A stretch of DNA of 64,000 nt from Arenimonas caeni (lineage in GTDB: Bacteria; Pseudomonadota; Gammaproteobacteria; Xanthomonadales; Xanthomonadaceae): NCBI RefSeq assembly GCF_003024235.1, contig NZ_KZ679092.1, forward strand, positions 1 to 64,000. The letters are read 5' to 3'. The notes below the pieces were generated by a model. That model ran no database searches, was not told where the DNA came from, and saw only the letters and a program-made list of their open reading frames with translations. Position 1 is the first letter of the stretch, and each line of letters begins with the position of its first letter. A program made the position numbers and the translations under genes. Positions 1-64,000 of this stretch are shown here, piece after piece.

Positions 1-253
1 ATCCGCTTGTGGTTCCATTCCGGCCGGCGCCGCCCGAGCAGCTTCCGGCACTTCCAAAAACCCCGGGCCGGCCGGTCTTTGACCAGCTCGGCCAGCGCCG
101 AGATGATCTCGGCATCACGTACCGTCCAGTCCAGCGGCGGCCGGTACCACGCCGCCCGGGACAGCCCGACGATGTCGCAGGACCGGCGCAGCGGCCGCTG
201 GTGCTCCTCCAGAAGGAAGCGCACCGCGTCCCGCTTTTGCGCCGGCCCTACAG
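1..253 (-). CDS. IS3-family transposase OrfB, N-terminal part (partial)
   Basis: After a -1 slip at the A-tract ending orfA, the minus strand stays open to the window edge and reads through residues such as RPARGFWKCRKLLGRRRPEW and WNHKR. These match the helix-turn-helix segment (HTH_21) that precedes the DDE integrase core in IS3 OrfB proteins. The catalytic domain itself is outside the window. In the family OrfB is made as an OrfAB fusion by programmed frameshifting, and the fusion protein is the active transposase. Confidence 0.7.
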
Positions 254-514
254 TTTTTTTTCGATCAGGTCCTTCATTGCGGCGATATCCAGGGCTTGCT
301 CGGCGTACATCCGCTTGAGCTTGGAGTTCTCGGCCTCGAGCTCCTTCACGCGCCGCAACTCGGATGCCTCCATGCCGCCGTACTTCGACTTCCACTGGTA
401 GTAGGTCGCCGAGCTGATCCCAGCCTGGCGGCACAGGTCCTTGATCGGCACCCCGGCGTCGCCCTGCTTGAGCACGGCAATGATCTGGGTCTCGGTGAAC
501 TTCGACTTCTTCAT
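248..514 (-). CDS. IS3-family transposase OrfA
   Basis: An 88-residue protein with an N-terminal helix-turn-helix at about residues 5-45 (FTETQIIAVLKQ, CRQAGISSATYYQWKSKYGG) and a C-terminal coiled coil with leucines at heptad spacing (residues about 52-85). This is the standard architecture and length of IS3-group OrfA, which binds the IS ends and modulates transposition. It has a good ribosome site, aggaggtt, just before the ATG. It ends on the A8 tract, from which the -1 frame continues into orfB. Confidence 0.9.
   Translation of the reverse strand: MKKSKFTETQIIAVLKQGDAGVPIKDLCRQAGISSATYYQWKSKYGGMEASELRRVKELEAENSKLKRMYAEQALDIAAMKDLIEKKL
254..261 (-). other. Programmed -1 frameshift slippery tract (A8)
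   Basis: The minus strand reads GAAAAAAAACTG just before the orfA stop codon. A run of eight A's at the orfA/orfB overlap matches the poly-A slippery heptamers known to drive -1 frameshifting in IS3-family elements. Moving to the -1 frame here gives an open reading frame with OrfB sequence, which supports its use. Confidence 0.65.
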
Positions 515-582
515 GCAAACCTCCTGGCGGGGAAAAGATGCCAGAAAGTTCTACTTATCGGGTGTCTACCGACCGGGGAAGC

Positions 583-873
583 TTACGAGCTCACCTTCAA
601 AAAACTAGACACTCTCGGACGAAGCGAGAAGTAGACGCCGTGGTCGATGGCATGGGAAATATCAGCCAGCGTTCGAAGCGTCATGTTTCGATTGCCACTC
701 AAGATTTGAGTGATATAGGAGCGAGACACGCCCAGCTTGGCAGCAAGATCAGCCTTGCTCAGTTGAGCCCGATCCATCGCATCGATGATCGAGCCAGTAA
801 CAGACACGATGAGCTCTTCCTGGCGCAGGCTTGCCTGATTGGCCTCATTCTTCAGCCATTCTTGGTAGCTCAT
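583..873 (-). CDS. XRE-family antitoxin of a HigBA-like module
   Basis: A 96-residue protein with a clear lambda-repressor-type helix-turn-helix at about residues 36-75 (KADLAAKLGVSRSYITQIL, then TLRTLADISHAI). It lies directly downstream of a RelE/HigB-like toxin gene, its ATG overlapping the toxin stop in an ATGA. The toxin-first order is that of higBA systems, where the antitoxin neutralises the toxin and represses the operon. The last eight or so residues run into the IS3 end, so the natural C-terminus may have been altered. The function is inferred from family and context. Confidence 0.8.
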   Translation of the reverse strand: MSYQEWLKNEANQASLRQEELIVSVTGSIIDAMDRAQLSKADLAAKLGVSRSYITQILSGNRNMTLRTLADISHAIDHGVYFSLRPRVSSFLKVSS

Positions 874-1250
874 TTTGACTCTCCATTCTGCCGCTTATAG
901 TCATTCATCAACTGAATGCACCTCTTGATCTTTGTGGGGTCGGCCTTGTCTTCCTTCTTGAACGCAGCCTGACCAATCACAAAGCACTTCTTGCCATTCA
1001 AACTTTCGAACCAGCCATACACACGAAACTTAGACCTACTCTTCACCGCGTAGACGCCGTCCTGCTGATGGTGAAGCTGATCAGGCGGGAGCTGCCCGAA
1101 GTCACCGAGGCGCTCCAATCGCTTGATCATGTTGGACAGGTGCTGGCCGTACTGCTTGCCGTATTTCGCGAACAGCTCATCCCAGGCCTCGATGCCGTCG
1201 GCCCACGTGAAGATGACTGCCTTTTGTCCATCGTATCGATAGCCCGGCAT
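870..1250 (-). CDS. RelE/HigB-like toxin
   Basis: A 126-residue basic protein with features of the RelE/HigB ribosome-dependent mRNA interferase fold: an N-terminal helical part (GIEAWDELFAKYGKQYGQHL), a central strand region (FRVYGWFE, KKCFVIGQAAFKK) and a C-terminal basic helix (KIKRCIQLMNDYKRQ). Toxins of this family cut mRNA in the ribosomal A site. The gene precedes and overlaps the XRE antitoxin gene. A symmetrical palindrome just upstream is a likely operator. The exact family assignment is made by eye; catalytic residues are not strongly conserved in it. Confidence 0.7.
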   Translation of the reverse strand: MPGYRYDGQKAVIFTWADGIEAWDELFAKYGKQYGQHLSNMIKRLERLGDFGQLPPDQLHHQQDGVYAVKSRSKFRVYGWFESLNGKKCFVIGQAAFKKEDKADPTKIKRCIQLMNDYKRQNGESK

Positions 1251-1268
1251 GGGATAGAAAGCCTAGTT

Positions 1269-1286
1269 GTTTACGTAAACGTTAAC
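1269..1286 (-). promoter_or_regulatory. Palindromic operator/promoter of the toxin-antitoxin pair
   Basis: GTTTACGTAAAC (1269-1280) is a perfect 12-bp palindrome, directly followed by GTTAAC (1281-1286), a second one. On the minus strand this sits between a -35-like TTGTTA and a -10-like TAGGCT spaced by 17 bp, and ends about 20 bp before the toxin ATG. This is where an XRE antitoxin would bind for autoregulation. The palindromes are seen in the sequence; the operator role is inferred. Confidence 0.5.
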
Positions 1287-1519
1287 AAGTCCGCTCGTCG
1301 GCCAAATTCGGCCGATAACGAAATCTCGATCTTCAGTGAGACTCTCCGTTAGGCCAGACCATGCAGCTTCCGCTCCAGCGTGCTCTTGGTGAAGCCAAGA
1401 ACAGGACGTGAAGAGGGTACAAGCCACCGGTCGAGCAGATCATTTGCGGCCTGAAACGGGCAGCACCAGGACACCGACAAGGGACTCTCTGCGCAAGACG
1501 AGACTCAGCAACACACTGT

Positions 1520-2059
1520 CTAGAGCCATCGCCAAATCCGAACGCAGATCCCGCTAACACAATCGAATGTCTTGCGACGCAACTTGATAACCAGCAGAAG
1601 CAGAATCAGGTTCCCAAATATCGCTAACCCTAGGGCTAGTTGCCCCCAACGAACTTTAGCCGCAACTACACCCTCGACACTTCTCGCAATCTTTTCGTCC
1701 AGATCCAGAAGAACAAATTCACGGAAGTCATCTGCATATGCAGCATCAGTGCGCAAACGCATATCATGCGCCGCCTGGTCTCCGCGGGTTTCAGCAAAGC
1801 TAATCCGTTCGCTATTCAGCGAATCGAACAGATACAAGGCAGGCTGAACTACGATCCAGGAAAGAATGCCATACTCCCTCGGAAACGACTCACCCCATCG
1901 ATCCTGAAAGGTGGGCGGGCAATAGAACGACGGGTTACAGACCCAGCCCTCTCTGATTCCTATAAATGGAAAATTCGCGGCAACGAAGATGGCGACACCG
2001 ATCAACAACCCAATCAGTCCACCAGGCACTTTATCGGACATCAAGCGCTCCATAGGCAC
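1520..2059 (-). CDS. Unrecognised two-TM membrane protein (island gene)
   Basis: A 179-residue protein that I do not recognise. It has one hydrophobic segment near the N-terminus (residues about 15-34, GLLIGVAIFVAANFPF) and one near the C-terminus (about 140-160, LGLAIFGNLILLLLVIKL). A hydrophilic stretch of about 105 residues lies between them and would be extracytoplasmic or cytoplasmic as a block. The start at 2059 is a GTG directly after the stop of the upstream gene; an in-frame ATG at 2041 is an alternative. It is likely co-transcribed with the gene at 2060-2503. Codon use is AT-richer than in the core genes. Confidence 0.55.
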   Translation of the reverse strand: MPMERLMSDKVPGGLIGLLIGVAIFVAANFPFIGIREGWVCNPSFYCPPTFQDRWGESFPREYGILSWIVVQPALYLFDSLNSERISFAETRGDQAAHDMRLRTDAAYADDFREFVLLDLDEKIARSVEGVVAAKVRWGQLALGLAIFGNLILLLLVIKLRRKTFDCVSGICVRIWRWL

Positions 2060-2503
2060 TTACTCAACAAACGTCTTCCTAACGTCATTGATCATTTCTT
2101 CCTGCGCTTCGAGCAACGCGCTACAGGCAGAGACTCTCTGCACTAGCCCTGCCTGATCACCTCGCTCAAGCATCGCCATCATTCCTGTATAGGAAGCCTC
2201 TCGCCTGCCTTCAAACATTGCTTTGAAGGCCCCGTAGGGCTTCCGCTGCTCTGGGTTATCTAAATGGTATGCGTGAGATGCGAGCCACATCGCAGCGAAA
2301 TGTGCCCCTTCTGCGGTCTGCTTTGCCTGCTTTGAACTGGCAGGGCGCTCGTTAGCTAACTCAGCTGCTGAAACCCAATCCCAGACTCCCGCGCAATCCG
2401 CAAAGGTATTCGCCATTCTGCTGGCGTCCGCGACCGCCCCATCATCCGACGGCGAGGGGCTGGTCGACACAGCGACCAGCATGAGAATTTCTCTCAGCAT
2501 CAT
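2060..2503 (-). CDS. Unrecognised small, probably exported protein (island gene)
   Basis: A 147-residue protein that I do not recognise. A short hydrophobic N-terminus (MLREILMLVAVSTSPS) could be a signal sequence but is weak. The rest is soluble, with two cysteines (in FADCAGVWDW and VSACSALLEAQ) that could pair if it is exported. It is followed without a gap by the GTG of the membrane protein gene, so the two probably form an operon and may act together. A good ribosome site, ggagg, precedes the start. Composition marks it as part of the island. Confidence 0.5.
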   Translation of the reverse strand: MMLREILMLVAVSTSPSPSDDGAVADASRMANTFADCAGVWDWVSAAELANERPASSKQAKQTAEGAHFAAMWLASHAYHLDNPEQRKPYGAFKAMFEGRREASYTGMMAMLERGDQAGLVQRVSACSALLEAQEEMINDVRKTFVE

Positions 2504-2650
2504 TTCCTCCGGCGGTCGCTTTCGACTCGATCATGTGCGGCCAACGGCCCAACTGGCTGCGTCAGGCCAGCATGAAGCAAATTGCAGTTGTTGAGGCGGC
2601 TTCAATAGGCGTACCAACTCGACAACTCTGTCAGTACCAAGTGATTTGAT

Positions 2651-2701
2651 TGTTAGATTCCGGCAAGCGCCGTAAGTGGCTGTTTATGTTAGACTTCCGG
2701 C
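2651..2701 (+). repeat. Direct repeat next to the attachment site
   Basis: TGTTAGATTCCGGC (2651-2664) and TGTTAGACTTCCGGC (2687-2701) are direct repeats differing by a one-base insertion, spaced 36 bp apart, immediately before the tRNA-Phe fragment. Short direct repeats at this position are often arm-type binding sites for an integrase or excisionase. That role is an inference; the repetition is seen in the sequence. Confidence 0.4.
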
Positions 2702-2706
2702 CAGTT

Positions 2707-2750
2707 TGAAAATCCCCGTGTCGGGGGTTCGATTCCCTCCCCGGCCACCA
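2707..2750 (+). other. Attachment site: 3' fragment of tRNA-Phe
   Basis: The 44 nt read as the 3' part of tRNA-Phe: anticodon-loop sequence TGAAAATCCCC, variable loop GTGTC, T-arm GGGGG-TTCGATT-CCCTC, acceptor strand CCCGGCC, discriminator A and encoded CCA. The 5' half (GGCCGGG acceptor, D-arm, anticodon 5' stem) is missing; the bases before 2707 do not pair with the acceptor strand. A complete tRNA is therefore excluded, and this is best read as the duplicated core (att) of an element integrated into tRNA-Phe. Confidence 0.8.
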
Positions 2751-2761
2751 TCCTACAAGCC

Positions 2762-2802
2762 ACGCCCCGCCTGGGTTCCAGCCCTGCGGGGCGTTTCGCT
2801 TT
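2762..2802 (+). terminator. Intrinsic terminator after the tRNA-Phe fragment
   Basis: ACGCCCCGC (2762-2770) pairs with GCGGGGCGT (2786-2794), a 9-bp stem, followed by TTTCGCTTT. It is probably the native terminator of tRNA-Phe, left behind on the core side when the island was inserted. The rest of 2504-2833 contains no gene that I can see. Confidence 0.65.
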
Positions 2803-2833
2803 ATGGCGCCGGAACTTCTATCCTGCGTCTGTG

Positions 2834-3496
2834 ATGACCGCCCCCGACCAGATCCGCCGCGACGGCTACGCCCTGCTCCGCCAGGCCATTCCCGCCGACT
2901 GGCTGGACGAGCTGCGGGCGGCCTTCGACGCCAATCTGGTGCCGTCGGAGCACTGGCCGGTGCCGCGCGGCCGCGACTGGCGGCACGCCATGCTCGACCT
3001 CGAGCCGAGGGTGCAGGAAGTGTGCCGGTTGCCGGTGCTGCTGGCGGCGGTGGGTGCCCTGGTGGGCGAGCGATTCTTCCTCGGCCAGGTCGAGGGCCGC
3101 GAGCCGCTGCCCGGCGGCGGCATGCAGGGCCTGCACCGCGACCTGTCGGCGCAGCGCCCCGGCGACACCGCCAGCGCGCTCGCCTTCTTCGACGACTACG
3201 GCCCGGCCAACGGCGCCACGCGCCTGGTGCCCGGCAGCCACCGGCCCGCGCCGGACGAGCCACCACCGTCGGAACTCGACGAGCCGCGCGCGCTGCAGAT
3301 CGAAGGGCGCGCGGGCGACATCCTGGTGTTCGACGCCGACCTGGTGCACGCCGGCAGCCTCAACGTGGCCGGCGGCCGGCGGCGCTCGATCCTGATGGGT
3401 TTCTTCGCCGAGCCTCTGTACGATGCGCTCGCGGCCACCGCCGGCCTGCGCAATGTCCGCATGGACACCCGCGAAAGGTTCGAGCCCACGCCATGA
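2834..3496 (+). CDS. Phytanoyl-CoA dioxygenase (PhyH) family protein
   Basis: A 220-residue non-haem Fe(II)/2-oxoglutarate dioxygenase. The iron ligands are visible as H101-x-D103 (GLHRDLSAQ) and the distal H172 (DLVHAGS). The arginine cluster R182-R184 (GGRRRSILMG) is placed to bind 2-oxoglutarate. The family hydroxylates diverse small molecules, from phytanoyl-CoA to halogenated or antibiotic substrates, so the substrate cannot be told. The start at ATG 2834 is preferred to a GTG one codon upstream. The stop overlaps the start of the next gene (ATGA), suggesting coupled translation. Confidence 0.85.
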   Translation: MTAPDQIRRDGYALLRQAIPADWLDELRAAFDANLVPSEHWPVPRGRDWRHAMLDLEPRVQEVCRLPVLLAAVGALVGERFFLGQVEGREPLPGGGMQGLHRDLSAQRPGDTASALAFFDDYGPANGATRLVPGSHRPAPDEPPPSELDEPRALQIEGRAGDILVFDADLVHAGSLNVAGGRRRSILMGFFAEPLYDALAATAGLRNVRMDTRERFEPTP

Positions 3497-3846
3497 CGCC
3501 CCGCAAGAAGCCCACCGTCCCCGCCGAGCGCCTTGGCGAGCCGCATGCCCAGCTGCGAGACGCCGCCGGCAAGCTGCTGGGCGGCATCGTGCTCAAGGAC
3601 GGCCGCTGGGTGCTGGGCCTGGGCGGCCGCATCGTCGGCGAATCCGACAGCGCCGCGCACGTGCTGGCCATCCTCAAGCGCGCCGCCGCACTGGCCCGCG
3701 CCGAAGGGCGCGAGGTGGACCTGGTGTTCTCCGCCCCGCTGCGCGCCGCCGCGCACAAGGAAGCCGAGGCCGAGGGCCTCGATTTCGAGGCCTTCCAGGC
3801 CCGCCTGGTCGCGCATATGGATGCGGCCGGCAAAGCTGAATCCTGA
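3493..3846 (+). CDS. Unrecognised protein translationally coupled to the PhyH gene
   Basis: A 117-residue protein without a family I can name. It has a basic N-terminus (TPRKKPTVPAERLGEP), a middle with a strand-rich look (GGIVLKDGRWVLGLGGRIVGESD) and an alanine-rich helical C-terminus. No signal peptide and no cysteines are seen. Its ATG overlaps the stop of the dioxygenase gene by the ATGA arrangement, so the two are probably made together and may share a pathway. Expression is likely real given the overlap, but the function is unknown. Confidence 0.55.
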   Translation: MTPRKKPTVPAERLGEPHAQLRDAAGKLLGGIVLKDGRWVLGLGGRIVGESDSAAHVLAILKRAAALARAEGREVDLVFSAPLRAAAHKEAEAEGLDFEAFQARLVAHMDAAGKAES

Positions 3847-3916
3847 GGCGGCCGATTCACGAAGCATGAAGGTCGCGGCTGTTCCACTCGAACCACGACC
3901 ACCGCGGGAGCCCGCC

Positions 3917-4450
3917 ATGTTCCGCAGCCTGTTCGTCACCGTCCTGCTCGCCGCCGGCACCGTCGGCGCAAAAGAGCCGCTGCAGCCCGTCCCCGGGCTC
4001 GACATCAACCGCTATTCGGGCACGTGGTACGAAATCGCGCGCCTGCCCAACCGCTTCGAGGACCAGTGCGTGGGCGACGTCACCGCCACCTACACGCCGC
4101 TGCAGAGCGGCCGCATCCAGGTGGTGAACGCCTGCCGCAACGCGGACGGCGAAATCGAGGCGGTCGAGGGCCAGGCCCGCAAGTCCGGCCGCCACCTCGC
4201 CAAGCTCGAGGTGCGCTTCGCGCCGGCCTGGCTGGGCTGGCTGCCCTTCGTCTGGGCCGACTACTGGGTGGTGGCGCTCGACCCCGACTACCGCTGGGCC
4301 ATCGTCGGCGAACCCGACCGCAAGTACCTGTGGTTCCTCGCCCGGGAGCCGGCGGTGGACCGGGCCACCTTCGACGAGCTCAGGGCCCGCGCCACCGCCC
4401 TGGGCTTCGACCTCGACGCGCTGGTGGTGGTCTCGCCGCCCGCCGACTGA
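3917..4450 (+). CDS. Bacterial lipocalin (Blc-like)
   Basis: A 177-residue exported protein with an N-terminal signal peptide (about 18 residues, ending near VGA-KEP) and the lipocalin signature G35-T-W37 (YSGTWYEIARLPNRFE). Further conserved blocks are LDPDYRWAIVGEPDRKYLWF and the C-terminal helix. Blc-type lipocalins bind fatty acids or lysophospholipids and are linked to envelope maintenance. E. coli Blc is a lipoprotein; here no lipobox cysteine is present, so it would be periplasmic and soluble. The start is placed at the ATG that begins the signal peptide; the frame is open further upstream without coding character. Confidence 0.85.
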   Translation: MFRSLFVTVLLAAGTVGAKEPLQPVPGLDINRYSGTWYEIARLPNRFEDQCVGDVTATYTPLQSGRIQVVNACRNADGEIEAVEGQARKSGRHLAKLEVRFAPAWLGWLPFVWADYWVVALDPDYRWAIVGEPDRKYLWFLAREPAVDRATFDELRARATALGFDLDALVVVSPPAD

Positions 4451-4520
4451 GCGCGCCGCCACGCGCCGCGAACATACGGGCTGGTATGCTTCGGGGGTTG
4501 CCCTACGGAGCCCGCCCGCG

Positions 4521-4985
4521 ATGCGCAGACTGCACCTCGTCCTGTTCCTGGCCCTGGCCACCCTGCTGGCCGCCTGCGCCGGCGGCCCGCCCAAGCGCGT
4601 CTATCCGCCCCAGGCCAGCGTGCAGGAACTGCAGGTGCAGGCCGACGGCAGCTGGCTGGTGAAGCTGCGCATCCGCAATTTCAGCACCGTGCCCATGCAC
4701 TTCTCGCGCCTCGAGGGCACGCTTTCGATCGACGGCCAGGAAGCCGGGCGCTTCGATTTCAATCCCGGCCTGGCCGTCGGCCCGGGCTCGGCGGAGATCA
4801 TCGAGCAGCGCATGGCGCCGCCGGCCGCCGCCCGCGACGCGGTCGCCGCCGCGCTCGCAAACCGCCAGCCCCTGCGCTACCAGCTCGGCGGCCGCCTGGC
4901 CAGCTCCGATCCCGGCACCAACGACAAGTTCGACTACTCCAGCCGCCTCGACCCGGTCCCCGGGCTCGAGGGCGTGCTGCGCTGA
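4521..4985 (+). CDS. Lipoprotein with an LEA type 2 / WHy-like domain
   Basis: A 154-residue protein with a lipoprotein signal ending in the lipobox L16-A-A-C19. The mature part resembles the LEA type 2 (water stress and hypersensitive response, WHy) beta-sandwich: alternation such as SWLVKLRIRNFSTVPMHFSRLEGTL with the typical NFS turn. Such proteins in Gram-negative bacteria are usually anchored in the membrane and have no known enzyme activity. It lies 20 nt upstream of the acyl-CoA dehydrogenase gene and may be co-transcribed with it. The domain call is by eye. Confidence 0.7.
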   Translation: MRRLHLVLFLALATLLAACAGGPPKRVYPPQASVQELQVQADGSWLVKLRIRNFSTVPMHFSRLEGTLSIDGQEAGRFDFNPGLAVGPGSAEIIEQRMAPPAAARDAVAAALANRQPLRYQLGGRLASSDPGTNDKFDYSSRLDPVPGLEGVLR

Positions 4986-5005
4986 CCCCACGAGGAACCC
5001 AAGGC

Positions 5006-6796
<1,791 letters not shown>

Positions 6797-6902
6797 GTCC
6801 GGTTGCGCCGGGCCCGCCAGCCGCGGGCCCGGCGGCACCTGCCGAAAGTCGTACTGACCCCCGGGACAAGACCGGCACGGCCGAGCCGGCCATGCTTGCG
6901 GC

Positions 6903-7733
6903 ATGGCCCCGCGCACGACCCCCACCCACGCACTCTGGCTGCTGGCCGCCTGGACGATCCTGGCGACGCTCTGGTTCGTTTCCCCGTGGTTCCCGATGCA
7001 GCCGCTGGCGGCCCTGCAGCGCGCCTCCGGCGGCTGGATCACGGTCACCCTGCTCGCCTCCGGCCTGATCGGCCTGGTGCAACTGGCCATCGTCGCCGGA
7101 CCGGGCGGGCAGCGCCTGCGGCGGCTCGGCTGGCGGGCATCGCGCATCCCGGCGGCGCTGCTGCTCGGGCTGCTGCTCTGGGCCCTGATGCAGGCCGGGA
7201 CGCTGGTGGCGCAGGCCGGCAGCGGCAGCCCGCTGCAGCCTCACCCGGCCTGGGAGGCAGGCCTTGGCGTCGCACTCGGCCCGCTGCTGGCCCAGCTGAT
7301 GGGCACGGCGCTGATGGAGGAGACGGTGTTCCGCGGCTTCCTGTGGCCGGAGCTGGCGCGCCGTTTCGGCGGCGGCCGGCGCGGCGCCTGGCTCGGTGCA
7401 CTGGCCTCGCAGGCCCTGTTCGCACTGATGCACCTGCCGATCCTCTGGTACCACGGCCTGGACACCGCCGCCCAGGCCAGCACCCTGCTCACGCTGTTCG
7501 GGGTGGGCCTGGTGTTCGTCCTGGTCTATGCCACGACCCGGAACCTGTTCGTTGCCGTTGCGGTCCACGCACTCGGCAACGCGCCCACCCTGCTGTTCGA
7601 ACCCCAGGGCATGGCGCCGACGCTGTGGCTGTTCGCCGGGGCACTGGCGGTCTGCACGCTCGCCTTCGCATGGCGCCGCTGGCGGCGGCGGCCACGCCCC
7701 GCGCTGGCCGGGAACGAAACGGCGACGGCCTGA
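6903..7733 (+). CDS. CPBP-family intramembrane glutamic endopeptidase
   Basis: A 276-residue polytopic membrane protein with the Rce1/CPBP motifs: E139-E140-xxx-R144 (MEETVFRGF), H177 in the second motif (FALMHLP) and H222-xxx-N226 in the third (VHALGNAPT). These form the active site of intramembrane glutamic proteases. In bacteria the family is linked to bacteriocin self-immunity, but most chromosomal members have no known substrate. The start is an ATG with little upstream sequence between it and the preceding gene. A hairpin terminator follows. Confidence 0.85.
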   Translation: MAPRTTPTHALWLLAAWTILATLWFVSPWFPMQPLAALQRASGGWITVTLLASGLIGLVQLAIVAGPGGQRLRRLGWRASRIPAALLLGLLLWALMQAGTLVAQAGSGSPLQPHPAWEAGLGVALGPLLAQLMGTALMEETVFRGFLWPELARRFGGGRRGAWLGALASQALFALMHLPILWYHGLDTAAQASTLLTLFGVGLVFVLVYATTRNLFVAVAVHALGNAPTLLFEPQGMAPTLWLFAGALAVCTLAFAWRRWRRRPRPALAGNETATA

Positions 7734-7740
7734 AAACAAA

Positions 7741-7760
7741 AACCCGCCTGTCGGCGGGTT
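7741..7760 (-). terminator. Bidirectional intrinsic terminator
   Basis: AACCCGCC-TGTC-GGCGGGTT is a perfect 8-bp stem with a 4-nt loop. On the minus strand it is followed by TTTGTTTT, making it a strong terminator for tRNA-Pro. On the plus strand the T tract is weaker but it can serve the protease gene. Confidence 0.8.
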
Positions 7761-7801
7761 TCTTGTCGCCGGCCCCGGGGATCGGGCCAGGCTTCACGAA
7801 T

Positions 7802-7878
7802 TGGTCGGGACGGTGAGATTCGAACTCACGACCCCTAGCACCCCATGCTAGTGCGCTACCAGGCTGCGCTACGCCCCG
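7802..7878 (-). tRNA. tRNA-Pro (anticodon GGG)
   Basis: A 77-nt cloverleaf: acceptor CGGGGCG paired with CGTCCCG (one G-T), D-arm GCGCAGCCTGGTAGCGC, anticodon stem CTAGC/GCTAG around the loop ATGGGGT with anticodon GGG, T-arm GTGAG-TTCGAAT-CTCAC and an encoded CCA. It reads CCC and CCU codons. A -10-like TATAAT lies at 7909-7914 on the minus strand, about 30 nt upstream. Confidence 0.95.
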
Positions 7879-7926
7879 ATTCGTGTCCCGGCCGGAGCCG
7901 GGCTGGCGATTATACGCAAAAACCGC

Positions 7927-8283
7927 TCAGCGGCGCAGGAGCTGCAGGACTTCCTCGAGCTCCATGCGCACCTGCTTGACGATCTGGGCCGACATGCTGG
8001 TTTCCATGCGCCCGGCCTCGCCCTCCAAGCGCTGGCGGGCGCCGGAGATGGTGTAGCCCTGTTCGTACAGCAGGCCGCGGATCTGGCGGATCATCAGCAC
8101 GTCGTGCCGCTGGTAGTAGCGGCGGTTGCCCCGGCGCTTGACCGGCTTGAGGCTGGTGAACTCGGTCTCCCAGTAGCGCAGCACGTGCGGCTTGACGTCG
8201 CACAGCTCGCTGACCTCACCGATGGTGAAGTAGCGCTTCGCCGGGATCGGCGGGAGTTCCCGGTTACTGCCTGGATCCAGCAT
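7927..8283 (-). CDS. MerR-family regulator of the ihfA-linked type
   Basis: A 118-residue protein with a MerR-type winged helix-turn-helix at about residues 18-85 ([20 protein letters not shown], then [16 protein letters not shown]) and a short C-terminal helix for dimerisation. No cysteine-rich metal site is seen, so it is not a classical metal sensor. A MerR-like gene immediately downstream of ihfA is a conserved arrangement in gammaproteobacteria, but its targets are not established. The start overlaps the 3' end of ihfA by 20 bp, implying co-expression. Confidence 0.85.
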
Positions 8284-8563
8284 AGGCTTCCACGCGCTCC
8301 TTGAGCTTCTGTCCCGGACGGAAGGTCACGACGGTGCGCGCGGAGATGGGAATCTCCTCGCCGGTCTTGGGGTTGCGGCCGGGACGCTGGTTCTTCTGGC
8401 GCAGGTCGAAGTTGCCGAAGCCCGACAGCTTGACCTGCTGCCCACGCTCCAGCGCTTCCCTCAGCGCATCGAAGAAGGAGTCCACGAATTCCTTGGCCTC
8501 GCGCTTGTTCAAGCCAACTTCCTCGAACAACCGCTCGGCCATTTCGGCCTTGGTCAGTGCCAT
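8264..8563 (-). CDS. ihfA: Integration host factor alpha subunit
   Basis: A 99-residue DNA-bending protein of the HU/IHF family. The DNA-binding arm is visible as [16 protein letters not shown] (residues about 59-74), with KLSGFGNF before it and [12 protein letters not shown] after it. It forms a heterodimer with IhfB and acts in recombination, transcription and nucleoid structure. Location right after pheT is the standard gammaproteobacterial position, where ihfA is often expressed from the pheST transcript and from internal promoters. Confidence 0.97.
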
Positions 8564-8598
8564 GTACTACCCCTGTAACCCGCCGTTGCCGGCGTACC

Positions 8599-12438
<3,840 letters not shown>

Positions 12439-12450
12439 TTCTTATTCTCC

Positions 12451-12654
12451 TCAGAGGTACGGCAGCATGCGGTCCAGACGGCCCGCGTCCTCGGCACGAA
12501 CATGGTTCGTCTGCCGCAGGTTGCGCTTCCGCTTGGTCGCCTTCTTGGTGAGGATGTGGCTACGGTTGGCGTGGCCAGCCTTGTACTTGCCGGAAGCGGT
12601 CTTCCGGAAGCGCTTGGCGGCCGCCCGATTGGTCTTGATCTTGGTCTTGGCCAT
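12451..12654 (-). CDS. rpmI: 50S ribosomal protein L35
   Basis: 67 residues: begins [16 protein letters not shown] and contains the conserved [17 protein letters not shown]. The start is fixed by homology; the frame is open for another 50 codons upstream but without similarity. The roughly 270-nt space to infC contains a promoter and room for a structured leader, as expected for L20-mediated control. Confidence 0.97.
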
Positions 12655-12842
12655 GGGAAATCCCTTTGGGGTCTTGGTTACTGGCCTGGGCGGTGGCTTG
12701 CGCCACGCTTTCCGTCCTGCCCGTGCCGGCTTGTAAGCCCTTGATTCCATTCGAAACCAAGGGCAGGTCCATGACGACTTCGCCCGATGAACCGGGCCCG
12801 GATGCCGCACCGGGGGCCCGCCGGGAACCCGGCGAGCCGCGA

Positions 12843-12871
12843 ATTATGCAACAAAACCAGCCACTTGTGTA
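12843..12871 (-). promoter_or_regulatory. Promoter of rpmI-rplT in the infC-rpmI spacer
   Basis: On the minus strand TACACA (12871-12866) and CATAAT (12848-12843) are separated by 17 bp and match sigma-70 -35 and -10 elements in 4/6 and 5/6 positions. The predicted transcript would have a leader of about 180 nt before rpmI, suited to autoregulation by L20. Confidence 0.55.
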
Positions 12872-12926
12872 GGAGTGCCGTCAGGCGCGAGAGGCCTCGC
12901 GCCCGGGGCCGCCCCTGCGGCGGGGC

Positions 12927-13454
12927 TTACTTGCGCTTGGGCGCGACCATCATGATCATCTGGCGGCCCTCGAGGCGGGGGCGCTGCTCGATGACCACGT
13001 CTTCGCCCAGGTCGGCCTCGATGCGCTTGGCCATCTCGAGGCCCAGCTCCTGGTGGGCCATCTCACGGCCCTTGAAGCGGATATTGACCTTCACCTTGTC
13101 GCCCTCCTCCAGGAACCGCCGGAGGTTGCGCAACTTGATGTTGTAATCGCCATCGTCGGTGGTCGGGCGGAACTTGAGTTCCTTGATCTCGACGACCTTC
13201 TGCTTCTTCTTCGCCGCGTTCGCCTTCTTCTGCAGGTCGAACATGTACTTGCCGAAATCCATGATCCGGCAGACGGGCGGCTCGGCGGTGGGCTGGATCT
13301 CGACCAGGTCCACGCCCGCATCCTCGGCCATGGCAAGGGCTTCGTCGCGCGTGAGCACGCCGATCATCTCGCCGTCCAAGCCGATCACGCGCACGCGGGG
13401 CACGCGGATCTCGAGGTTCTTGCGGTTACGCTTTTCGGTGGTGGACGTGTTTAT
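12927..13454 (-). CDS. infC: Translation initiation factor IF-3, probable AUA start
   Basis: 175 residues if begun at the ATA at 13454. The first ATG/GTG start in frame (GTG 13403) would delete the conserved N-terminus [18 protein letters not shown], which is present upstream in the same frame. The ATA is preceded at 8 nt by AGGA. Rare AUU, AUC or AUA starts are typical of infC and allow IF-3 to repress its own translation. The two-domain body is complete ([35 protein letters not shown]). It lies 36 nt after thrS. Confidence 0.93.
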
Positions 13455-13490
13455 TCGCTTGATTCCTATTGGGGTGATGAACCGGCCGCC

Positions 13491-15398
13491 TCAGGCGACC
13501 GGGCCGCTCTCCGCACGCAACCGGGCAAGGAAGGCATCGACCGTCATCGTGCCCAGGTCTTCGCCAGACCGCGTGCGCACCGCGATCATCCCATTCTCCT
13601 TCTCGCGGTCGCCAACCACCAGCAAGTACGGGATCTTCTGCAGCGTGTGCTCGCGGATTTTATAGCCGATCTTCTCGTTCCGCAAATCGGCCTGTACCCG
13701 GACCCCTTGATTCGAAAGGGTTTTCCGGACCTCCTCGACCCAATCCGCCTGGGCGTCGGTGATGTTCAGCACCACGGCCTGGACCGGGGCCAGCCAGGCC
13801 GGGAAGGCGCCGGCATGGTTCTCGACCAGGATGCCGATGAAGCGTTCCATGGAGCCGACGATGGCGCGGTGCAGCATGACCGGGTGCCGGCGCTGGCTGT
13901 TCTCGTCCACGTACTCGGCGCCCAGGCGGGCCGGCATCATGAAGTCCACCTGCATCGTGCCCAGCTGCCAGGTGCGGCCGATGGCGTCGCGCAGGTGGTA
14001 CTCGATCTTCGGGCCGTAGAAGGCGCCCTCGCCCGGCAGTTCCTCCCAGGCCACCCCGCAGGAGGCCAGGGCCTTGCGCAGGGCGTCCTCGGCCTTGTCC
14101 CAGGTGGCGTCGTCACCCAGCCGGTTGTCCGGCCGCAGGGCGATCTTGATCTGCACGTCCTTGAAGCCGAAGTCCTCGTAGACCTTCAGCGCCTGGCGGT
14201 GGAAGGCCGTGACCTCGGCCTCGACCTGGTCTTCGGTGCAGAACACGTGGCCGTCGTCCTGGGTGAAGCCGCGCACGCGCAGGATGCCGTGCAGCGCGCC
14301 CGAGGGCTCGTTGCGGTGGCAGCCGCCGAACTCGCCGTAGCGGATCGGCAGGTCGCGGTAGCTGTGCAGGCCCTGGTTGAAGATCTGCACGTGGCCCGGG
14401 CAGTTCATCGGCTTGAGCGCATACGTGCGCTTCTCCGACTCGGTGAAGAACATGTTGTCCTTGTAGTTGTCCCAGTGGCCCGACTTCTTCCACAGCGAGA
14501 CATCCAGGATCTGCGGGCCGCGCACCTCGTCATAGCCCGACTCGCGGTAGACGCGGCGCATGTACTGCTCCACCACCTGCCACAGCTGCCAGCCCTTCGG
14601 GTGCCAGAACACCAGGCCCGGGGCCTCTTCCTGGATGTGGAACAGGTCGAGCTGCTTGGCGATCTTGCGGTGGTCGCGCTTCTCGGCTTCCTCGAGCTGC
14701 GTGAGGTAGGCCTTGAGGTCCTTGTCGTTGAGCCAGGCCGTGCCGTAGATGCGGCTGAGCATCGCGTTGTTGTGGTCGCCGCGCCAGTAGGCGCCGGCCA
14801 CCTTCATCAGCTTGAACGCGCGCAGCTTGTCCGTGCCCGGCACGTGCGGGCCGCGGCACAGGTCGGTGAACTCGCCCTGCGAGTACAGCGACAACTCTTC
14901 GTTCGCCGGGATCGACTCGATGATCTCGGCCTTGTAGTGCTCGCCCAGGCCGCGGAAGAAGGCCACGGCCTCGTCGCGGCTCTTGACGCTGCGGGTGACC
15001 GGCAGCGCTTCCTTGACGATCTTCTGCATCTCGGCCTCGATCGCCGGCAGGTCCTCGGGCGTGAACGGGCGCTCGTAGGCGAAGTCGTAATAGAAGCCGT
15101 TGTCGATGACCGGGCCGATGGTGACCTGCGCGCCCGGGTACAGGCGCTGCACGGCCTGGGCCAGCAGGTGCGCGGTGGAGTGGCGCAGCACGTCCAGGGC
15201 GTCGGGGTGCTTGTCGGTGACGATCTCGAGCGAGGCGTCGTTCTCGATGCGGAAGCTGGCGTCCACCAGCTGGCCGTCGACCTTGCCGCCGAGGGCGGCC
15301 TTGGCCAGGCCGGCGCCGATCGAGGCGGCGACTTCGGCGACCGTGACGGGATTTTCGAAGGGACGGCGGCTGCCGTCGGGGAGCGTGATGTTGATCAT
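13491..15398 (-). CDS. thrS: Threonyl-tRNA synthetase
   Basis: 635 residues. Domains in order: TGS (about 1-62), editing domain with [11 protein letters not shown] and the cysteine-bearing FTDLCRGPH (about 70-225), class II core with the zinc ligands MNCPGH, motif 2 [19 protein letters not shown] and motif 3 [11 protein letters not shown], and an anticodon-binding domain (about 535-635). It charges tRNA-Thr and edits Ser-tRNA-Thr. The start is MINITLPDG; ten codons of open frame upstream lie beside the attenuator. A leader peptide and terminator precede it. Confidence 0.97.
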
Positions 15399-15426
15399 GG
15401 CGGTCTGGGGGCGGTACGCGGGCAAC

Positions 15427-15447
15427 AAAAAAGGGCGCCAGGCGCCC
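15427..15447 (-). terminator. thrS attenuator terminator, with competing antiterminator
   Basis: On the minus strand GGGCGC-CTG-GCGCCC followed by six T's is a compact intrinsic terminator 28 nt before the thrS ATG. The 7-mer GCCTGGC (15443-15437), which forms the centre of this hairpin, is perfectly complementary to GCCAGGC (15467-15461) just after the leader peptide. The two structures exclude each other. A ribosome stalled on the Thr codons would leave 15461-15467 free to pair and block termination; a ribosome at the leader stop codon would cover it. Confidence 0.75.
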
Positions 15448-15474
15448 TCGCGGATGCGAAGCCTGGCAGGTCGT

Positions 15475-15498
15475 CTATCGGGCCGTGGTAGTGCTCAT
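15475..15498 (-). CDS. thrS leader peptide MSTTTAR
   Basis: ATG AGC ACT ACC ACG GCC CGA TAG encodes seven residues, three of them consecutive threonines, in a leader directly upstream of the threonyl-tRNA synthetase gene. The Thr codons occupy 15484-15492. The stop codon is 8 nt before the antiterminator strand and 28 nt before the terminator hairpin, the geometry of classical amino-acid attenuators. The ribosome site is weak by eye (GAG about 11 nt upstream). Too short for an ordinary ORF search. Confidence 0.75.
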
Positions 15499-15554
15499 GT
15501 CGCACGCTCGACGCCGGTTTCCCGGGGCCACCTTCTTCCTTGGATACGCCGTCA

Positions 15555-15583
15555 AAGGTAGGACGGGGCAAGGGCCAAGTCAA
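15555..15583 (-). promoter_or_regulatory. Promoter of the thrS operon
   Basis: On the minus strand TTGACT (15583-15578) and TACCTT (15560-15555) are separated by exactly 17 bp. This predicts a transcript starting near 15548, about 50 nt before the leader peptide and 150 nt before thrS, so that the attenuator is inside the leader RNA. Confidence 0.6.
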
Positions 15584-15662
15584 CGCCGGCCCCGGAAACG
15601 CGGAAGCCGCCCGGAGGCGGCTTCGACGGGATTTCCTGCGTTCCATCCCGATGGATCGGGGA

Positions 15663-15737
15663 TGGTGGGCGGTACAGGGTTCGAACCTGTGACCCCTACC
15701 ATGTCAAGGTAGTGCTCTACCGCTGAGCTAACCGCCC
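15663..15737 (-). tRNA. tRNA-Val (anticodon GAC)
   Basis: A 75-nt cloverleaf with acceptor GGGCGGT/ACCGCCC, D-arm GCTCAGCGGTAGAGC, anticodon stem CTACC/GGTAG around TTGACAT with anticodon GAC, T-arm ACAGG-TTCGAAC-CCTGT and encoded CCA. It reads GUC and GUU. Confidence 0.96.
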
Positions 15738-15750
15738 GCAAGGGCCGCGA

Positions 15751-15779
15751 AGTATAACAAGCGGCCCGGGCCACGACAA
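15751..15779 (-). promoter_or_regulatory. Promoter of tRNA-Val
   Basis: On the minus strand TTGTCG (15779-15774) and TATACT (15756-15751) are spaced by 17 bp and end 13 bp before the mature tRNA 5' end, a normal stable-RNA promoter position. Confidence 0.65.
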
Positions 15780-15814
15780 CGGGCCATGCCGCCGGGCCGG
15801 ACCGGCCGGCGGGC

Positions 15815-17818
15815 TCAGGCCATCAGGCCCTGCTCCCGGAGCCGGTGGATCTCGTCCCGGACCCTGGCGGCCTCCTCGAACTCGAGGTCGCGGGCGTGCT
15901 GGTGCATCTTGGCCTCCAGCTGCCTGAGGCGGGCGGCCAGCTGGGCCGGGTCGAGGGTGGCGTAATCGGCGCCCGGCTCGGCCACCTTGCGCCCGCGGGC
16001 CTCGGCCGGCTCGGACCGGGCCCCCTCCATCACGTCCATCACCGCGCGCACCACCGACTTGGGGGTGATGCCGTGGGCCTGGTTGTACTCGACCTGCTTC
16101 TGGCGGCGGCGGTCGGTCTCGTCCATGGCCGCCTTCATCGAGGCCGTGATCCGGTCGGCGTAGAGGATGGCCTTGCCGCGCAGGTTGCGGGCGGCGCGGC
16201 CGATGGTCTGGATCAGCGAGCCGGTGGAGCGCAGGAAGCCTTCCTTGTCGGCGTCGAGGATGGCCACCAGCGACACCTCCGGCATGTCCAGGCCTTCGCG
16301 CAGCAGGTTGATGCCCACCAGCACGTCGAACACGCCCAGGCGCAGGTCGCGGATGATCTCGACGCGCTCGACCGTGTCCACGTCGCTGTGCAGGTAGCGC
16401 ACCTTGACGTCGTGCTCGGCCAGGTAGTCGGTGAGGTTCTCGGCCATCTTCTTGGTCAGCGTGGTGATCAGCACGCGGTCGCCGAGCTTCACCCGGGCGT
16501 GGATCTCCGAGAGCACGTCGTCGACCTGGGTAGCCACCGGGCGCACTTCGACCTCGGGGTCGACCAGGCCGGTGGGGCGCACCACCAGTTCGACCACCTG
16601 CTCGCCGGACTTCTCGATTTCGTACTTGCCCGGCGTGGCCGAGACGAAGATGGTGCGCGGCGAACGGCGCTCCCACTCCTCGAACTTCAGCGGCCGGTTG
16701 TCCAGCGCCGAAGGCAGCCGGAAACCGAACTCGACCAGGGTTTCCTTGCGCGAGCGGTCGCCCTTGTACATGGCGCCGATCTGCGGAACGGTGACGTGCG
16801 ACTCGTCCACCACCAGCAGCGCGTCCGGCGGCAGGTAGTCGAACAGGCAGGGCGGCGGCTCGCCGGGCATCTGCCCGGTCAGGTGCCGGCTGTAGTTCTC
16901 GATGCCCGAGCAGAAACCCACCTCGGCCATCATCTCGATGTCGTACATGGTGCGCTGCTGCAGGCGCTGCGCCTCGACCAGCTTGTTGGCCTTGTACAGC
17001 ACCTCCATGCGCTCCTTGAACTCGGCCTTGATGGTCTCGATGGCCTCGAGAACGGTGCGCCGGGTGGTGACGTAGTGCGACTTGGGGTAGAGCGTGAAGC
17101 GCGGCAGCTTGCGGCTGACGTGGCCGGTGAGCGGGTCGAACATCGACAGGTTCTCGATCTCGCCGTCGAACAGCTCGATGCGGATCGCCTCGATCTCCGA
17201 TTCGGCCGGGTGTACGTCGACCACCTCGCCGCGCACGCGGAAGGTGCCGCGCACCAGCTCGGTGTCGTTGCGGCTGTACTGCATCTCGGTGAGGCGGCGG
17301 ATCAGCTCGCGCTGGTCGATGCGGTCGCCGCGCACCAGGTGCAGCACCATCCGGAAGTATTCGTTCGGGTCGCCCAGTCCGTAGATCGCCGACACCGAGG
17401 CCACCACGATCGCGTCGCGGCGCTCGAGCAGGGCCTTGGTCGCCGACAGGCGCATCTGCTCGATGTGCTCGTTGATGTTGCTGTCCTTCTCGATGAAGGT
17501 GTCGGTGCTCGGGATGTAGGCCTCGGGCTGGTAGTAGTCGTAGTAGCTGACGAAGTACTCGACCGCGTTGTGCGGGAAGAAGCTCTTGAACTCGCCGTAG
17601 AGCTGGGCAGCCAGGGTCTTGTTCGGCGCCAGCACCAGGGTCGGCTTCTGCACCGCCTCGACCACGTTGGCGATGGTGAAGGTCTTGCCCGAGCCGGTGA
17701 CGCCGAGCAGGGTCTGGTGCGCCAGGCCGGACTCGAAGCCCTCCACCAGGCGCCTGATCGCCTGCGGCTGGTCGCCGGCGGGCTGGTAGGGCGAGACGAT
17801 CTGGAAGCGGTCGGACAT
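15815..17818 (-). CDS. uvrB: Excinuclease ABC subunit B
   Basis: 667 residues, the usual length. Walker A is GVTGSGKT (residues 39-46); the damage-probing beta-hairpin follows as [19 protein letters not shown]; the helicase motif II is VVDESH; motif VI is [14 protein letters not shown]-terminal UVR coiled-coil domain ([18 protein letters not shown]) binds UvrC. With UvrA it locates bulky DNA lesions and loads UvrC. The start is [18 protein letters not shown], where homology begins. It is divergent from the FimT-like gene; I see no convincing LexA box in the spacer. Confidence 0.97.
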
Positions 17819-17966
17819 CGGGGGGCGTCCACGCGGAGGCAAACCAGCAGTATAGCCAGCCGCCGACAAGGGGCCGCGACGATGTCCTGCCCGGCCCGGG
17901 CGGATCGCCGATGCCCCGGTCCGGCCGCGATCGCAAGACTGCCCCGGAACGATCCGGAGGCAGGGC

Positions 17967-18506
17967 ATGGGCCGCAGGCACGAGGGATTCACGCTGGTGG
18001 AACTGGTGGCCACGGTAGCCGTGCTGGCGGTCGTGCTGGCCCTTGCCCTGCCCTCGTTCCGGACGCTGCGCGAGCAGCAGGCGGCCCTCGCGGGCCTGCA
18101 CGGCCTGACGGTGGCCCTGGCCCAGGCACGCATGGCGGCCATCCAGCGCGGGCGCCCCGTCACGGTCTGCCCCAGCGCCGACGGCCTGAACTGCCGCTCC
18201 GACCTGGTGTGGGAGGATGGCTGGCTGGTTTACGCCGATCCCGGCCGGCTGCCCCAGCCTGCCACGGCTGCGGACATCCTCTGGGCGGAACAACGCCCGC
18301 CTGGCGCCGTGGCCATCCGCGGCAGCATCGGCCGGCATCGCGTGCGCTACCAGCCGACCGGTTTCTCCGGGGGCAACAATGCCAGCCTGCGCCTGTGCAG
18401 CCGCGACGGCCGCCTGCTGGGCAGCGTGGTGGTCAACATCGCCGGCAGGACGCGCAGCGAGCGCCTCCCGGCCGATGCCGCGCAGCCCTGCCCCTACGCG
18501 CCCTGA
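17967..18506 (+). CDS. GspH/FimT-type pseudopilin
   Basis: A 179-residue prepilin-like protein. The prepilin peptidase site is G7-F8 with the glutamate at +5 (E12) in [18 protein letters not shown], followed by the hydrophobic helix. The C-terminal half has the GspH/FimT look, with cysteine pairs ([20 protein letters not shown]). Such proteins prime or regulate type IV pilus or type II secretion pseudopilus assembly. It is separate from, and divergent to, the minor pilin operon downstream, which has its own FimT. Confidence 0.8.
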
Positions 18507-18518
18507 GGCCTTCGGGGC

Positions 18519-18546
18519 TTGACCGGGGGGCCGTGTCGTTTAAAAT
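18519..18546 (+). promoter_or_regulatory. Promoter of tRNA-Asn
   Basis: TTGACC (18519-18524) and TAAAAT (18541-18546) are separated by 16 bp and lie 10 bp upstream of the mature tRNA. Confidence 0.6.
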
Positions 18547-18556
18547 GCCCGTCCCC

Positions 18557-18633
18557 GCCCGAATAGCTCAGCCGGTTAGAGCACTTGACTGTTAATCAGG
18601 GGGTCGTTGGTTCGAGTCCAACTTCGGGCGCCA
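18557..18633 (+). tRNA. tRNA-Asn (anticodon GTT)
   Basis: A 77-nt cloverleaf: acceptor GCCCGAA/TTCGGGC, anticodon stem CTTGA/TCAGG around CTGTTAA with anticodon GTT, T-arm GTTGG-TTCGAGT-CCAAC, encoded CCA. It reads AAC and AAU. Confidence 0.96.
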
Positions 18634-18641
18634 GATGAATG

Positions 18642-18676
18642 AAAAAGGCTCGCATCGCTGCGAGCCTTTTTCTTTT
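18642..18676 (+). terminator. Bidirectional terminator between tRNA-Asn and pilE
   Basis: GGCTCGCA-TCGC-TGCGAGCC forms an 8-bp stem, preceded by AAAAA and followed by TTTTTCTTTT. It ends the tRNA-Asn transcript on the plus strand and, read on the minus strand, the pilus operon. Confidence 0.85.
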
Positions 18677-18692
18677 CCCGGTCCGGAGTGCC

Positions 18693-19103
18693 TTACCAGC
18701 ACAAGTCCGGGCTGGCGCTCCCTGAGATCGTCCGCTGGCCGATCTGGTTCAGGCCCAGGTTTCCGCACTTAGTGTCCTTCGCCGCCTGCTGTCCCAGGGC
18801 GGTGGCCTGCAGGGTGAAGCCGGTCGCCGTCGGGGCCCCCGACAGCGCGAAGGTGTAGAACGGCGCCAGGTCGTTGGCGCAGGCCGTGTTGGGAAGCACG
18901 GCGCCGACATAGGTCATGTTGGTGGTGTAGTACCGCTCCATGAACTGTGCCGACTCGATCAGGCAGGCCGTCGCCGCCGCGCGCCGGGTGTTGATCGTGT
19001 GGTTGATATAGGCCGGATATGCGATGGCCGCCAGGATCGCGATGATCGCCACGACGATCATCAACTCGATCAGGGTGAAACCCATTGCCTTGCGCTGGTG
19101 CAT
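18693..19103 (-). CDS. pilE: Type IV minor pilin, PilE-like
   Basis: 136 residues. Prepilin cleavage site G8-F9 with E13 at +5 in GFTLIELMIVVAIIAILAAIAYP. The C-terminal part has the short pilin headgroup with cysteines near both ends (ATACLIE, TKCGN, PDLCW) that can form the D-region loop. It is the last gene of the fimT-pilV-W-X-Y1-pilE operon, starting right after pilY1. In Pseudomonas the equivalent PilE is a minor pilin that joins the PilVWXY1 tip complex to the fibre. Confidence 0.85.
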   Translation of the reverse strand: MHQRKAMGFTLIELMIVVAIIAILAAIAYPAYINHTINTRRAAATACLIESAQFMERYYTTNMTYVGAVLPNTACANDLAPFYTFALSGAPTATGFTLQATALGQQAAKDTKCGNLGLNQIGQRTISGSASPDLCW

Positions 19104-19106
19104 GGA

Positions 19107-22100
19107 TCAGTCCTCTCCGATGATTTCGCGCCACTGCAGGCGTTGGGCTTCGATGTCGCCGGTCTGCGGCGACCCGGGCACCGTGGTGCACTGGCCGTTG
19201 GAACCGCAGACGATGATCAGGTCGTCGATCTGCGCGGACTCGGTGGGCATGCCCACGCCCGGGTCGATCGAGCCGATCGGCAGGCCGTTCTCGCCGACGG
19301 TGTCGTTGTTGCCGCTGCCGTCGCCGTCCAGGTCGAAGAAGGACGAAGAGCCGGTGCCACTCGAATCAGCCGGGCTGGTGCCCGTGAACACGTCGATGGC
19401 ATTGAGGAAGCCGGCACCACCGGCCTCGCAGCCATTGCCCTCCGAGGGAATGACGCTGGACACGTACGCCGCGCGGCCGTTGATGCGCGGGCCACTGATG
19501 ATGCGCTCGCCCGGCGTCGGCTCGTCGAGGTCGACCACCCAGCCACGCGAGCCGGCCGGCAGCGCCGCATAGGCCTCGAACGCGCGGACTTTGCGACCAT
19601 CGGACAGCGTACCCACCTGGGCGATCCCGCGCAGGACCAGGTCGGACCGACCGTTCGTGACCGCCGTGTCGTCGTCGATGATGCCGTACCAGGACTGCAC
19701 CGTGGTCGAGGACAGGTCACTGAAGCTGATCAGCCTGCCGGTGCCGAAGTTCACCCAGACGCGGGCATAGCCCGACTCGCGGGCAAGCGCCAGGCCGCCG
19801 GTGATCGGCTGGCGGGTGCCGCCGGCATCCGTGGCGACGAACAGCGGCGAACCGCCCAGGTCCACGTCCCACTGGTTCGGGTCGCTGGAGGTCAGGTCGA
19901 ACTTCCACAGGTTGCCCTGCAGGTCGCCGGCGTAGACGAAGTCGGCCTTGCCGTCGGCATTGAGGTCGGCTGCGCGCGGCGAGGACAGGCCGTTGCCGCT
20001 GCCGGTGCTGGCCGTGATCTTGGCCAGTTCGCCGCCCGTGAGCATGTCGTAGACGTAGAGCACCGCACGCCCGCTGGTGCTGTCGATGCCGTTCGGGACG
20101 ATGGCCAGGATGGCATCGTTGTTGCCCCTCACGATCAGCGGCAGGCCAAGCACGTAGCCCATGTCGTTGTCGACGTCGGCGGTCTTGTCCCACAGCACGT
20201 TGCCGGCGACGAAGTTGGTCGGCGTGCTGACGTTCAGGCCGAAGGCACCCTTGCCACCGCGGCCGAGCGTGCCGACCAGGTAGTTGGTGTTCGCCTGCAG
20301 CCGGAAGGTGGACAGGGCCACCGGGCCATCGACGAAGAAGCCGTGGGTGTAGGCCGGATCCGAGATCGAAGCCAGCTTGCTCCAGTTGACGCCCGCCGGC
20401 ACGTAGGAGAAGCGCACGTTGCCGGTGAGCGCGTCGATGGCATGCAGCATGCCGTCGTTGGCGCCGACGTAGAGCATCTCCGTGTCGCGGGTGTAAACCG
20501 GCGACGAGTTGATGATGTCGCCCAGCACGGAGCTGCGGTTGCGCAGCACGCCACCCGCCGAGAGCTCCAGGGCCTGGTCGCCCTTGATGTAGCTGGCGTT
20601 GTTGGCGCCGGTCACGACCGCCGCGCCGGAGGCACGGGCGAGCAGCCCGGACTGGGTGGTGGTCGGGAAGGTGGCGCCACCGGTGCCGTTCCAGGTGAGC
20701 ACGCGGCGGTTGTGGTAGTCGTTGCCCGTCTGCGCGTCGGCATAGGTCGCCGCGATGCGGGAGCTGACGCGCCAGGCCTCGTTTGCGGAAATGCCACCAA
20801 CGGCGGTCACGTCGCGCGCCACCAGGTCGCCGGTCCAGACGCCCGAGCGGTAGGTCGCCTGGTACATGCGGGTGTCGGACTGGAAGGTCGAGCTGTTGGT
20901 CGCCACGTTCGAACCCGAGGCCAGGCGCGCCTGGATCAGGCCGAGCACGCTGGTGATCGCCTCGCGGAAACGGTCGGCGCTGGTGGCGGCGATGAAGTCG
21001 CCGCGACCGTTGACCGCCGCATGCAGCAGGTCGTCGATGCGCTCGGCGTTTTCGGTGTCGGTCGGGTTCGGCCAGTTCACGGCCGTGCCGTTGATGCGCG
21101 GACGGCCGTCACGCAGCACCTGCGAAACCGAGGTCTGGTCCACGGTGCCCTTCAGGCCGATCGAGATGCCGAAGGTGACCATGTGCTGCCAGAAGGCCGG
21201 GTTGTCGGCGCTGGTGGGAATGATGTTGTCCTGGTCGGGCCGCAGGTCGTTCTTCCAGTACTTCATCGCCACGTCGGCGAGCGTATTGGAGTAGTTGGTG
21301 TTGGTGTTGGTGTCGCGGAACGGATGGGCGCGCGTGTAGCGGATCGACGTGGTCTCGTCGGCCGGGTTGTAGATGGCCACGCCGGACTGCCCGTCCTGGT
21401 CGCCAATGGTGCGCGTGCCGATGCTGCCGTTCCAGTAACCGTCGGTGGTCAGGATGGCGAAGTTCTGGCGGCACTCGAGCTGGTCGGCCGTCGCGGCCGG
21501 GCCGTAGGGGCCCGCGGCATCGTCGCGGCTGAAGTACTCGCCGGTGTCGTAGAGCGCAGCGCGCAGCGGCGTACCGCTCTGGCCACGGGCACCGAACAGG
21601 CGGGCGAACCAGGTGTTGCGGGCCGTGCCCTCGAACTTGCCGTCGTTGCCGTCCTGGACCGGGATCTCGTAGTTGCTGCGGTTCCAGATGGTGCGGTAGC
21701 CCACGCGCACGTTGTTGCCCAGCTGGTTGAAGGCCTCGCTGGCGCCCGCCTTGGCGATCTTCATGCGGGTGCGGTGGTAGGAGAACCAGGTGGCGTAGTT
21801 GGCCAGCTCGTCGGCCACTGAACGGCCGGCGATGGTGTTGACCAGGGTGCAGTTGCCCCAGGCCCAGGTGCCGGTGGTGCCGCAGCCGATGCGGCTCACC
21901 GTCTGGTAGCGAATGCGCATGTCAACGTTGTCAAAGGTTCCACTGAGTCGGGCACGCCATTGGCCTTCGGCGGCGCTTGCAATGGAGCAATTCTCGAGGT
22001 TGCGATTCCCGCTGGGGCCGGTGTCACTGTTGCAGACCACCGTGCCGGACGGATTGTAGACGCGCAGGCGGACGTTGCCCGTCCCGCTGAAGGTGTCGAC

Positions 22101-22868
22101 CGTGATGGGCGTGTTGTTCGCGACCGTGAAGTAATAGTCGAGCTGGTCGTCGTCGTCGATGTTGTCGTAGTTCTCTTCCTGCTGGACCGGACTACCGACC
22201 ACGACGCCAGCGCCGCCGCCGTTGACCAGTTCACTGCGGACGATATACGGCGTATTGGCCACGTGGTGGATCTCGTAGCGCCAATAGTTAGCCGAGTTGC
22301 GCAGGTAGTTGGTGGTCGTGTCGGTCAGGCTCTTCGGCACGTGGAAGACCTGCGGACCACCGCACACCTGGGTACTGCTGCCGTTGTAGTCGTAGTTCTC
22401 GCAGCTCGAGGTGCTGCGGAGGTCGACCAGGTCGCTCTCGCCGTTCGCATAGCCCGTGCCAGCGAAGTTGAACGAACCGTAGACGCCGGCCATGGTGGTG
22501 CCGCCGGTCATCAGCGAGCCGTCGGCGTTCTGCCACGGACGGTAGCTGGTGGCCGGGTTGTAGTAGACCGTGTTGCCGATGTAGGAGCCATCGGTGATGT
22601 TGTTCGACGGACTGGCGCAGTTGCCGTTGCTCTGGCGCCGGCAGATCGTCGGCACGTCCGGGTTGGGCATGTCGTTGAAGGCCATCGAACCCGAGTCGTC
22701 TAGGATGAACATCAGGTTGGGCTCGACATTGCCCGCGCCCGTCTGCAGCGGGTAATCGGGGAAGCTCTGGGCGAGCGCGGAGCTGACCGGCAGCGCCAGC
22801 AGGGTGGCGGCGAACGCGGCCAGCGCGCTCATCCGGTGTCCCATCGTCTTCGGAGTCTTGGCATTCAT
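19107..22868 (-). CDS. pilY1: PilY1-type pilus tip adhesin/assembly factor
   Basis: 1253 residues with a signal peptide (about 1-34, ending SSALA-QSF). A metal-dependent adhesion site of the VWA type follows immediately (ILDDSGSM, D57-x-S59-x-S61). The C-terminal half is the beta-propeller of the PilY1/PilC family, including calcium-loop-like sequences such as DLNADGKADFVYAGDLQGN. Residues about 225-325 look like an extra beta-sandwich resembling a PPC domain. PilY1 sits at the pilus tip and controls extension, adhesion and surface sensing. The start is MNAKTPKT, 5 nt after pilX. Confidence 0.9.
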   Translation of the reverse strand: MNAKTPKTMGHRMSALAAFAATLLALPVSSALAQSFPDYPLQTGAGNVEPNLMFILDDSGSMAFNDMPNPDVPTICRRQSNGNCASPSNNITDGSYIGNTVYYNPATSYRPWQNADGSLMTGGTTMAGVYGSFNFAGTGYANGESDLVDLRSTSSCENYDYNGSSTQVCGGPQVFHVPKSLTDTTTNYLRNSANYWRYEIHHVANTPYIVRSELVNGGGAGVVVGSPVQQEENYDNIDDDDQLDYYFTVANNTPITVDTFSGTGNVRLRVYNPSGTVVCNSDTGPSGNRNLENCSIASAAEGQWRARLSGTFDNVDMRIRYQTVSRIGCGTTGTWAWGNCTLVNTIAGRSVADELANYATWFSYHRTRMKIAKAGASEAFNQLGNNVRVGYRTIWNRSNYEIPVQDGNDGKFEGTARNTWFARLFGARGQSGTPLRAALYDTGEYFSRDDAAGPYGPAATADQLECRQNFAILTTDGYWNGSIGTRTIGDQDGQSGVAIYNPADETTSIRYTRAHPFRDTNTNTNYSNTLADVAMKYWKNDLRPDQDNIIPTSADNPAFWQHMVTFGISIGLKGTVDQTSVSQVLRDGRPRINGTAVNWPNPTDTENAERIDDLLHAAVNGRGDFIAATSADRFREAITSVLGLIQARLASGSNVATNSSTFQSDTRMYQATYRSGVWTGDLVARDVTAVGGISANEAWRVSSRIAATYADAQTGNDYHNRRVLTWNGTGGATFPTTTQSGLLARASGAAVVTGANNASYIKGDQALELSAGGVLRNRSSVLGDIINSSPVYTRDTEMLYVGANDGMLHAIDALTGNVRFSYVPAGVNWSKLASISDPAYTHGFFVDGPVALSTFRLQANTNYLVGTLGRGGKGAFGLNVSTPTNFVAGNVLWDKTADVDNDMGYVLGLPLIVRGNNDAILAIVPNGIDSTSGRAVLYVYDMLTGGELAKITASTGSGNGLSSPRAADLNADGKADFVYAGDLQGNLWKFDLTSSDPNQWDVDLGGSPLFVATDAGGTRQPITGGLALARESGYARVWVNFGTGRLISFSDLSSTTVQSWYGIIDDDTAVTNGRSDLVLRGIAQVGTLSDGRKVRAFEAYAALPAGSRGWVVDLDEPTPGERIISGPRINGRAAYVSSVIPSEGNGCEAGGAGFLNAIDVFTGTSPADSSGTGSSSFFDLDGDGSGNNDTVGENGLPIGSIDPGVGMPTESAQIDDLIIVCGSNGQCTTVPGSPQTGDIEAQRLQWREIIGED

Positions 22869-22873
22869 CGCGA

Positions 22874-23446
22874 TTACCCCACGGGGGCCTGGAAAGTGGA
22901 CTGGAGCATCACCTCGGTGCCGTTGTTCATGCGGCTCAGGACCGTGATGCGGTAGTACCGGCCGACGGCGGTGCTGTTGCAGTCGGATACGGACAGATCG
23001 ATGTCGCTGGTGCAGGTGCCGACGAGGGTGCCGGCCTCGCCCATGTCTTCGATGACGTAGCGCAGCAGGTCCACCTCGACATCGACATCGCTGGAGCCCT
23101 CGAGGTTGGAGGCGCGGTAGCCGGCGCCGGTGGTCCAGAAGGCGTCGTTCTCCCAGGGGAAGGCGGCGCCAACCGCCACCGTGGCGCACAGGCCGTTGCT
23201 GCAGCCGACCGCCGGCGGTGCCGGCCGGCCCGGGTCGGCGGCGTAGGACTCGGCCTCGCGAAGCGCGGCTTCGGCGAACTGGAAGGCGATGGCGCGGGCG
23301 GCGACGTTGCCGCTCATGCGCTCCTGCATCACCGTGCCGCGCATGGCGGCCAGGCCCAGCAGGGTGACGACGATCAGCAGCAGGAGCACCACCACCAGGG
23401 TGATGCCGCGCTGCCGGCCCGGCGCGGAAAATTGACCACGGTTCAC
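22874..23446 (-). CDS. pilX: Minor pilin assembly protein PilX
   Basis: 190 residues from a GTG that overlaps the pilW stop (GTGA). The leader MNRGQFSAPGRQRG is followed by the hydrophobic stretch ITLVVVLLLLIVVTLLGLAAM; the glutamate at +5 is absent, as is normal for PilX. The soluble domain has cysteines (GCSNGLC, GTCTSDIDLSVSDC). PilX forms the pilus-tip complex with PilV, PilW, PilE and PilY1. Confidence 0.85.
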   Translation of the reverse strand: MNRGQFSAPGRQRGITLVVVLLLLIVVTLLGLAAMRGTVMQERMSGNVAARAIAFQFAEAALREAESYAADPGRPAPPAVGCSNGLCATVAVGAAFPWENDAFWTTGAGYRASNLEGSSDVDVEVDLLRYVIEDMGEAGTLVGTCTSDIDLSVSDCNSTAVGRYYRITVLSRMNNGTEVMLQSTFQAPVG

Positions 23447-24552
23447 AGCAGGTCCTCCCGGTTGCGGAGCGCGACCACGTGGGTGATGGTGCGGTTGATG
23501 GCGTTGCCGTCGGTGCCCTGGATCTCGCGATCGCTGAGTGCACCCTGGGTGCCCTCGAAGCGGATGCTCAGTCGGACCGCGGCGACGCGGCTCCAGTCGG
23601 CCACGGTGCCGGCGTCGCCGTAATCGGTCTCCCCCGCCTCCAGGTACGTGAGCTGCATTTGCTCCACGCCTTCGACCACCTCGATGCGGCTCAGCTCGGT
23701 ATCGGGCGTATTGGTGTCGGAACGGTTGGCCAGCACCGCGCGGTAGAGCGACTGGCCGCCGCGGGCGTTGTTGCCGACGTACCAGTGCGTGGAGGTGGCA
23801 CGCGCGACGTAGGCGGGCACGCTGCTGTCCTCGCCACAGGTACCGCCGCCGGCGGCCGGCGTGAAGCAATAGCTGTTGGCGTTGTTGTCGGGGTTGTCAC
23901 AGCCGTAGGTGTCATCCGGGTCGGCCGGCACCGGCAGGGTGAAGCGCGCGCTGCAGTTCGAGCCCGCGCCCGAGTTGTGGCCGATCTTGGTGCCCACGCC
24001 CGGCAGGCCGGTGACCTCGAAGATGAAGGAGCGACCCACGTTGCAGACCAGCAGCACGTCGCCCACCTGGATGTCGGCGGTGGAGGTCACGTCGAGCTCG
24101 GCGCTCGGGTTCGGATGGCTGGTGACGCGGATGCCGCCACCTGACGCCGAGAAGAGCTCGAGCGCATCGGTGCCGGCCACGCGCTGGCCGATGCCTGTAC
24201 CGGTGGCCGTGCCGGGCATGGCACCTTCGTAGCCGGCGATGCCGTCGTTGAAGCCATCCCAGTAGGCATTGTTGCCGTGGCTCATCATGTTGATGGGCCG
24301 CACGTTGGCGCCACAGGGGTTACCGCCGGCCTCGCGGATGTCGCGCGACATCAGCTCGAAAGCCACGCGGCCGTGTTCCTGGACGCGGCCCAGGGTCTCG
24401 GTGGCGTTGTATACGCGCTTGTTGGACAGGAAGACGCCGCCCGCGGCCGCCACCACGATCAGGCCGAGGATCAGGGCGATCATCAGCTCGATCAGCGAGA
24501 AGCCTGCCTGGCCGCGCCGCGCGCTATGCATTTTGTTGGAGGTGCTGGGCAT
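23443..24552 (-). CDS. pilW: Minor pilin assembly protein PilW
   Basis: 369 residues. Prepilin site G17-F18 with E22 in GFSLIELMIALILGLIVVAAAGGVFLS. The large C-terminal domain contains paired cysteines (VLLVCNVG, YGCDNPD, YCFTP, GGTCGED), as in PilW. Part of the initiation/tip complex of the type IV pilus. The start at MPSTSNK lies 2 nt after pilV. Confidence 0.87.
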   Translation of the reverse strand: MPSTSNKMHSARRGQAGFSLIELMIALILGLIVVAAAGGVFLSNKRVYNATETLGRVQEHGRVAFELMSRDIREAGGNPCGANVRPINMMSHGNNAYWDGFNDGIAGYEGAMPGTATGTGIGQRVAGTDALELFSASGGGIRVTSHPNPSAELDVTSTADIQVGDVLLVCNVGRSFIFEVTGLPGVGTKIGHNSGAGSNCSARFTLPVPADPDDTYGCDNPDNNANSYCFTPAAGGGTCGEDSSVPAYVARATSTHWYVGNNARGGQSLYRAVLANRSDTNTPDTELSRIEVVEGVEQMQLTYLEAGETDYGDAGTVADWSRVAAVRLSIRFEGTQGALSDREIQGTDGNAINRTITHVVALRNREDLL

Positions 24553-24554
24553 GG

Positions 24555-25010
24555 TCAGAGCCTGGTCTGGGTTGCGATTTCCTGCACGGCGTCGCCGCCG
24601 GTGCCGCGCTCGTCGTTCCAGCGCACGCCGATGATGCAGGTGACGGCACCGCAGTCGATGCGGCCGCATGCGGTGGGGCCGACGCTCTGCTGCAGCTGGC
24701 CGATCCAGCGCGCGGTGTCGCCGGCGATGCGGGAAGCCGCTGGATCCGCCGGGGCCTCGCAAAGCCAGCCGGTGTCGTAGAGGCGCGCGATCGCCTGCGG
24801 GCGGTTGGCGCGCATCATGTCGAGCATGGCGTAGCTCTGGATGATCGCCGCCGTGCGCTCCGAAGCGCTCTGGGTGTTCTTGAGCGTCAGCGACTGCAGG
24901 GCGGCGATGCCGAGCAGGCCGATGGCCAGGATCAGCACGGCGATCAGCACCTCGAGCAGGCTGGCGCCGGCCTGGGTGCGTCGGGAATGCGGGTGGGCGT
25001 GGGTTCGCAT
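24555..25010 (-). CDS. pilV: Minor pilin assembly protein PilV
   Basis: 151 residues. Prepilin site G15-A16 with E20 in GASLLEVLIAVLILAIGLLGIAALQ, the PilV signature including the GLLGIAALQ motif. The start MRTHAHPH has GAGA at a good distance; an alternative ATG six codons upstream overlaps the preceding gene. Acts with PilW, PilX and PilE in pilus initiation. Confidence 0.85.
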   Translation of the reverse strand: MRTHAHPHSRRTQAGASLLEVLIAVLILAIGLLGIAALQSLTLKNTQSASERTAAIIQSYAMLDMMRANRPQAIARLYDTGWLCEAPADPAASRIAGDTARWIGQLQQSVGPTACGRIDCGAVTCIIGVRWNDERGTGGDAVQEIATQTRL

Positions 25011-25020
25011 GGATCGTCTC

Positions 25021-25608
25021 TCAACCATTGCCTGGTGCCTGGCAGCCGGCGGAACCGGTGGGCGTGACGCTGATGCGGCTGACCGCGATCTGCAGGTCGC
25101 GGGCGTTCTCACCGGCGTCCAGTTCCGAGGTGCAGATGCGGATGGTGCCCGAGGTGTCGGCGGCATTGTTGCCGGCGCGGGCGAAGCCGCTCGAGTTGAA
25201 CGACAGCCGGTTGCCGTTGGTGATGGCGGGGCTGCCGACCACCGAGATGCCGCGCCCAAGGAACCGGAACTCCCGGATCACCTCGCCGCCCGCCGCCGCC
25301 TCGCGGATCACCACGCGGGTCCAGTCGCCCCCGTTGCAGGCGCTGCCATCGGTGGTCGGGCACATCACCACCCGCTGGTTGCGGCGGATCGCCTCCATGC
25401 GGGTGAGCTGCGCCGCGGCCACGACCTCGTTGGTGATGGCGGTGAGGCGATTGCGGTTGGTGATGCCCTGGAAGCTGGGCACGGCGATGGCCAGCACGAT
25501 GGCCAGCACCGCCACCGTGACCATCAGTTCAAGCAGGGTGAAACCGGCCTGGCGCGGGCTCCCCGCCCGGCCCCGACCCAAATCCATTCGTGATGCGTTG
25601 TGCCCCAT
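25021..25608 (-). CDS. fimT: FimT/GspH-type minor pilin, first gene of the pilus operon
   Basis: 195 residues from ATG 25608, which has AAAGGA six bases upstream; an ATG ten codons further up is less likely. Prepilin site G22-F23 with E27 in GFTLLELMVTVAVLAIVLAIAVP. The GspH domain follows with NRLTAITNEVVAAAQLTRMEAIRR and cysteines (VMCPTTDGSAC). FimT in Pseudomonas-like and Legionella-like bacteria is a minor pilin; Legionella FimT binds DNA for uptake. A comparable basic C-terminus is not obvious here. Confidence 0.83.
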   Translation of the reverse strand: MGHNASRMDLGRGRAGSPRQAGFTLLELMVTVAVLAIVLAIAVPSFQGITNRNRLTAITNEVVAAAQLTRMEAIRRNQRVVMCPTTDGSACNGGDWTRVVIREAAAGGEVIREFRFLGRGISVVGSPAITNGNRLSFNSSGFARAGNNAADTSGTIRICTSELDAGENARDLQIAVSRISVTPTGSAGCQAPGNG

Positions 25609-25768
25609 GGCCCATCCTTTACAGGCTGACGCAGGCAAGTTATCCCCAGCCGGCCGGGCCTGGCCAACGATGCCCGACGAACGGCCCGGCGGCCCGGGCG
25701 GGCGGCGTGAACGCCCACCCGGCGCGGTTCCGGGGCATCATGGGGCGTCCCGCCGAAGCCGAGGCCCG

Positions 25769-26791
25769 ATGCCCGCCACTCCGCCCAACCCCGCCCGCCC
25801 GCTGGACGTGCTCTGGCAGGCCAACGCCATCCTCTGGGTCATCCTCGGCGGCGAAGGCCTCGCGGCCGTGCTGGCCCTGGCCCCCGGCCTGGCGGCCGAC
25901 CGACTGATCTACTTCGGCCTGGCCTCGCTGTGGATCCAGTGGACCGCCCTGCTGACGCTGGCACTGCTCTACCTGGCCCGCCGGCAGCTCAACCGCCTGC
26001 GCCCGCCGCAGGTCGCGGCCGTCGCGCTGGTGGTGAGCCTCGCCCTGTGCTGGCTGATCACCCTCGTGATCCGGGGCTACCTGGAGCCCGGCCAGGGCCC
26101 GGGCCGGGTCGACTGGCTGGGCCTGGCGCTGCAGGTTTCCGGCATCACCCTCACCTTCGGCCTGCTCGGCCTGGCCGCCTTCCACAACCACTGGAAAGGC
26201 CGGCTGGCGGCCGTGCGTGCCAAGCAGGCCGAGCTCGAGGCCCTGCAGGCGCGCATCCGCCCTCACTTCCTGTTCAACACGCTCAACACCGGCGCGGCCC
26301 TGGTGCACGCCCGCCCGGAGGAGGCGGAGCAACTGTTGCTCGACCTGGCCGACCTGTTCCGCGCCGCGCTCTCGGGCCCGGCCGAGCTGCCGCTGCAGGA
26401 CGAGCTCTCGCTGGCCCGGCGCTACGTGGAGATCGAGCGCCTGCGCTTCGGCGATCGCCTGAAGCTGGACTGGGTCGTGCCCGGGCAGTTGCCCGAGGTG
26501 CGGGTGCCGGCGCTGTCGATCCAGCCGCTGGTGGAGAACGCCATCCGGCACGGCATCGAACCCTCGCCCACCGGCGGCCGGCTCGACGTGGCCGTGGCGG
26601 TGGAGCCGGACGAGGTGCGGGTGGTCGTGGCCAACGACCTGCCGCCGGCCGGCACGCGCCCGGCCGCCGGGCACCAGGTGGGGCTGGCCTCGGCGCGCGA
26701 GCGCATCGAGGCCCTGAGCCAGGGCCGCGGACGGCTGACGACGCGGGTGCAGGGCGGCCGCTACGTCGCGACCATTACCCTGCCCCTCTGA
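25769..26791 (+). CDS. LytS/AlgZ-type sensor histidine kinase
   Basis: 340 residues. An N-terminal membrane region of four predicted helices (about 12-145) is followed by a His_kinase (LytS-family) domain with the phosphorylated H166 in RPHFLFNTLNT, an N box (LVENAIRHGIEP) and a reduced ATP lid (GLASARERIEAL). This class normally works with a LytTR response regulator (AlgZ/AlgR, FimS in Pseudomonas, where it controls pilus genes). No response regulator gene follows: the next gene is convergent, 3 bp away. The divergent minor pilin operon is a plausible target. Confidence 0.85.
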   Translation: MPATPPNPARPLDVLWQANAILWVILGGEGLAAVLALAPGLAADRLIYFGLASLWIQWTALLTLALLYLARRQLNRLRPPQVAAVALVVSLALCWLITLVIRGYLEPGQGPGRVDWLGLALQVSGITLTFGLLGLAAFHNHWKGRLAAVRAKQAELEALQARIRPHFLFNTLNTGAALVHARPEEAEQLLLDLADLFRAALSGPAELPLQDELSLARRYVEIERLRFGDRLKLDWVVPGQLPEVRVPALSIQPLVENAIRHGIEPSPTGGRLDVAVAVEPDEVRVVVANDLPPAGTRPAAGHQVGLASARERIEALSQGRGRLTTRVQGGRYVATITLPL

Positions 26792-26794
26792 GAC

Positions 26795-28177
26795 TCAGCC
26801 GACGACCTGGTAGCAGGGCTCGTAGGTGCCGGCGATCTTCATGCGCCGCTGCTCGACGAAGGCGCGCAGCAGGGCATCGAGCGCCCGCATGATGTCCTTG
26901 TCGCCATCGATGCGGAACGGGCCGTGCCGCTCGATCTCGCGCATGCCCTCTTCCTTCACGTTGCCGGCCACGATGCCCGAGAAGGCCCGGCGCAGGTCGG
27001 CGGCCAGCAGGTGCAGCGGCTGCTCGCGGTGCAGGTTGAGCGACGCCATGGCGTGGTGGTTGGGGACGAAAGGCTGCTGGAACTCGAACGGGATGTGCAG
27101 CGACCAGTTGAAGAAGAACGCGTCCTTCTCGTCCAGGCGGTGCGACTGCACCTTCTTCAGGCCGGCGCGCATGGCCCTGGCGACGGCCACGGGGTCGTCG
27201 ACGATGATCTGGTAGCGGCTCGTGGCCTCCTCGCCCAGGGCCAGGCGCAGGAACTGGTCGATCTGCTCGAAGTAGGCCGCCGAATCCTTCGGCCCGGTGA
27301 GCACCAGCGGGAACGGCAGCCCGGCGTTCGCCGGGTGCAGCAGCAGGCCGAGCATGTAGAGGATTTCCTCCGCCGTGCCGACGCCGCCCGGGAACACCAC
27401 GATGCCGTGGCCGAGGCGCACGAAGGCCTCCAGGCGCTTCTCAATGTCCGGCATGATCACCAGGTGGTTCACGATCGGGTTCGGCGACTCGGCGGCGATG
27501 ATGCCCGGCTCGGTGATGCCGATGTAGCGCGGCTTCCAGTGCCGCTGCTTGGCGTGGGCGATGGTGGCGCCCTTCATCGGCCCCTTCATCGCGCCCGGGC
27601 CGCAGCCCGTGCAGATGTCCAGGCCGCGCAGGCCCAGCTCGTAGCCCACCTTCTTGGTGTAAAGGTATTCCTCGCGGCCGATCGAGTGGCCGCCCCAGCA
27701 CACCACCAGGTTCGGCTCGAGGTAGGACTTCATCACCCGCGCGTTGCGCAGGATCTCGAACACCGCCTCGGTCATGCCGGTGCCGGTGGCCAGGTCGATG
27801 CGGCCGCTGCCGGCGATCTCGTTGGCGTTGTAGACCAGGTCGCGGACCACGGCGAACAGGTTCTCGGCGATGCCGCGGATGATCTCGCCATCCACGAAGG
27901 CCTCGGCCGGCGCGTTGCGCAGCTCGATCTTGATGCCCCGGTCCTGCTGGTGCACCTCGATGCCGAAATCGGGGAAGCGCTGGGCCGCGGCGCGCGGGTC
28001 GTCGGAATCGGTGCCGCTGGTGAGCACGGCCAGCGCGCAGCGGCGCAGCAGCTCGGTCTGGCCGCCGGCGGAGGCGTCGGCCAGGCGCGCCACTTCGTCG
28101 CGGGAAAGGATGTCCAGGCCACCGCGCGGGGAAATGCGCGCGTTCACGGTGGGGGCTTTGTTCGGGGTGTCGCTCAT
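26795..28177 (-). CDS. ppnN: Nucleotide 5'-monophosphate nucleosidase PpnN
   Basis: 460 residues, close to E. coli PpnN (YgdH, 454). The LOG-family core shows GCGPGAMKGPMKGATIAHAK and the PGGVGTAEE motif. N- and C-terminal extensions typical of PpnN flank it. In E. coli PpnN cleaves nucleoside monophosphates to base and ribose 5-phosphate and is stimulated by (p)ppGpp. The start is placed at MSDTPNK, with an alternative ATG ten codons upstream. It converges on the histidine kinase gene with no terminator between. Confidence 0.9.
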   Translation of the reverse strand: MSDTPNKAPTVNARISPRGGLDILSRDEVARLADASAGGQTELLRRCALAVLTSGTDSDDPRAAAQRFPDFGIEVHQQDRGIKIELRNAPAEAFVDGEIIRGIAENLFAVVRDLVYNANEIAGSGRIDLATGTGMTEAVFEILRNARVMKSYLEPNLVVCWGGHSIGREEYLYTKKVGYELGLRGLDICTGCGPGAMKGPMKGATIAHAKQRHWKPRYIGITEPGIIAAESPNPIVNHLVIMPDIEKRLEAFVRLGHGIVVFPGGVGTAEEILYMLGLLLHPANAGLPFPLVLTGPKDSAAYFEQIDQFLRLALGEEATSRYQIIVDDPVAVARAMRAGLKKVQSHRLDEKDAFFFNWSLHIPFEFQQPFVPNHHAMASLNLHREQPLHLLAADLRRAFSGIVAGNVKEEGMREIERHGPFRIDGDKDIMRALDALLRAFVEQRRMKIAGTYEPCYQVVG

Positions 28178-28255
28178 CGGTTCTTTTCTCTCGGTCTTCG
28201 TCGTCATCGAACCCACGACTTTAGCACCGCCATCCCCCGCCGTAGCAGCGCCCAA

Positions 28256-28290
28256 AAGGAAACGGCCGGGGGTTTCCCCCCGGCCGTTCC
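28256..28290 (-). terminator. Terminator of the TonB-dependent receptor gene
   Basis: On the minus strand AACGGCCGGGGG pairs with CCCCCGGCCGTT around a short A-rich loop and is followed by TCCTTTT. It lies 25 nt after the receptor stop codon. Confidence 0.8.
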
Positions 28291-28311
28291 CGGAACAAAC
28301 GACTGTTTCGG

Positions 28312-31300
28312 TCAGAACTGGTACTTGAAGCTCAGCATGACCGACCAGCGCGACACGGCGGTGTTGCCCTTGTCGTTGTTGTTCTCCTGGATCTGCGCGT
28401 CGGAGCCCGGCCCGGTCCAGTGGTACACGTACTTGCCATCGTTGCCGGCGCAGCCCGCGAGGGTCACGCCCGGGCCGCAGATGCCGGCGTAGCTGGCCAG
28501 CTGCCGGTTGGCATTGAAGCCGTAGTCCTCGATCAGGCCCCAATCCTTGTTCAGGAGGTTGCCGATGTTCATGATGTCGAGGGCCAGCACCGACTTGTGG
28601 CCTTCCGCGAAGCCCGGCAGCTCCTGGGTGATGCGCACGTCGAAGCTGTTGACCCACTGGCTGCGGAAGGCGTTGGCCGGGGCGATCTGGCCCTGATAGG
28701 CCCTCAGCTCCGGGTTCTGCTCGAGCCACGCGAAGAACGACTGCTCCATCGCCGAACCACCGGTCCAGACCACGTCGCCCGGGCCGTTCGGCACGTAGAA
28801 CAGGTCGTTGAAGCGACCCGTGTTGCCGTTCGCGTCGCCATTGGCATCGTTGCCGAAGATGTAGCTGAACGGACGACCGGAGCGACCTTCGTAGAACATG
28901 GAGACGCGGGTCTCGTAGTTCTCGAAGAAGTTGTGGCGCCAGGTCACCGTGCCGGTGAAGCGGTCCTTGATCGCATAGCGCGAGTCATAGGCCACGTCCT
29001 CATTCATCGAGCCGATCGGCGTGTTACCCCAGTTCGACGAGTTCTGCGAGCTGGTCATCGGGCTGACTTCGGTCGCCTCGGTGTAGGTGTAGAACAGGCT
29101 CCAGCCCCAGGTATCGACCAGCGGCTTGTCGAGACCAAAGGTGAACTGGCTGCTCTCGCCCTTGTCGGTGTTCGAGACCAGGAACACGTCACCCACGCCG
29201 TTCGGACGCAGGGCGCGGTTGAAGGCGCCATTGGTGCCGTGCGCGATGCCGTTGTTGCCGCGGCGATCCGGGTTCAGGCCATTGGCGTTCCAGAACAGCG
29301 TGCGGCCGTCCTGGCCGATCGCGGTGACGCCATCGCCGGCGGCATTGAACGGGTCGAGGCGCTGGATGAAGATGCCGTCCTTGACGTTCGTGAACAGGGC
29401 CTCGGCCGAGAGCACGATGCCGTGCCACGGCAGCTCATGCTCGAACGCCAGGTTGGCCTTCCAGACCGACGGCAGCGCGAAGTCCGGCGCAATGATGTCG
29501 ACGTTCTGGCGCGGGCAGCTGGCCAGGGTCGGCACCGGGTAGCAGGCCGGGTTCAGGCCAGTGCCCGGGATGTACGGGGGCACGCTCGGGTCGAAGTTGC
29601 CGCCGTTGGTCTCCTCGTACTGCACATAGCTGATGCCGGTGTTCTGGTAGGCACCCGCCAGCCAGACGTTCGGCGAGGCGCCCTGGAACAGGCCGAAGCC
29701 ACCGCGGACCTGGGTCGGACGCTCGGCGTCGAAGGTGTAGTTGAAGCCGACGCGCGGCTGCAGGATCGAGACGTCGACGGTGTTGGAGTTGTCGTAGCCG
29801 TAGATATCCGACACGAACTCGTTGTACAGGCGCTGGTCATCGAAATCCGGCTTGTCGTAGCGCAGGCCGAACATCAGGGTCAGGTTGTAGTTGACCGACC
29901 AGGTGTCCTGCAGGAACAGGCCCGTGTTCTTCTGGGTGTAGGCAGCCGGGATGTCGGCGTAGGTGCCGCCGTCCGGACGCGGCGCGCGCACGACGTAGGT
30001 CGACGGGTTGCCGGCGATGAAGGCGGCCAGGTTGTTGAACACGTACGTGCCGTTCAGGTCACGGCCGTAGAAGTTGATGACGTCGTTCTTTTCCCAGTCG
30101 AAGCCGAACTTCAGCTCGTGGTTGCCCACGAACAGGTTGCCGGAGCCGAACAGCGTCGTCTGCTCGGTGTCGATCAGGTTGACGTGGCTGTTCTGCTCGG
30201 TGCCGAGATAGATCGAACGGTTGCTGTTCGGGCCGAAGCCGCGGATCTCGATCTGCGGCAGGTTCGAATTGGTCTCGCGGACCGCGGTGTAGTCACGACG
30301 CGACACCTTGAACTCGGTGGAGAAGTTGTCGCTCCAGTCGCTGAACAGCTCGAGCACGGTGGACTCGAACTCCTTGGCGTAGTTGTACCAGAAGGAGTTC
30401 AGCGAGATGGAGTTGTTGTCGACCTGCGGGAAACGCAGCACGCCCTGGTCGAGGAAGCTGTAACGCAGCGCGGCGCGGTGCGCGTCGCTGATGTTCCAGT
30501 CGAGCTTGATCGCGTATTCCTCGATCTCGGTGTCGGCATTCAGGCCGCCGATGCCGCCCGCGTCGAAGCCGTAGGCCGCGGCCGCGGCCTGCACGTCGGC
30601 GATGTTCTGGTCGGTGATCTGACCCAGGCCATACGGAGTGCCGCCGAAGCCGGTGGACGGCGCGGTGCGCACGTACTTCTCGTAGTTGACGAAGAAGAAC
30701 AGGCGGTCCTTGACCAGCGGGCCACCGAAGGTGCCGCCGTAGGTGTCCTCGGACTCCCAGCCGTTGAACTCGACGCCATCGAGGGTGCCGCGCACCCAGT
30801 CGCCGTCGCGCAGGGTGTAGTACAGCGAACCGTGGAACTCGTTCGTGCCCGAACGGGTGACCGCGTTCACCACGGCGCCGGTACCGCCGGCGATGGTGGT
30901 GTCGTAGTTGGCCAGGTCGATGTTGATTTCTTCGATCGCGTCGATCGAGACAGGCTGGCGCTCGGTCGGCAGGTTGTTCGACTCGAGGCCGAACGGATCG
31001 GAGGCGCTGACGCCGTCGATCTTGATCAGGTTGTAGCGGGTGTTCTGGCCACCGGCCGAGATGGCGCCGTCGGCCTTGCTGACCTGCGAGATGCGCGGGT
31101 CGGTGCGGATGTAGTCCTGGATGTTGCGGTTGGCCGAGGGCAGGGCCTCGATCTGGCTGCGGTTGACGTTGCTGCCGGTGCCCATCTTCTCGGGCGAGAA
31201 GACTTCGGAGATGACCGAGCTGCCGGTGACTTCGACGGCGGCCAGGGTGGCCACGTCGTCGACCAGGGTGGCGTCGACCGCAGTGGTCTCGGCCAGCTGC

Positions 31301-31602
31301 AGGTACACGCCCTCGCGGACCTCGGTCACGCCATCCTTGATGATCGTGATGGTGTACGGGCCGCCGACGCGCAGGCCGCGCGCGGAGTAGCGACCGTCAT
31401 TGCCGGTGGTGGCATTGCTGACGGTGCCGGACGGCGTGTGCACGATGGTCACCTGCGCGCCGGTCACCGGCTGGGCGTCGGAACCGACGATGCGGCCGGT
31501 CACCGAGGCGGTGGTGTTCTGCGCGAAGGCCGGAGCCGCCGCGAGCGCGATGGCGAGGCCGAGGGAGAGCTGCGAAAGCCGAACCCGGTTGCGATTGGTC
31601 AT
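28312..31602 (-). CDS. TonB-dependent receptor, Oar-like with N-terminal Ig-like domain
   Basis: 1096 residues. Signal peptide about 1-28 (ALAAAPAFA-QN), then a CarboxypepD_reg-like domain (SVTGRIVGSDAQPVTGAQVT to about 115), a plug (SQIEALPSANRNIQDYIRT, KIDGVSASDPFG) and a long beta-barrel ending in the aromatic residue needed for BAM insertion (SFKYQF). This is the Oar-like group common in Xanthomonadales, often involved in uptake of peptides or glycans; the substrate is unknown. The start MTNRNRVR is chosen over an ATG 16 codons upstream because the signal peptide begins there. It stands alone. Confidence 0.9.
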   Translation of the reverse strand: MTNRNRVRLSQLSLGLAIALAAAPAFAQNTTASVTGRIVGSDAQPVTGAQVTIVHTPSGTVSNATTGNDGRYSARGLRVGGPYTITIIKDGVTEVREGVYLQLAETTAVDATLVDDVATLAAVEVTGSSVISEVFSPEKMGTGSNVNRSQIEALPSANRNIQDYIRTDPRISQVSKADGAISAGGQNTRYNLIKIDGVSASDPFGLESNNLPTERQPVSIDAIEEINIDLANYDTTIAGGTGAVVNAVTRSGTNEFHGSLYYTLRDGDWVRGTLDGVEFNGWESEDTYGGTFGGPLVKDRLFFFVNYEKYVRTAPSTGFGGTPYGLGQITDQNIADVQAAAAAYGFDAGGIGGLNADTEIEEYAIKLDWNISDAHRAALRYSFLDQGVLRFPQVDNNSISLNSFWYNYAKEFESTVLELFSDWSDNFSTEFKVSRRDYTAVRETNSNLPQIEIRGFGPNSNRSIYLGTEQNSHVNLIDTEQTTLFGSGNLFVGNHELKFGFDWEKNDVINFYGRDLNGTYVFNNLAAFIAGNPSTYVVRAPRPDGGTYADIPAAYTQKNTGLFLQDTWSVNYNLTLMFGLRYDKPDFDDQRLYNEFVSDIYGYDNSNTVDVSILQPRVGFNYTFDAERPTQVRGGFGLFQGASPNVWLAGAYQNTGISYVQYEETNGGNFDPSVPPYIPGTGLNPACYPVPTLASCPRQNVDIIAPDFALPSVWKANLAFEHELPWHGIVLSAEALFTNVKDGIFIQRLDPFNAAGDGVTAIGQDGRTLFWNANGLNPDRRGNNGIAHGTNGAFNRALRPNGVGDVFLVSNTDKGESSQFTFGLDKPLVDTWGWSLFYTYTEATEVSPMTSSQNSSNWGNTPIGSMNEDVAYDSRYAIKDRFTGTVTWRHNFFENYETRVSMFYEGRSGRPFSYIFGNDANGDANGNTGRFNDLFYVPNGPGDVVWTGGSAMEQSFFAWLEQNPELRAYQGQIAPANAFRSQWVNSFDVRITQELPGFAEGHKSVLALDIMNIGNLLNKDWGLIEDYGFNANRQLASYAGICGPGVTLAGCAGNDGKYVYHWTGPGSDAQIQENNNDKGNTAVSRWSVMLSFKYQF

Positions 31603-31719
31603 GGTGGAAACCCTGGTTTTTGGAAGTGGCGAAAAAGGCGTGTGCGGCATCCCGCCGCTGTACCCTGACGTACGGGTACGGCTGTTCCTGTCTTAACTTG
31701 CTGGAAAGGTCCCCTGGGG

Positions 31720-31757
31720 CCCCTTAGCAATAACAAGAGTTTAACACGCTAACGGGG
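31720..31757 (-). promoter_or_regulatory. Imperfect inverted repeat upstream of the receptor gene
   Basis: CCCCTTAGC (31720-31728) and GCTAACGGGG (31748-31757) form an inverted repeat with one bulged base, around an A/T-rich centre, about 120 nt before the receptor start. This is the only A/T-rich spot in a 190-bp intergenic region, so a promoter and operator are likely here. I cannot assign clear -35 and -10 boxes. Confidence 0.35.
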
Positions 31758-31793
31758 TTGGATGTCATTCAGGTTACAGGCCGGTGGCAACCC

Positions 31794-32393
31794 TCAGACC
31801 ACCCCTGCCCCGGCCAGGTAGCTGGCGACGCCATCGAGCAGCATCTGCACCGAAATGGCCACCAAAAGCATGCCCATGAGCCGTTCTACTGCGATCAGGA
31901 CCCGCATACCCAGCACCTTGTAGAGGGTGGTGGCCGAAAAAAGCAGCGCGGCCGTGGCCAGCCAGGCCAGGACCAGGGCCAGGCTCCAGTCGGCCATCCG
32001 GCCCGGTTCCTGGGCGGCCAGCAGCATCACCGCGGCCATGCCCGAGGGCCCGGCCACCAGCGGGATGGCCATGGGCACGATGAAGGGTTCGCCGCCCGGG
32101 ACTTCGCCGAACATGCCCTCGGGGCTGGGGAAGATCATCTTCAGGCCGATCAGGAACAGCACGATGCCGCCGGCGATGGACACCGACTCCTGGCGAAGGT
32201 GCATCAGGTCGAGCACGTACTTGCCGCCCCACAGGAACACGAACAGCACGCCCAGGGCGATCAGCAGCTCGCGCGCCAGCACGCGCCGCCGGCGCTCGGG
32301 CGCCAGCGGCTTGAGCAGGCCCAGGAACACCGGGATGTTGCCCAGCGGGTCGAGGATCAGGAACAGCAGCAGGGCTGCCGAGAGCGTGGTCAT
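31794..32393 (-). CDS. MarC-family inner membrane protein
   Basis: 199 residues with six hydrophobic segments. The family features are LLFLILDPLGNIPVFLGLL near the N-terminus and the repeat-like PMAIPLVAGPSGMAAVMLL in the middle. MarC/YhgN proteins are integral membrane proteins of unknown function, named for proximity to marRAB, and are not drug exporters as once thought. It overlaps the upstream SDR gene by ATGA, forming a grxD-SDR-marC unit. Confidence 0.85.
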   Translation of the reverse strand: MTTLSAALLLFLILDPLGNIPVFLGLLKPLAPERRRRVLARELLIALGVLFVFLWGGKYVLDLMHLRQESVSIAGGIVLFLIGLKMIFPSPEGMFGEVPGGEPFIVPMAIPLVAGPSGMAAVMLLAAQEPGRMADWSLALVLAWLATAALLFSATTLYKVLGMRVLIAVERLMGMLLVAISVQMLLDGVASYLAGAGVV

Positions 32394-33148
32394 GCCGGCA
32401 CCCGCGGCGCCCAGACCTGGCCGCGCAGGGCCGCGCCGGCCGGCGACAGCAGGTGCACGCAGGCCGGGGCGTAGGCCGCGGGAGCGGGCACGCGCAGCTG
32501 GCCCTCGTCGGCGTAGGCGCGGGCACGCAGGTCGGTGCGCATCGGCCCGGGCTCGAGGCCCGCCACGCGCACCGGGGTCATGTCGGTCTCGGCACCGAGC
32601 TGCCGCACCAGCGCCACGAGACCCTGCTTGGCCAGCCCGTAGGCGCCCCAGTAGGCCTTGCCCACGCGCGCCGGGTCGTCGGTGACGAAGACCACGGCGC
32701 TGTCGTCGGCCTTGCGCAGCCAAGGCAGGCAGGCCTGGGTGAGCAGCCACGGCGCGGTGAAGTTGACGTGCAGGCAGCGCACGAAGACTTCGGGCTCGAT
32801 CGTCTCGAGCGGCGCCAGGCCGCTGAACTCGGCCGCGCAGTGCAGCAGCCCGTGCAGGCCACCAAGCTCGGTGGCCACCTTCTCCGCCAGTTGGGCGTAG
32901 TCGGCCGGGTCGGCGCCGGCCAGGTCGATCGGGTAGATCGCCGGCTCCGGGCCCAGCGCCTTCACCGCGTCGTACACGCGGTTGAGCCTGGGCACCTTGC
33001 GGCCCAGCAGCACCACCGTGGCGCCGGCGCGCGCGCAGGCCTTGGCCGCCTCGGCGCCCAGGCCGCCATGGGCGCCCGTGACCAGCACCACCCGCCCGGC
33101 CAGGGCGTCGGCGGCGATTGCGGTGGGCGCGGCCGGCGCGGTGCTCAT
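32390..33148 (-). CDS. YciK-like short-chain dehydrogenase/reductase
   Basis: 252 residues. The Rossmann motif TGAHGGLG (24-31) and the Y171-xxx-K175 pair (YGLAK) identify a classical SDR, and GKAYWGAY resembles YciK. The usual catalytic serine, 13 residues before the tyrosine, is replaced by aspartate (VTDDPARVG). Either catalysis is altered or the enzyme is not an oxidoreductase. Substrate unknown. It overlaps grxD upstream and marC downstream by ATGA. Confidence 0.82.
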   Translation of the reverse strand: MSTAPAAPTAIAADALAGRVVLVTGAHGGLGAEAAKACARAGATVVLLGRKVPRLNRVYDAVKALGPEPAIYPIDLAGADPADYAQLAEKVATELGGLHGLLHCAAEFSGLAPLETIEPEVFVRCLHVNFTAPWLLTQACLPWLRKADDSAVVFVTDDPARVGKAYWGAYGLAKQGLVALVRQLGAETDMTPVRVAGLEPGPMRTDLRARAYADEGQLRVPAPAAYAPACVHLLSPAGAALRGQVWAPRVPA

Positions 33149-33468
33149 GCCGGCTTCTGCGCCTCGGCGACGATGCGCGCCAGTTCACCGCTCTCGAGCA
33201 GGTCGACGGTGATGTCGCAGCCGCCGATCAGCTCGCCGTGGATGAACAGCTGCGGGAAGGTCGGCCAGTCGGAATAGCGCGGCAGGTTGGCGCGGATCTC
33301 CGGGTCCTCGAGCACGTTGATGCTGTGGTAACCGGTGGCCCCGGCGGCCTTGAGGGCCTGCGCGGCGCGGCTGGAGAAGCCGCACATCGGGAACTGCGGC
33401 GTGCCCTTCATGAAGAGCACGATCGGGTGGCCCTCGACCTCGGCCTTGATGCGGTCCATGACGCTCAT
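33145..33468 (-). CDS. grxD: Monothiol glutaredoxin Grx4
   Basis: 107 residues with the monothiol active site CGFS in FPMCGFSSRAAQ, and the glutathione-binding elements FMKGTP, WPTFPQLFI and GGCDI. Grx4-type proteins bind a [2Fe-2S] cluster with glutathione and deliver or sense iron-sulfur clusters, often with BolA. Divergent from sodB, so an oxidative or iron-related link is plausible. First gene of a three-gene overlapping unit. Confidence 0.95.
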   Translation of the reverse strand: MSVMDRIKAEVEGHPIVLFMKGTPQFPMCGFSSRAAQALKAAGATGYHSINVLEDPEIRANLPRYSDWPTFPQLFIHGELIGGCDITVDLLESGELARIVAEAQKPA

Positions 33469-33580
33469 GTGAAAAAGCTCCGTTTCGCCCGCGGCCGTGG
33501 GGGTGGGCCGCGATGGGGCTAGAATTATAAGGCTGGGCACCGCCCGACGGCGCCCCAACCCAAACGAAAGGAGACAGCCC

Positions 33581-34159
33581 ATGGCCATCGAACTGCCCGC
33601 CCTGCCCTACGACCGCACCGCGCTCGAGCCGCACATCTCGGCCGAGACCATCGATTTCCACTATGGCAAGCACCACCAGGCCTACGTGACCAACCTCAAC
33701 AAGCAGATCGAGGGCACCGAGTTCGAGTCCATGGACCTCGAGGCCATCATCCGCAAGTCGCAGGGTGGCATGTTCAACAACGCCGCCCAGGTCTGGAACC
33801 ACACCTTCTATTGGAACTGCCTCAAGCCCAACGGCGGCGGCGAGCCGACCGGCGCCCTGGCCGACGCCATCAACAAGGCCTTCGGCAGCTTCGCCCAGTT
33901 CAAGGAGCAGTTCACCCAGACCGCGCTCACCACCTTCGGCTCGGGCTGGGCGTGGCTGGTGCAGCGTCCGGACGGCTCGCTGGCCCTGGTCAGCACCCCC
34001 AACGCCGCCACCCCGCTCACCGGCGCCGACAAGCCGCTGCTGACCTGCGACGTCTGGGAACACGCCTACTACATCGACTACCGCAACGCCCGGCCGAAGT
34101 ACGTCGAGTCGTTCTGGAACCTGGTGAACTGGGACTTCGTCGCCAGCCAGATGGCCTGA
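33581..34159 (+). CDS. sodB: Superoxide dismutase [Fe]
   Basis: 192 residues. Metal ligands are visible in [10 protein letters not shown] (H27), VWNHTFYW, and [11 protein letters not shown]. The FeSOD-type sequence [14 protein letters not shown] and the residue pattern AAQVWNH point to iron rather than manganese. It dismutates superoxide in the cytoplasm. A strong ribosome site, aaaggaga, precedes the ATG. Its stop overlaps the start of an ABC ATPase gene (ATGA), which is unusual for sodB. Confidence 0.95.
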
Positions 34160-35211
34160 TGACCCCGGCGCAGCCGCTGCTCGCCATCGACCGGCTGTCC
34201 TGCGCCTACGCGGGGCAGCCGGCGGTCAGGGAACTGTCGCTGGCGCTCGCGCCCGGCGAGCTCGGTTGCCTGCTCGGGCCCAGCGGCTGCGGCAAGACCA
34301 CCCTGCTGCGCGCCATCGCCGGTTTCCATGCCCCGGCGGCCGGCGCGCTGCGGCTTCGCGGTCGTGACGCCCTGCCGCTGCCGCCCGAGGGGCGCGGGCT
34401 GGGCTTCGTGTTCCAGGACCTGGCGCTGTTCCCGCACCTGACGGTAGCCGGCAACGTCGCCTTCGGCCTGCACCGCCTGCCCCGCGCCGAACGCGCGGCG
34501 CGCGTGGCCGAAACGCTCGCCATGATCGGCCTGGAAGGCCTGGGCGAGCGCTATCCGCATGAGCTCTCCGGCGGCCAGCAGCAGCGCGTGGCCCTGGCCC
34601 GATCGCTGGCGCCGCGCCCCGACCTGCTGTTGCTGGACGAGCCCTTCTCCAGCCTCGACGCCGACCTGCGCGGCCGCCTGCGCGACGACCTGCGCGCGCT
34701 GCTCAAGCGGCTGGGCATCGCCGCCCTGCTGGTGACGCACGACCAGGAGGAGGCCTTCGCCTTCGCCGACACCGTCGGCGTGATGCAGGCCGGTCGCCTG
34801 CTGCAGTGGGCGCCGGGCTTCGAGCTCTACCACCGGCCGGCCACGCCCTTCGTGGCCAGCTTCGTCGGCGAAGGCCGCTTCCTGCCGGCGACGGTGCTGG
34901 CCGGCAACCGCCTGGGCACGGCGCTGGGCGAACTCGAGTTCGCCGCACCGCAGGGCTGGCCGGTGGGCAGCACGGTGCGCGTGCTGCTGCGCCCCGACGA
35001 CCTGCGCCCGACCGAGACCGGCGGCATCGAGGCCGAAGTGCGTTCGGTCGCCTTCCGCGGCGCCGAGTCGCTGCACACCCTGGTGCTGCCCGACGGCACC
35101 TCGCTCACCACACTGGTGCCCAGCCACCAGCAGCGCGCGCCCGGCAGCCGGATGCGCGTGCGGCCCGACCTGGCCCACGTCGTCGTCTTCGCAGGGGACG
35201 GGTGCAATTAA
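34159..35211 (+). CDS. ABC transporter ATPase, FbpC-like, without cognate permease
   Basis: 350 residues. Walker A GPSGCGKTTLL, Q-loop FQDLALFPHLT, signature LSGGQQQR, Walker B LLLLDEPFSSLD and the H-loop VTHDQEEA are all present. A C-terminal TOBE-like domain (about 240-345) places it with the iron(III)/thiamine/polyamine importers. No permease or binding-protein gene is adjacent, so it must pair with components coded elsewhere. The last five codons (GDGCN) and the stop lie inside a long palindromic repeat that replaced the original end. Overlaps the sodB stop. Confidence 0.85.
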   Translation: MTPAQPLLAIDRLSCAYAGQPAVRELSLALAPGELGCLLGPSGCGKTTLLRAIAGFHAPAAGALRLRGRDALPLPPEGRGLGFVFQDLALFPHLTVAGNVAFGLHRLPRAERAARVAETLAMIGLEGLGERYPHELSGGQQQRVALARSLAPRPDLLLLDEPFSSLDADLRGRLRDDLRALLKRLGIAALLVTHDQEEAFAFADTVGVMQAGRLLQWAPGFELYHRPATPFVASFVGEGRFLPATVLAGNRLGTALGELEFAAPQGWPVGSTVRVLLRPDDLRPTETGGIEAEVRSVAFRGAESLHTLVLPDGTSLTTLVPSHQQRAPGSRMRVRPDLAHVVVFAGDGCN

Positions 35212-35277
35212 AGAAGGGGGTCAGGTTCACTTGGAGCCAAGTGAACCTGACCCCCTTCTTTAATTGCACCCGTCCCC
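35194..35277. repeat. Perfect palindrome, 2 x 41 bp with a 2-nt centre
   Basis: The arm 35194-35234 is an exact reverse complement of 35237-35277, with AG in the centre. The arm contains GGGGACGGGTGCAATTAA and GGGGGTCAGGTTCACTTGG. A 13-nt piece of it, GGGTCAGGTTCAC, recurs at 50237-50249, so it belongs to a dispersed repeat family. It lies between the convergent ABC ATPase and purK genes, provides the ATPase stop codon, and as RNA could act as a terminator. Such palindromes are typical substrates of REP-associated tyrosine transposases. Confidence 0.9.
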
Positions 35278-35298
35278 TTTCCGAGACCTGTCCGGGGC

Positions 35299-36438
35299 TC
35301 AGCGCAGGCGGGCGATGACGGGCGCCACCTGGGCCTCGCGGCCAAGCGCCTTGCCGACCCGCTCGAGCGCGTCGGCCAGCCCGGCCGTCGTTTCCGCCCG
35401 CAGCGTGGCGTGGCCGACCTTGCGGCCTACGCGGGGCGACTTGCCGTAGTCGTGCCAGTGCCCGCCCGGCTCGGCCAGCACGGCCGCTGCCGGCGGCATC
35501 TCGCCGATCCAGTTGAGCATGCAGCTGTGGCCCACCGGGCGCACCGCGCCCAGCGGCAGGCCGAGCACGGCGCGCAGGTGGTTCTGGAACTGCGAGGTCT
35601 CGGCGCCTTCGATCGTCCAGTGGCCGGAGTTGTGCACGCGCGGCGCCATCTCGTTGGCCACCAGCACGCCGTCGTGCAGGAACAGCTCGAGCGCGAACAC
35701 GCCCACGTAATCCAGGGCCTCGGCGACGCGGCGGGCGGCGTCGAGCGCCTGCGCCTGCAGCGACTCGTCGGCCACCGCCGGCGCCAGGCTGGCCGAGAGG
35801 ATGCCGTCGACATGCCAGTTCTCGGTCAGCGGCCAGGCGCGCAGCTCGCCGTCGCGGCCGCGCACGGCAACCACCGACAGCTCGCGCTGGAACGCGACGA
35901 AACCCTCGAGGATCAGGCCCACGCGCGCCGCCTGCGGGCCGAGCGCGGCCCAGGCGGCGTCGGCGTCGGCCGGCGACTTGATGCGGAACTGGCCCTTGCC
36001 GTCGTAACCCAGGCGGCGGGTCTTGAGGATGCACGGCGTGCCGACCCGGGCGATGGCGGCGTCGAGTTCGCCGCGGGTGTCGATGGTGGCGAACTCCGGC
36101 ACCGGGATGTCCAGTTCGCGGAACAGGGTCTTCTCGGCCAGGCGGTCCTGGGCCACGGCCAGCGCGCGCGGGTTGGGAAACACCGGCACGTGGTCGGCCA
36201 GCCACTGCGCGCTCTCGGCGGGCACGTTCTCGAAGTCGAAGGTGGCCACGTCGATGCGCCGCGCGAACTCGGCCAGCGCGGCCTCGTCGCGGTAGTCGGC
36301 CTGGAGCATCGGCGCGAACTGGGCCGCGCAGGCGTCGGCGGTGGAGTCGAGCACCAGGAAGCGCAGGCCCAGCGGCGCGCCGGCCAGGGCCATCATGCGG
36401 GCCAGCTGCCCGCCACCGAGGATGCCGACGGTGGTCAC
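35299..36438 (-). CDS. purK: 5-(carboxyamino)imidazole ribonucleotide synthase
   Basis: 379 residues of the ATP-grasp superfamily. N-terminal [19 protein letters not shown]-binding [12 protein letters not shown], and the metal-binding [21 protein letters not shown]. It converts AIR, ATP and bicarbonate to N5-CAIR in purine synthesis. The start overlaps the purE stop (ATGA), giving the usual purEK operon. Confidence 0.96.
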
Positions 36439-36941
36439 GGCAGGCGCGGGTCGGCGTGGGCGAGCACGTCGCGGGTCTGCTGGTCGCGGAAATGCGCCAA
36501 CGCCTCGCGCACCGCCGGGTCGTGCTGGGCCACCAGCGCCGCGGCGAACAGGCCGGCATTGGCGGCGCCGGCCACGCCGATGGCGAAGGTGGCCACCGGG
36601 ATGCCGGCCGGCATCTGCACGATCGAAAGCAGTGAGTCGAGGCCGTTGAGCGCCTTGCTCTGGACCGGCACGCCCAGCACGGGCACCGCGGTCATCGCAG
36701 CGACCATGCCCGGCAGGTGCGCGGCGCCGCCGGCGCCGGCGATGATCGCGCGCAGGCCGCGGCCTTCGGCGGCCTTGGCGTATTCGGCCAGCAGGTCGGG
36801 GGTGCGGTGCGCAGAGACCACCCGCACCTCATGCGCGACGCCCAGCTTCTCGAGCCGGTCGACGGCGTGCTGCATCGTCTCCCAGTCGGATCGGGAGCCC
36901 ATGATCACCCCGACCAGCGGGTTCTTGGCGGCTTGGTTCAT
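36435..36941 (-). CDS. purE: N5-carboxyaminoimidazole ribonucleotide mutase
   Basis: 168 residues. The class I PurE motifs are [16 protein letters not shown] and [11 protein letters not shown](V), followed by PVLGVPV and [15 protein letters not shown]. It isomerises N5-CAIR to CAIR. The start is ATG 36941; a TTG six codons upstream is less likely. Confidence 0.96.
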
Positions 36942-37005
36942 GGCGGGCTGCTTCGGCAAAAGGCTATTCTAGACACAAGCCCGCAACCCGGACACCGGCC
37001 ACGCC

Positions 37006-37272
37006 ATGGACCGCAAACTGCTCGATATCCTCTGCTGCCCGGCCAGCAAGCAGCCGCTGGCGCTGCTGGCCGCCGATGACCTGGACCTGGTCAACCGCGC
37101 CATCGCCCGTGGCGGTGTGCTGCGCGCCGACGGCACCGCCCAGGCCGACGCCCTGTCCGAGGGCCTGGTGACGCGCGACCGGCGCACCGTCTACCGGGTC
37201 GACGACGGCATTCCGGTGCTGCTGGCCGACGAGGCCCTGGAAACCAGCCAGTTCCCCGACTTCCCGCGCTGA
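37006..37272 (+). CDS. Trm112/UPF0434 family protein (YcaR-like)
   Basis: 88 residues. The family begins MDRKLLDILCCPASKQPL and ends DGIPVLLADEA, both present. Only one zinc-type CC pair is retained. YcaR-like proteins are small zinc-ribbon relatives of the methyltransferase activator Trm112; the bacterial role is not settled. Followed one base later by nadC. Confidence 0.88.
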   Translation: MDRKLLDILCCPASKQPLALLAADDLDLVNRAIARGGVLRADGTAQADALSEGLVTRDRRTVYRVDDGIPVLLADEALETSQFPDFPR

Positions 37273-37273
37273 C

Positions 37274-38146
37274 ATGGCTACCCTGCCGAGCCCTCCCCCG
37301 GCCGGGGTCGTGGCCGAGGACGTCGCCCGCGCCCTGGCCGAAGACCTGGGACCGGGGGACGCCACCGCCGAACTGCTGCCGGACGGCCCGGCCGAGGCCT
37401 GGGTGGTCGCCAAGGAAGCCGGCGTCATCGCCGGGCGCCCCTGGTTCGACGAGTGCTTCCGCCGGCTCGACCCCGAGGTGCGCATCCACTGGCGAGTGGC
37501 CGAAGGCGAGGCCGTCGCCGCCGGCACGGTGCTGGTGACCCTGGCCGGCCGCGCCCGCGCCCTGGTCAGCGCCGAGCGCCCGGCCCTGAACTTCCTGCAG
37601 ACGCTATCGGCCACCGCCAGCCGCACCGCGGAGTGCGTGGCGGCCCTGGCCGGCAGCCGCACCCGCGTGCTCGACACCCGCAAGACCCTGCCCGGCCTGC
37701 GCCAGGCGCAGAAATACGCGGTGCGGGCCGGCGGCGGGCTCAACCACCGCATGGGGCTGTACGACGCGGTGATGCTCAAGGAAAACCACATCCATGCCGC
37801 CGGCTCGATCGCGGCGGCCGCAGCCGCGGCGCGCCAGCGCCACCCGACCCTGCCGCTGATCATCGAGGTCGAAACCCTGGCCGAGCTCGACCAGGCCCTG
37901 GCCGCCGGCTGCGACCGGATCCTGGTCGACGAATTCGGCGACGATGACCTGCGCGAGGCCGTGCGCCGCGCCGCCGGCCGGATCCCGCTGGAGGTCTCCG
38001 GCGGCGTCACGCTCGATCGCCTGCACACGCTCGGCGCCATCGGCGTCGACTACGTCTCGATCGGCGCCCTCACCAAGCACGTCCACGCCCTCGACCTCTC
38101 CCTCCGCCTCGGCTCCCCACCCCCCTCCCCGCCCCCGTCCCTTTAG
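37274..38146 (+). CDS. nadC: Nicotinate-nucleotide pyrophosphorylase (carboxylating)
   Basis: 290 residues. The type II phosphoribosyltransferase motifs are ERPALNFLQTLS, DTRKTLPGLRQAQKYAVRAGGG, NHRMGLYDAVMLKENHI and EVSGGVTLD. It converts quinolinate and PRPP to NaMN in NAD synthesis. The C-terminal tail is proline-rich (SPPPSPPPSL), and the TAG stop codon is the first triplet of a GTAG-type palindrome, suggesting the natural end was changed by a repeat insertion. Confidence 0.95.
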   Translation: MATLPSPPPAGVVAEDVARALAEDLGPGDATAELLPDGPAEAWVVAKEAGVIAGRPWFDECFRRLDPEVRIHWRVAEGEAVAAGTVLVTLAGRARALVSAERPALNFLQTLSATASRTAECVAALAGSRTRVLDTRKTLPGLRQAQKYAVRAGGGLNHRMGLYDAVMLKENHIHAAGSIAAAAAAARQRHPTLPLIIEVETLAELDQALAAGCDRILVDEFGDDDLREAVRRAAGRIPLEVSGGVTLDRLHTLGAIGVDYVSIGALTKHVHALDLSLRLGSPPPSPPPSL

Positions 38147-38167
38147 GAGCGCCTTCAGGCGCTCCTA
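38144..38167. repeat. GTAG-type REP palindrome copy 1
   Basis: TAGGAGCGCC-TTCA-GGCGCTCCTA, a 10-bp perfect inverted repeat with a 4-nt loop. The right arm continues as CTACGGGG. The same unit occurs at 63627-63656, and a shortened form at 52503-52522. Short palindromes led by GTAG are known as SMAG/REP elements in Stenotrophomonas and relatives and are linked to RAYT transposases. Here it carries the nadC stop codon. Confidence 0.8.
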
Positions 38168-38204
38168 CGGGGGGAGGCCGAGGGAGGGAGCGCGAGGGGT
38201 TGGG

Positions 38205-39011
38205 TCAGCCGCGGCTGAGGAAGAGCGCGACGATGACCAGGATGGCGGCGGCAGTGAGCATGATCGGCACCCACTTGCTGATGCCGCCCGCGGCGGCCGG
38301 CGCCGCCGGTTCGCTGGGCTGGGTCAGGCGCGTGGCCTGCTGGGCCATTTCCATGCCCGGGGCGACCAGGATGAAACGCACCGCGTCCAGGCGCAGCTCG
38401 TCGCCCGGCTTCAGGAACCCCTGCTGCACGCGCTTGCCGTTGATGTAGGTGCCGTTGGACGAACCCAGGTCCTCCACCGACAGCCCGTCCTGGGTCGGCT
38501 TGACCAGCGCGTGCCGGCGCGAAATCTCGTCGGCGGCGACGGCGATGTCGGCTTCCGCGGCGCGACCGATCACCACCGGCCCCTGCACCGGGAACACCTT
38601 GCCGAACACCGCGCCCGACACGCCGCGCAGCACGAACTTCGGCACCGCCATGCGCACGCGGGTGGCGCCCGTGTCCTCCTCCTCGCCGGCGGCCGCAGCG
38701 CCCGCCGAGGAAGGCGCGGAGCGCGCGGCTTCGACCACGTTGAAGCGCGCCTGCACCGGGCCGATGCCCAGCGTGTCGCCGGCGCGCAGCGCCATGATGT
38801 CCTGCACCGGCTTGCCGTTGACGCTGACCTCGCCGCCGTTGGCGGGAACCTGCAGGTTCGCGCCGGTGCCGGTGACGTGGATCTCGCAGTGGTGGTCGAG
38901 GATGCCCTCGACCGCAAGCACCACCGCGCCATCGGCCGAGCGGCCGATGCGGTTCACGCCGTGGCTCAGCAGCACCTGCGGATGTTCACCATGGGGAAAC
39001 ACCAGTTTCAT
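38205..39011 (-). CDS. Tandem FHA-domain protein with C-terminal membrane anchor
   Basis: 268 residues. A first, more divergent FHA domain (about 1-95, NRIGRSADGAVV, HHCEIHV) and a second, canonical one (about 125-215, IGRAAEADIAVAADEISRRH, then SSNGTYINGKRV). A C-terminal hydrophobic helix (VPIMLTAAAILVIVALFLS) anchors it. FHA domains bind phosphothreonine, so it should report to a Ser/Thr kinase, but no kinase or secretion gene lies nearby. Function not known. Confidence 0.85.
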   Translation of the reverse strand: MKLVFPHGEHPQVLLSHGVNRIGRSADGAVVLAVEGILDHHCEIHVTGTGANLQVPANGGEVSVNGKPVQDIMALRAGDTLGIGPVQARFNVVEAARSAPSSAGAAAAGEEEDTGATRVRMAVPKFVLRGVSGAVFGKVFPVQGPVVIGRAAEADIAVAADEISRRHALVKPTQDGLSVEDLGSSNGTYINGKRVQQGFLKPGDELRLDAVRFILVAPGMEMAQQATRLTQPSEPAAPAAAGGISKWVPIMLTAAAILVIVALFLSRG

Positions 39012-39134
39012 GTTCGCTCTCCTGCGATACGGCGCGCGCCGGCGGGGCGGGGTCCGGGCCTATCTTAGCGATGTGGAGCGCATGCGGGCAGGGGGCCGCT
39101 TGTGGCCTGCGATGGCCGGCCCCACACTTCGGAC

Positions 39135-39455
39135 ATGCTCACCACCCTGCTGATGTCGGCCCTTGCCATGGGCCTGCTGTTCTTCTGGTTCTCCGGCCGC
39201 GCCGCGGCGGAAACCGCCACTGTCATCGGACAGCGGGCTTGTGCAAAAGCCGGCGTGCAATGGCTCGACCAGAGCGTGCACCTGCTCGCCATCCGCCTGC
39301 GTCGCGGCCCCGATGGCTGGCTTGGGCTGGAGCGCCATTTCGGCTTCGAGTACTCGACCGGCGGCGAGGACCGCCACGCCGGACGCATCGTCCTGCACGG
39401 CCGCCGCCTGCGCGCGCTGTCCGGGCCCATGCCGCCGGAGAACAGCCTGCATTGA
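39135..39455 (+). CDS. DUF3301 family protein
   Basis: 106 residues from the ATG at 39135. A single N-terminal transmembrane helix (LLMSALAMGLLFFWFSGR) precedes a small domain with AKAGVQWLDQSVHLLAIRLRR and a C-terminal WLGLERHFGFEYSTGG, RIVLHGRRL, matching the DUF3301 family of gammaproteobacteria. Function unknown. It converges on sspB with only 6 bp between the stops. Confidence 0.72.
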   Translation: MLTTLLMSALAMGLLFFWFSGRAAAETATVIGQRACAKAGVQWLDQSVHLLAIRLRRGPDGWLGLERHFGFEYSTGGEDRHAGRIVLHGRRLRALSGPMPPENSLH

Positions 39456-39461
39456 GCGGCC

Positions 39462-39881
39462 TTACTTGACCACGCGCAGGTGGCTGCGACGCGGCGGTTC
39501 GCCGCCGCTATCGGGCTCGTTCGGCGGCTCGGGGCCTTCGCCCGGTTCATCGCCGGTGTCATCGGGCAGCATCATGCCCTGCCCCGTTTCCTGGGCGTAG
39601 ATCGCCAGCACCGCGCCGACCGGCACGTACACCGACTGGCTGACGCCGCCGAACCGCGCCAGGAAGCTCACGCCCTGGTTGTCGATGTGCAGCTGGGCGA
39701 CGGCGCGCGGCGCGATGTTGAGCACCACCTTGCCGTCCTTCACCGAGGAAGCGGGCACCTGCACGCCGTCGCGTTCAGCGTCGACGAGAAGGTGCGGCGT
39801 CATGCCGTTGTCGTTGATCCATTCGTTCAACGCCCGCAGCAGGTACGGGCGGTTGGAACCCATGCGTGGGGTTTCGGTCAT
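39462..39881 (-). CDS. sspB: ClpXP protease specificity-enhancing factor SspB
   Basis: 139 residues: N-terminal substrate-binding domain (RPYLLRALNEWINDNGMTPH, VVLNIAPRAV, FLARFGGVS) followed by an acidic, proline-rich linker and the C-terminal ClpX-binding motif SHLRVVK. It tethers ssrA-tagged and other substrates to ClpXP. The start overlaps the sspA stop, the usual sspAB operon. Confidence 0.95.
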   Translation of the reverse strand: MTETPRMGSNRPYLLRALNEWINDNGMTPHLLVDAERDGVQVPASSVKDGKVVLNIAPRAVAQLHIDNQGVSFLARFGGVSQSVYVPVGAVLAIYAQETGQGMMLPDDTGDEPGEGPEPPNEPDSGGEPPRRSHLRVVK

Positions 39882-40513
39882 TGCGGCAGGTCGCGCAGGC
39901 TCTTTTCCTCGGGGGTCAGGCTGCGCAGGTAGGCGGGGTTGCGGAAGATGCGGTTGCCGTAGTCCTCGATCAGCTTGGCTTCCTTGGGAAGCTGCACGCC
40001 CAGCGCCGGCAGGCGCCAGATGATCGGGGCGATGGCGCAGTCGGCCAGGCTCATCTCGGGGTTGAGGAAGAACTTGGAGGCCTTGAACAGCGGCAGCGAG
40101 GCCAGCAGCAGTTCCTTCAGGCGCTTGCGGCCAGCGTCGGCCTGGGCCTTGGTGCCGTGCTGGATGGCCTGCACGTGCGGCACCCAGTCGTGCTCCAGGC
40201 GCAGCATGGCCAGGCGCAGGCGGGCGCGCGAGAGCGGGTCGACCGGCATCAGCGGCGGATGCGGGTAGCGCTCGTCGAGGTACTCGGACACCACTGAGGC
40301 GGCGTAGAGCACCAGGTCGCGGTCCACCAGGGTCGGGACCGAGTGGTAGGGATTGAGGTCGACGAGGTCCTCCGGCGGGCTGGTCGGATCCACCGGCACG
40401 AGCTCGTAGCTCACGCCCTTGGCGGCCAGCACCAGGCGGACCCGGTGGCAAACCACGCAGTCGCGGGCGGAAAACAGGGTAAGGGCATTGCGCAAACGCG
40501 GACTGGTTGCCAT
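39878..40513 (-). CDS. sspA: Stringent starvation protein A
   Basis: 211 residues of the glutathione S-transferase fold. N-terminal thioredoxin-like part (LTLFSARDCVVCHRVRLVL, NPYHSVPTLVDRDLVLY) and C-terminal helical domain (EMSLADCAIAPIIWRLPALG). SspA binds RNA polymerase and in E. coli supports acid resistance and phage P1 late transcription. It lies downstream of the bc1 operon but behind a terminator. Confidence 0.94.
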   Translation of the reverse strand: MATSPRLRNALTLFSARDCVVCHRVRLVLAAKGVSYELVPVDPTSPPEDLVDLNPYHSVPTLVDRDLVLYAASVVSEYLDERYPHPPLMPVDPLSRARLRLAMLRLEHDWVPHVQAIQHGTKAQADAGRKRLKELLLASLPLFKASKFFLNPEMSLADCAIAPIIWRLPALGVQLPKEAKLIEDYGNRIFRNPAYLRSLTPEEKSLRDLPQ

Positions 40514-40621
40514 CAAGGGGTCCCCCTGGGATTCCGCCGGCCCCTGCCGACGGTCTTCACGAGTCCCGACCATGCCCGAAATGGCCGGTTTCCCGCAAGA
40601 CGGCCGCCCCGGAAACACGAA

Positions 40622-40641
40622 GGGCCGCCCGAAGGCGGCCC
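40622..40641 (-). terminator. Terminator after the cytochrome bc1 operon
   Basis: On the minus strand GGGCCGCC-TTCG-GGCGGCCC is an 8-bp stem with a stable tetraloop, followed by TTCGTGTTT. It lies 25 nt after the petC stop. Confidence 0.7.
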
Positions 40642-40665
40642 CAAGTGCCTGATTCCGAAGAGGAA

Positions 40666-41403
40666 TCAGTGCACGTCGCGCCAGAACTCCAGCTTCAGGA
40701 GGTAGGCGATGAAGGTGAAGAACACCAGGAACAGGATGACCCAGACGCCCACCGATTCACGCTTGAGCGCGGCCGGCTCGGCCACGTACTGCAGGAAGGC
40801 GCTGATATCGCGGGCGACCCGGTCGAATTCCTGCGGCGACAGGCGGCCGGGGCTGGCCAGCTCCAGGCGGGTGAGGTGCGACTGGCCGTCCGCGCCCTGG
40901 TCGTAGACCGGGCGCTGGATGCCCTGCAGCTCCCAGAGCACGTTCGGCATCGAAGCGCCCGGGAAGACCGTGTTGTTCCAGCCCATCGGCCGGGCTTCGT
41001 CGATGTAGAAGCCCTTGAGGTACGAGTAGATGTAGTCCGGGCCGCCCAGCCTGGCGCGAGAGGTGAGGCTCAGGTCCGGCGGGGCCTTGCCGAGCCAGGC
41101 ATCGCCGTCACCGGCATTGATGCCGGTGTGGATGTTCTCGCCGATCTTGGCGTGGGACGGCATCAGGTGCTGTTCCACGAGTTCCGGCGGCAGGTCCAGG
41201 TCCGAGGCGATGCGCGAGTAGCGGTGCATCGACAGGGCATGGCAACTGGCGCAGTAGTTCATGTACAGGCCGGCGCCGCGCTGCAGCGAAGCCTTGTCGC
41301 TCAGGTCGGTGCCCGAGTGCTCGAGCGCGGGACCGGGACCGGCGGCGAGGCCGAGGGCCGGCACCAGGGCCAGCAGGAGGGCGAAGAGGCGCAGCTTAGT
41401 CAT
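40666..41403 (-). CDS. petC: Cytochrome c1 subunit of the bc1 complex
   Basis: 245 residues: signal peptide (1-21), haem c site C51-x-x-C54-H55 (YCASCHALS), the methionine ligand in FPGASMPNVLW, and a C-terminal membrane anchor (GVWVILFLVFFTFIAYLLKLEFWRD). It accepts electrons from the Rieske protein and passes them to soluble cytochromes. Overlaps petB by 8 bp. Confidence 0.96.
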   Translation of the reverse strand: MTKLRLFALLLALVPALGLAAGPGPALEHSGTDLSDKASLQRGAGLYMNYCASCHALSMHRYSRIASDLDLPPELVEQHLMPSHAKIGENIHTGINAGDGDAWLGKAPPDLSLTSRARLGGPDYIYSYLKGFYIDEARPMGWNNTVFPGASMPNVLWELQGIQRPVYDQGADGQSHLTRLELASPGRLSPQEFDRVARDISAFLQYVAEPAALKRESVGVWVILFLVFFTFIAYLLKLEFWRDVH

Positions 41404-42640
41404 GCGAGGGCACCCGCTCGGGAACAGCCTTGGTCTGGCCCCAGGTGGACCACCACGGCATGAAGATGAAGAAGGCGAAGTAGTAGGCGGTCAGGATCTG
41501 GGCCACCAGCTTCTGCGTGTCGGAACCCGACTGCGCGCCCAGCCAGCCCAGCACCACGAACGCGACGCAGAAGACCGCGATCAGGATCTTGTGCAGCATC
41601 GGGCGGTAGCGGATGGACTTGACCTTGCAGCGGTCGAGCCACGGCAGCGCGAACAGGATCATGGTGGCGCCGCCCATCACGATCACGCCGAACAGCTTGT
41701 CGGGGATCGCGCGCAGCATCGCGTAGAAGGGCGTGAAGTACCACACCGGCTTGATGTGGGCCGGGGTGACCATCGGGTCGGCGGCGATGAAGTTGTCCCA
41801 CTCCAGGAACCAGCCACCCATCGCCGGGGCGAAGAACACCACGAAGGCGAAGATGATCAGGAAGAAGCCGGCGCCGAACAGGTCCTTCACCGTGTAGTAC
41901 GGATGGAACGGGATGCCGTCGCGCGGCTTGCCGTTCTCGTCCTTGACCTTCTTGATGTCGACGCCTTCCGGGTTGTTCGAGCCAACCTCGTGCAGCGCGC
42001 CCAGGTGCAGCACGACCAGCAGCAGCAGGACCAGCGGCAGGGCGATGACGTGCAGGGCAAAGAAGCGGTTGAGGGTGGCGTCGGCGACCAGGTAGTCACC
42101 GCGGATCCACTCGGTCAGCTCGACGCCGACAACCGGGATCGCGCCGAACAGGTTGATGATCACCTGCGCGCCCCAGTACGACATCTGGCCCCAGGGCAGC
42201 ACGTAGCCCATGAAGGCTTCGGCCATGAGCACCAGGAAGATGACCACGCCCAGCACCCAGACCAGCTCGCGCGGCTTCTGGTACGAGCCGTAGATCAGGC
42301 CGCGGAACATGTGCAGGTACACCACCACGAAGAACATGGAGGCGCCCGTGGAGTGCATGTAGCGGATCAGCCAGCCCCACTCGACGTCGCGCATGATGTA
42401 CTCGACCGAGGCGAAGGCCTCGGCGGCGGACGGCTTGTAGTGCATCGTCAGGAAGATGCCCGTGACGATCTGGTTGACCAGCACCAGCATGGCCAGCGAG
42501 CCGAAGTAGTACCAGACGTTGAAGTTCTTCGGAGCGTAGTACTCCGACATGTGCTTCTTGTAGGCCGGGATCAGGCCCGGGGTGCGGTCGTTGAACCAGC
42601 CGACCACGCCTTCGACGGTGCGGGAGAACTTGCTGGCCAT
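41396..42640 (-). CDS. petB: Cytochrome b subunit of the bc1 complex
   Basis: 414 residues with eight membrane helices. The four haem ligands lie in RYMHSTGASMFFVVVYLHMF and in the HVIALPLVLLLLVVLHLG region. The Qo motif is PVWYF rather than PEWY, a variant common in gammaproteobacteria. It oxidises ubiquinol. The ATG at 42640 overlaps the petA stop (ATGA). Confidence 0.96.
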   Translation of the reverse strand: MASKFSRTVEGVVGWFNDRTPGLIPAYKKHMSEYYAPKNFNVWYYFGSLAMLVLVNQIVTGIFLTMHYKPSAAEAFASVEYIMRDVEWGWLIRYMHSTGASMFFVVVYLHMFRGLIYGSYQKPRELVWVLGVVIFLVLMAEAFMGYVLPWGQMSYWGAQVIINLFGAIPVVGVELTEWIRGDYLVADATLNRFFALHVIALPLVLLLLVVLHLGALHEVGSNNPEGVDIKKVKDENGKPRDGIPFHPYYTVKDLFGAGFFLIIFAFVVFFAPAMGGWFLEWDNFIAADPMVTPAHIKPVWYFTPFYAMLRAIPDKLFGVIVMGGATMILFALPWLDRCKVKSIRYRPMLHKILIAVFCVAFVVLGWLGAQSGSDTQKLVAQILTAYYFAFFIFMPWWSTWGQTKAVPERVPSHD

Positions 42641-43245
42641 CACGCGGCCTCCTCAGGGGCGACGCCGACCATGAGGCGGTTGTCGTCGATGAAGTGGTAG
42701 GGCGGGACTTCGAGGTTCGACGGAGCCGGCACGCCCTGGTAGACGCGGCCGGCCAGGTCGAAGCGCGAGTTGTGGCAGGGGCAGTAGAAGCCGCCCTGCC
42801 ACTCGCTGTCGAAGGGCTGCGGCTGCAGCTCGGGCACGTAGCTCGGGGAGCAGCCCAGGTGGGTGCAGATGCCCACCATCACCGCCAGTTCGGGCTTGAT
42901 CGAGCGGCCCTCGTTCTTGGCGAAGGCCGGGGTCTGCTCGACGTTCTCGGACGCCGGATCGCGCAGGCGGTCGTTGAGCGTCGCCAGCGCCGCCAGCTGC
43001 TCGGGCGTGCGCTTGAAGATCCACACCGGCTTGCCGCGCCACTGCACGATCATGCGCATGCCCGGCTCGAGGTCGATCTTGCTGATGTCGACCTCGACCG
43101 GCGCGCCGGCCGTCTGGGCCCGGGCACTGGGCTTCCAGGAACTGATGAACGGCACCGCGGCGAACCCGACACCCACCGCGCCGACAACGGCGGTGGTGGC
43201 AGTCAGGAAGCGGCGGCGCCCCGTGTTGACCCCTTCGTTAGCCAT
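42640..43245 (-). CDS. petA: Rieske iron-sulfur subunit of the bc1 complex
   Basis: 201 residues. A twin-arginine-type signal/anchor (GRRRFLTATTAVVGAVGVGF), then the Rieske [2Fe-2S] motifs CTHLGC and CPCHNSRFD. First gene of the petABC operon; it transfers electrons from ubiquinol to cytochrome c1. Confidence 0.96.
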   Translation of the reverse strand: MANEGVNTGRRRFLTATTAVVGAVGVGFAAVPFISSWKPSARAQTAGAPVEVDISKIDLEPGMRMIVQWRGKPVWIFKRTPEQLAALATLNDRLRDPASENVEQTPAFAKNEGRSIKPELAVMVGICTHLGCSPSYVPELQPQPFDSEWQGGFYCPCHNSRFDLAGRVYQGVPAPSNLEVPPYHFIDDNRLMVGVAPEEAA

Positions 43246-43379
43246 CCGGCTCTCCGAAACGTTTGCTAAGTGGCTGAAAACGCAAGGCCGCGCCCTGACG
43301 GGGCCGGCAAAGACGCGCAATTGTAGCGGACGCGGTGCAAGAGCCACAACGCCGCCCCTCCGGCCGCCCGCCGACGGGC

Positions 43380-44249
43380 TCAGTTGGCCGCCAGGGCCCC
43401 GCGGTAGCGCTCGGCCAGCTGGCCCACGCGCTGGACGTAGCGCTGCGTCTCGGCATAGGGCGGCACGCCGCCGTGCCGGTCCACCGCACCCTCGCCGGCG
43501 TTGTAGCCGGCGGCGGCCAGGGTCAGGTCGCCGTTGTAGCGATTGAGCAGCCACGACAGGTATTGCACGCCGCCGCGGATGTTCTGGCCCGGGTCGAACA
43601 CGTCGGCCACGCCGAAGCGTTCGGCGGTGGCCGGGATCAGCTGCATCAGGCCCTGGGCCCCGGCATGGGAGACGGCGTTGGGCCGGTAGGCCGACTCGGC
43701 GTGGATGATCGCCCGCACCACCGCCTCCTCGACCCCGAACTCCTCGGCCGCCGCCTTCACCTCGCCGGCATAGGCGTCGAGGTTGAGCCGCACGGTGCCG
43801 AAATCCACGCCCGGCAGCAGGCCGCAGGCGTAGCAGGTCTCGACGTAGCTGAACAGCATTTGCGCGCCGCTGCCGGCCGGCCGCACGTTGGTGTAGTGCA
43901 CCACGCCATCGCGCTCGTACTTGTAGACCGCACCGCGGGTGACCCGGGCGCCGGACGGCGCCGCGGGGGGCGCCAGCGCCTGGCCGGCCGCCGCGGTGCG
44001 GAACTGCACCGCCGGGCGGGCCGCACCGCCCTTGCCCCCGCCGCCGCCGGCGGCGGGAGCCGGGGCCACGGCCCGCGGACGGGCGTCGGAGGGGCTGTAG
44101 GTGCTGGCGACGGTGCAATGCGCGCCCGGCACCTTCTGGCTGGAGTAATTGGGGATGCCGTCGGCGCCGGTGCAGCGGTAAAGCGTGCCCGCCGCCGCCG
44201 GGGAGGCGGCAGCCAGCAGCACGGCCAGCAGGGGCAGGTGGCGGGGCAT
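43380..44249 (-). CDS. Lytic transglycosylase with DUF4124-like N-terminus
   Basis: 289 residues: signal peptide (about 1-20), a DUF4124-like segment ([20 protein letters not shown]), a proline/glycine-rich linker and a C-terminal SLT (goose-lysozyme-like) domain with catalytic Glu in [14 protein letters not shown] and the [13 protein letters not shown] and NIRGGVQYL motifs. It cleaves peptidoglycan glycan strands to 1,6-anhydro products. Often linked to secretion or pilus systems; none is adjacent. Confidence 0.87.
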
Positions 44250-44380
44250 GGCGCGAGGTTTACTCCTGGTCGGGCCGCTTGCCAAGGCCCTGTGTTGCCA
44301 ACGCGGGTCCGGCGGCGGTCCGGCCAGCCGGCCCCGGCGCTACAATACCGCCCCCCTTCCGGAACGGATTAAGCGCCGAC

Positions 44381-45723
44381 ATGCCCGGGACTGCGCCCGC
44401 CAGAGGCAAGCTGTACATCAAGACCCACGGTTGCCAGATGAACGAGTACGACTCGGCCCGCATGGCCGACGTGCTCGCCGCCGAACACGGCCTGGAACTC
44501 ACCCAGGACGAGTCCGAGGCCGACGTCATCCTGGTCAACACCTGCTCGATCCGCGAGAAGGCCCAGGAGAAGGTGTTCTCCCAGCTGGGCCGCTGGAAGC
44601 ACCTGAAGAAGGACAAGCCGGTGCTGATCGGCGTCGGCGGCTGCGTCGCCAGCCAGGAAGGCGAAGCCATCCTCAGGCGGGCGCCCTTCGTCGACCTGGT
44701 GTTCGGCCCGCAGACCCTGCACCGCCTGCCCGGCATGATCGAGGCCCGGCGCGAGAGCGGCCGGCCGCAGGTGGACATCAGCTTCCCGGAGATCGAGAAG
44801 TTCGACCGCATGCCCGAGCCCCGCGCCGAGGGCCCGACCGCCTTCGTGTCGATCATCGAGGGCTGCTCGAAGTACTGCAGCTTCTGCGTGGTGCCCTACA
44901 CCCGCGGCGAGGAGGTCAGCCGGCCCTTCGACGACGTGCTGCTCGAATGCGCGCAGCTGGCGGCCCAGGGCGTGCGCGAGATCCACCTGCTGGGGCAGAA
45001 CGTCAACGCCTACCGCGGCGCCACCGCCGACGGCGACGAAGCCGACCTGGCCCTGCTGATCCGCGCCATCGCCCAGATCGAGGGCATCGGCCGCATCCGC
45101 TACACCACCTCGCACCCGGTCGAGTTCACCGACTCGCTGATCGAGGCGCACCGCGACGTGCCGCAGCTGGCGGCCTTCCTGCACCTGCCGGTGCAGTCGG
45201 GCTCCGACCGCATCCTGGCGGCGATGAAGCGCGGCCACACCGCGCTCGAGTACAAGGCCAAGATCCGCCGCCTGCGCGAGGCGCGCCCGGACATCACCCT
45301 CAGCTCCGACTTCATCGTCGGCTTCCCGGGCGAGACCGACCGCGACTTCGAGGCCACGATGAAGCTGATCGAGGACGTCGGCTTCGACCAGAGCTTCTCC
45401 TTCGCCTACTCCCGCCGCCCGGGCACGCCGGCCGCCAACCTGCACGACGAAGTGCCGGCCGACGTGGCCAGCGAACGACTGCAGCGCCTGCAGGCCGCCA
45501 TCAACGCCAACGCGCGCCGCTACGCCGAGGCGATGGTGGGCACCGTGCAGCGGGTGCTGGTGGAGGGCCCGAGCGCCAAGGACCCGGACGAGCTGACCGG
45601 CAAGACCGAGAACATGCGCAACGTGAACTTCCCCGGCGGCAGGCGCCTCATCGGCCGGTTCGTGGACGTGCGCATCACCGAGGCCCGCACCAACTCCCTG
45701 CGCGGCGAGGTCGTGCAAGCCCC

Positions 45724-45727
<4 letters not shown>
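44381..45727 (+). CDS. miaB: tRNA-2-methylthio-N6-dimethylallyladenosine synthase
   Basis: 448 residues. Three N-terminal cluster cysteines C18, C55, C88 (THGCQMN, NTCSIRE, GGCVA), the radical SAM motif C162-xxx-C166-xx-C169 (GCSKYCSFC) and a C-terminal TRAM domain (about 380-445). It methylthiolates i6A37 in tRNAs reading UNN codons. A TACAAT -10 box lies at 44341. First gene of miaB-phoH-ybeY-corC; its stop overlaps the phoH start. Confidence 0.96.
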
Positions 45728-46694
<967 letters not shown>

Positions 46695-46698
<4 letters not shown>

Positions 46699-47156
46699 CC
46701 CGGGGACCGCTGCAACTTGATGTGGGCGTCAGCTACGGCCTGCCGCGCAAGGGCCTGCCCGCCGCCACCAGCTTCCGCCGCTGGGCCCTCGCGGCCGCGC
46801 AGGGCCGGATCCGCAAGGCCGACCTGGCCATCCGGATCGTCGACGAGAAGGAAGGCCGCTCGCTCAACCACCACTACCGCGGCAAGGATTACGCCACCAA
46901 CGTGCTCAGCTTCCCGGCCGAGTTGCCCGAGGGCGTGGACCTGCCCCTGCTCGGCGACCTGGTGATCTGCGCCCCGGTGGTGGCCCGCGAGGCCAGCGAG
47001 CAGGGCAAGCCCCTGGCCGCCCACTACGCCCACCTCACCGTGCACGGCGTGCTGCACCTGCTGGGCCTGGACCACGAGGACGAGCGCGAGGCCGAGGCCA
47101 TGGAGCAGATCGAGCGCGAAATCCTGGCCGGGCTGGGCCTCCCCGAGCCCTACTGA
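46695..47156 (+). CDS. ybeY: Endoribonuclease YbeY
   Basis: 153 residues with the zinc-binding motif [11 protein letters not shown] and the conserved R and D of the active site ([12 protein letters not shown]). Needed for 16S rRNA 3' maturation and ribosome quality control. Overlaps ybeZ. Confidence 0.95.
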
Positions 47157-47229
47157 GCCTCCCGCATGGGGCCTGGCCCCGATCGGGTAAACTCGGGTTT
47201 CCGCCCTGGTGGCGCCCGTACCAAGAGAA

Positions 47230-48078
47230 ATGTCAGAAGATTCCCCTAGTAGCCCGCCGGAACGCCGCTCCTGGCTTGAGCGCCTGAGCCTGGCCTTCTC
47301 CGGCGAACCCCGGACCAGGGAAGACCTGGTCGAAATCCTGCGCGAGGCCCAGGCCAACGGCCTGCTCGGGGCCGACACCCTGAAGATGCTCGAGGGCGCC
47401 CTGTCGGTGTCCGAGCAGCAGGTTGGCGACATCATGGTCCCGCGCTCGCAGATGGTGTCCCTGCCCATCGAGGCGCAGTTCCTGGACCTGATGAAGCTGG
47501 TGGTCGAATCGGGCCACTCGCGCTTCCCCGTGCACGGCGAGGACCGCGACGAGATCCTCGGCATCCTGCTGGCCAAGGACCTGCTGCGCGGCATGGTCAG
47601 CGACGGCGGCCCCGCCACCGTGCGCGAACTGCTGCGGCCGGCGGTGCTGATCCCCGAGTCCAAGCGCCTGAACGTGCTGCTCAAGGAATTCCGGCTCTCG
47701 CGCAACCACATGGCCATCGTCGTCGACGAGCACGGCGGCGTCGCCGGCCTGGTCACCATCGAGGACGTGCTCGAGCAGATCGTCGGCGAGATCGACGACG
47801 AGCACGACGACGCCGACGAGACCAAGCTCATCGCCGCCCAGGCCGACGGCCAGTTCATGGTCGACGCGCTCACGCCGATCGAGGACTTCAACGAGCGCTT
47901 CGGCGCCGACTTCCCCGACGACGAATACGACACCATCGGCGGCCTGGTCACCGCGGCCATCGGCCACCTGCCGGAAGCCGGCGAGGAGCTGGCCCTGGGC
48001 CGCTTCCACTTCCGGGTCGGGCGCGCCGACCGGCGCCGCGTGCACACCTTCGTGGTCAGCGTGCATGGCGAAGACTGA
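47230..48078 (+). CDS. ybeX: CorC/YbeX-type CBS-domain protein
   Basis: 282 residues: two CBS domains (about 60-185; IMVPRSQMVSLP, VVDEHGGVAGLVTIEDVLEQ) and a C-terminal CorC/HlyC domain (DALTPIEDFNERFG, DTIGGLV). It has no membrane region. Genetic work links CorC/YbeX to magnesium/cobalt efflux and to ribosome metabolism. The ATG at 47230 is preceded by AGAGAAA. The next gene overlaps its end by 14 bp. Confidence 0.9.
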   Translation: MSEDSPSSPPERRSWLERLSLAFSGEPRTREDLVEILREAQANGLLGADTLKMLEGALSVSEQQVGDIMVPRSQMVSLPIEAQFLDLMKLVVESGHSRFPVHGEDRDEILGILLAKDLLRGMVSDGGPATVRELLRPAVLIPESKRLNVLLKEFRLSRNHMAIVVDEHGGVAGLVTIEDVLEQIVGEIDDEHDDADETKLIAAQADGQFMVDALTPIEDFNERFGADFPDDEYDTIGGLVTAAIGHLPEAGEELALGRFHFRVGRADRRRVHTFVVSVHGED

Positions 48079-49255
48079 GCGCCGGCATGCGCCGGCCTGG
48101 CTGACCGCCCTGCTCTGCCTGGCCTGGCTGCTGCCGGGCCTGGCCACGGCCGCCGCGCCGCGCATCGGCGTGATGACGATGGAGCCGGGCGAGATCTTCT
48201 GGGAGCGATTCGGCCACAACGCCCTGATCGTGCAGGACCCGGCCACCGGCGAGGCCCTGAGCTACAACTTCGGCTTCTTCGACCTCGACGAGCCCGGCTT
48301 CCACCGCAACTTCGTGCGCGGACGCATGGAGTACCGGCTCGAGGTGCTCCGGCTCGAGCGCGACCTGGCCTATTACGAGTACGTCGGGCGCGGCGTGGGA
48401 ATCCAGTGGCTGGCGCTGGAGCCGGACAAGGCGAGCGCCCTGGCCGCCGCGCTGGCCGAGAACGCCCGCCCCGAGAACGCCCGCTACGCCTACGACTACT
48501 TCACCGCCAACTGCTCCACCCGCGTGCGCGACGCGCTCGACCGGGCGCTGGACGGGCAACTGCAGGCCCAGCTCACCGGCCGCTCCCAGGGCAATACCTG
48601 GCGCAGTGAATCGGTGCGGCTGGCGGCGCCGGCGCCCTGGATGGCCCTCGGTTTCCACCTGGGTCTGTCGGGCCGGGCCGACCGGCCGCTGTCGCGCTGG
48701 GAGGAAGCCTTCATCCCGATGCGCCTGCGCGACGCCCTGCGCGAGGTCAGGCTCGCCGACGGCCGCCCGCTGGTGGCCAGCGAGGAAATCCTGCTGCCGC
48801 ACCGGCTGGCGCCGCCGCCGGCGGAGGCGCCGCGCACGGCCGGCAAGGCCTTCCTGGCCGGGCTGGCCCTGGCCGCCGGCGTGCTGCTGGCCGGCCGCCG
48901 GGCGCCGCGCGCGCTGGCCGGTTTCACCCTGGCGTTCTGGACGATCGCCGGCCTGGCCGGGGTCGTGATGGCCTTCCTCTGGCTGGGTACGGCGCACACC
49001 GCCGCCCACGCCAACCAGAACCTGCTGCTGCTCAGCCCGCTGTGCCTGGCCCTGCTGCCGGGCGGCTGGGCCCGCCTGCGCGGGCGGGAGCCTTCGGCCC
49101 GGTTCCGGGTGCTGCTGTGGATCGTCACCGGCGGCGCCGCCCTGGCCGGCTTCCTGAAGTTCCTGCCCTTCATGCCGCAGCAGAACGTCGAGTGGGTGGT
49201 GCTGCTGCTGCCGCTACACTGGGCCCTGTTGCGGACCTTCGACCCGAAGCGATGA
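48065..49255 (+). CDS. DUF4105 (Lnb N-terminal periplasmic-like) membrane protein
   Basis: 396 residues: signal peptide (about 1-30), a periplasmic domain with FWERFGHNALIV and YDYFTANCSTRVRDALD, which carry the conserved His and Cys of the DUF4105 (papain-like) fold, then four C-terminal hydrophobic helices (about 265-390). The family is annotated near lacto-N-biosidase fragments but its activity is unproved. It lies between corC and corA, overlapping both. Confidence 0.82.
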   Translation: MAKTERRHAPAWLTALLCLAWLLPGLATAAAPRIGVMTMEPGEIFWERFGHNALIVQDPATGEALSYNFGFFDLDEPGFHRNFVRGRMEYRLEVLRLERDLAYYEYVGRGVGIQWLALEPDKASALAAALAENARPENARYAYDYFTANCSTRVRDALDRALDGQLQAQLTGRSQGNTWRSESVRLAAPAPWMALGFHLGLSGRADRPLSRWEEAFIPMRLRDALREVRLADGRPLVASEEILLPHRLAPPPAEAPRTAGKAFLAGLALAAGVLLAGRRAPRALAGFTLAFWTIAGLAGVVMAFLWLGTAHTAAHANQNLLLLSPLCLALLPGGWARLRGREPSARFRVLLWIVTGGAALAGFLKFLPFMPQQNVEWVVLLLPLHWALLRTFDPKR

Positions 49256-50229
49256 AGAGCCCGGTCGTCAACTGCGTTCGCTACGGCCGCGACGGCGGCC
49301 GCAGCGACATCTCGCTCGACGCCATCAGCGACGTGCTGGCGGTGGACGACGGCAGCTTCGTCTGGGTGGGCCTGTACGAGCCCGGCGAGGAACTGCTCGA
49401 CAAGCTGCAGGAGGAGTTCGGCCTGCACGACCTGGCGGTCGAGGACGCCCACCACGCGCACCAGCGGCCGAAGATCGAGGCCTACGGCAACTCGCTGTTC
49501 ATCGCCGTGCACACCGCCCAGGCGGTGGACGGCGGAGTCAACTTCGGCGAAACCCACATGTTCGTCGGCCCGCGCTACCTGGTGACGGTCCGGCACGGCA
49601 CCTCGCTTTCCTACGACATCGTGCGCGCCCGCTGCGAACGCGAGCCCGAACTGCTGGCGCTCGGCCCGGCCTACGGCCTGTACGCGGTGCTCGACTTCAT
49701 CGTCGACAACTACCTGCCGATCGTCGACGAGTTCCGCGACCAGCTCAACGAGCTCGAGCACGACATCTTCGCCGAGGATTTCAGCCGCGACACCGTGCGC
49801 AAGCTCTACGACCTCAAGGGCGAACTGACCCGCCTGCGCCTGGCAGTGACGCCGATGCAGGACATCACCGGCCAGCTCACCCGGGTGCACACGCACCTGG
49901 TGGGCGAGGAGATGCGGCTGTACTTCCGCGACGTCTACGACCACATCCTGCGGGTCTCCGACGCCACCGACACGCTGCGCGAAATGCTGACCGCGGCCAT
50001 GTCGGTGAACCTGGCCCTGGTCACCGTGGCCCAGGGCGAAGTGGTCAAGCGCCTGGCCGGCTGGGCGGCGCTGCTGGCCGCGCCGACGCTGATCACCAGC
50101 TGGTACGGCATGAACTTCCCACACATGCCCGAGTTCGCCACGCGCTTCGGCTACGCCGGCGTGATCGGCCTGACCGCCGTCGTGGTCGCCGGCCTGTTCG
50201 TGCTGCTGCGCCGCGCCCGCTGGCTCTGA
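49252..50229 (+). CDS. corA: CorA-type magnesium/cobalt channel
   Basis: 325 residues: large acidic cytoplasmic N-terminal domain, a long helix and two C-terminal transmembrane helices with the selectivity motif GMN (SWYGMNFPHMPE). Pentameric Mg2+/Co2+ channel. Overlaps the DUF4105 gene by 4 bp and stands in one unit with corC. It ends 8 bp before a remnant of the dispersed palindromic repeat. Confidence 0.92.
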   Translation: MKSPVVNCVRYGRDGGRSDISLDAISDVLAVDDGSFVWVGLYEPGEELLDKLQEEFGLHDLAVEDAHHAHQRPKIEAYGNSLFIAVHTAQAVDGGVNFGETHMFVGPRYLVTVRHGTSLSYDIVRARCEREPELLALGPAYGLYAVLDFIVDNYLPIVDEFRDQLNELEHDIFAEDFSRDTVRKLYDLKGELTRLRLAVTPMQDITGQLTRVHTHLVGEEMRLYFRDVYDHILRVSDATDTLREMLTAAMSVNLALVTVAQGEVVKRLAGWAALLAAPTLITSWYGMNFPHMPEFATRFGYAGVIGLTAVVVAGLFVLLRRARWL

Positions 50230-50236
50230 AGGAAAA

Positions 50237-50249
50237 GGGTCAGGTTCAC
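50237..50249. repeat. Remnant of the 35194-35277 palindrome family
   Basis: GGGTCAGGTTCAC matches 13 nt of the arm of the long palindrome at 35194-35277. It is followed by a run of C's rather than the rest of the arm, so it looks like a decayed half-copy located just after corA. Confidence 0.5.
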
Positions 50250-50264
50250 CCCCCCTCCTTCAGC

Positions 50265-50278
50265 TTGACGGAGGTCAA
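50265..50278 (+). promoter_or_regulatory. Anr/Dnr (FNR-type) box upstream of hemN
   Basis: TTGAC-GGAG-GTCAA is a perfect dyad and matches the TTGAC-N4-GTCAA site of Dnr/NNR/Anr proteins at all ten positions. The centre is 33 or 42 nt from the two possible hemN ATGs. That is unusually close for an activator site and would give a transcript with almost no leader. Confidence 0.7.
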
Positions 50279-50304
50279 GGCATGGATGCACCGTCGTCGG
50301 CACG

Positions 50305-51708
50305 ATGCCTGCCATGGCCGCCATTCCTCCCTTCGACGCCGACCTGCTCCGCCGGTACGACCGGCCGGGTCCGCGTTATACGTCCTACCCGACCGCCCCC
50401 CAGTTCAAGCCGGGCTTCGGGGCGGCGGATTTCGCACGCGCCGCCCGCCTGAGCAACGACGACCCGATCCCGCGCCGGCTGTCGCTGTACGCGCACGTGC
50501 CGTTCTGCTTCAGCCCCTGCTTCTACTGCGGCTGCAACCGCATCATCACCCGCGACAAGTCGCGCGCCGGCACCTACCTTTCGCGCCTGGTGCGCGAGGT
50601 GGCCATGCTCGGCCCGCTGTTCGACCGCGACCGCGAGGTGCTGCAGATCCACCTGGGCGGCGGCACGCCGAATTTCTTCAACGCCTCGCAGATCGCCGAA
50701 CTGCTCGAGAGCTTCAACACCCATTTCCGCTTCAGCCAGTCGCCCACCCGCGACTTCTCGATCGAGCTCGACCCGCGCTTCGTCGAGGGCGGCGACATCG
50801 AGGCCCTGGCCTTCATGGGCTTCAACCGCGCCAGCCTGGGCGTGCAGGACTTCGACCCGGCCGTGCAGGCCGCGGTCAACCGCATCCAGTCGGTGGAGGA
50901 GACCCAGGCGGTGATCGACGCCTGCCGCCGCCACGGCTTCCGCTCGGTGAACGTGGACCTGATCTACGGACTGCCGCTGCAGACCCGCGCCGGCTTCGGC
51001 AAGACCCTCGACACCGTCATCGCCACGCGGCCGGACCGCCTGGCCGTGTACAGCTATGCGCACATGCCGCAGCTGTTCCGCCCGCAGAAGCAGATCGACG
51101 AGTCCCAGCTGCCCAGCGCCGAGGACAAGCTGGGCCTGCTGCAGCTGGCCATCGAGAAGCTCTCGGCAGCCGGCTACCGCTACATCGGCATGGACCACTT
51201 CGCCCTGCCCGGCGACGACCTGTCCATCGCCCAGGAGAAGGGCGGCCTGCACCGCAACTTCATGGGCTACACCACCCACGCCGACTGCGACCTGGTCGGC
51301 ATGGGCGTGAGCGCCATCAGCCACGTGGGCGACACCTACAGCCAGAATCCCCGCGACCTGCCCAGCTGGGAGATCGCCATCGACAACGGCCACCTGCCCA
51401 CCTGGCGCGGCATGCAGCTCGATGCCGACGACAACCTGCGGGCCGACCTGATCCAGCAGCTGATGTGCCAGGGCGAGGTGGACATCCCCGAGCTCGAGGA
51501 GCGCCACGAGATCAATTTCGGGGTCTATTTCGCCGAGGACCTGGCCCGCCTGGTGCCCCTGCAGGCCGACGGCCTGGTCGAGGTTTCGCCCACCCGCATC
51601 ACGGCGACCTCGCGCGGACGCCTGCTGCTGCGTATCATCGCCGCATGCTTCGACCGCTACCTGTACCAGCCCCAGGCCGAGCCCGCGCGGTTCTCCAAGG
51701 CAATCTGA
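50305..51708 (+). CDS. hemN: Oxygen-independent coproporphyrinogen III oxidase
   Basis: 467 residues. Radical SAM cluster C68-xxx-C72-xx-C75 followed by C77 (VPFCFSPCFYCGCN), the N-terminal RYDRPGPRYTSYPTA and the SAM-binding LGGGTPNF. It makes protoporphyrinogen IX without oxygen. The start is 50305 or, three codons in, 50314; no ribosome site is visible for either. An FNR-type box precedes it, and the anr gene follows by 19 nt. Confidence 0.95.
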   Translation: MPAMAAIPPFDADLLRRYDRPGPRYTSYPTAPQFKPGFGAADFARAARLSNDDPIPRRLSLYAHVPFCFSPCFYCGCNRIITRDKSRAGTYLSRLVREVAMLGPLFDRDREVLQIHLGGGTPNFFNASQIAELLESFNTHFRFSQSPTRDFSIELDPRFVEGGDIEALAFMGFNRASLGVQDFDPAVQAAVNRIQSVEETQAVIDACRRHGFRSVNVDLIYGLPLQTRAGFGKTLDTVIATRPDRLAVYSYAHMPQLFRPQKQIDESQLPSAEDKLGLLQLAIEKLSAAGYRYIGMDHFALPGDDLSIAQEKGGLHRNFMGYTTHADCDLVGMGVSAISHVGDTYSQNPRDLPSWEIAIDNGHLPTWRGMQLDADDNLRADLIQQLMCQGEVDIPELEERHEINFGVYFAEDLARLVPLQADGLVEVSPTRITATSRGRLLLRIIAACFDRYLYQPQAEPARFSKAI

Positions 51709-51727
51709 ACCCGTCGGGGACCCCTGC

Positions 51728-52477
51728 GTGAGCCCGACGGCGCGCCGGCCCCGGCACAATCCCATTGCCGACGATGGCGACGAGCTGCGCTTCTGCAGCA
51801 CCTGCGCCTTCTCGGATGCCTGCCTGTCCCAGGGCTACAGCAAGTCGGACCTGATGGACCTGCACGTGCTGGTCGAGCACGTCGGGCCCTACCACGAGGG
51901 CGACCACATCTTCCGCGAGGGCGACGAGTTCAACGCCATCGCGGCGGTGCGCGCCGGCACGGTCAAGACCTACGTGCTCGATGCCTCCGGCCAGGAGCAG
52001 GTGCTGGGTTTCCACCTCCCGGGCGAGATCATCGGCCTCAACGCCATTTCCGAGGCCCGCTACCCCTGCAATGCGGTGGCGCTCGACACGGTGATGCTGT
52101 GCCGCTTCTCGTTCCCGAAGATGGCCCTGCTGGCCACCCGCATGCCCGGGCTGCAGGCGCAGCTGTTCCGGCTGCTGAGCCAGGACATCGGCAAGGCCGC
52201 CCTGCTCGCCGGCGACTACAGCGCCGACCAGCGCATGGCCGCCTTCCTGGTGGCGCTGTCCCGGCGCTTCGCCCAGCGCGGCTTCTCGGCCACGCGCCTG
52301 CACCTGACCATGACCCGCACCGACATCGCCAACTACCTGCGCCTGGCGCCGGAGACGGTGAGCCGCGTGCTGCGCCGCCTGCAGGAGGACGGGCTGGTGA
52401 AGGTGGAGCGGCGCGAACTGGAGATCAGCAACCCGGCCGGGCTCGAGGACCTCGCCCGCGCCGTGCTGCGCAGCTGA
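51728..52477 (+). CDS. anr: FNR/Anr-type oxygen-sensing regulator
   Basis: 249 residues from a GTG. The [4Fe-4S] ligands are C23, C26, C32 (RFCSTCAFSDACLSQG) and C114 (YPCNA), matching the FNR spacing. The CRP-like sensor domain and a C-terminal HTH (TDIANYLRLAPETVSRVLRR) follow; E209, S212 and R213 coincide with the DNA-reading residues of FNR, so it should bind TTGA half-sites. Four such sites lie within 12 kb. It is likely co-transcribed with hemN and positively autoregulated through that promoter. Confidence 0.93.
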   Translation: MSPTARRPRHNPIADDGDELRFCSTCAFSDACLSQGYSKSDLMDLHVLVEHVGPYHEGDHIFREGDEFNAIAAVRAGTVKTYVLDASGQEQVLGFHLPGEIIGLNAISEARYPCNAVALDTVMLCRFSFPKMALLATRMPGLQAQLFRLLSQDIGKAALLAGDYSADQRMAAFLVALSRRFAQRGFSATRLHLTMTRTDIANYLRLAPETVSRVLRRLQEDGLVKVERRELEISNPAGLEDLARAVLRS

Positions 52478-52502
52478 CTGCCCCCCCGGCAAGAGATTCG
52501 CG

Positions 52503-52522
52503 CCTGTAGGCGCTCCTACAGG
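52503..52522. repeat. GTAG-type REP palindrome copy 2 (shortened)
   Basis: CCTGTAGG-CGCT-CCTACAGG is an 8-bp perfect inverted repeat that carries GTAG and GCGCTCCTAC as in the other two copies but lacks their middle part. It lies between anr and the norB promoter and could form a hairpin at the end of the anr transcript. Confidence 0.65.
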
Positions 52523-52530
52523 GCGGTGGC

Positions 52531-52544
52531 TTGATCTGGGTCAG
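52531..52544 (+). promoter_or_regulatory. Anr/Dnr (FNR-type) box upstream of norB
   Basis: TTGAT-CTGG-GTCAG matches TTGAT/C-N4-G/ATCAA at nine of ten positions. The centre is 61 nt before the norB ATG, consistent with activation from -41.5 and a 20-nt leader containing the AGGAGAG ribosome site. Confidence 0.65.
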
Positions 52545-52598
52545 TGACCGGGTTGGCGCGTGAAACGAGCATGGCGGCGTCCTGTCAGGAGAGCCGTC

Positions 52599-54878
52599 AT
52601 GAGCAGCACCAAGAAACTGTGGTTGGGCCTAGCCGCCCTGCTTGCGGTTTCGTTCGCCGCCCTGTTGTGGGTAGGCAGCGAAATCCACCGCGTCATGCCA
52701 CCGATACCCGAGAAGGTGGTCACCGAATCGGGCCAGGTGGTCTTCACCAAGGATGATATCCAGACCGGCCGCGTGGTCTGGCAATCGATCGGCGGCCAGC
52801 AGCTGGGCTCGATCTGGGGCCACGGCGGCTACGTCGCCCCGGACTGGACCGCCGACTGGCTGCACCGCGAGGCGATGGCCATCCTCGATGGCTGGGCCCG
52901 CAGCGACTATTCCGCGCCCGACTACGCCTCCCTGGGCAAGGCCGAGCAGGCCGCGCTCGAGATCCGCCTGCAGGAGATGATGCGGGCGAACACCTTCAAC
53001 GAGGCCGCCGGCACCATCACCATCGACGACGACCGGCTGCTGGCGATCAACAACGTCTCGGCGCACTACCAGAGCCTGTTCAGCAACGACCCGGCCACCA
53101 AGTCGCTGCGCGAAGCGTATGCGATGAAGGACGCCACGGTCGCCGACGCCGACCACCGCCGGATGATGACCGCGTTCTACTGGTGGACCGCCTGGACGGC
53201 CGTCACCGAGCGCCCGGGCAAGGAAATCACCTACACCAACAACTGGCCCTACGACCCCGTGGTCGGCAACGAGCCGCCGTCGAACCTGTTCATGTGGACG
53301 GTGTTCAGCGTGCTGTTCCTGATCGCCGGCATTTCGCTGCTGGGCTGGCACTACGCGGTCAACCACGAGCGCGACGAAGACCCGAAGCTGCCGCTGACGG
53401 ACCCGCTGGCGCAGGTGAAGGTGACGCCTTCGATGAAGGCCACCGCCAAGTACTTCTGGATCGTGATCGCCCTGTTCCTCACCCAGATCCTGCTGGGCGC
53501 GATGACCGCGCACTACCAGGTCGAGGGCCAGGACTTCTACGGCTTCGCGCTCTCGGAAATCCTGCCCTACTCGCTCACCCGCACCTGGCACACGCAGCTG
53601 GCGGTGCTGTGGATCGCCACGGCCTGGCTGGGCATGGGCCTTTACATCGGCCCCGCGATCTCCGGGCATGAACCCAAGTACCAGGCGCTGGGCGTGAACG
53701 TGCTCTGGGTCTGCCTGATCATCATCGTGGTCGGCTCCTTCGCCGGCCAGTGGTTCGCGGTGATGCAGAAGCTGGGCCTGGAGAACAACTTCTGGTTCGG
53801 CCACCAGGGCTGGGAGTACGTGGACCTCGGCCGCTTCTGGCAGTGGTTCCTGTTCCTGGGCCTGGGCATCTGGCTGGTGCTGGTCGGCCGCTGCCTGGTG
53901 CCGGCGATCCGTGCCGGCGGCGAGTCCAAGTCCATCACCACCCTGCTCTTCCTCTCGACCGTCGCCATCGGCCTGTTCTACGGCGCCGGCCTGCTCTGGA
54001 ACGAGCACACGCACCTGTCGATGGTCGAGTACTGGCGCTGGTGGGTGGTGCACCTGTGGGTCGAGGGCTTCTTCGAGGTCTTCGCCACCGCCGTCATCGC
54101 CTTCCTGTTCACCAAGCTGGGCCTGATCAAGACGAATACGGCGACGGTCGCCGTGCTGTTCGCCACCATCGTCTTCATGGCCGGCGGCGTGCTCGGCACC
54201 CTGCACCACCTGTACTTCACCGGCACCCCGACCGCGGTGATCGCGCTGGGCGCCTCGTTCTCCGCCCTGGAAGTGGTGCCGCTGGCCTATGTCGGCTTCG
54301 AGGCCTACCACACCTACAAGCTGGGCAAGGCGACGCCGTGGATGCAGCGCTACAAGTGGCCGATCCTGTTCTTCACCGCCGTGGCCTTCTGGAACCTCGT
54401 CGGTGCAGGCCTGTTCGGCTTCCTGATCAACCCGCCGCTGCCGCTGTACTACATGCAGGGTCTGAACCTGACCCCGCTGCATGGCCACACCGCCCTGTTC
54501 GGCGTCTACGGCATGCTCGGCATCGGCCTGATGCTGTTCTGCCTGCGCGGCATGAAGCCGAACGCGATCTGGCCGGAAGCCCCGCTGCGCACCGCCTTCT
54601 GGGCGCTGAACATCGGCCTGGCCGGCATGGCGCTGTTCACCCTGCTGCCGCTGGGCATCATGCAGCTGGTGGCCGCCATCGAGAACGGCTACTGGTACGC
54701 CCGCTCGGCCGAGTTCATGCAGCAGCCGATCGTGGACATGCTGGTGTGGATGCGCGTGCCCGGCGACACGATCTTCAGCGTCGGCGCCCTGGCCCTGGCC
54801 TGGTTCGTGCTGCGCCTGTGGATCGCGCCGCGCACCCAGCCGGCCAAGGTCGAAGGCGCCACCGAGAGTGCCCGCTGA
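52599..54878 (+). CDS. norB: Quinol-dependent nitric oxide reductase (qNor)
   Basis: 759 residues with about 14 membrane helices. The N-terminal periplasmic extension (about 35-240) is the NorC-like part fused in qNor and lacks a CxxCH haem c site, which separates it from cNor. The haem-copper-oxidase-like core carries the histidine and glutamate ligands in WHTQLAVLWIATAW, WNEHTHLSMVEYWRWWVVHL and GTLHHLYFTG. It reduces two NO to N2O with ubiquinol. The start ATG 52599 has AGGAGAG upstream. Monocistronic, with a terminator after it. Confidence 0.95.
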   Translation: MSSTKKLWLGLAALLAVSFAALLWVGSEIHRVMPPIPEKVVTESGQVVFTKDDIQTGRVVWQSIGGQQLGSIWGHGGYVAPDWTADWLHREAMAILDGWARSDYSAPDYASLGKAEQAALEIRLQEMMRANTFNEAAGTITIDDDRLLAINNVSAHYQSLFSNDPATKSLREAYAMKDATVADADHRRMMTAFYWWTAWTAVTERPGKEITYTNNWPYDPVVGNEPPSNLFMWTVFSVLFLIAGISLLGWHYAVNHERDEDPKLPLTDPLAQVKVTPSMKATAKYFWIVIALFLTQILLGAMTAHYQVEGQDFYGFALSEILPYSLTRTWHTQLAVLWIATAWLGMGLYIGPAISGHEPKYQALGVNVLWVCLIIIVVGSFAGQWFAVMQKLGLENNFWFGHQGWEYVDLGRFWQWFLFLGLGIWLVLVGRCLVPAIRAGGESKSITTLLFLSTVAIGLFYGAGLLWNEHTHLSMVEYWRWWVVHLWVEGFFEVFATAVIAFLFTKLGLIKTNTATVAVLFATIVFMAGGVLGTLHHLYFTGTPTAVIALGASFSALEVVPLAYVGFEAYHTYKLGKATPWMQRYKWPILFFTAVAFWNLVGAGLFGFLINPPLPLYYMQGLNLTPLHGHTALFGVYGMLGIGLMLFCLRGMKPNAIWPEAPLRTAFWALNIGLAGMALFTLLPLGIMQLVAAIENGYWYARSAEFMQQPIVDMLVWMRVPGDTIFSVGALALAWFVLRLWIAPRTQPAKVEGATESAR

Positions 54879-54909
54879 GCCAAGGATCCTCCGAAGCGTG
54901 ATCGTGATT

Positions 54910-54936
54910 GGGGCCACTTCGGTGGCCCCTCTTTTT
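54910..54936 (+). terminator. Terminator after norB
   Basis: GGGGCCAC-TTCG-GTGGCCCC forms an 8-bp stem with a stable tetraloop, followed by TCTTTTT. It separates norB from the nnrS operon. Confidence 0.9.
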
Positions 54937-54952
54937 GGCGATGCCGTTGCGA

Positions 54953-54966
54953 ATGACTTGCGTCAA
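54953..54966 (+). promoter_or_regulatory. Anr/Dnr (FNR-type) box upstream of nnrS
   Basis: ATGAC-TTGC-GTCAA matches TTGAC-N4-GTCAA in nine of ten positions. The centre is 62 nt before the nnrS ATG, a suitable distance for an activator. Confidence 0.65.
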
Positions 54967-55021
54967 GGCGCCCGTGACCCGCGGACGCGAAAGTGGCGGC
55001 ACGAAACATGGAGCCAACCAC

Positions 55022-56227
55022 ATGGCCGCCACCCCCTTCCCCGCCAGCCTGCCGCTTGCCGCCGCGCCCCACCGGCTGCTGTTTTTCATCGGCGCCGCCA
55101 ACGTGCTCGCCGCCATGGCCTGGTGGAGCGGATGGCTGGCCGGCATGGCGCCCGCCACTCCCGTGCCCGGCGGCTGGATGCATGCCTTCGTGATGCAGTA
55201 CCAGGTGCTGCCGACCTTCATCTTCGGCTTCCTGCTCACCGTCTTCCCGCGCTGGATGGGCCAGCTCGAAGCCAGCCGCTGGCACTACCTGCCGGTCGGC
55301 CTGGGGCTGGTGGTGGGGCAGGCGCTCACGCTGGCGTCGCTCGTCACCGGGTCGGCCCTGCTGCTGCACATCGGCATGGTGAACACCGTGGCCGGCTGGG
55401 TCGCCGCCATGGCCGTGCTGGCGGGCTGGCTGGCGCGCGACCGCAGCGGCAACTGGCACGCCATTTCCTGCTTCGCCGGCCTGCTGATGGGCCTGGCCGG
55501 GCTGCTGGCCTTCGCCATCTACCTGCATGCGCCAGGCGAGCCGCGCCTGGCCTTCGCCATGCTCAAGATCGGCACCTTCGGCCTGCTGGTGCCCGTCTAT
55601 TCGACGGTGGCGCACCGCATGTTCCCCTTCTTCGCCGGCAACGTCGTGCCGGGCTACCAGCCCTGGCGCCCGATGTGGCTGCTGGCGGCCTGCTGGCCGC
55701 TGTGGCTGGGCCATCTCGCGCTCGAGCTGGCGCACCTCTACCACTGGCTGTGGCTGGTGGACCTGCCCCTGCTGGGCCTGCACGGCCTGATGCTGTGGCG
55801 CTGGTGGCCGCGCGGCAAGGCGCCGGCGTTGCTGCGGGTGCTGTTCGTCGGCTATGCCTGGCTGCCGGTCGCGCTGGCGCTGTACGCGGCGCAGAGCCTG
55901 TGGTTCCTGGGTACCGGCGAGTTCACGCTGGGCCGCGGCCCGGTGCACGCGATCGCCGTCGGCTTCTTCGGCAGCCTGCTGGTGGCCATGGTGACCCGCG
56001 TCACCCAGGGCCATTCGGGCCGGCCGCTGGTGCTGGGCCGCATCCCGGCCATCGCCTTCGTCGGCATGCAGCTCGTGGCGGCGGTGCGCGTGGGCTCGGA
56101 GCTGGCCGCCAACCCGGCGCCGTGGTTCCTGGCCGCCGCCGTGGGCTGGGTCGTCGTCTTCCTGCCCTGGGTGCTTCGTTCGCTCTGGATCTATGCCACG
56201 CCGCGCGCCGACGGGCGCCCCGGCTGA
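55022..56227 (+). CDS. nnrS: NnrS family haem/copper membrane protein
   Basis: 401 residues with about 12 membrane helices. The NnrS features are a start rich in aromatic helices (HRLLFFIGAANVLAAMAWW), GFLLTVFPRWMG, the histidine in VAHRMFPFFAGNVVPG and AVGFFGSLLVAMVTRVTQGHSGR. NnrS proteins bind haem and copper and protect against NO stress; they are controlled by NO-sensing FNR relatives. The ATG at 55022 is taken as start. First gene of a five-gene operon. Confidence 0.92.
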   Translation: MAATPFPASLPLAAAPHRLLFFIGAANVLAAMAWWSGWLAGMAPATPVPGGWMHAFVMQYQVLPTFIFGFLLTVFPRWMGQLEASRWHYLPVGLGLVVGQALTLASLVTGSALLLHIGMVNTVAGWVAAMAVLAGWLARDRSGNWHAISCFAGLLMGLAGLLAFAIYLHAPGEPRLAFAMLKIGTFGLLVPVYSTVAHRMFPFFAGNVVPGYQPWRPMWLLAACWPLWLGHLALELAHLYHWLWLVDLPLLGLHGLMLWRWWPRGKAPALLRVLFVGYAWLPVALALYAAQSLWFLGTGEFTLGRGPVHAIAVGFFGSLLVAMVTRVTQGHSGRPLVLGRIPAIAFVGMQLVAAVRVGSELAANPAPWFLAAAVGWVVVFLPWVLRSLWIYATPRADGRPG

Positions 56228-56237
56228 GGACCCTTCG

Positions 56238-56639
56238 ATGCTCGAGTTCTACTTCCAGATCAAGATGGTGCACATCGCCTCGGTGCTCGCCAGCGGCGGC
56301 CTGTTCGCCGTGCGCGGTGCCCTGGTGCTGGCCGGCGTGCGCTGGGCCAACCACGCCCTGCTGCGCTACACCAGCTACACCATCGACACCGTGCTGCTGA
56401 CCGCGGCGCTGATGCTGCTCACCGCGCTCAAGCTCAACCCCTTCGTCGTGCCCTGGCTGAGCGTGAAACTGGCCCTGCTGGTGGTGTACGTGGTGCTGGG
56501 AAGCCTGGCCCTCAAGCGCGCCCGTAGCCGCAAGGCCCGCGCCCTGTTCTACGCGGCGGCGCTGGCCACCTTCGCCTTCATGTACTTCGTGGCGCGCACG
56601 CACCACCCGCTGGGCATCCTGCAGGGGCTGGCGGCATGA
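56238..56639 (+). CDS. SirB2-like membrane protein
   Basis: 133 residues with four hydrophobic helices and the SirB2-family pattern KMVHIASVLASGGLFAVRGA, then DTVLLTAALMLL and ARTHHPLG at the end. The conserved histidines could bind a metal or haem. SirB2 proteins occur next to NnrS in several denitrifiers but have no proven role. 10 nt after nnrS and overlapping the next gene by ATGA. Confidence 0.8.
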   Translation: MLEFYFQIKMVHIASVLASGGLFAVRGALVLAGVRWANHALLRYTSYTIDTVLLTAALMLLTALKLNPFVVPWLSVKLALLVVYVVLGSLALKRARSRKARALFYAAALATFAFMYFVARTHHPLGILQGLAA

Positions 56640-58561
56640 CCTCGCCGGCGATCCAGCCCTGCTTCCTCGGCCCCTACGGCGAGAACGACGCACTGCTCGA
56701 GAAACTGGTGGTCGAGTTCCTGCGCGACCACGTGTACTGGCGCCGCAACTTCCACCCCGAGGATCCGCCGGCCATCCCCACCGGCGCCGCCGGCGAGCCG
56801 GCCTTCCGTGAGTTCGAGGCGCGCATGCGCCGCGAACTGCATGCGCTCTCTGCTTCGCTCAAGCGCTCGGTACCGTTCCACAGCCCGCGCTACATCGGCC
56901 ATATGGTCTCCGACCTGCTGCTGCCGGGCCTGGCCGCTCAGTTCCTCACCCTGCCCTACAACCCCAACAACGTCAGCATCGACGCCGCGCCGGTGACGAT
57001 CGACCTGGAGCTGAAGGTGGGCCTGCAGCTGGCGCGCCTGTTCGGCTACGTCGACGACCCGTCGCGCGCCGACTGCGCCTTCGGCCACCTCACCTCCGGC
57101 GGCACGCTGGCCAATTTCCAGTCCCTGCGCCTGGCGCTGGCCACCAAGGCCTTCCCGGTGGCGCTGCGGGCGGTCGCGCCGCCGCTGGTGCCGCTGCCCG
57201 AGGACGACTGGTCGGCCTTCAACCTCGCGCCCTCGGCGGCGGTGGCCCTGCTCTCGGCCTGGAATGGCTTCCTCGCCGCCTGCTCGCCGAAGGAACGGCG
57301 CCTGTGGCGGCAGCGACTGTCCGCCGAAAGGCTCGAGACCCTGGGCCTGGCGGGTTTCCTGGCGAAGCATCCGGAACTGTCGACGCCGCGCGTGCTGGCG
57401 CCCGTCACCGCGCACTACTCCTGGTCCAAGGGCATGAAGCTCATGGGTCTGGGCCGCGCCCAGCTCGAGCTCGTGCCCGAACGCGGCATGCGCACCAACC
57501 CCGACGCCCTCGAGGACATGCTCGGGCGCTGCCACCGCGAACGCCAGCCCGTACTGATGGTGGTGGGCGTGATGGGCAGCACCGAGTTCGGCACCATCGA
57601 CCCGCTCGACGCCCTGGTCGCCGCCCGTGACCGCTGGGCTGCGGCGGGCCTGGGCTTCTGCGTGCACGTGGACGCTGCCTGGGGCGGCTACCTGACCACC
57701 CTGTTCCGGGAGGCCGACGGCCGCCTGCGGCCCCTGGCCGACATGCGCGAGGAATTCCGCGACTTCCCCGCGCCCGAGGTGCACGCAGCGGTCGCGGCGC
57801 TGGGCCGTGCCGACTCGATCACGGTCGACCCGCACAAGCTCGGTTACATCCCGTACGGCGCCGGCGCCTTCCTGTGCCGCGACCAGCGCGCCATGCAGCT
57901 TCTGGCCGAGGACGCCGACTACGTCTTCAGCCCCGGCGACGACGGCGACTTCTTCCAGCGCTTCCGCCAGCTCGGGCGCTTCATCCCCGAAGGCTCCAAG
58001 CCCGGCGCGGCCGCGGCGGCGGTGTACGTCACCCACAAGGTGCTGCCGCTGGACCACGAGCACTTCGGCGCGCTGCCCCGCGAGTCGATCCTGGCCACCG
58101 AGGCCTTCCGCACCGCCGCCACCCGCTTCGCCGCGCGGCTCGAGGGGCGGCTGGCCTGCCGCATCCCCTTCGAGCCCGACTCGAACCTGATCTGCCTGGC
58201 GCTCAACCCGGCCGGCAACCGCGACGTGGCCACCATGAACCGCTTCGTGCGCGAACTGCACCGCGGCCTGAGCTTCGACCCGCGCCAGCCCCTGCAGTCA
58301 CGCGAGTTCTTCGGCTCCATGACCACGCTGCGGCCGGAAGTGCTGGGGCCGGAGGAAACCGACCGCGTGCTCGCCTCGCTGGGCCTGGACCCGGCCACGC
58401 TCGACGCCGGCGGCGAGGACGACGACCGCCTGGTGATCCTGCGCCACACCCTGATGAATCCTTTCCTGCTCGACACCGGCAACGGCATCAGCTACCTGGA
58501 AATGTACTTCGACTACCTCGAGCGCCAGGCCATGCGCCTGGTCGGCGGGGCGGCCGCATGA
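56636..58561 (+). CDS. Group II PLP-dependent decarboxylase
   Basis: 641 residues, longer than the usual 470-550. The PLP lysine is K401 in SITVDPHKLGYIPYG, with the preceding HVDAAWGGYL (Asp binding the pyridine nitrogen) and HLTSGGTLANFQ. The C-terminal region is extended. The glutamate/aromatic-amino-acid/cysteine-sulfinate decarboxylase family fits but the substrate cannot be told. It is embedded in an NO/anaerobic operon, overlapping its neighbours by ATGA, so an anaerobic role in acid-amine metabolism is possible but unproved. Confidence 0.82.
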   Translation: MTSPAIQPCFLGPYGENDALLEKLVVEFLRDHVYWRRNFHPEDPPAIPTGAAGEPAFREFEARMRRELHALSASLKRSVPFHSPRYIGHMVSDLLLPGLAAQFLTLPYNPNNVSIDAAPVTIDLELKVGLQLARLFGYVDDPSRADCAFGHLTSGGTLANFQSLRLALATKAFPVALRAVAPPLVPLPEDDWSAFNLAPSAAVALLSAWNGFLAACSPKERRLWRQRLSAERLETLGLAGFLAKHPELSTPRVLAPVTAHYSWSKGMKLMGLGRAQLELVPERGMRTNPDALEDMLGRCHRERQPVLMVVGVMGSTEFGTIDPLDALVAARDRWAAAGLGFCVHVDAAWGGYLTTLFREADGRLRPLADMREEFRDFPAPEVHAAVAALGRADSITVDPHKLGYIPYGAGAFLCRDQRAMQLLAEDADYVFSPGDDGDFFQRFRQLGRFIPEGSKPGAAAAAVYVTHKVLPLDHEHFGALPRESILATEAFRTAATRFAARLEGRLACRIPFEPDSNLICLALNPAGNRDVATMNRFVRELHRGLSFDPRQPLQSREFFGSMTTLRPEVLGPEETDRVLASLGLDPATLDAGGEDDDRLVILRHTLMNPFLLDTGNGISYLEMYFDYLERQAMRLVGGAAA

Positions 58562-59616
58562 GCGGCGGCCGCGCCTGGCTCAAGCAGGCCCTGGCCAGCC
58601 TGGCCCAGGAAGCCGCGCGTTCGGCCGACACCCACCTGCTGCGCCTGGACCTGCCGGCCTTCCCGGGCATCCGCTTCTACCTCAAGGACGAGGCCGCGCA
58701 CCCGACCGGCAGCCTCAAGCACCGGCTGGCGCGCTCGCTCTACCTCTACGCGCTGTGCAATGGCCGCCTGCACGAAGGCCAGGGCGCGATCGACGCCTCC
58801 TCGGGCAGCACCGCCATCTCCGAGGCCTGGTTCGCCCGCCTGCTGGGCCTGCGTTTCGTGGCGGTGATGCCCGACTGCACGGCCCCGGCCAAGGTGCGGC
58901 TGATCCGCGCACTCGGCGCCGAGGCCACGCTGGTGCCGGCCGGCGTGGACACCAGCGCCGTCGCGCGCGAACACGCCGCCGCCAACGGCCTGTGCTACCT
59001 CGACCAGTTCGGCCTGGCCGAACGCGCCACCGACTGGCGCGGCAACAACAACATCGCCGAGTCGATCCTCGAGCAGATGGCGCGCGAGGACCATCCCGAA
59101 CCCGCCTGGGTGGTCTGCGGCGCCGGCACCGGCGGCACCTCGGCCACCCTGGGCCGCTACCTGCGCTACCGCCGGCTCGACACCCGCGTCTGCGTCGCCG
59201 AGCCCGACGGCGGCGCCTTCGCCGTTGGCTGGCGGACCCGTGATGCAGACGCGAAGGCGACCCGCGGCACGCTGGTCGAAGGCATCGGCCGCCCGCGCGC
59301 CGAACCCGGATTCCTCTACGACGTGGTCGACGCGGTGGAGGAAGTGGACGACGCCGATTCGGTGGCCGCCTGCTGGTGGCTCGAGGAGGCGCTTGGCCGC
59401 CGCTACGGCGGCAGTTCAGGCACCAACTTCATCGCCTGCCTGCGCCTGGCGACGGCCATGCGCGAACGCGGCGAACGCGGCGCCATCGTCAGCCTGCTCT
59501 GCGACCGCGGCGAGCGTTACGCCGAGAGCCTGTTCAACCACGACTGGCTGCTGCGGCGCGGGATCGACATCGACGCCGCCAGCCGGCGGCTCGGCCAGGC
59601 CCTGGCCGCGGCATGA
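58558..59616 (+). CDS. Cysteine synthase-like PLP enzyme (Cds1 type)
   Basis: 352 residues of the beta-family of PLP enzymes. The Schiff-base lysine is K54 in PTGSLKHRLARSL; the phosphate loop is GAGTGGTSATLGR; DASSGSTAISEAWF is the substrate loop. Members called Cds1 are L-cysteine desulfhydrases that release sulfide; ordinary cysteine synthases have a different SSGNTG loop. The stop overlaps ubiD and its start overlaps the decarboxylase gene. The assignment to desulfhydrase is by resemblance only. Confidence 0.78.
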   Translation: MSGGRAWLKQALASLAQEAARSADTHLLRLDLPAFPGIRFYLKDEAAHPTGSLKHRLARSLYLYALCNGRLHEGQGAIDASSGSTAISEAWFARLLGLRFVAVMPDCTAPAKVRLIRALGAEATLVPAGVDTSAVAREHAAANGLCYLDQFGLAERATDWRGNNNIAESILEQMAREDHPEPAWVVCGAGTGGTSATLGRYLRYRRLDTRVCVAEPDGGAFAVGWRTRDADAKATRGTLVEGIGRPRAEPGFLYDVVDAVEEVDDADSVAACWWLEEALGRRYGGSSGTNFIACLRLATAMRERGERGAIVSLLCDRGERYAESLFNHDWLLRRGIDIDAASRRLGQALAAA

Positions 59617-61100
59617 GCCACCACGACCTGCGCGGCTTCCTCGACGCCCTGTCCGCCCGCGACCAGCTGCGCCACGTGGACGCGCCGGTCGATCCCGAAC
59701 TCGAGAGCACGGCCCTGTGCCGGCTCGCGCTCGAGCGCGGCGGCCCGGCCCTGCTGATGCGCAACCCGGTCGGATCCAGGCATGCGCTGCTGGGCAACCT
59801 GTTCGGCCACCGCGACCGCATCGAGCGGGCGCTGGACGGCCGGCCGCTGGCCTCGCTGCGCGAACTGGGCGAACTGCTGGCCTCGATCAAGGAGCCGCGC
59901 TGGCCCTCGAACCTGCGCCAGGCCCTGTCGACCTGGCCCGAGCTGGCGCAGCTGGCCCACGTCGCGCCCAAGGCCACGCCCGACGCCGCATTCAACGAGA
60001 TCGTGCTCGAGGGCGACGACATCGACCTCGGCGCGCTGCCGATCCAGCGCTGCTGGCCGGGCGATGCCGGCCGGCTCATCACCTTCGGCCTCGTGGTCAC
60101 GCGCGGCACCCGCCAGCCGCGCCAGAACGTGGCCATCTACCGGCAGCAGCTGATCGACCGCAACCGCGTGATCATGCGCTGGCTGCCGCACCGCGGCGGC
60201 GCGCTGGACTTCGCCGACTTCCGGGCGGCGAACCCGGGCAAGCCCTTCCCGGTGCTGGTGGCGATCGGCGCCGATCCGGCGACGATGCTGGCTGCGGTGG
60301 CGCCGGTGCCCGACACGCTGTCGGAATACGAATTCGCCGGCCTGCTGCGCGGCGCCCGCACCCGGGTCTGGCACAGCGCGCTGACCGGCCTGGACGCCCC
60401 GGCCGGGGCGGAGATCGTGCTCGAGGGCTTCATCGAGCCCGGCGACACCGCGCTCGAAGGGCCGTTCGGCGACCACACCGGCTACTACAATGCCCAGGGC
60501 GAGTTCCCGGTGTTCACCGTCAAACGGCTGCGCATGCGCCGCGACGCGATCTACCACGGCAGCTACATGGGGCGCGCGCCGGGCGACGAACCCTCGGTGC
60601 TCAGTTCGGCGCTCAACGACGTGTTCGTGCCGATCCTGCGCAAGGTGTTCCCGGAGGTGGTGGACTTCTACCTGCCGCCGGAGGCCTGCTCCTACCGCAT
60701 CGCGGTGGTGTCGATCCGCAAGCAGTACCCGGGCCACGCGCGCCGGATGATGATGGGCGTGTGGTCCTACCTGCGCCAGTTCACCTACACCAAGTTCGTC
60801 ATCGTCACCGATGACGACATCGACGTACGGGACTGGTCGCAGGTGCTGTGGGCGCTGTCGACGCGCGTGGACCCGGCGCGCGACAGCCTGCTGGTCGAGA
60901 ACACGCCTATCGACTACCTCGACTTCTCCAGCCCCGTGCCCAACCTGGGCTCGAAGCTGGGCCTCGACGCCACCCGCAAGTTGCCGGCGGAAACCAGCCG
61001 GCCATGGAGCGAGCCGATCGTGCCCGATCCTGTGGTGGAGCGGCGCGTTCAGTCGCTCTGGGATTCGCTCCAGGCCGGGTCGTCGAACAGCCGCGGGTAG
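59613..61100 (+). CDS. ubiD: 4-hydroxy-3-polyprenylbenzoate decarboxylase
   Basis: 495 residues, close to E. coli UbiD (497). Conserved blocks include AGLLRGARTRVW, EGPFGDHTGYYN, DFYLPPEACSYRIAVVSIRK and VENTPIDYLDFSSPVPNLG. It decarboxylates the ring precursor of ubiquinone using prenylated FMN made by UbiX. Placement in an FNR-box operon next to ubiUV fits anaerobic ubiquinone synthesis. Its last 52 bp overlap the convergent gene. Confidence 0.95.
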   Translation: MSHHDLRGFLDALSARDQLRHVDAPVDPELESTALCRLALERGGPALLMRNPVGSRHALLGNLFGHRDRIERALDGRPLASLRELGELLASIKEPRWPSNLRQALSTWPELAQLAHVAPKATPDAAFNEIVLEGDDIDLGALPIQRCWPGDAGRLITFGLVVTRGTRQPRQNVAIYRQQLIDRNRVIMRWLPHRGGALDFADFRAANPGKPFPVLVAIGADPATMLAAVAPVPDTLSEYEFAGLLRGARTRVWHSALTGLDAPAGAEIVLEGFIEPGDTALEGPFGDHTGYYNAQGEFPVFTVKRLRMRRDAIYHGSYMGRAPGDEPSVLSSALNDVFVPILRKVFPEVVDFYLPPEACSYRIAVVSIRKQYPGHARRMMMGVWSYLRQFTYTKFVIVTDDDIDVRDWSQVLWALSTRVDPARDSLLVENTPIDYLDFSSPVPNLGSKLGLDATRKLPAETSRPWSEPIVPDPVVERRVQSLWDSLQAGSSNSRG

Positions 61101-61582
61101 TCCGCGAGCACCTGCTCGAGCGTCGCCAGCGCGTCGGCATCGAAGCCATTTTCACGCAGGGTCGTCGCTGCGCCGAGCACGCGCGCCAGCAGCGGGTGGA
61201 GGGCCGCGTCGGGCTCGGGCTCGAGCTTGCACTGGGCGAACATCGCGTCCACGGCCGACTGCAGCTCGGCGGCGATATTGTCCACCTGCGCCTGGTCGAG
61301 ATGGCCGTGGTCGCCGTGTGACAGCGCCGCGGTCGCCGCACGCACGCGCTGCATGCCTTCGCTGAGCGGCTGGTCGGGGCTCCAGCGCTGCGCCGGGTAT
61401 TGAATGGCGCCGGCGTGGGCATCGTGGCCCGCATGGCTGTCCTGCGCCGCGTGGGCGTCGTGGCCGGCGTGGCTGTCCTGCGCCTCGTGGGCGTCATGGC
61501 CGGTATGGCCGGCGTCCTGCGCCATGGCCGGCAGGGCCAGGGCCAGGCCCAGAAGCAGGCCAGGGGTGCAAATGCGTTTCAT
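61049..61582 (-). CDS. DnrO-like His-rich periplasmic protein
   Basis: 177 residues from ATG 61582. Signal peptide (about 1-22, ending PAMA-QDA), then three near-identical 11-residue units of the form HDAHxAQDSHAG, giving about ten histidines, and a helical domain (QRWSPDQPLSEGMQRVRAA, a single Cys in FAQCKLEPEPDAALH). The C-terminal domain resembles proteins called DnrO in denitrifying Xanthomonadales. Metal binding, probably copper or zinc, is likely from the repeats. The gene is convergent with ubiD, overlapping it by 52 bp, and divergent from ubiU. Confidence 0.7.
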   Translation of the reverse strand: MKRICTPGLLLGLALALPAMAQDAGHTGHDAHEAQDSHAGHDAHAAQDSHAGHDAHAGAIQYPAQRWSPDQPLSEGMQRVRAATAALSHGDHGHLDQAQVDNIAAELQSAVDAMFAQCKLEPEPDAALHPLLARVLGAATTLRENGFDADALATLEQVLADYPRLFDDPAWSESQSD

Positions 61583-61647
61583 CGCGTACTCCGGTTCGAC
61601 GGCGCGGGGCCGGTGACCCATGGTCGCCGCACCGAACGGCCGGCGAA

Positions 61648-61661
61648 CTGACCCAGGTCAA
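61648..61661 (+). promoter_or_regulatory. Anr/Dnr (FNR-type) box upstream of ubiUV
   Basis: CTGAC-CCAG-GTCAA matches TTGAC-N4-GTCAA at nine of ten positions. The centre is 63 nt before the ubiU ATG and 72 nt before the divergent DnrO-like gene, so one box may serve both. Confidence 0.65.
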
Positions 61662-61717
61662 TGACGGGCCGACGCGCGGCCGCCAGCATGTGACGCACTT
61701 CCCGCAAGGAGAGCGTG

Positions 61718-62716
61718 ATGCAACTGGTCTGCCCCGCCGGCAACCTGCCGGCCCTGCGCGCGGCAATCGACGCCGGCGCCGACGCCGTCTACGCCGGTTT
61801 CCGCGACCAGACCAACGCCCGCGCCTTCCCCGGGCTCAACTTCGACGAGGCCGAGCTGCGCGCCGGCATCGCCTACGCGCACGAGCGCGGCCGCAAGGTC
61901 TACCTGGCCCTGAACACCTATCCGGAAACGTCGCGCCTGCGCGCCTGGCAGGCCGCGGTGGACCATGCCGCGGAACTGGGCTGCGACGCCATCATCGCCG
62001 CCGAAATGGCCGTGCTCGACCACGCCATGCGCGAGCATCCCGGGCTGGCCCGGCACCTGTCGGTGCAGGGGTCGGCCACCAGCGCGCCGGCGCTTCGCTA
62101 CATGCACGATCGCTTCGGCATCAGCCGCGCGGTGCTGCCGCGGGTGCTTTCGCTGCAGCAGGTCGAGCGCCTGTGCGAGCGCTCGCCGGTGCCGCTGGAG
62201 GTGTTCGCCTTCGGCAGCCTGTGCATCATGGTCGAAGGCCGCTGCCAGCTCTCAAGCTATGTCACCGGCGCCTCGCCCAACCGCCACGGCGTCTGCTCGC
62301 CGGCGCGCTTCGTGCGCTGGGAGGAACACGGCGACGGCCAGCGCGCCGTGCGCCTGAACGGCCTGCTGATGGATCGCTACGCACCGGGCGAGCCGGCCGC
62401 CTACCCGACGGTCTGCAAGGGCCGCTTCGACGTGGGCGGCGAAACCTTCCACGCGCTCGAGGAGCCGACCAGCCTCAACACCCTCGAACTGCTGCCGCAG
62501 CTGGCGGAGGCCGGCGTGGCGGCGCTGAAGATCGAGGGCCGCCAGCGCGGCGTGGCCTACGTGAGCTCGGTGACGCGTACCTGGCGCGAGGCCATCGACC
62601 GCCACCGTGCCGACGCAGCCGGCTGGCAGGCCCGCCCCGAGTGGCAGAAGGCGCTTTCGGCCCACGCCGAAGGCCACCAGACCACGCTCGGCCCCTACCA
62701 CCGCGCCTGGCACTGA
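61718..62716 (+). CDS. ubiU: Oxygen-independent ubiquinone hydroxylation protein UbiU
   Basis: 332 residues of peptidase family U32. The [4Fe-4S] cysteines C169, C176, C193 and C233 (GSLCIMVEGRC, GVCSPAR, TVCKGR) match E. coli UbiU (169, 176, 193, 232). UbiU and UbiV form a complex required for hydroxylation of the quinone ring without O2. The ATG at 61718 has aaggagag upstream, a better start than a GTG one codon earlier. Four nt separate it from ubiV. Confidence 0.95.
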   Translation: MQLVCPAGNLPALRAAIDAGADAVYAGFRDQTNARAFPGLNFDEAELRAGIAYAHERGRKVYLALNTYPETSRLRAWQAAVDHAAELGCDAIIAAEMAVLDHAMREHPGLARHLSVQGSATSAPALRYMHDRFGISRAVLPRVLSLQQVERLCERSPVPLEVFAFGSLCIMVEGRCQLSSYVTGASPNRHGVCSPARFVRWEEHGDGQRAVRLNGLLMDRYAPGEPAAYPTVCKGRFDVGGETFHALEEPTSLNTLELLPQLAEAGVAALKIEGRQRGVAYVSSVTRTWREAIDRHRADAAGWQARPEWQKALSAHAEGHQTTLGPYHRAWH

Positions 62717-62720
62717 CCGC

Positions 62721-63632
62721 ATGAAACTCAGCCTCGGACCGCTGCAATACTTCTGGCCGCGCGAGCGCACGCTCGCCTTCTACCGCGAGGCGGCCGGCTG
62801 GCCGGTCGACGTGGTCTACCTGGGCGAAACGGTGTGCAGCAAGCGCCGCGAACTGGGCACGCGCGACTGGATCGCGCTGGCCGGGGAGCTGGCCACGGCC
62901 GGCAAGGAAGTGGTGCTTTCCAGCCTGGCGCTGGTGGAGGCCGAATCCGAGCTCAACGCGGTGCAGCGCATGCTCGAGCACGGTGGCTTCCTCGTCGAAG
63001 CCAACGACCTGACCGCGGTGCAGCTATGCCGCGAGGCGGGCGCCGGCTTCGTGGCCGGGCCAAGCCTGAACATCTACAACCACCGCGCGCTGGCGATGCT
63101 GGCCGAAGACGGGCTGCGGCGCTGGGTGCCCGGCGTCGAGCAGGGCCTGCGGCAGATCGACGAGCTGCTGGCGGCGCACGCGGCGGAAGGACTGCCGGCG
63201 CCCGAGGTGGAGGTGATCGCCTGGGGACGCCTGCCGCTGTCGTACTCGGCCCGCTGCTTCACGGCCCGCGCCTTCGACGTGCCCAAGGACGCCTGCGGCT
63301 TCCGCTGCATCGAACATCCGGACGGCCTGCCGCTGGCCACGCGCGAGGGCACGCCCTTCCTGCGCATCAACGGCATCCAGATCCAGGGTGAAGAAATCAC
63401 CGACCTTGGCCCGGAACTCCCGGCCCTGCGCGAACTCGGCGTCGGCCTGCTGCGGCTCTACCCGCAGCACGAAGGCATGCGCGAGATCGTCGAACACTTC
63501 GACCTCGCCCGCCACTCCACCCTTCCTCCGCCCCGCCTCGGCGCCGTCAACGGCTACTGGCACGAACACCCCGGCAAACCCGGCCTCCCCGACGCCCCCA
63601 CCCCACCCGCGCCTGCCCACCCCACGCCGTAG
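62721..63632 (+). CDS. ubiV: Oxygen-independent ubiquinone hydroxylation protein UbiV
   Basis: 303 residues, U32 family. Cluster cysteines C39 (ETVCSKRRE), C179 (SARCFTAR), C192 and C196 (DACGFRC) match E. coli UbiV. Partner of UbiU. The last few residues are proline-rich and the TAG stop is part of a GTAG palindrome, so the C-terminus was probably reshaped by the repeat. UbiT, the third partner, is not in the window. Confidence 0.95.
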   Translation: MKLSLGPLQYFWPRERTLAFYREAAGWPVDVVYLGETVCSKRRELGTRDWIALAGELATAGKEVVLSSLALVEAESELNAVQRMLEHGGFLVEANDLTAVQLCREAGAGFVAGPSLNIYNHRALAMLAEDGLRRWVPGVEQGLRQIDELLAAHAAEGLPAPEVEVIAWGRLPLSYSARCFTARAFDVPKDACGFRCIEHPDGLPLATREGTPFLRINGIQIQGEEITDLGPELPALRELGVGLLRLYPQHEGMREIVEHFDLARHSTLPPPRLGAVNGYWHEHPGKPGLPDAPTPPAPAHPTP

Positions 63633-63656
63633 GAGCGCCCTCAGGCGCTCCTACGG
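63627..63656. repeat. GTAG-type REP palindrome copy 3
   Basis: CCGTAGGAGCGCC-CTCA-GGCGCTCCTACGG is a 13-bp perfect inverted repeat with a 4-nt loop, between the convergent ubiV and fabB genes. It contains the ubiV stop codon and may act as a terminator for one or both genes. Confidence 0.85.
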
Positions 63657-63664
63657 GAAAGCGG

Positions 63665-64000
63665 TCAGGCGGGGGTGCCGAAGACGAGGCAGGCGTTGGT
63701 GCCGCCGAAGCCGAAGCTGTTGGACATCACCGTGCGAAGCGTGGCGTCGCGGCTCTCGCGCAGGATCGGGAAATCGGCCGCCTGAGGGTCGAGGTTGGCG
63801 ACGTGGGCCGAGCCGGCCATGAAACCGTCGCGCATCATCAGCAGGCTGTAGATCGCCTCGTGCACGCTGGCGGCGCCGAGCGAGTGGCCCGACAGTGCCT
63901 TGGTGGACGAGATCGGCGGCATCGCCTCGCCGAAGGCCTCGCGGACCGCACGCAGCTCGATGATGTCGCCCAGCGGCGTCGACGTGCCGTGGGTATTGAG
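63665..64000 (-). CDS. fabB: Beta-ketoacyl-ACP synthase I, C-terminal part (partial)
   Basis: The last 111 residues of a condensing enzyme whose start is beyond the right edge. Catalytic His 1 is in [11 protein letters not shown], followed by [20 protein letters not shown] (His 2 in GHS) and [12 protein letters not shown]. The pattern and the C-terminal VFGTPA match FabB (KAS I) rather than FabF. It elongates acyl-ACP in fatty acid synthesis and is needed for unsaturated fatty acids. The ATG at 63922 is internal, not the start. Confidence 0.9.

Follow-up and report, generated by a model that had tools for sequence, protein, structure and literature searches.

We found that thrS of Arenimonas caeni is very probably controlled by a ribosome-mediated (leader-peptide) transcription attenuator, through which its expression would follow the supply of charged tRNA-Thr. 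The window, i.e., the whole 64,000-nucleotide stretch of contig NZ_KZ679092.1 that was analysed, carries the thrS leader on its minus strand, between tRNA-Val(GAC) (15663-15737) and the thrS start (15398). Computation revealed conserved parts, a matching of antiterminator and terminator, and a predicted switch in the window. The features are:

15555-15583, minus strand: promoter-like sequence TTGACT-N17-TACCTT, from sequence (TTGACT at 15583-15578, TACCTT at 15560-15555)
15528-15534, minus strand: Shine-Dalgarno-like (SD) sequence AAGGTGG of the mini-ORF, parted from the ATG by a hairpin
15510-15529, minus strand: SD-to-ATG hairpin GGCCCCGG-GAAA-CCGGCGTC with an internal C.C mismatch; shows covariation
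15475-15498, minus strand: leader mini-ORF MSTTTAR* (ATG AGC ACT ACC ACG GCC CGA TAG); frame, length and Thr codons conserved
15461-15468, minus strand: antiterminator 5' strand TGCCAGGC, beginning 7 nt past the stop codon; partner 15436-15443
15436-15443, minus strand: antiterminator 3' strand GCCTGGCG, which overlaps both arms of the terminator and its loop
15427-15449, minus strand: intrinsic terminator GAGGGCGC-CTG-GCGCCCTT (stem 15449-15431, six T at 15432-15427)
13491-15398, minus strand: thrS, threonyl-tRNA synthetase (ThrRS), the controlled gene; open frame
15663-15737, minus strand: upstream tRNA-Val(GAC), found by ARAGORN; abuts the leader in some relatives

In the proposed mechanism, RNA polymerase would start near 15548, as judged from the promoter-like site, and a ribosome would translate the seven-codon peptide as the leader is being transcribed. 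If charged tRNA-Thr is plentiful, this ribosome would reach the stop codon and cover part of 15468-15461, the antiterminator would not form, and the terminator would then halt transcription ahead of thrS. When charged tRNA-Thr is scarce, the ribosome would wait at ACT ACC ACG, the antiterminator would form, and transcription would enter thrS. We infer that the leader is transcribed and translated, that termination takes place in vivo, and that charged tRNA-Thr is the signal. One point against an attenuator is that two or three control codons are few.

All the parts named in the preliminary description of this DNA were found in their places. Sequence inspection located TTGACT-N17-TACCTT, which is absent from a stricter promoter scan of positions 15350-15900 because its -10 hexamer has 3 of the 6 consensus bases and the scan demands 4; one other promoter-like site, upstream of tRNA-Val, was returned by the same scan. 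The seven-codon ORF with ACT ACC ACG in a row is present at 15498-15475 on the minus strand. The terminator with its six U's is also there, with 28 nt between the last T (15427) and the thrS start, and it was recovered in a terminator scan of 15350-15900, which gave 2 terminators against a shuffle mean of 0.4. The 7-bp antiterminator pairs GCCAGGC (15467-15461) with GCCTGGC (15443-15437), and can be extended to 8 bp by counting the flanking T-G pair. Hence a short ORF with codons for the regulated amino acid, presumably translated, lies between a promoter-like site and an intrinsic terminator that precedes the structural gene.

The threonine codons of the mini-ORF

Matches to thrS were detected in 61 of 61 genomes searched, some of them being fragments or weak class-II relatives. 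Upstream regions of thrS were collected from 80 named genome contigs and 50 further genome stretches, the window's own included; these 130 regions gave 128 distinct ones (2 duplicates). Motif grouping placed 57 of them in type A (window included) and 8 in type B. The remaining 63 were divided by a grouping of our own into 35 Burkholderiales (by genus or title), 5 beta-other, 7 gamma-other and 16 other Lysobacterales. By genus names, type A is mostly Xanthomonadaceae and Rhodanobacteraceae; three of its leaders have no hairpin, and one has a short hairpin. Type A was defined by GYGYG(Y)GACATG or AGGTGGCACATG, a motif that ends at the ATG, so that the likeness of the bases preceding the ATG partly follows from the definition.

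The preliminary description had asked for an alignment of thrS upstream regions in relatives, and this comparison revealed that both the Thr mini-ORF and the terminator are conserved; its interpretation thereby survived the refuting condition it had named, a lack of conserved mini-ORF or Thr codons among relatives. All 57 type-A mini-ORFs have 6-9 sense codons. Codon 3 is Thr in 57/57, as ACT in 56/57, and codon 4 is Thr in 49/57, varying synonymously (ACC 42, ACG 5, ACA 1, ACT 1). ACT is otherwise rare: it accounts for 13 of 740 Thr codons in 27 ORFs of the window, and for 39 of 1263 in the thrS genes of 51 type-A loci. Three loci with the same hairpin element that the motif missed (L107, L100 and L130) have ACG, ACA and ACA at codon 3; with them included, codon 3 is ACT in 56/60 and Thr in 60/60. 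Leaders found later agree, with Thr at codon 3 in 34/34 (ACT in 14/14 of one set and in 19/20 of the other, the remaining one being ACG), a count biased toward Thr since the covariance model used includes codons 1-4. Codon 4 of these leaders is Thr in 13/14 and 16/20, respectively. Among the later leaders, L175 repeats L005, L176 and L189 are possible duplicates, and L182, missed by the motif, was read from the sequence. Type B ORFs start with MTRT in 7/8 cases, the exception being L109 (MTRVT).

Amino acid enrichment in mini-ORFs before thrS was evaluated against dinucleotide shuffles. The leaders used were 56 of the 57 of type A, one with an N being set aside, and cluster representatives (30 type A, 4 type B, 15 other Lysobacterales, 21 Burkholderiales, 5 beta-other and 7 gamma-other). 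Thr was the most enriched of 19 amino acids in four groups, with z values of 10.0 in type A (next Gly, 4.3), 8.4 in Burkholderiales (next Phe, 1.6), 5.2 in other Lysobacterales (next Trp, 3.8) and 4.0 in type B (next Val, 3.8). It was not the top amino acid in the mini-ORFs of beta-other (z 0.7) or gamma-other (outside the top five). Gly, Val and Trp thus also exceed the shuffles in single groups, and CGA and ACT are rare codons in these genomes; both facts would suit a mini-ORF that senses slow translation in general, under an antibiotic or any starvation, rather than threonine. We hold this reading to be hardly likely at all: Thr ranks first in four groups, in the two largest far above the next amino acid, and does so before a Thr-specific gene, and type-A codon 4 changes synonymously yet mostly stays Thr.

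Two natural variants of one genus, L100 (genome G014) and L130 (G001), read ACA CCC instead of ACT ACC. Both keep one Thr at codon 3, have a second one further along an ORF that is longer, and have lost the U-run behind the terminator stem. Their genomes are of ∼2.0-2.1 Mb and gave no match to PF00742 (homoserine dehydrogenase). Judged from the sequences, these changes may represent decay of the switch. At locus L118 (G029), a terminator-like stem and T-run are kept, and no Thr mini-ORF was found. Genome G000 also gave no PF00742 match, this domain being present in 49 of 61 genomes searched, nor any match to PF14821 (threonine-synthase N-terminal domain), an absence that is weak since PF14821 matched in only 5 of 14 control genomes. 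In G000, the thrS attenuator may have been retained by a threonine auxotroph.

Terminator, antiterminator and ribosome position

Among the 65 type A and B leaders, 61 have a terminator after the mini-ORF, located 19-33 nt past the stop codon in 59 of the 61; no recognisable terminator was found in the other four (L020, L022, L031 and L048). In the sequence stretches shown for L136, L180, L186 and L188, no T-run was seen by eye. Such a terminator might merely end an upstream tRNA-Val transcript (or a small RNA), the mini-ORF being incidental. tRNA-Val(GAC) does lie upstream, and fewer than 120 nt separate its end from the mini-ORF in 8/57 type-A and 6/8 type-B loci. This explanation leaves the Thr enrichment, the conserved frame and the antiterminator matching unaccounted for, and the leader is conserved where it has its own promoter-like site: a loose TTGA/TA-box lies upstream of the mini-ORF in 29/57 type-A leaders, none of which has a tRNA-Val ending within 120 nt. 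It therefore carries almost no probability in our assessment. As separate observations, no type A or B leader combines a promoter-like pattern with a closely abutting tRNA-Val, and the first same-strand tRNA met within 700 nt upstream of thrS is tRNA-Val(GAC) at 18/57 type-A, 7/8 type-B and 19/35 Burkholderiales loci.

The strand just past the stop codon pairs with the terminator arm and loop although both vary (GCCAGGC/GCCTGGC, GCCACGC/GCGTGGT, CGAGG/CCTCG). The mean energy of own antiterminator pairings in 27 cluster representatives was -16.66 kcal/mol, compared with -14.06 (sd 0.47) for a re-pairing null; none of 20,000 random re-pairings was as good as the own pairing, a result that is not a formal probability since the representatives are related. 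In the 44-nt switch region of the window, folding favours the antiterminator pairing (-20.2 kcal/mol), and the folding energy of this region has a z of -1.92. Against shuffles, the energy is unremarkable, with the same z of -0.40 for the leader as a whole and for its portion starting at the ATG. As the window leader by itself folds no better than shuffles, the case rests on the comparison of relatives. There, frame, Thr codons, terminator and pairing are conserved beyond chance.

The effect of ribosome position was modelled as the equilibrium probability of the terminator, the RNA being taken as free from the base that lies 13 nt downstream of the first A-site base. The preliminary description had argued from distances that a stalled ribosome exposes the antiterminator strand and that one at the stop codon covers it, and had proposed folding of the leader RNA; the model bears this out for the window. 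When ACT occupies the A site, the terminator is predicted to form with a probability of 0.01, which becomes 1.00 once the stop codon has arrived there. Each of codons 2 to 7 gives 0.00-0.02, and the formal start-codon position gives 0.61. Over 61 type A/B leaders, the mean rises from 0.45 (Thr codon) to 0.90 (stop), a mean difference of 0.45, versus 0.05 with shuffled spacers. Clear switching (a change of more than 0.5) is predicted in 29/61 leaders, window included, and the change is below 0.05 in 22/61, among which L006 and L095 go in the wrong direction. An exclusive antiterminator that depends on ribosome position was thus found in the model for the window, and for types A and B as a set.

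The equilibrium model is fragile, since close relatives of the window can differ: L084 goes from 0.05 to 1.00, and L083 from 0.98 to 1.00. Of the 29 leaders that switch, 7 do not exceed a probability of 0.5 until the stop codon, 12 exceed it one or two codons sooner and 10 sooner still; in 10 of the 29, the crossing comes no later than the last Thr codon. With no ribosome, the terminator probability is 0.09 for the window (read-through) and 0.67 on average over the 61 leaders, so the default state differs between leaders. For the window only, the model suggests a need for efficient translation of the leader. In Burkholderiales and other lineages, only 6 of 39 leaders change by more than 0.5, and at modelled equilibrium their antiterminators are unproven.

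The split ribosome site ahead of the mini-ORF

The mini-ORF appears to be started in an unusual way: its ribosome site is split, with an SD-like AGGUGG ∼35 nt upstream and a covarying hairpin in between. In the 57 type-A leaders, the last AGG[TAG] before the mini-ORF ATG is 33-38 nt away in 51, 28 nt in 1 and 9 nt in 3, and is absent in 2; an SD core at the usual 4-16 nt was found in just 4/57. The three leaders with AGG[TAG] at 9 nt have no hairpin. At thrS itself, no SD core stands 4-16 nt ahead of the start in 45/57 type-A loci, and 27/35 Burkholderiales have one.

The hairpin was analysed in an alignment from which six of 60 rows were dropped (L016, L097, L100, L119, L120 and L130, with no, a short or a degenerate hairpin); 49 distinct sequences remained, of which 35 were used. 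In these, 85.0% of the cells are paired versus 74.3% after shuffling, and both partners have changed in 6 of 8 pairs, a number that averages 3.9 in shuffles and is reached by 23 of 500. Covariation scores 0.324, versus 0.134 for shuffles and at most 0.100 for slid partners. One position is mismatched in 27/35 leaders, and the stretch from the hairpin to the ATG is strongly alike across the alignment. Type B has an analogous hairpin, GTYC-GAAC-GRAC and variants (by eye).

A covariance model of the split-site element matched strongly (E of 5e-5 or lower), and once per genome, in 68 of 120 genomes; at E 0.01, 71 of 120 have a match. Of the strong matches, 67/68 lie directly before thrS (30 loci, 20 stretches and 17 by coordinates, window included); the remaining one (G017) is near a contig end. 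Elsewhere in the genome, a partial match to the leader-model hairpin was also observed at L162/L167 (G000:C20:25975-26001; 28.1 bits, E 2.5e-4, model positions 7-34). The short pattern CGAACTACNACC occurs in 54 of 143 genomes of the class, but its reversed control is commoner; its single match in the window's genome is inside an acetyltransferase-like ORF (by eye).

The hairpin between SD and ATG would serve ribosome loading; that it is a pause hairpin for RNA polymerase was also considered. In E. coli, the thrS operator hairpin mimics the tRNA-Thr anticodon, and this gene is the standard example of translational autocontrol by tRNA mimicry. The E. coli operator belongs to the same gene and, as described in the part of PMC3858243 available to us, is a bipartite ribosome site split by a hairpin that binds ThrRS; there the split site is that of thrS, whereas here it precedes the mini-ORF. 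By analogy, and given that the SD-to-ATG hairpin covaries, ThrRS could bind this hairpin and block leader translation, an autogenous control that would not depend on codon-specific stalling. We consider this very unlikely: by eye, the hairpin loop in the alignment is variable, mostly of about four bases, with no anticodon-like loop of 7 nt, and the Thr codons and antiterminator matching would be left unexplained. Moreover, a search of the 80 nt before thrS for a mimic (7-pair stem and 7-nt loop with GGU or CGU) was negative in 56/57 type-A loci, the one match (L004) being a T-rich stem, and in all of the type B (0/8), other Lysobacterales (0/16), Burkholderiales (0/35) and beta-other (0/5) loci, and positive in 4/7 gamma-other (1/121 for the others together). 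The four carriers are L055, L057, L059 and L077 (Litchfieldella, Halomonas, Larsenimonas and Marinobacterium); two of the four have a G-U pair. In a search for ORFs with two Thr within four codons, three of these loci showed no Thr mini-ORF, and the ORF listed for L059 runs into the mimic hairpin.

Two further candidates were rejected for the window itself. An E. coli-type thrS operator does not fit, as the 80 nt before thrS contain no mimic of the tRNA-Thr anticodon arm and the split site found is that of the mini-ORF and not of thrS. A T-box or other Rfam leader was likewise discarded, only tRNAs reaching gathering scores in the window. In ten relatives compared with Rfam at E up to 1, only tRNAs passed the cut-offs; the matches below them (miRNA, antisense, sRNA and one plastid cis-element) look like chance.

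Codon choice, other lineages and known leaders

With stricter criteria, a Thr mini-ORF was found in 28/35 Burkholderiales loci and not in the other 7 (L029, L034, L060, L062, L066, L068 and L074). The Ralstonia and Cupriavidus leaders are further upstream (MTPRTTTADKRQ* and the like). A first search found no ORF with two Thr within four codons in 21 of the 63 rest loci, and a longer search recovered such an ORF in three of them (L043, L045 and L067); some ORFs of the first search look spurious (e.g., L059, L066, L068, L073, L074 and L122). By criteria blind to CGA, 45 of the 71 type B and rest loci carry a Thr mini-ORF, and in 39 of these 45, CGA directly precedes a Thr codon, a count with fewer independent cases than 39 since many of the loci are related. 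In the thrS genes of the same 45 loci, CGA makes up 31 of 1513 Arg codons and does not occur in any of the 29 Arg-Thr pairs. The CGA-blind selection picked a non-conserved ORF for L007; a selection that prefers CGA gave 37/39, a biased figure, and the wrong ORF for L023.

Rare or weakly decoded control codons (ACU here, CGA before ACN elsewhere) would sharpen the response. We put forward, tentatively and as rather less probable than its opposite, that thrS leaders are codon-pair tuned sensors with a deliberately weak control point, either ACU or CGA-Thr, plus the split site in type A. In type A (mostly Xanthomonadaceae), the rare ACU would be read by G-U wobble. In other Lysobacterales and in Burkholderiales, Thr would come right after CGA, a rare Arg codon, and the I-A wobble of CGA in the P site would make decoding of the following codon weaker. 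The parts of the literature at hand indicate that I-A apposition allows weaker decoding (PMC5009743), and that, with an unmodified A34 in the P site, the codon-anticodon duplex that follows is reportedly less stable (PMC10454642); an I-A pair placed there may act likewise, by analogy. A leader with two or three Thr codons could then stall at a mild fall in charged tRNA-Thr, and in type A the hairpin-split site would load a ribosome on each leader. We also considered that CGA is kept in Burkholderiales for pairing with UCG downstream of the stop codon, which by eye fits Cupriavidus, but not all lineages.

If the tuning idea is true, such a sensor is an alternative to the tRNA-mimic operator of E. 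coli and explains the conservation of rare codons, and ACT and CGA-Thr offer a testable proposal on the sensitivity of leader peptides this short (six to nine codons in type A). If the attenuator itself is real, Lysobacterales/Xanthomonadales and 28 of 35 Burkholderiales loci would control thrS by a principle different from that of E. coli. The four gammaproteobacteria that carry the mimic instead would then illustrate one regulatory logic replacing another.

Leader-peptide attenuation is known, and a Thr leader before thrS has been proposed; the variant features here are the split ribosome site and the putatively tuned codons. The thrABC leader of E. coli (thrL), which controls biosynthesis genes, has a terminator and an antiterminator together with Thr codons; its Thr and Ile codons are numerous. 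Rfam has a Thr leader family. The window leader would work in the same way, but ahead of thrS. pheST is a synthetase gene under leader-peptide attenuation, for a different amino acid; we liken it by kind, not by sequence. A study by Lopatovskaya, Seliverstov and Lyubetsky (2010) reportedly treats attenuation of amino-acid and aminoacyl-tRNA operons, and may already predict part of what is described here. It is cited in the accessible part of PMC4833913.

In Streptomyces lividans, a Thr leader peptide before thrS was proposed from RNA-seq to control this gene (PMC8079986). According to the portion of that report available, thrL-thrS resembles the window in having a Thr-containing leader peptide ahead of thrS, but differs in its 18-residue peptide with two Thr, its leaderless transcript, an unclear termination and no U-run; by eye, no resemblance between the peptide given there and MSTTTAR was noticed. 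The alaS, trpS and leuS leaders of the same portion are further synthetase genes under leader-peptide attenuation, for other amino acids. The preliminary description knew of no account of this mechanism for thrS in Xanthomonadales; nor did it mention the split ribosome site with its hairpin, the nearly invariant ACT, the CGA-Thr pairs or the spread to Burkholderiales. For Proteobacteria, no report of thrS attenuation was found in a search of mostly titles and abstract beginnings, with subscription literature largely outside its scope; novelty for the gene as such does not stand, given the S. lividans proposal. In the accessible text of Naville and Gautheret 2010 (PMC2965389), threonyl-tRNA synthetase is mentioned only for E. 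coli, and a term search of the available part of PMC3110155 (Bordetella sRNAs) found neither 'thrS' nor 'threonyl'.

The genes after thrS in the window look like infC, rpmI, rplT, pheS and pheT (ORFs named by eye from the sequence), and the attenuator may affect these genes too. The infC-like ORF (minus strand) has no ATG, GTG or TTG near the expected start, and its frame points to ATA at 13454-13452, after AGGA. E. coli infC starts with AUU. The start region of infC was recognised in 21 of 67 loci, window included, and 17 of the 21 offer only ATC, ATA, ATT or CTG in the last 14 codons, ATC being the commonest of these start candidates.
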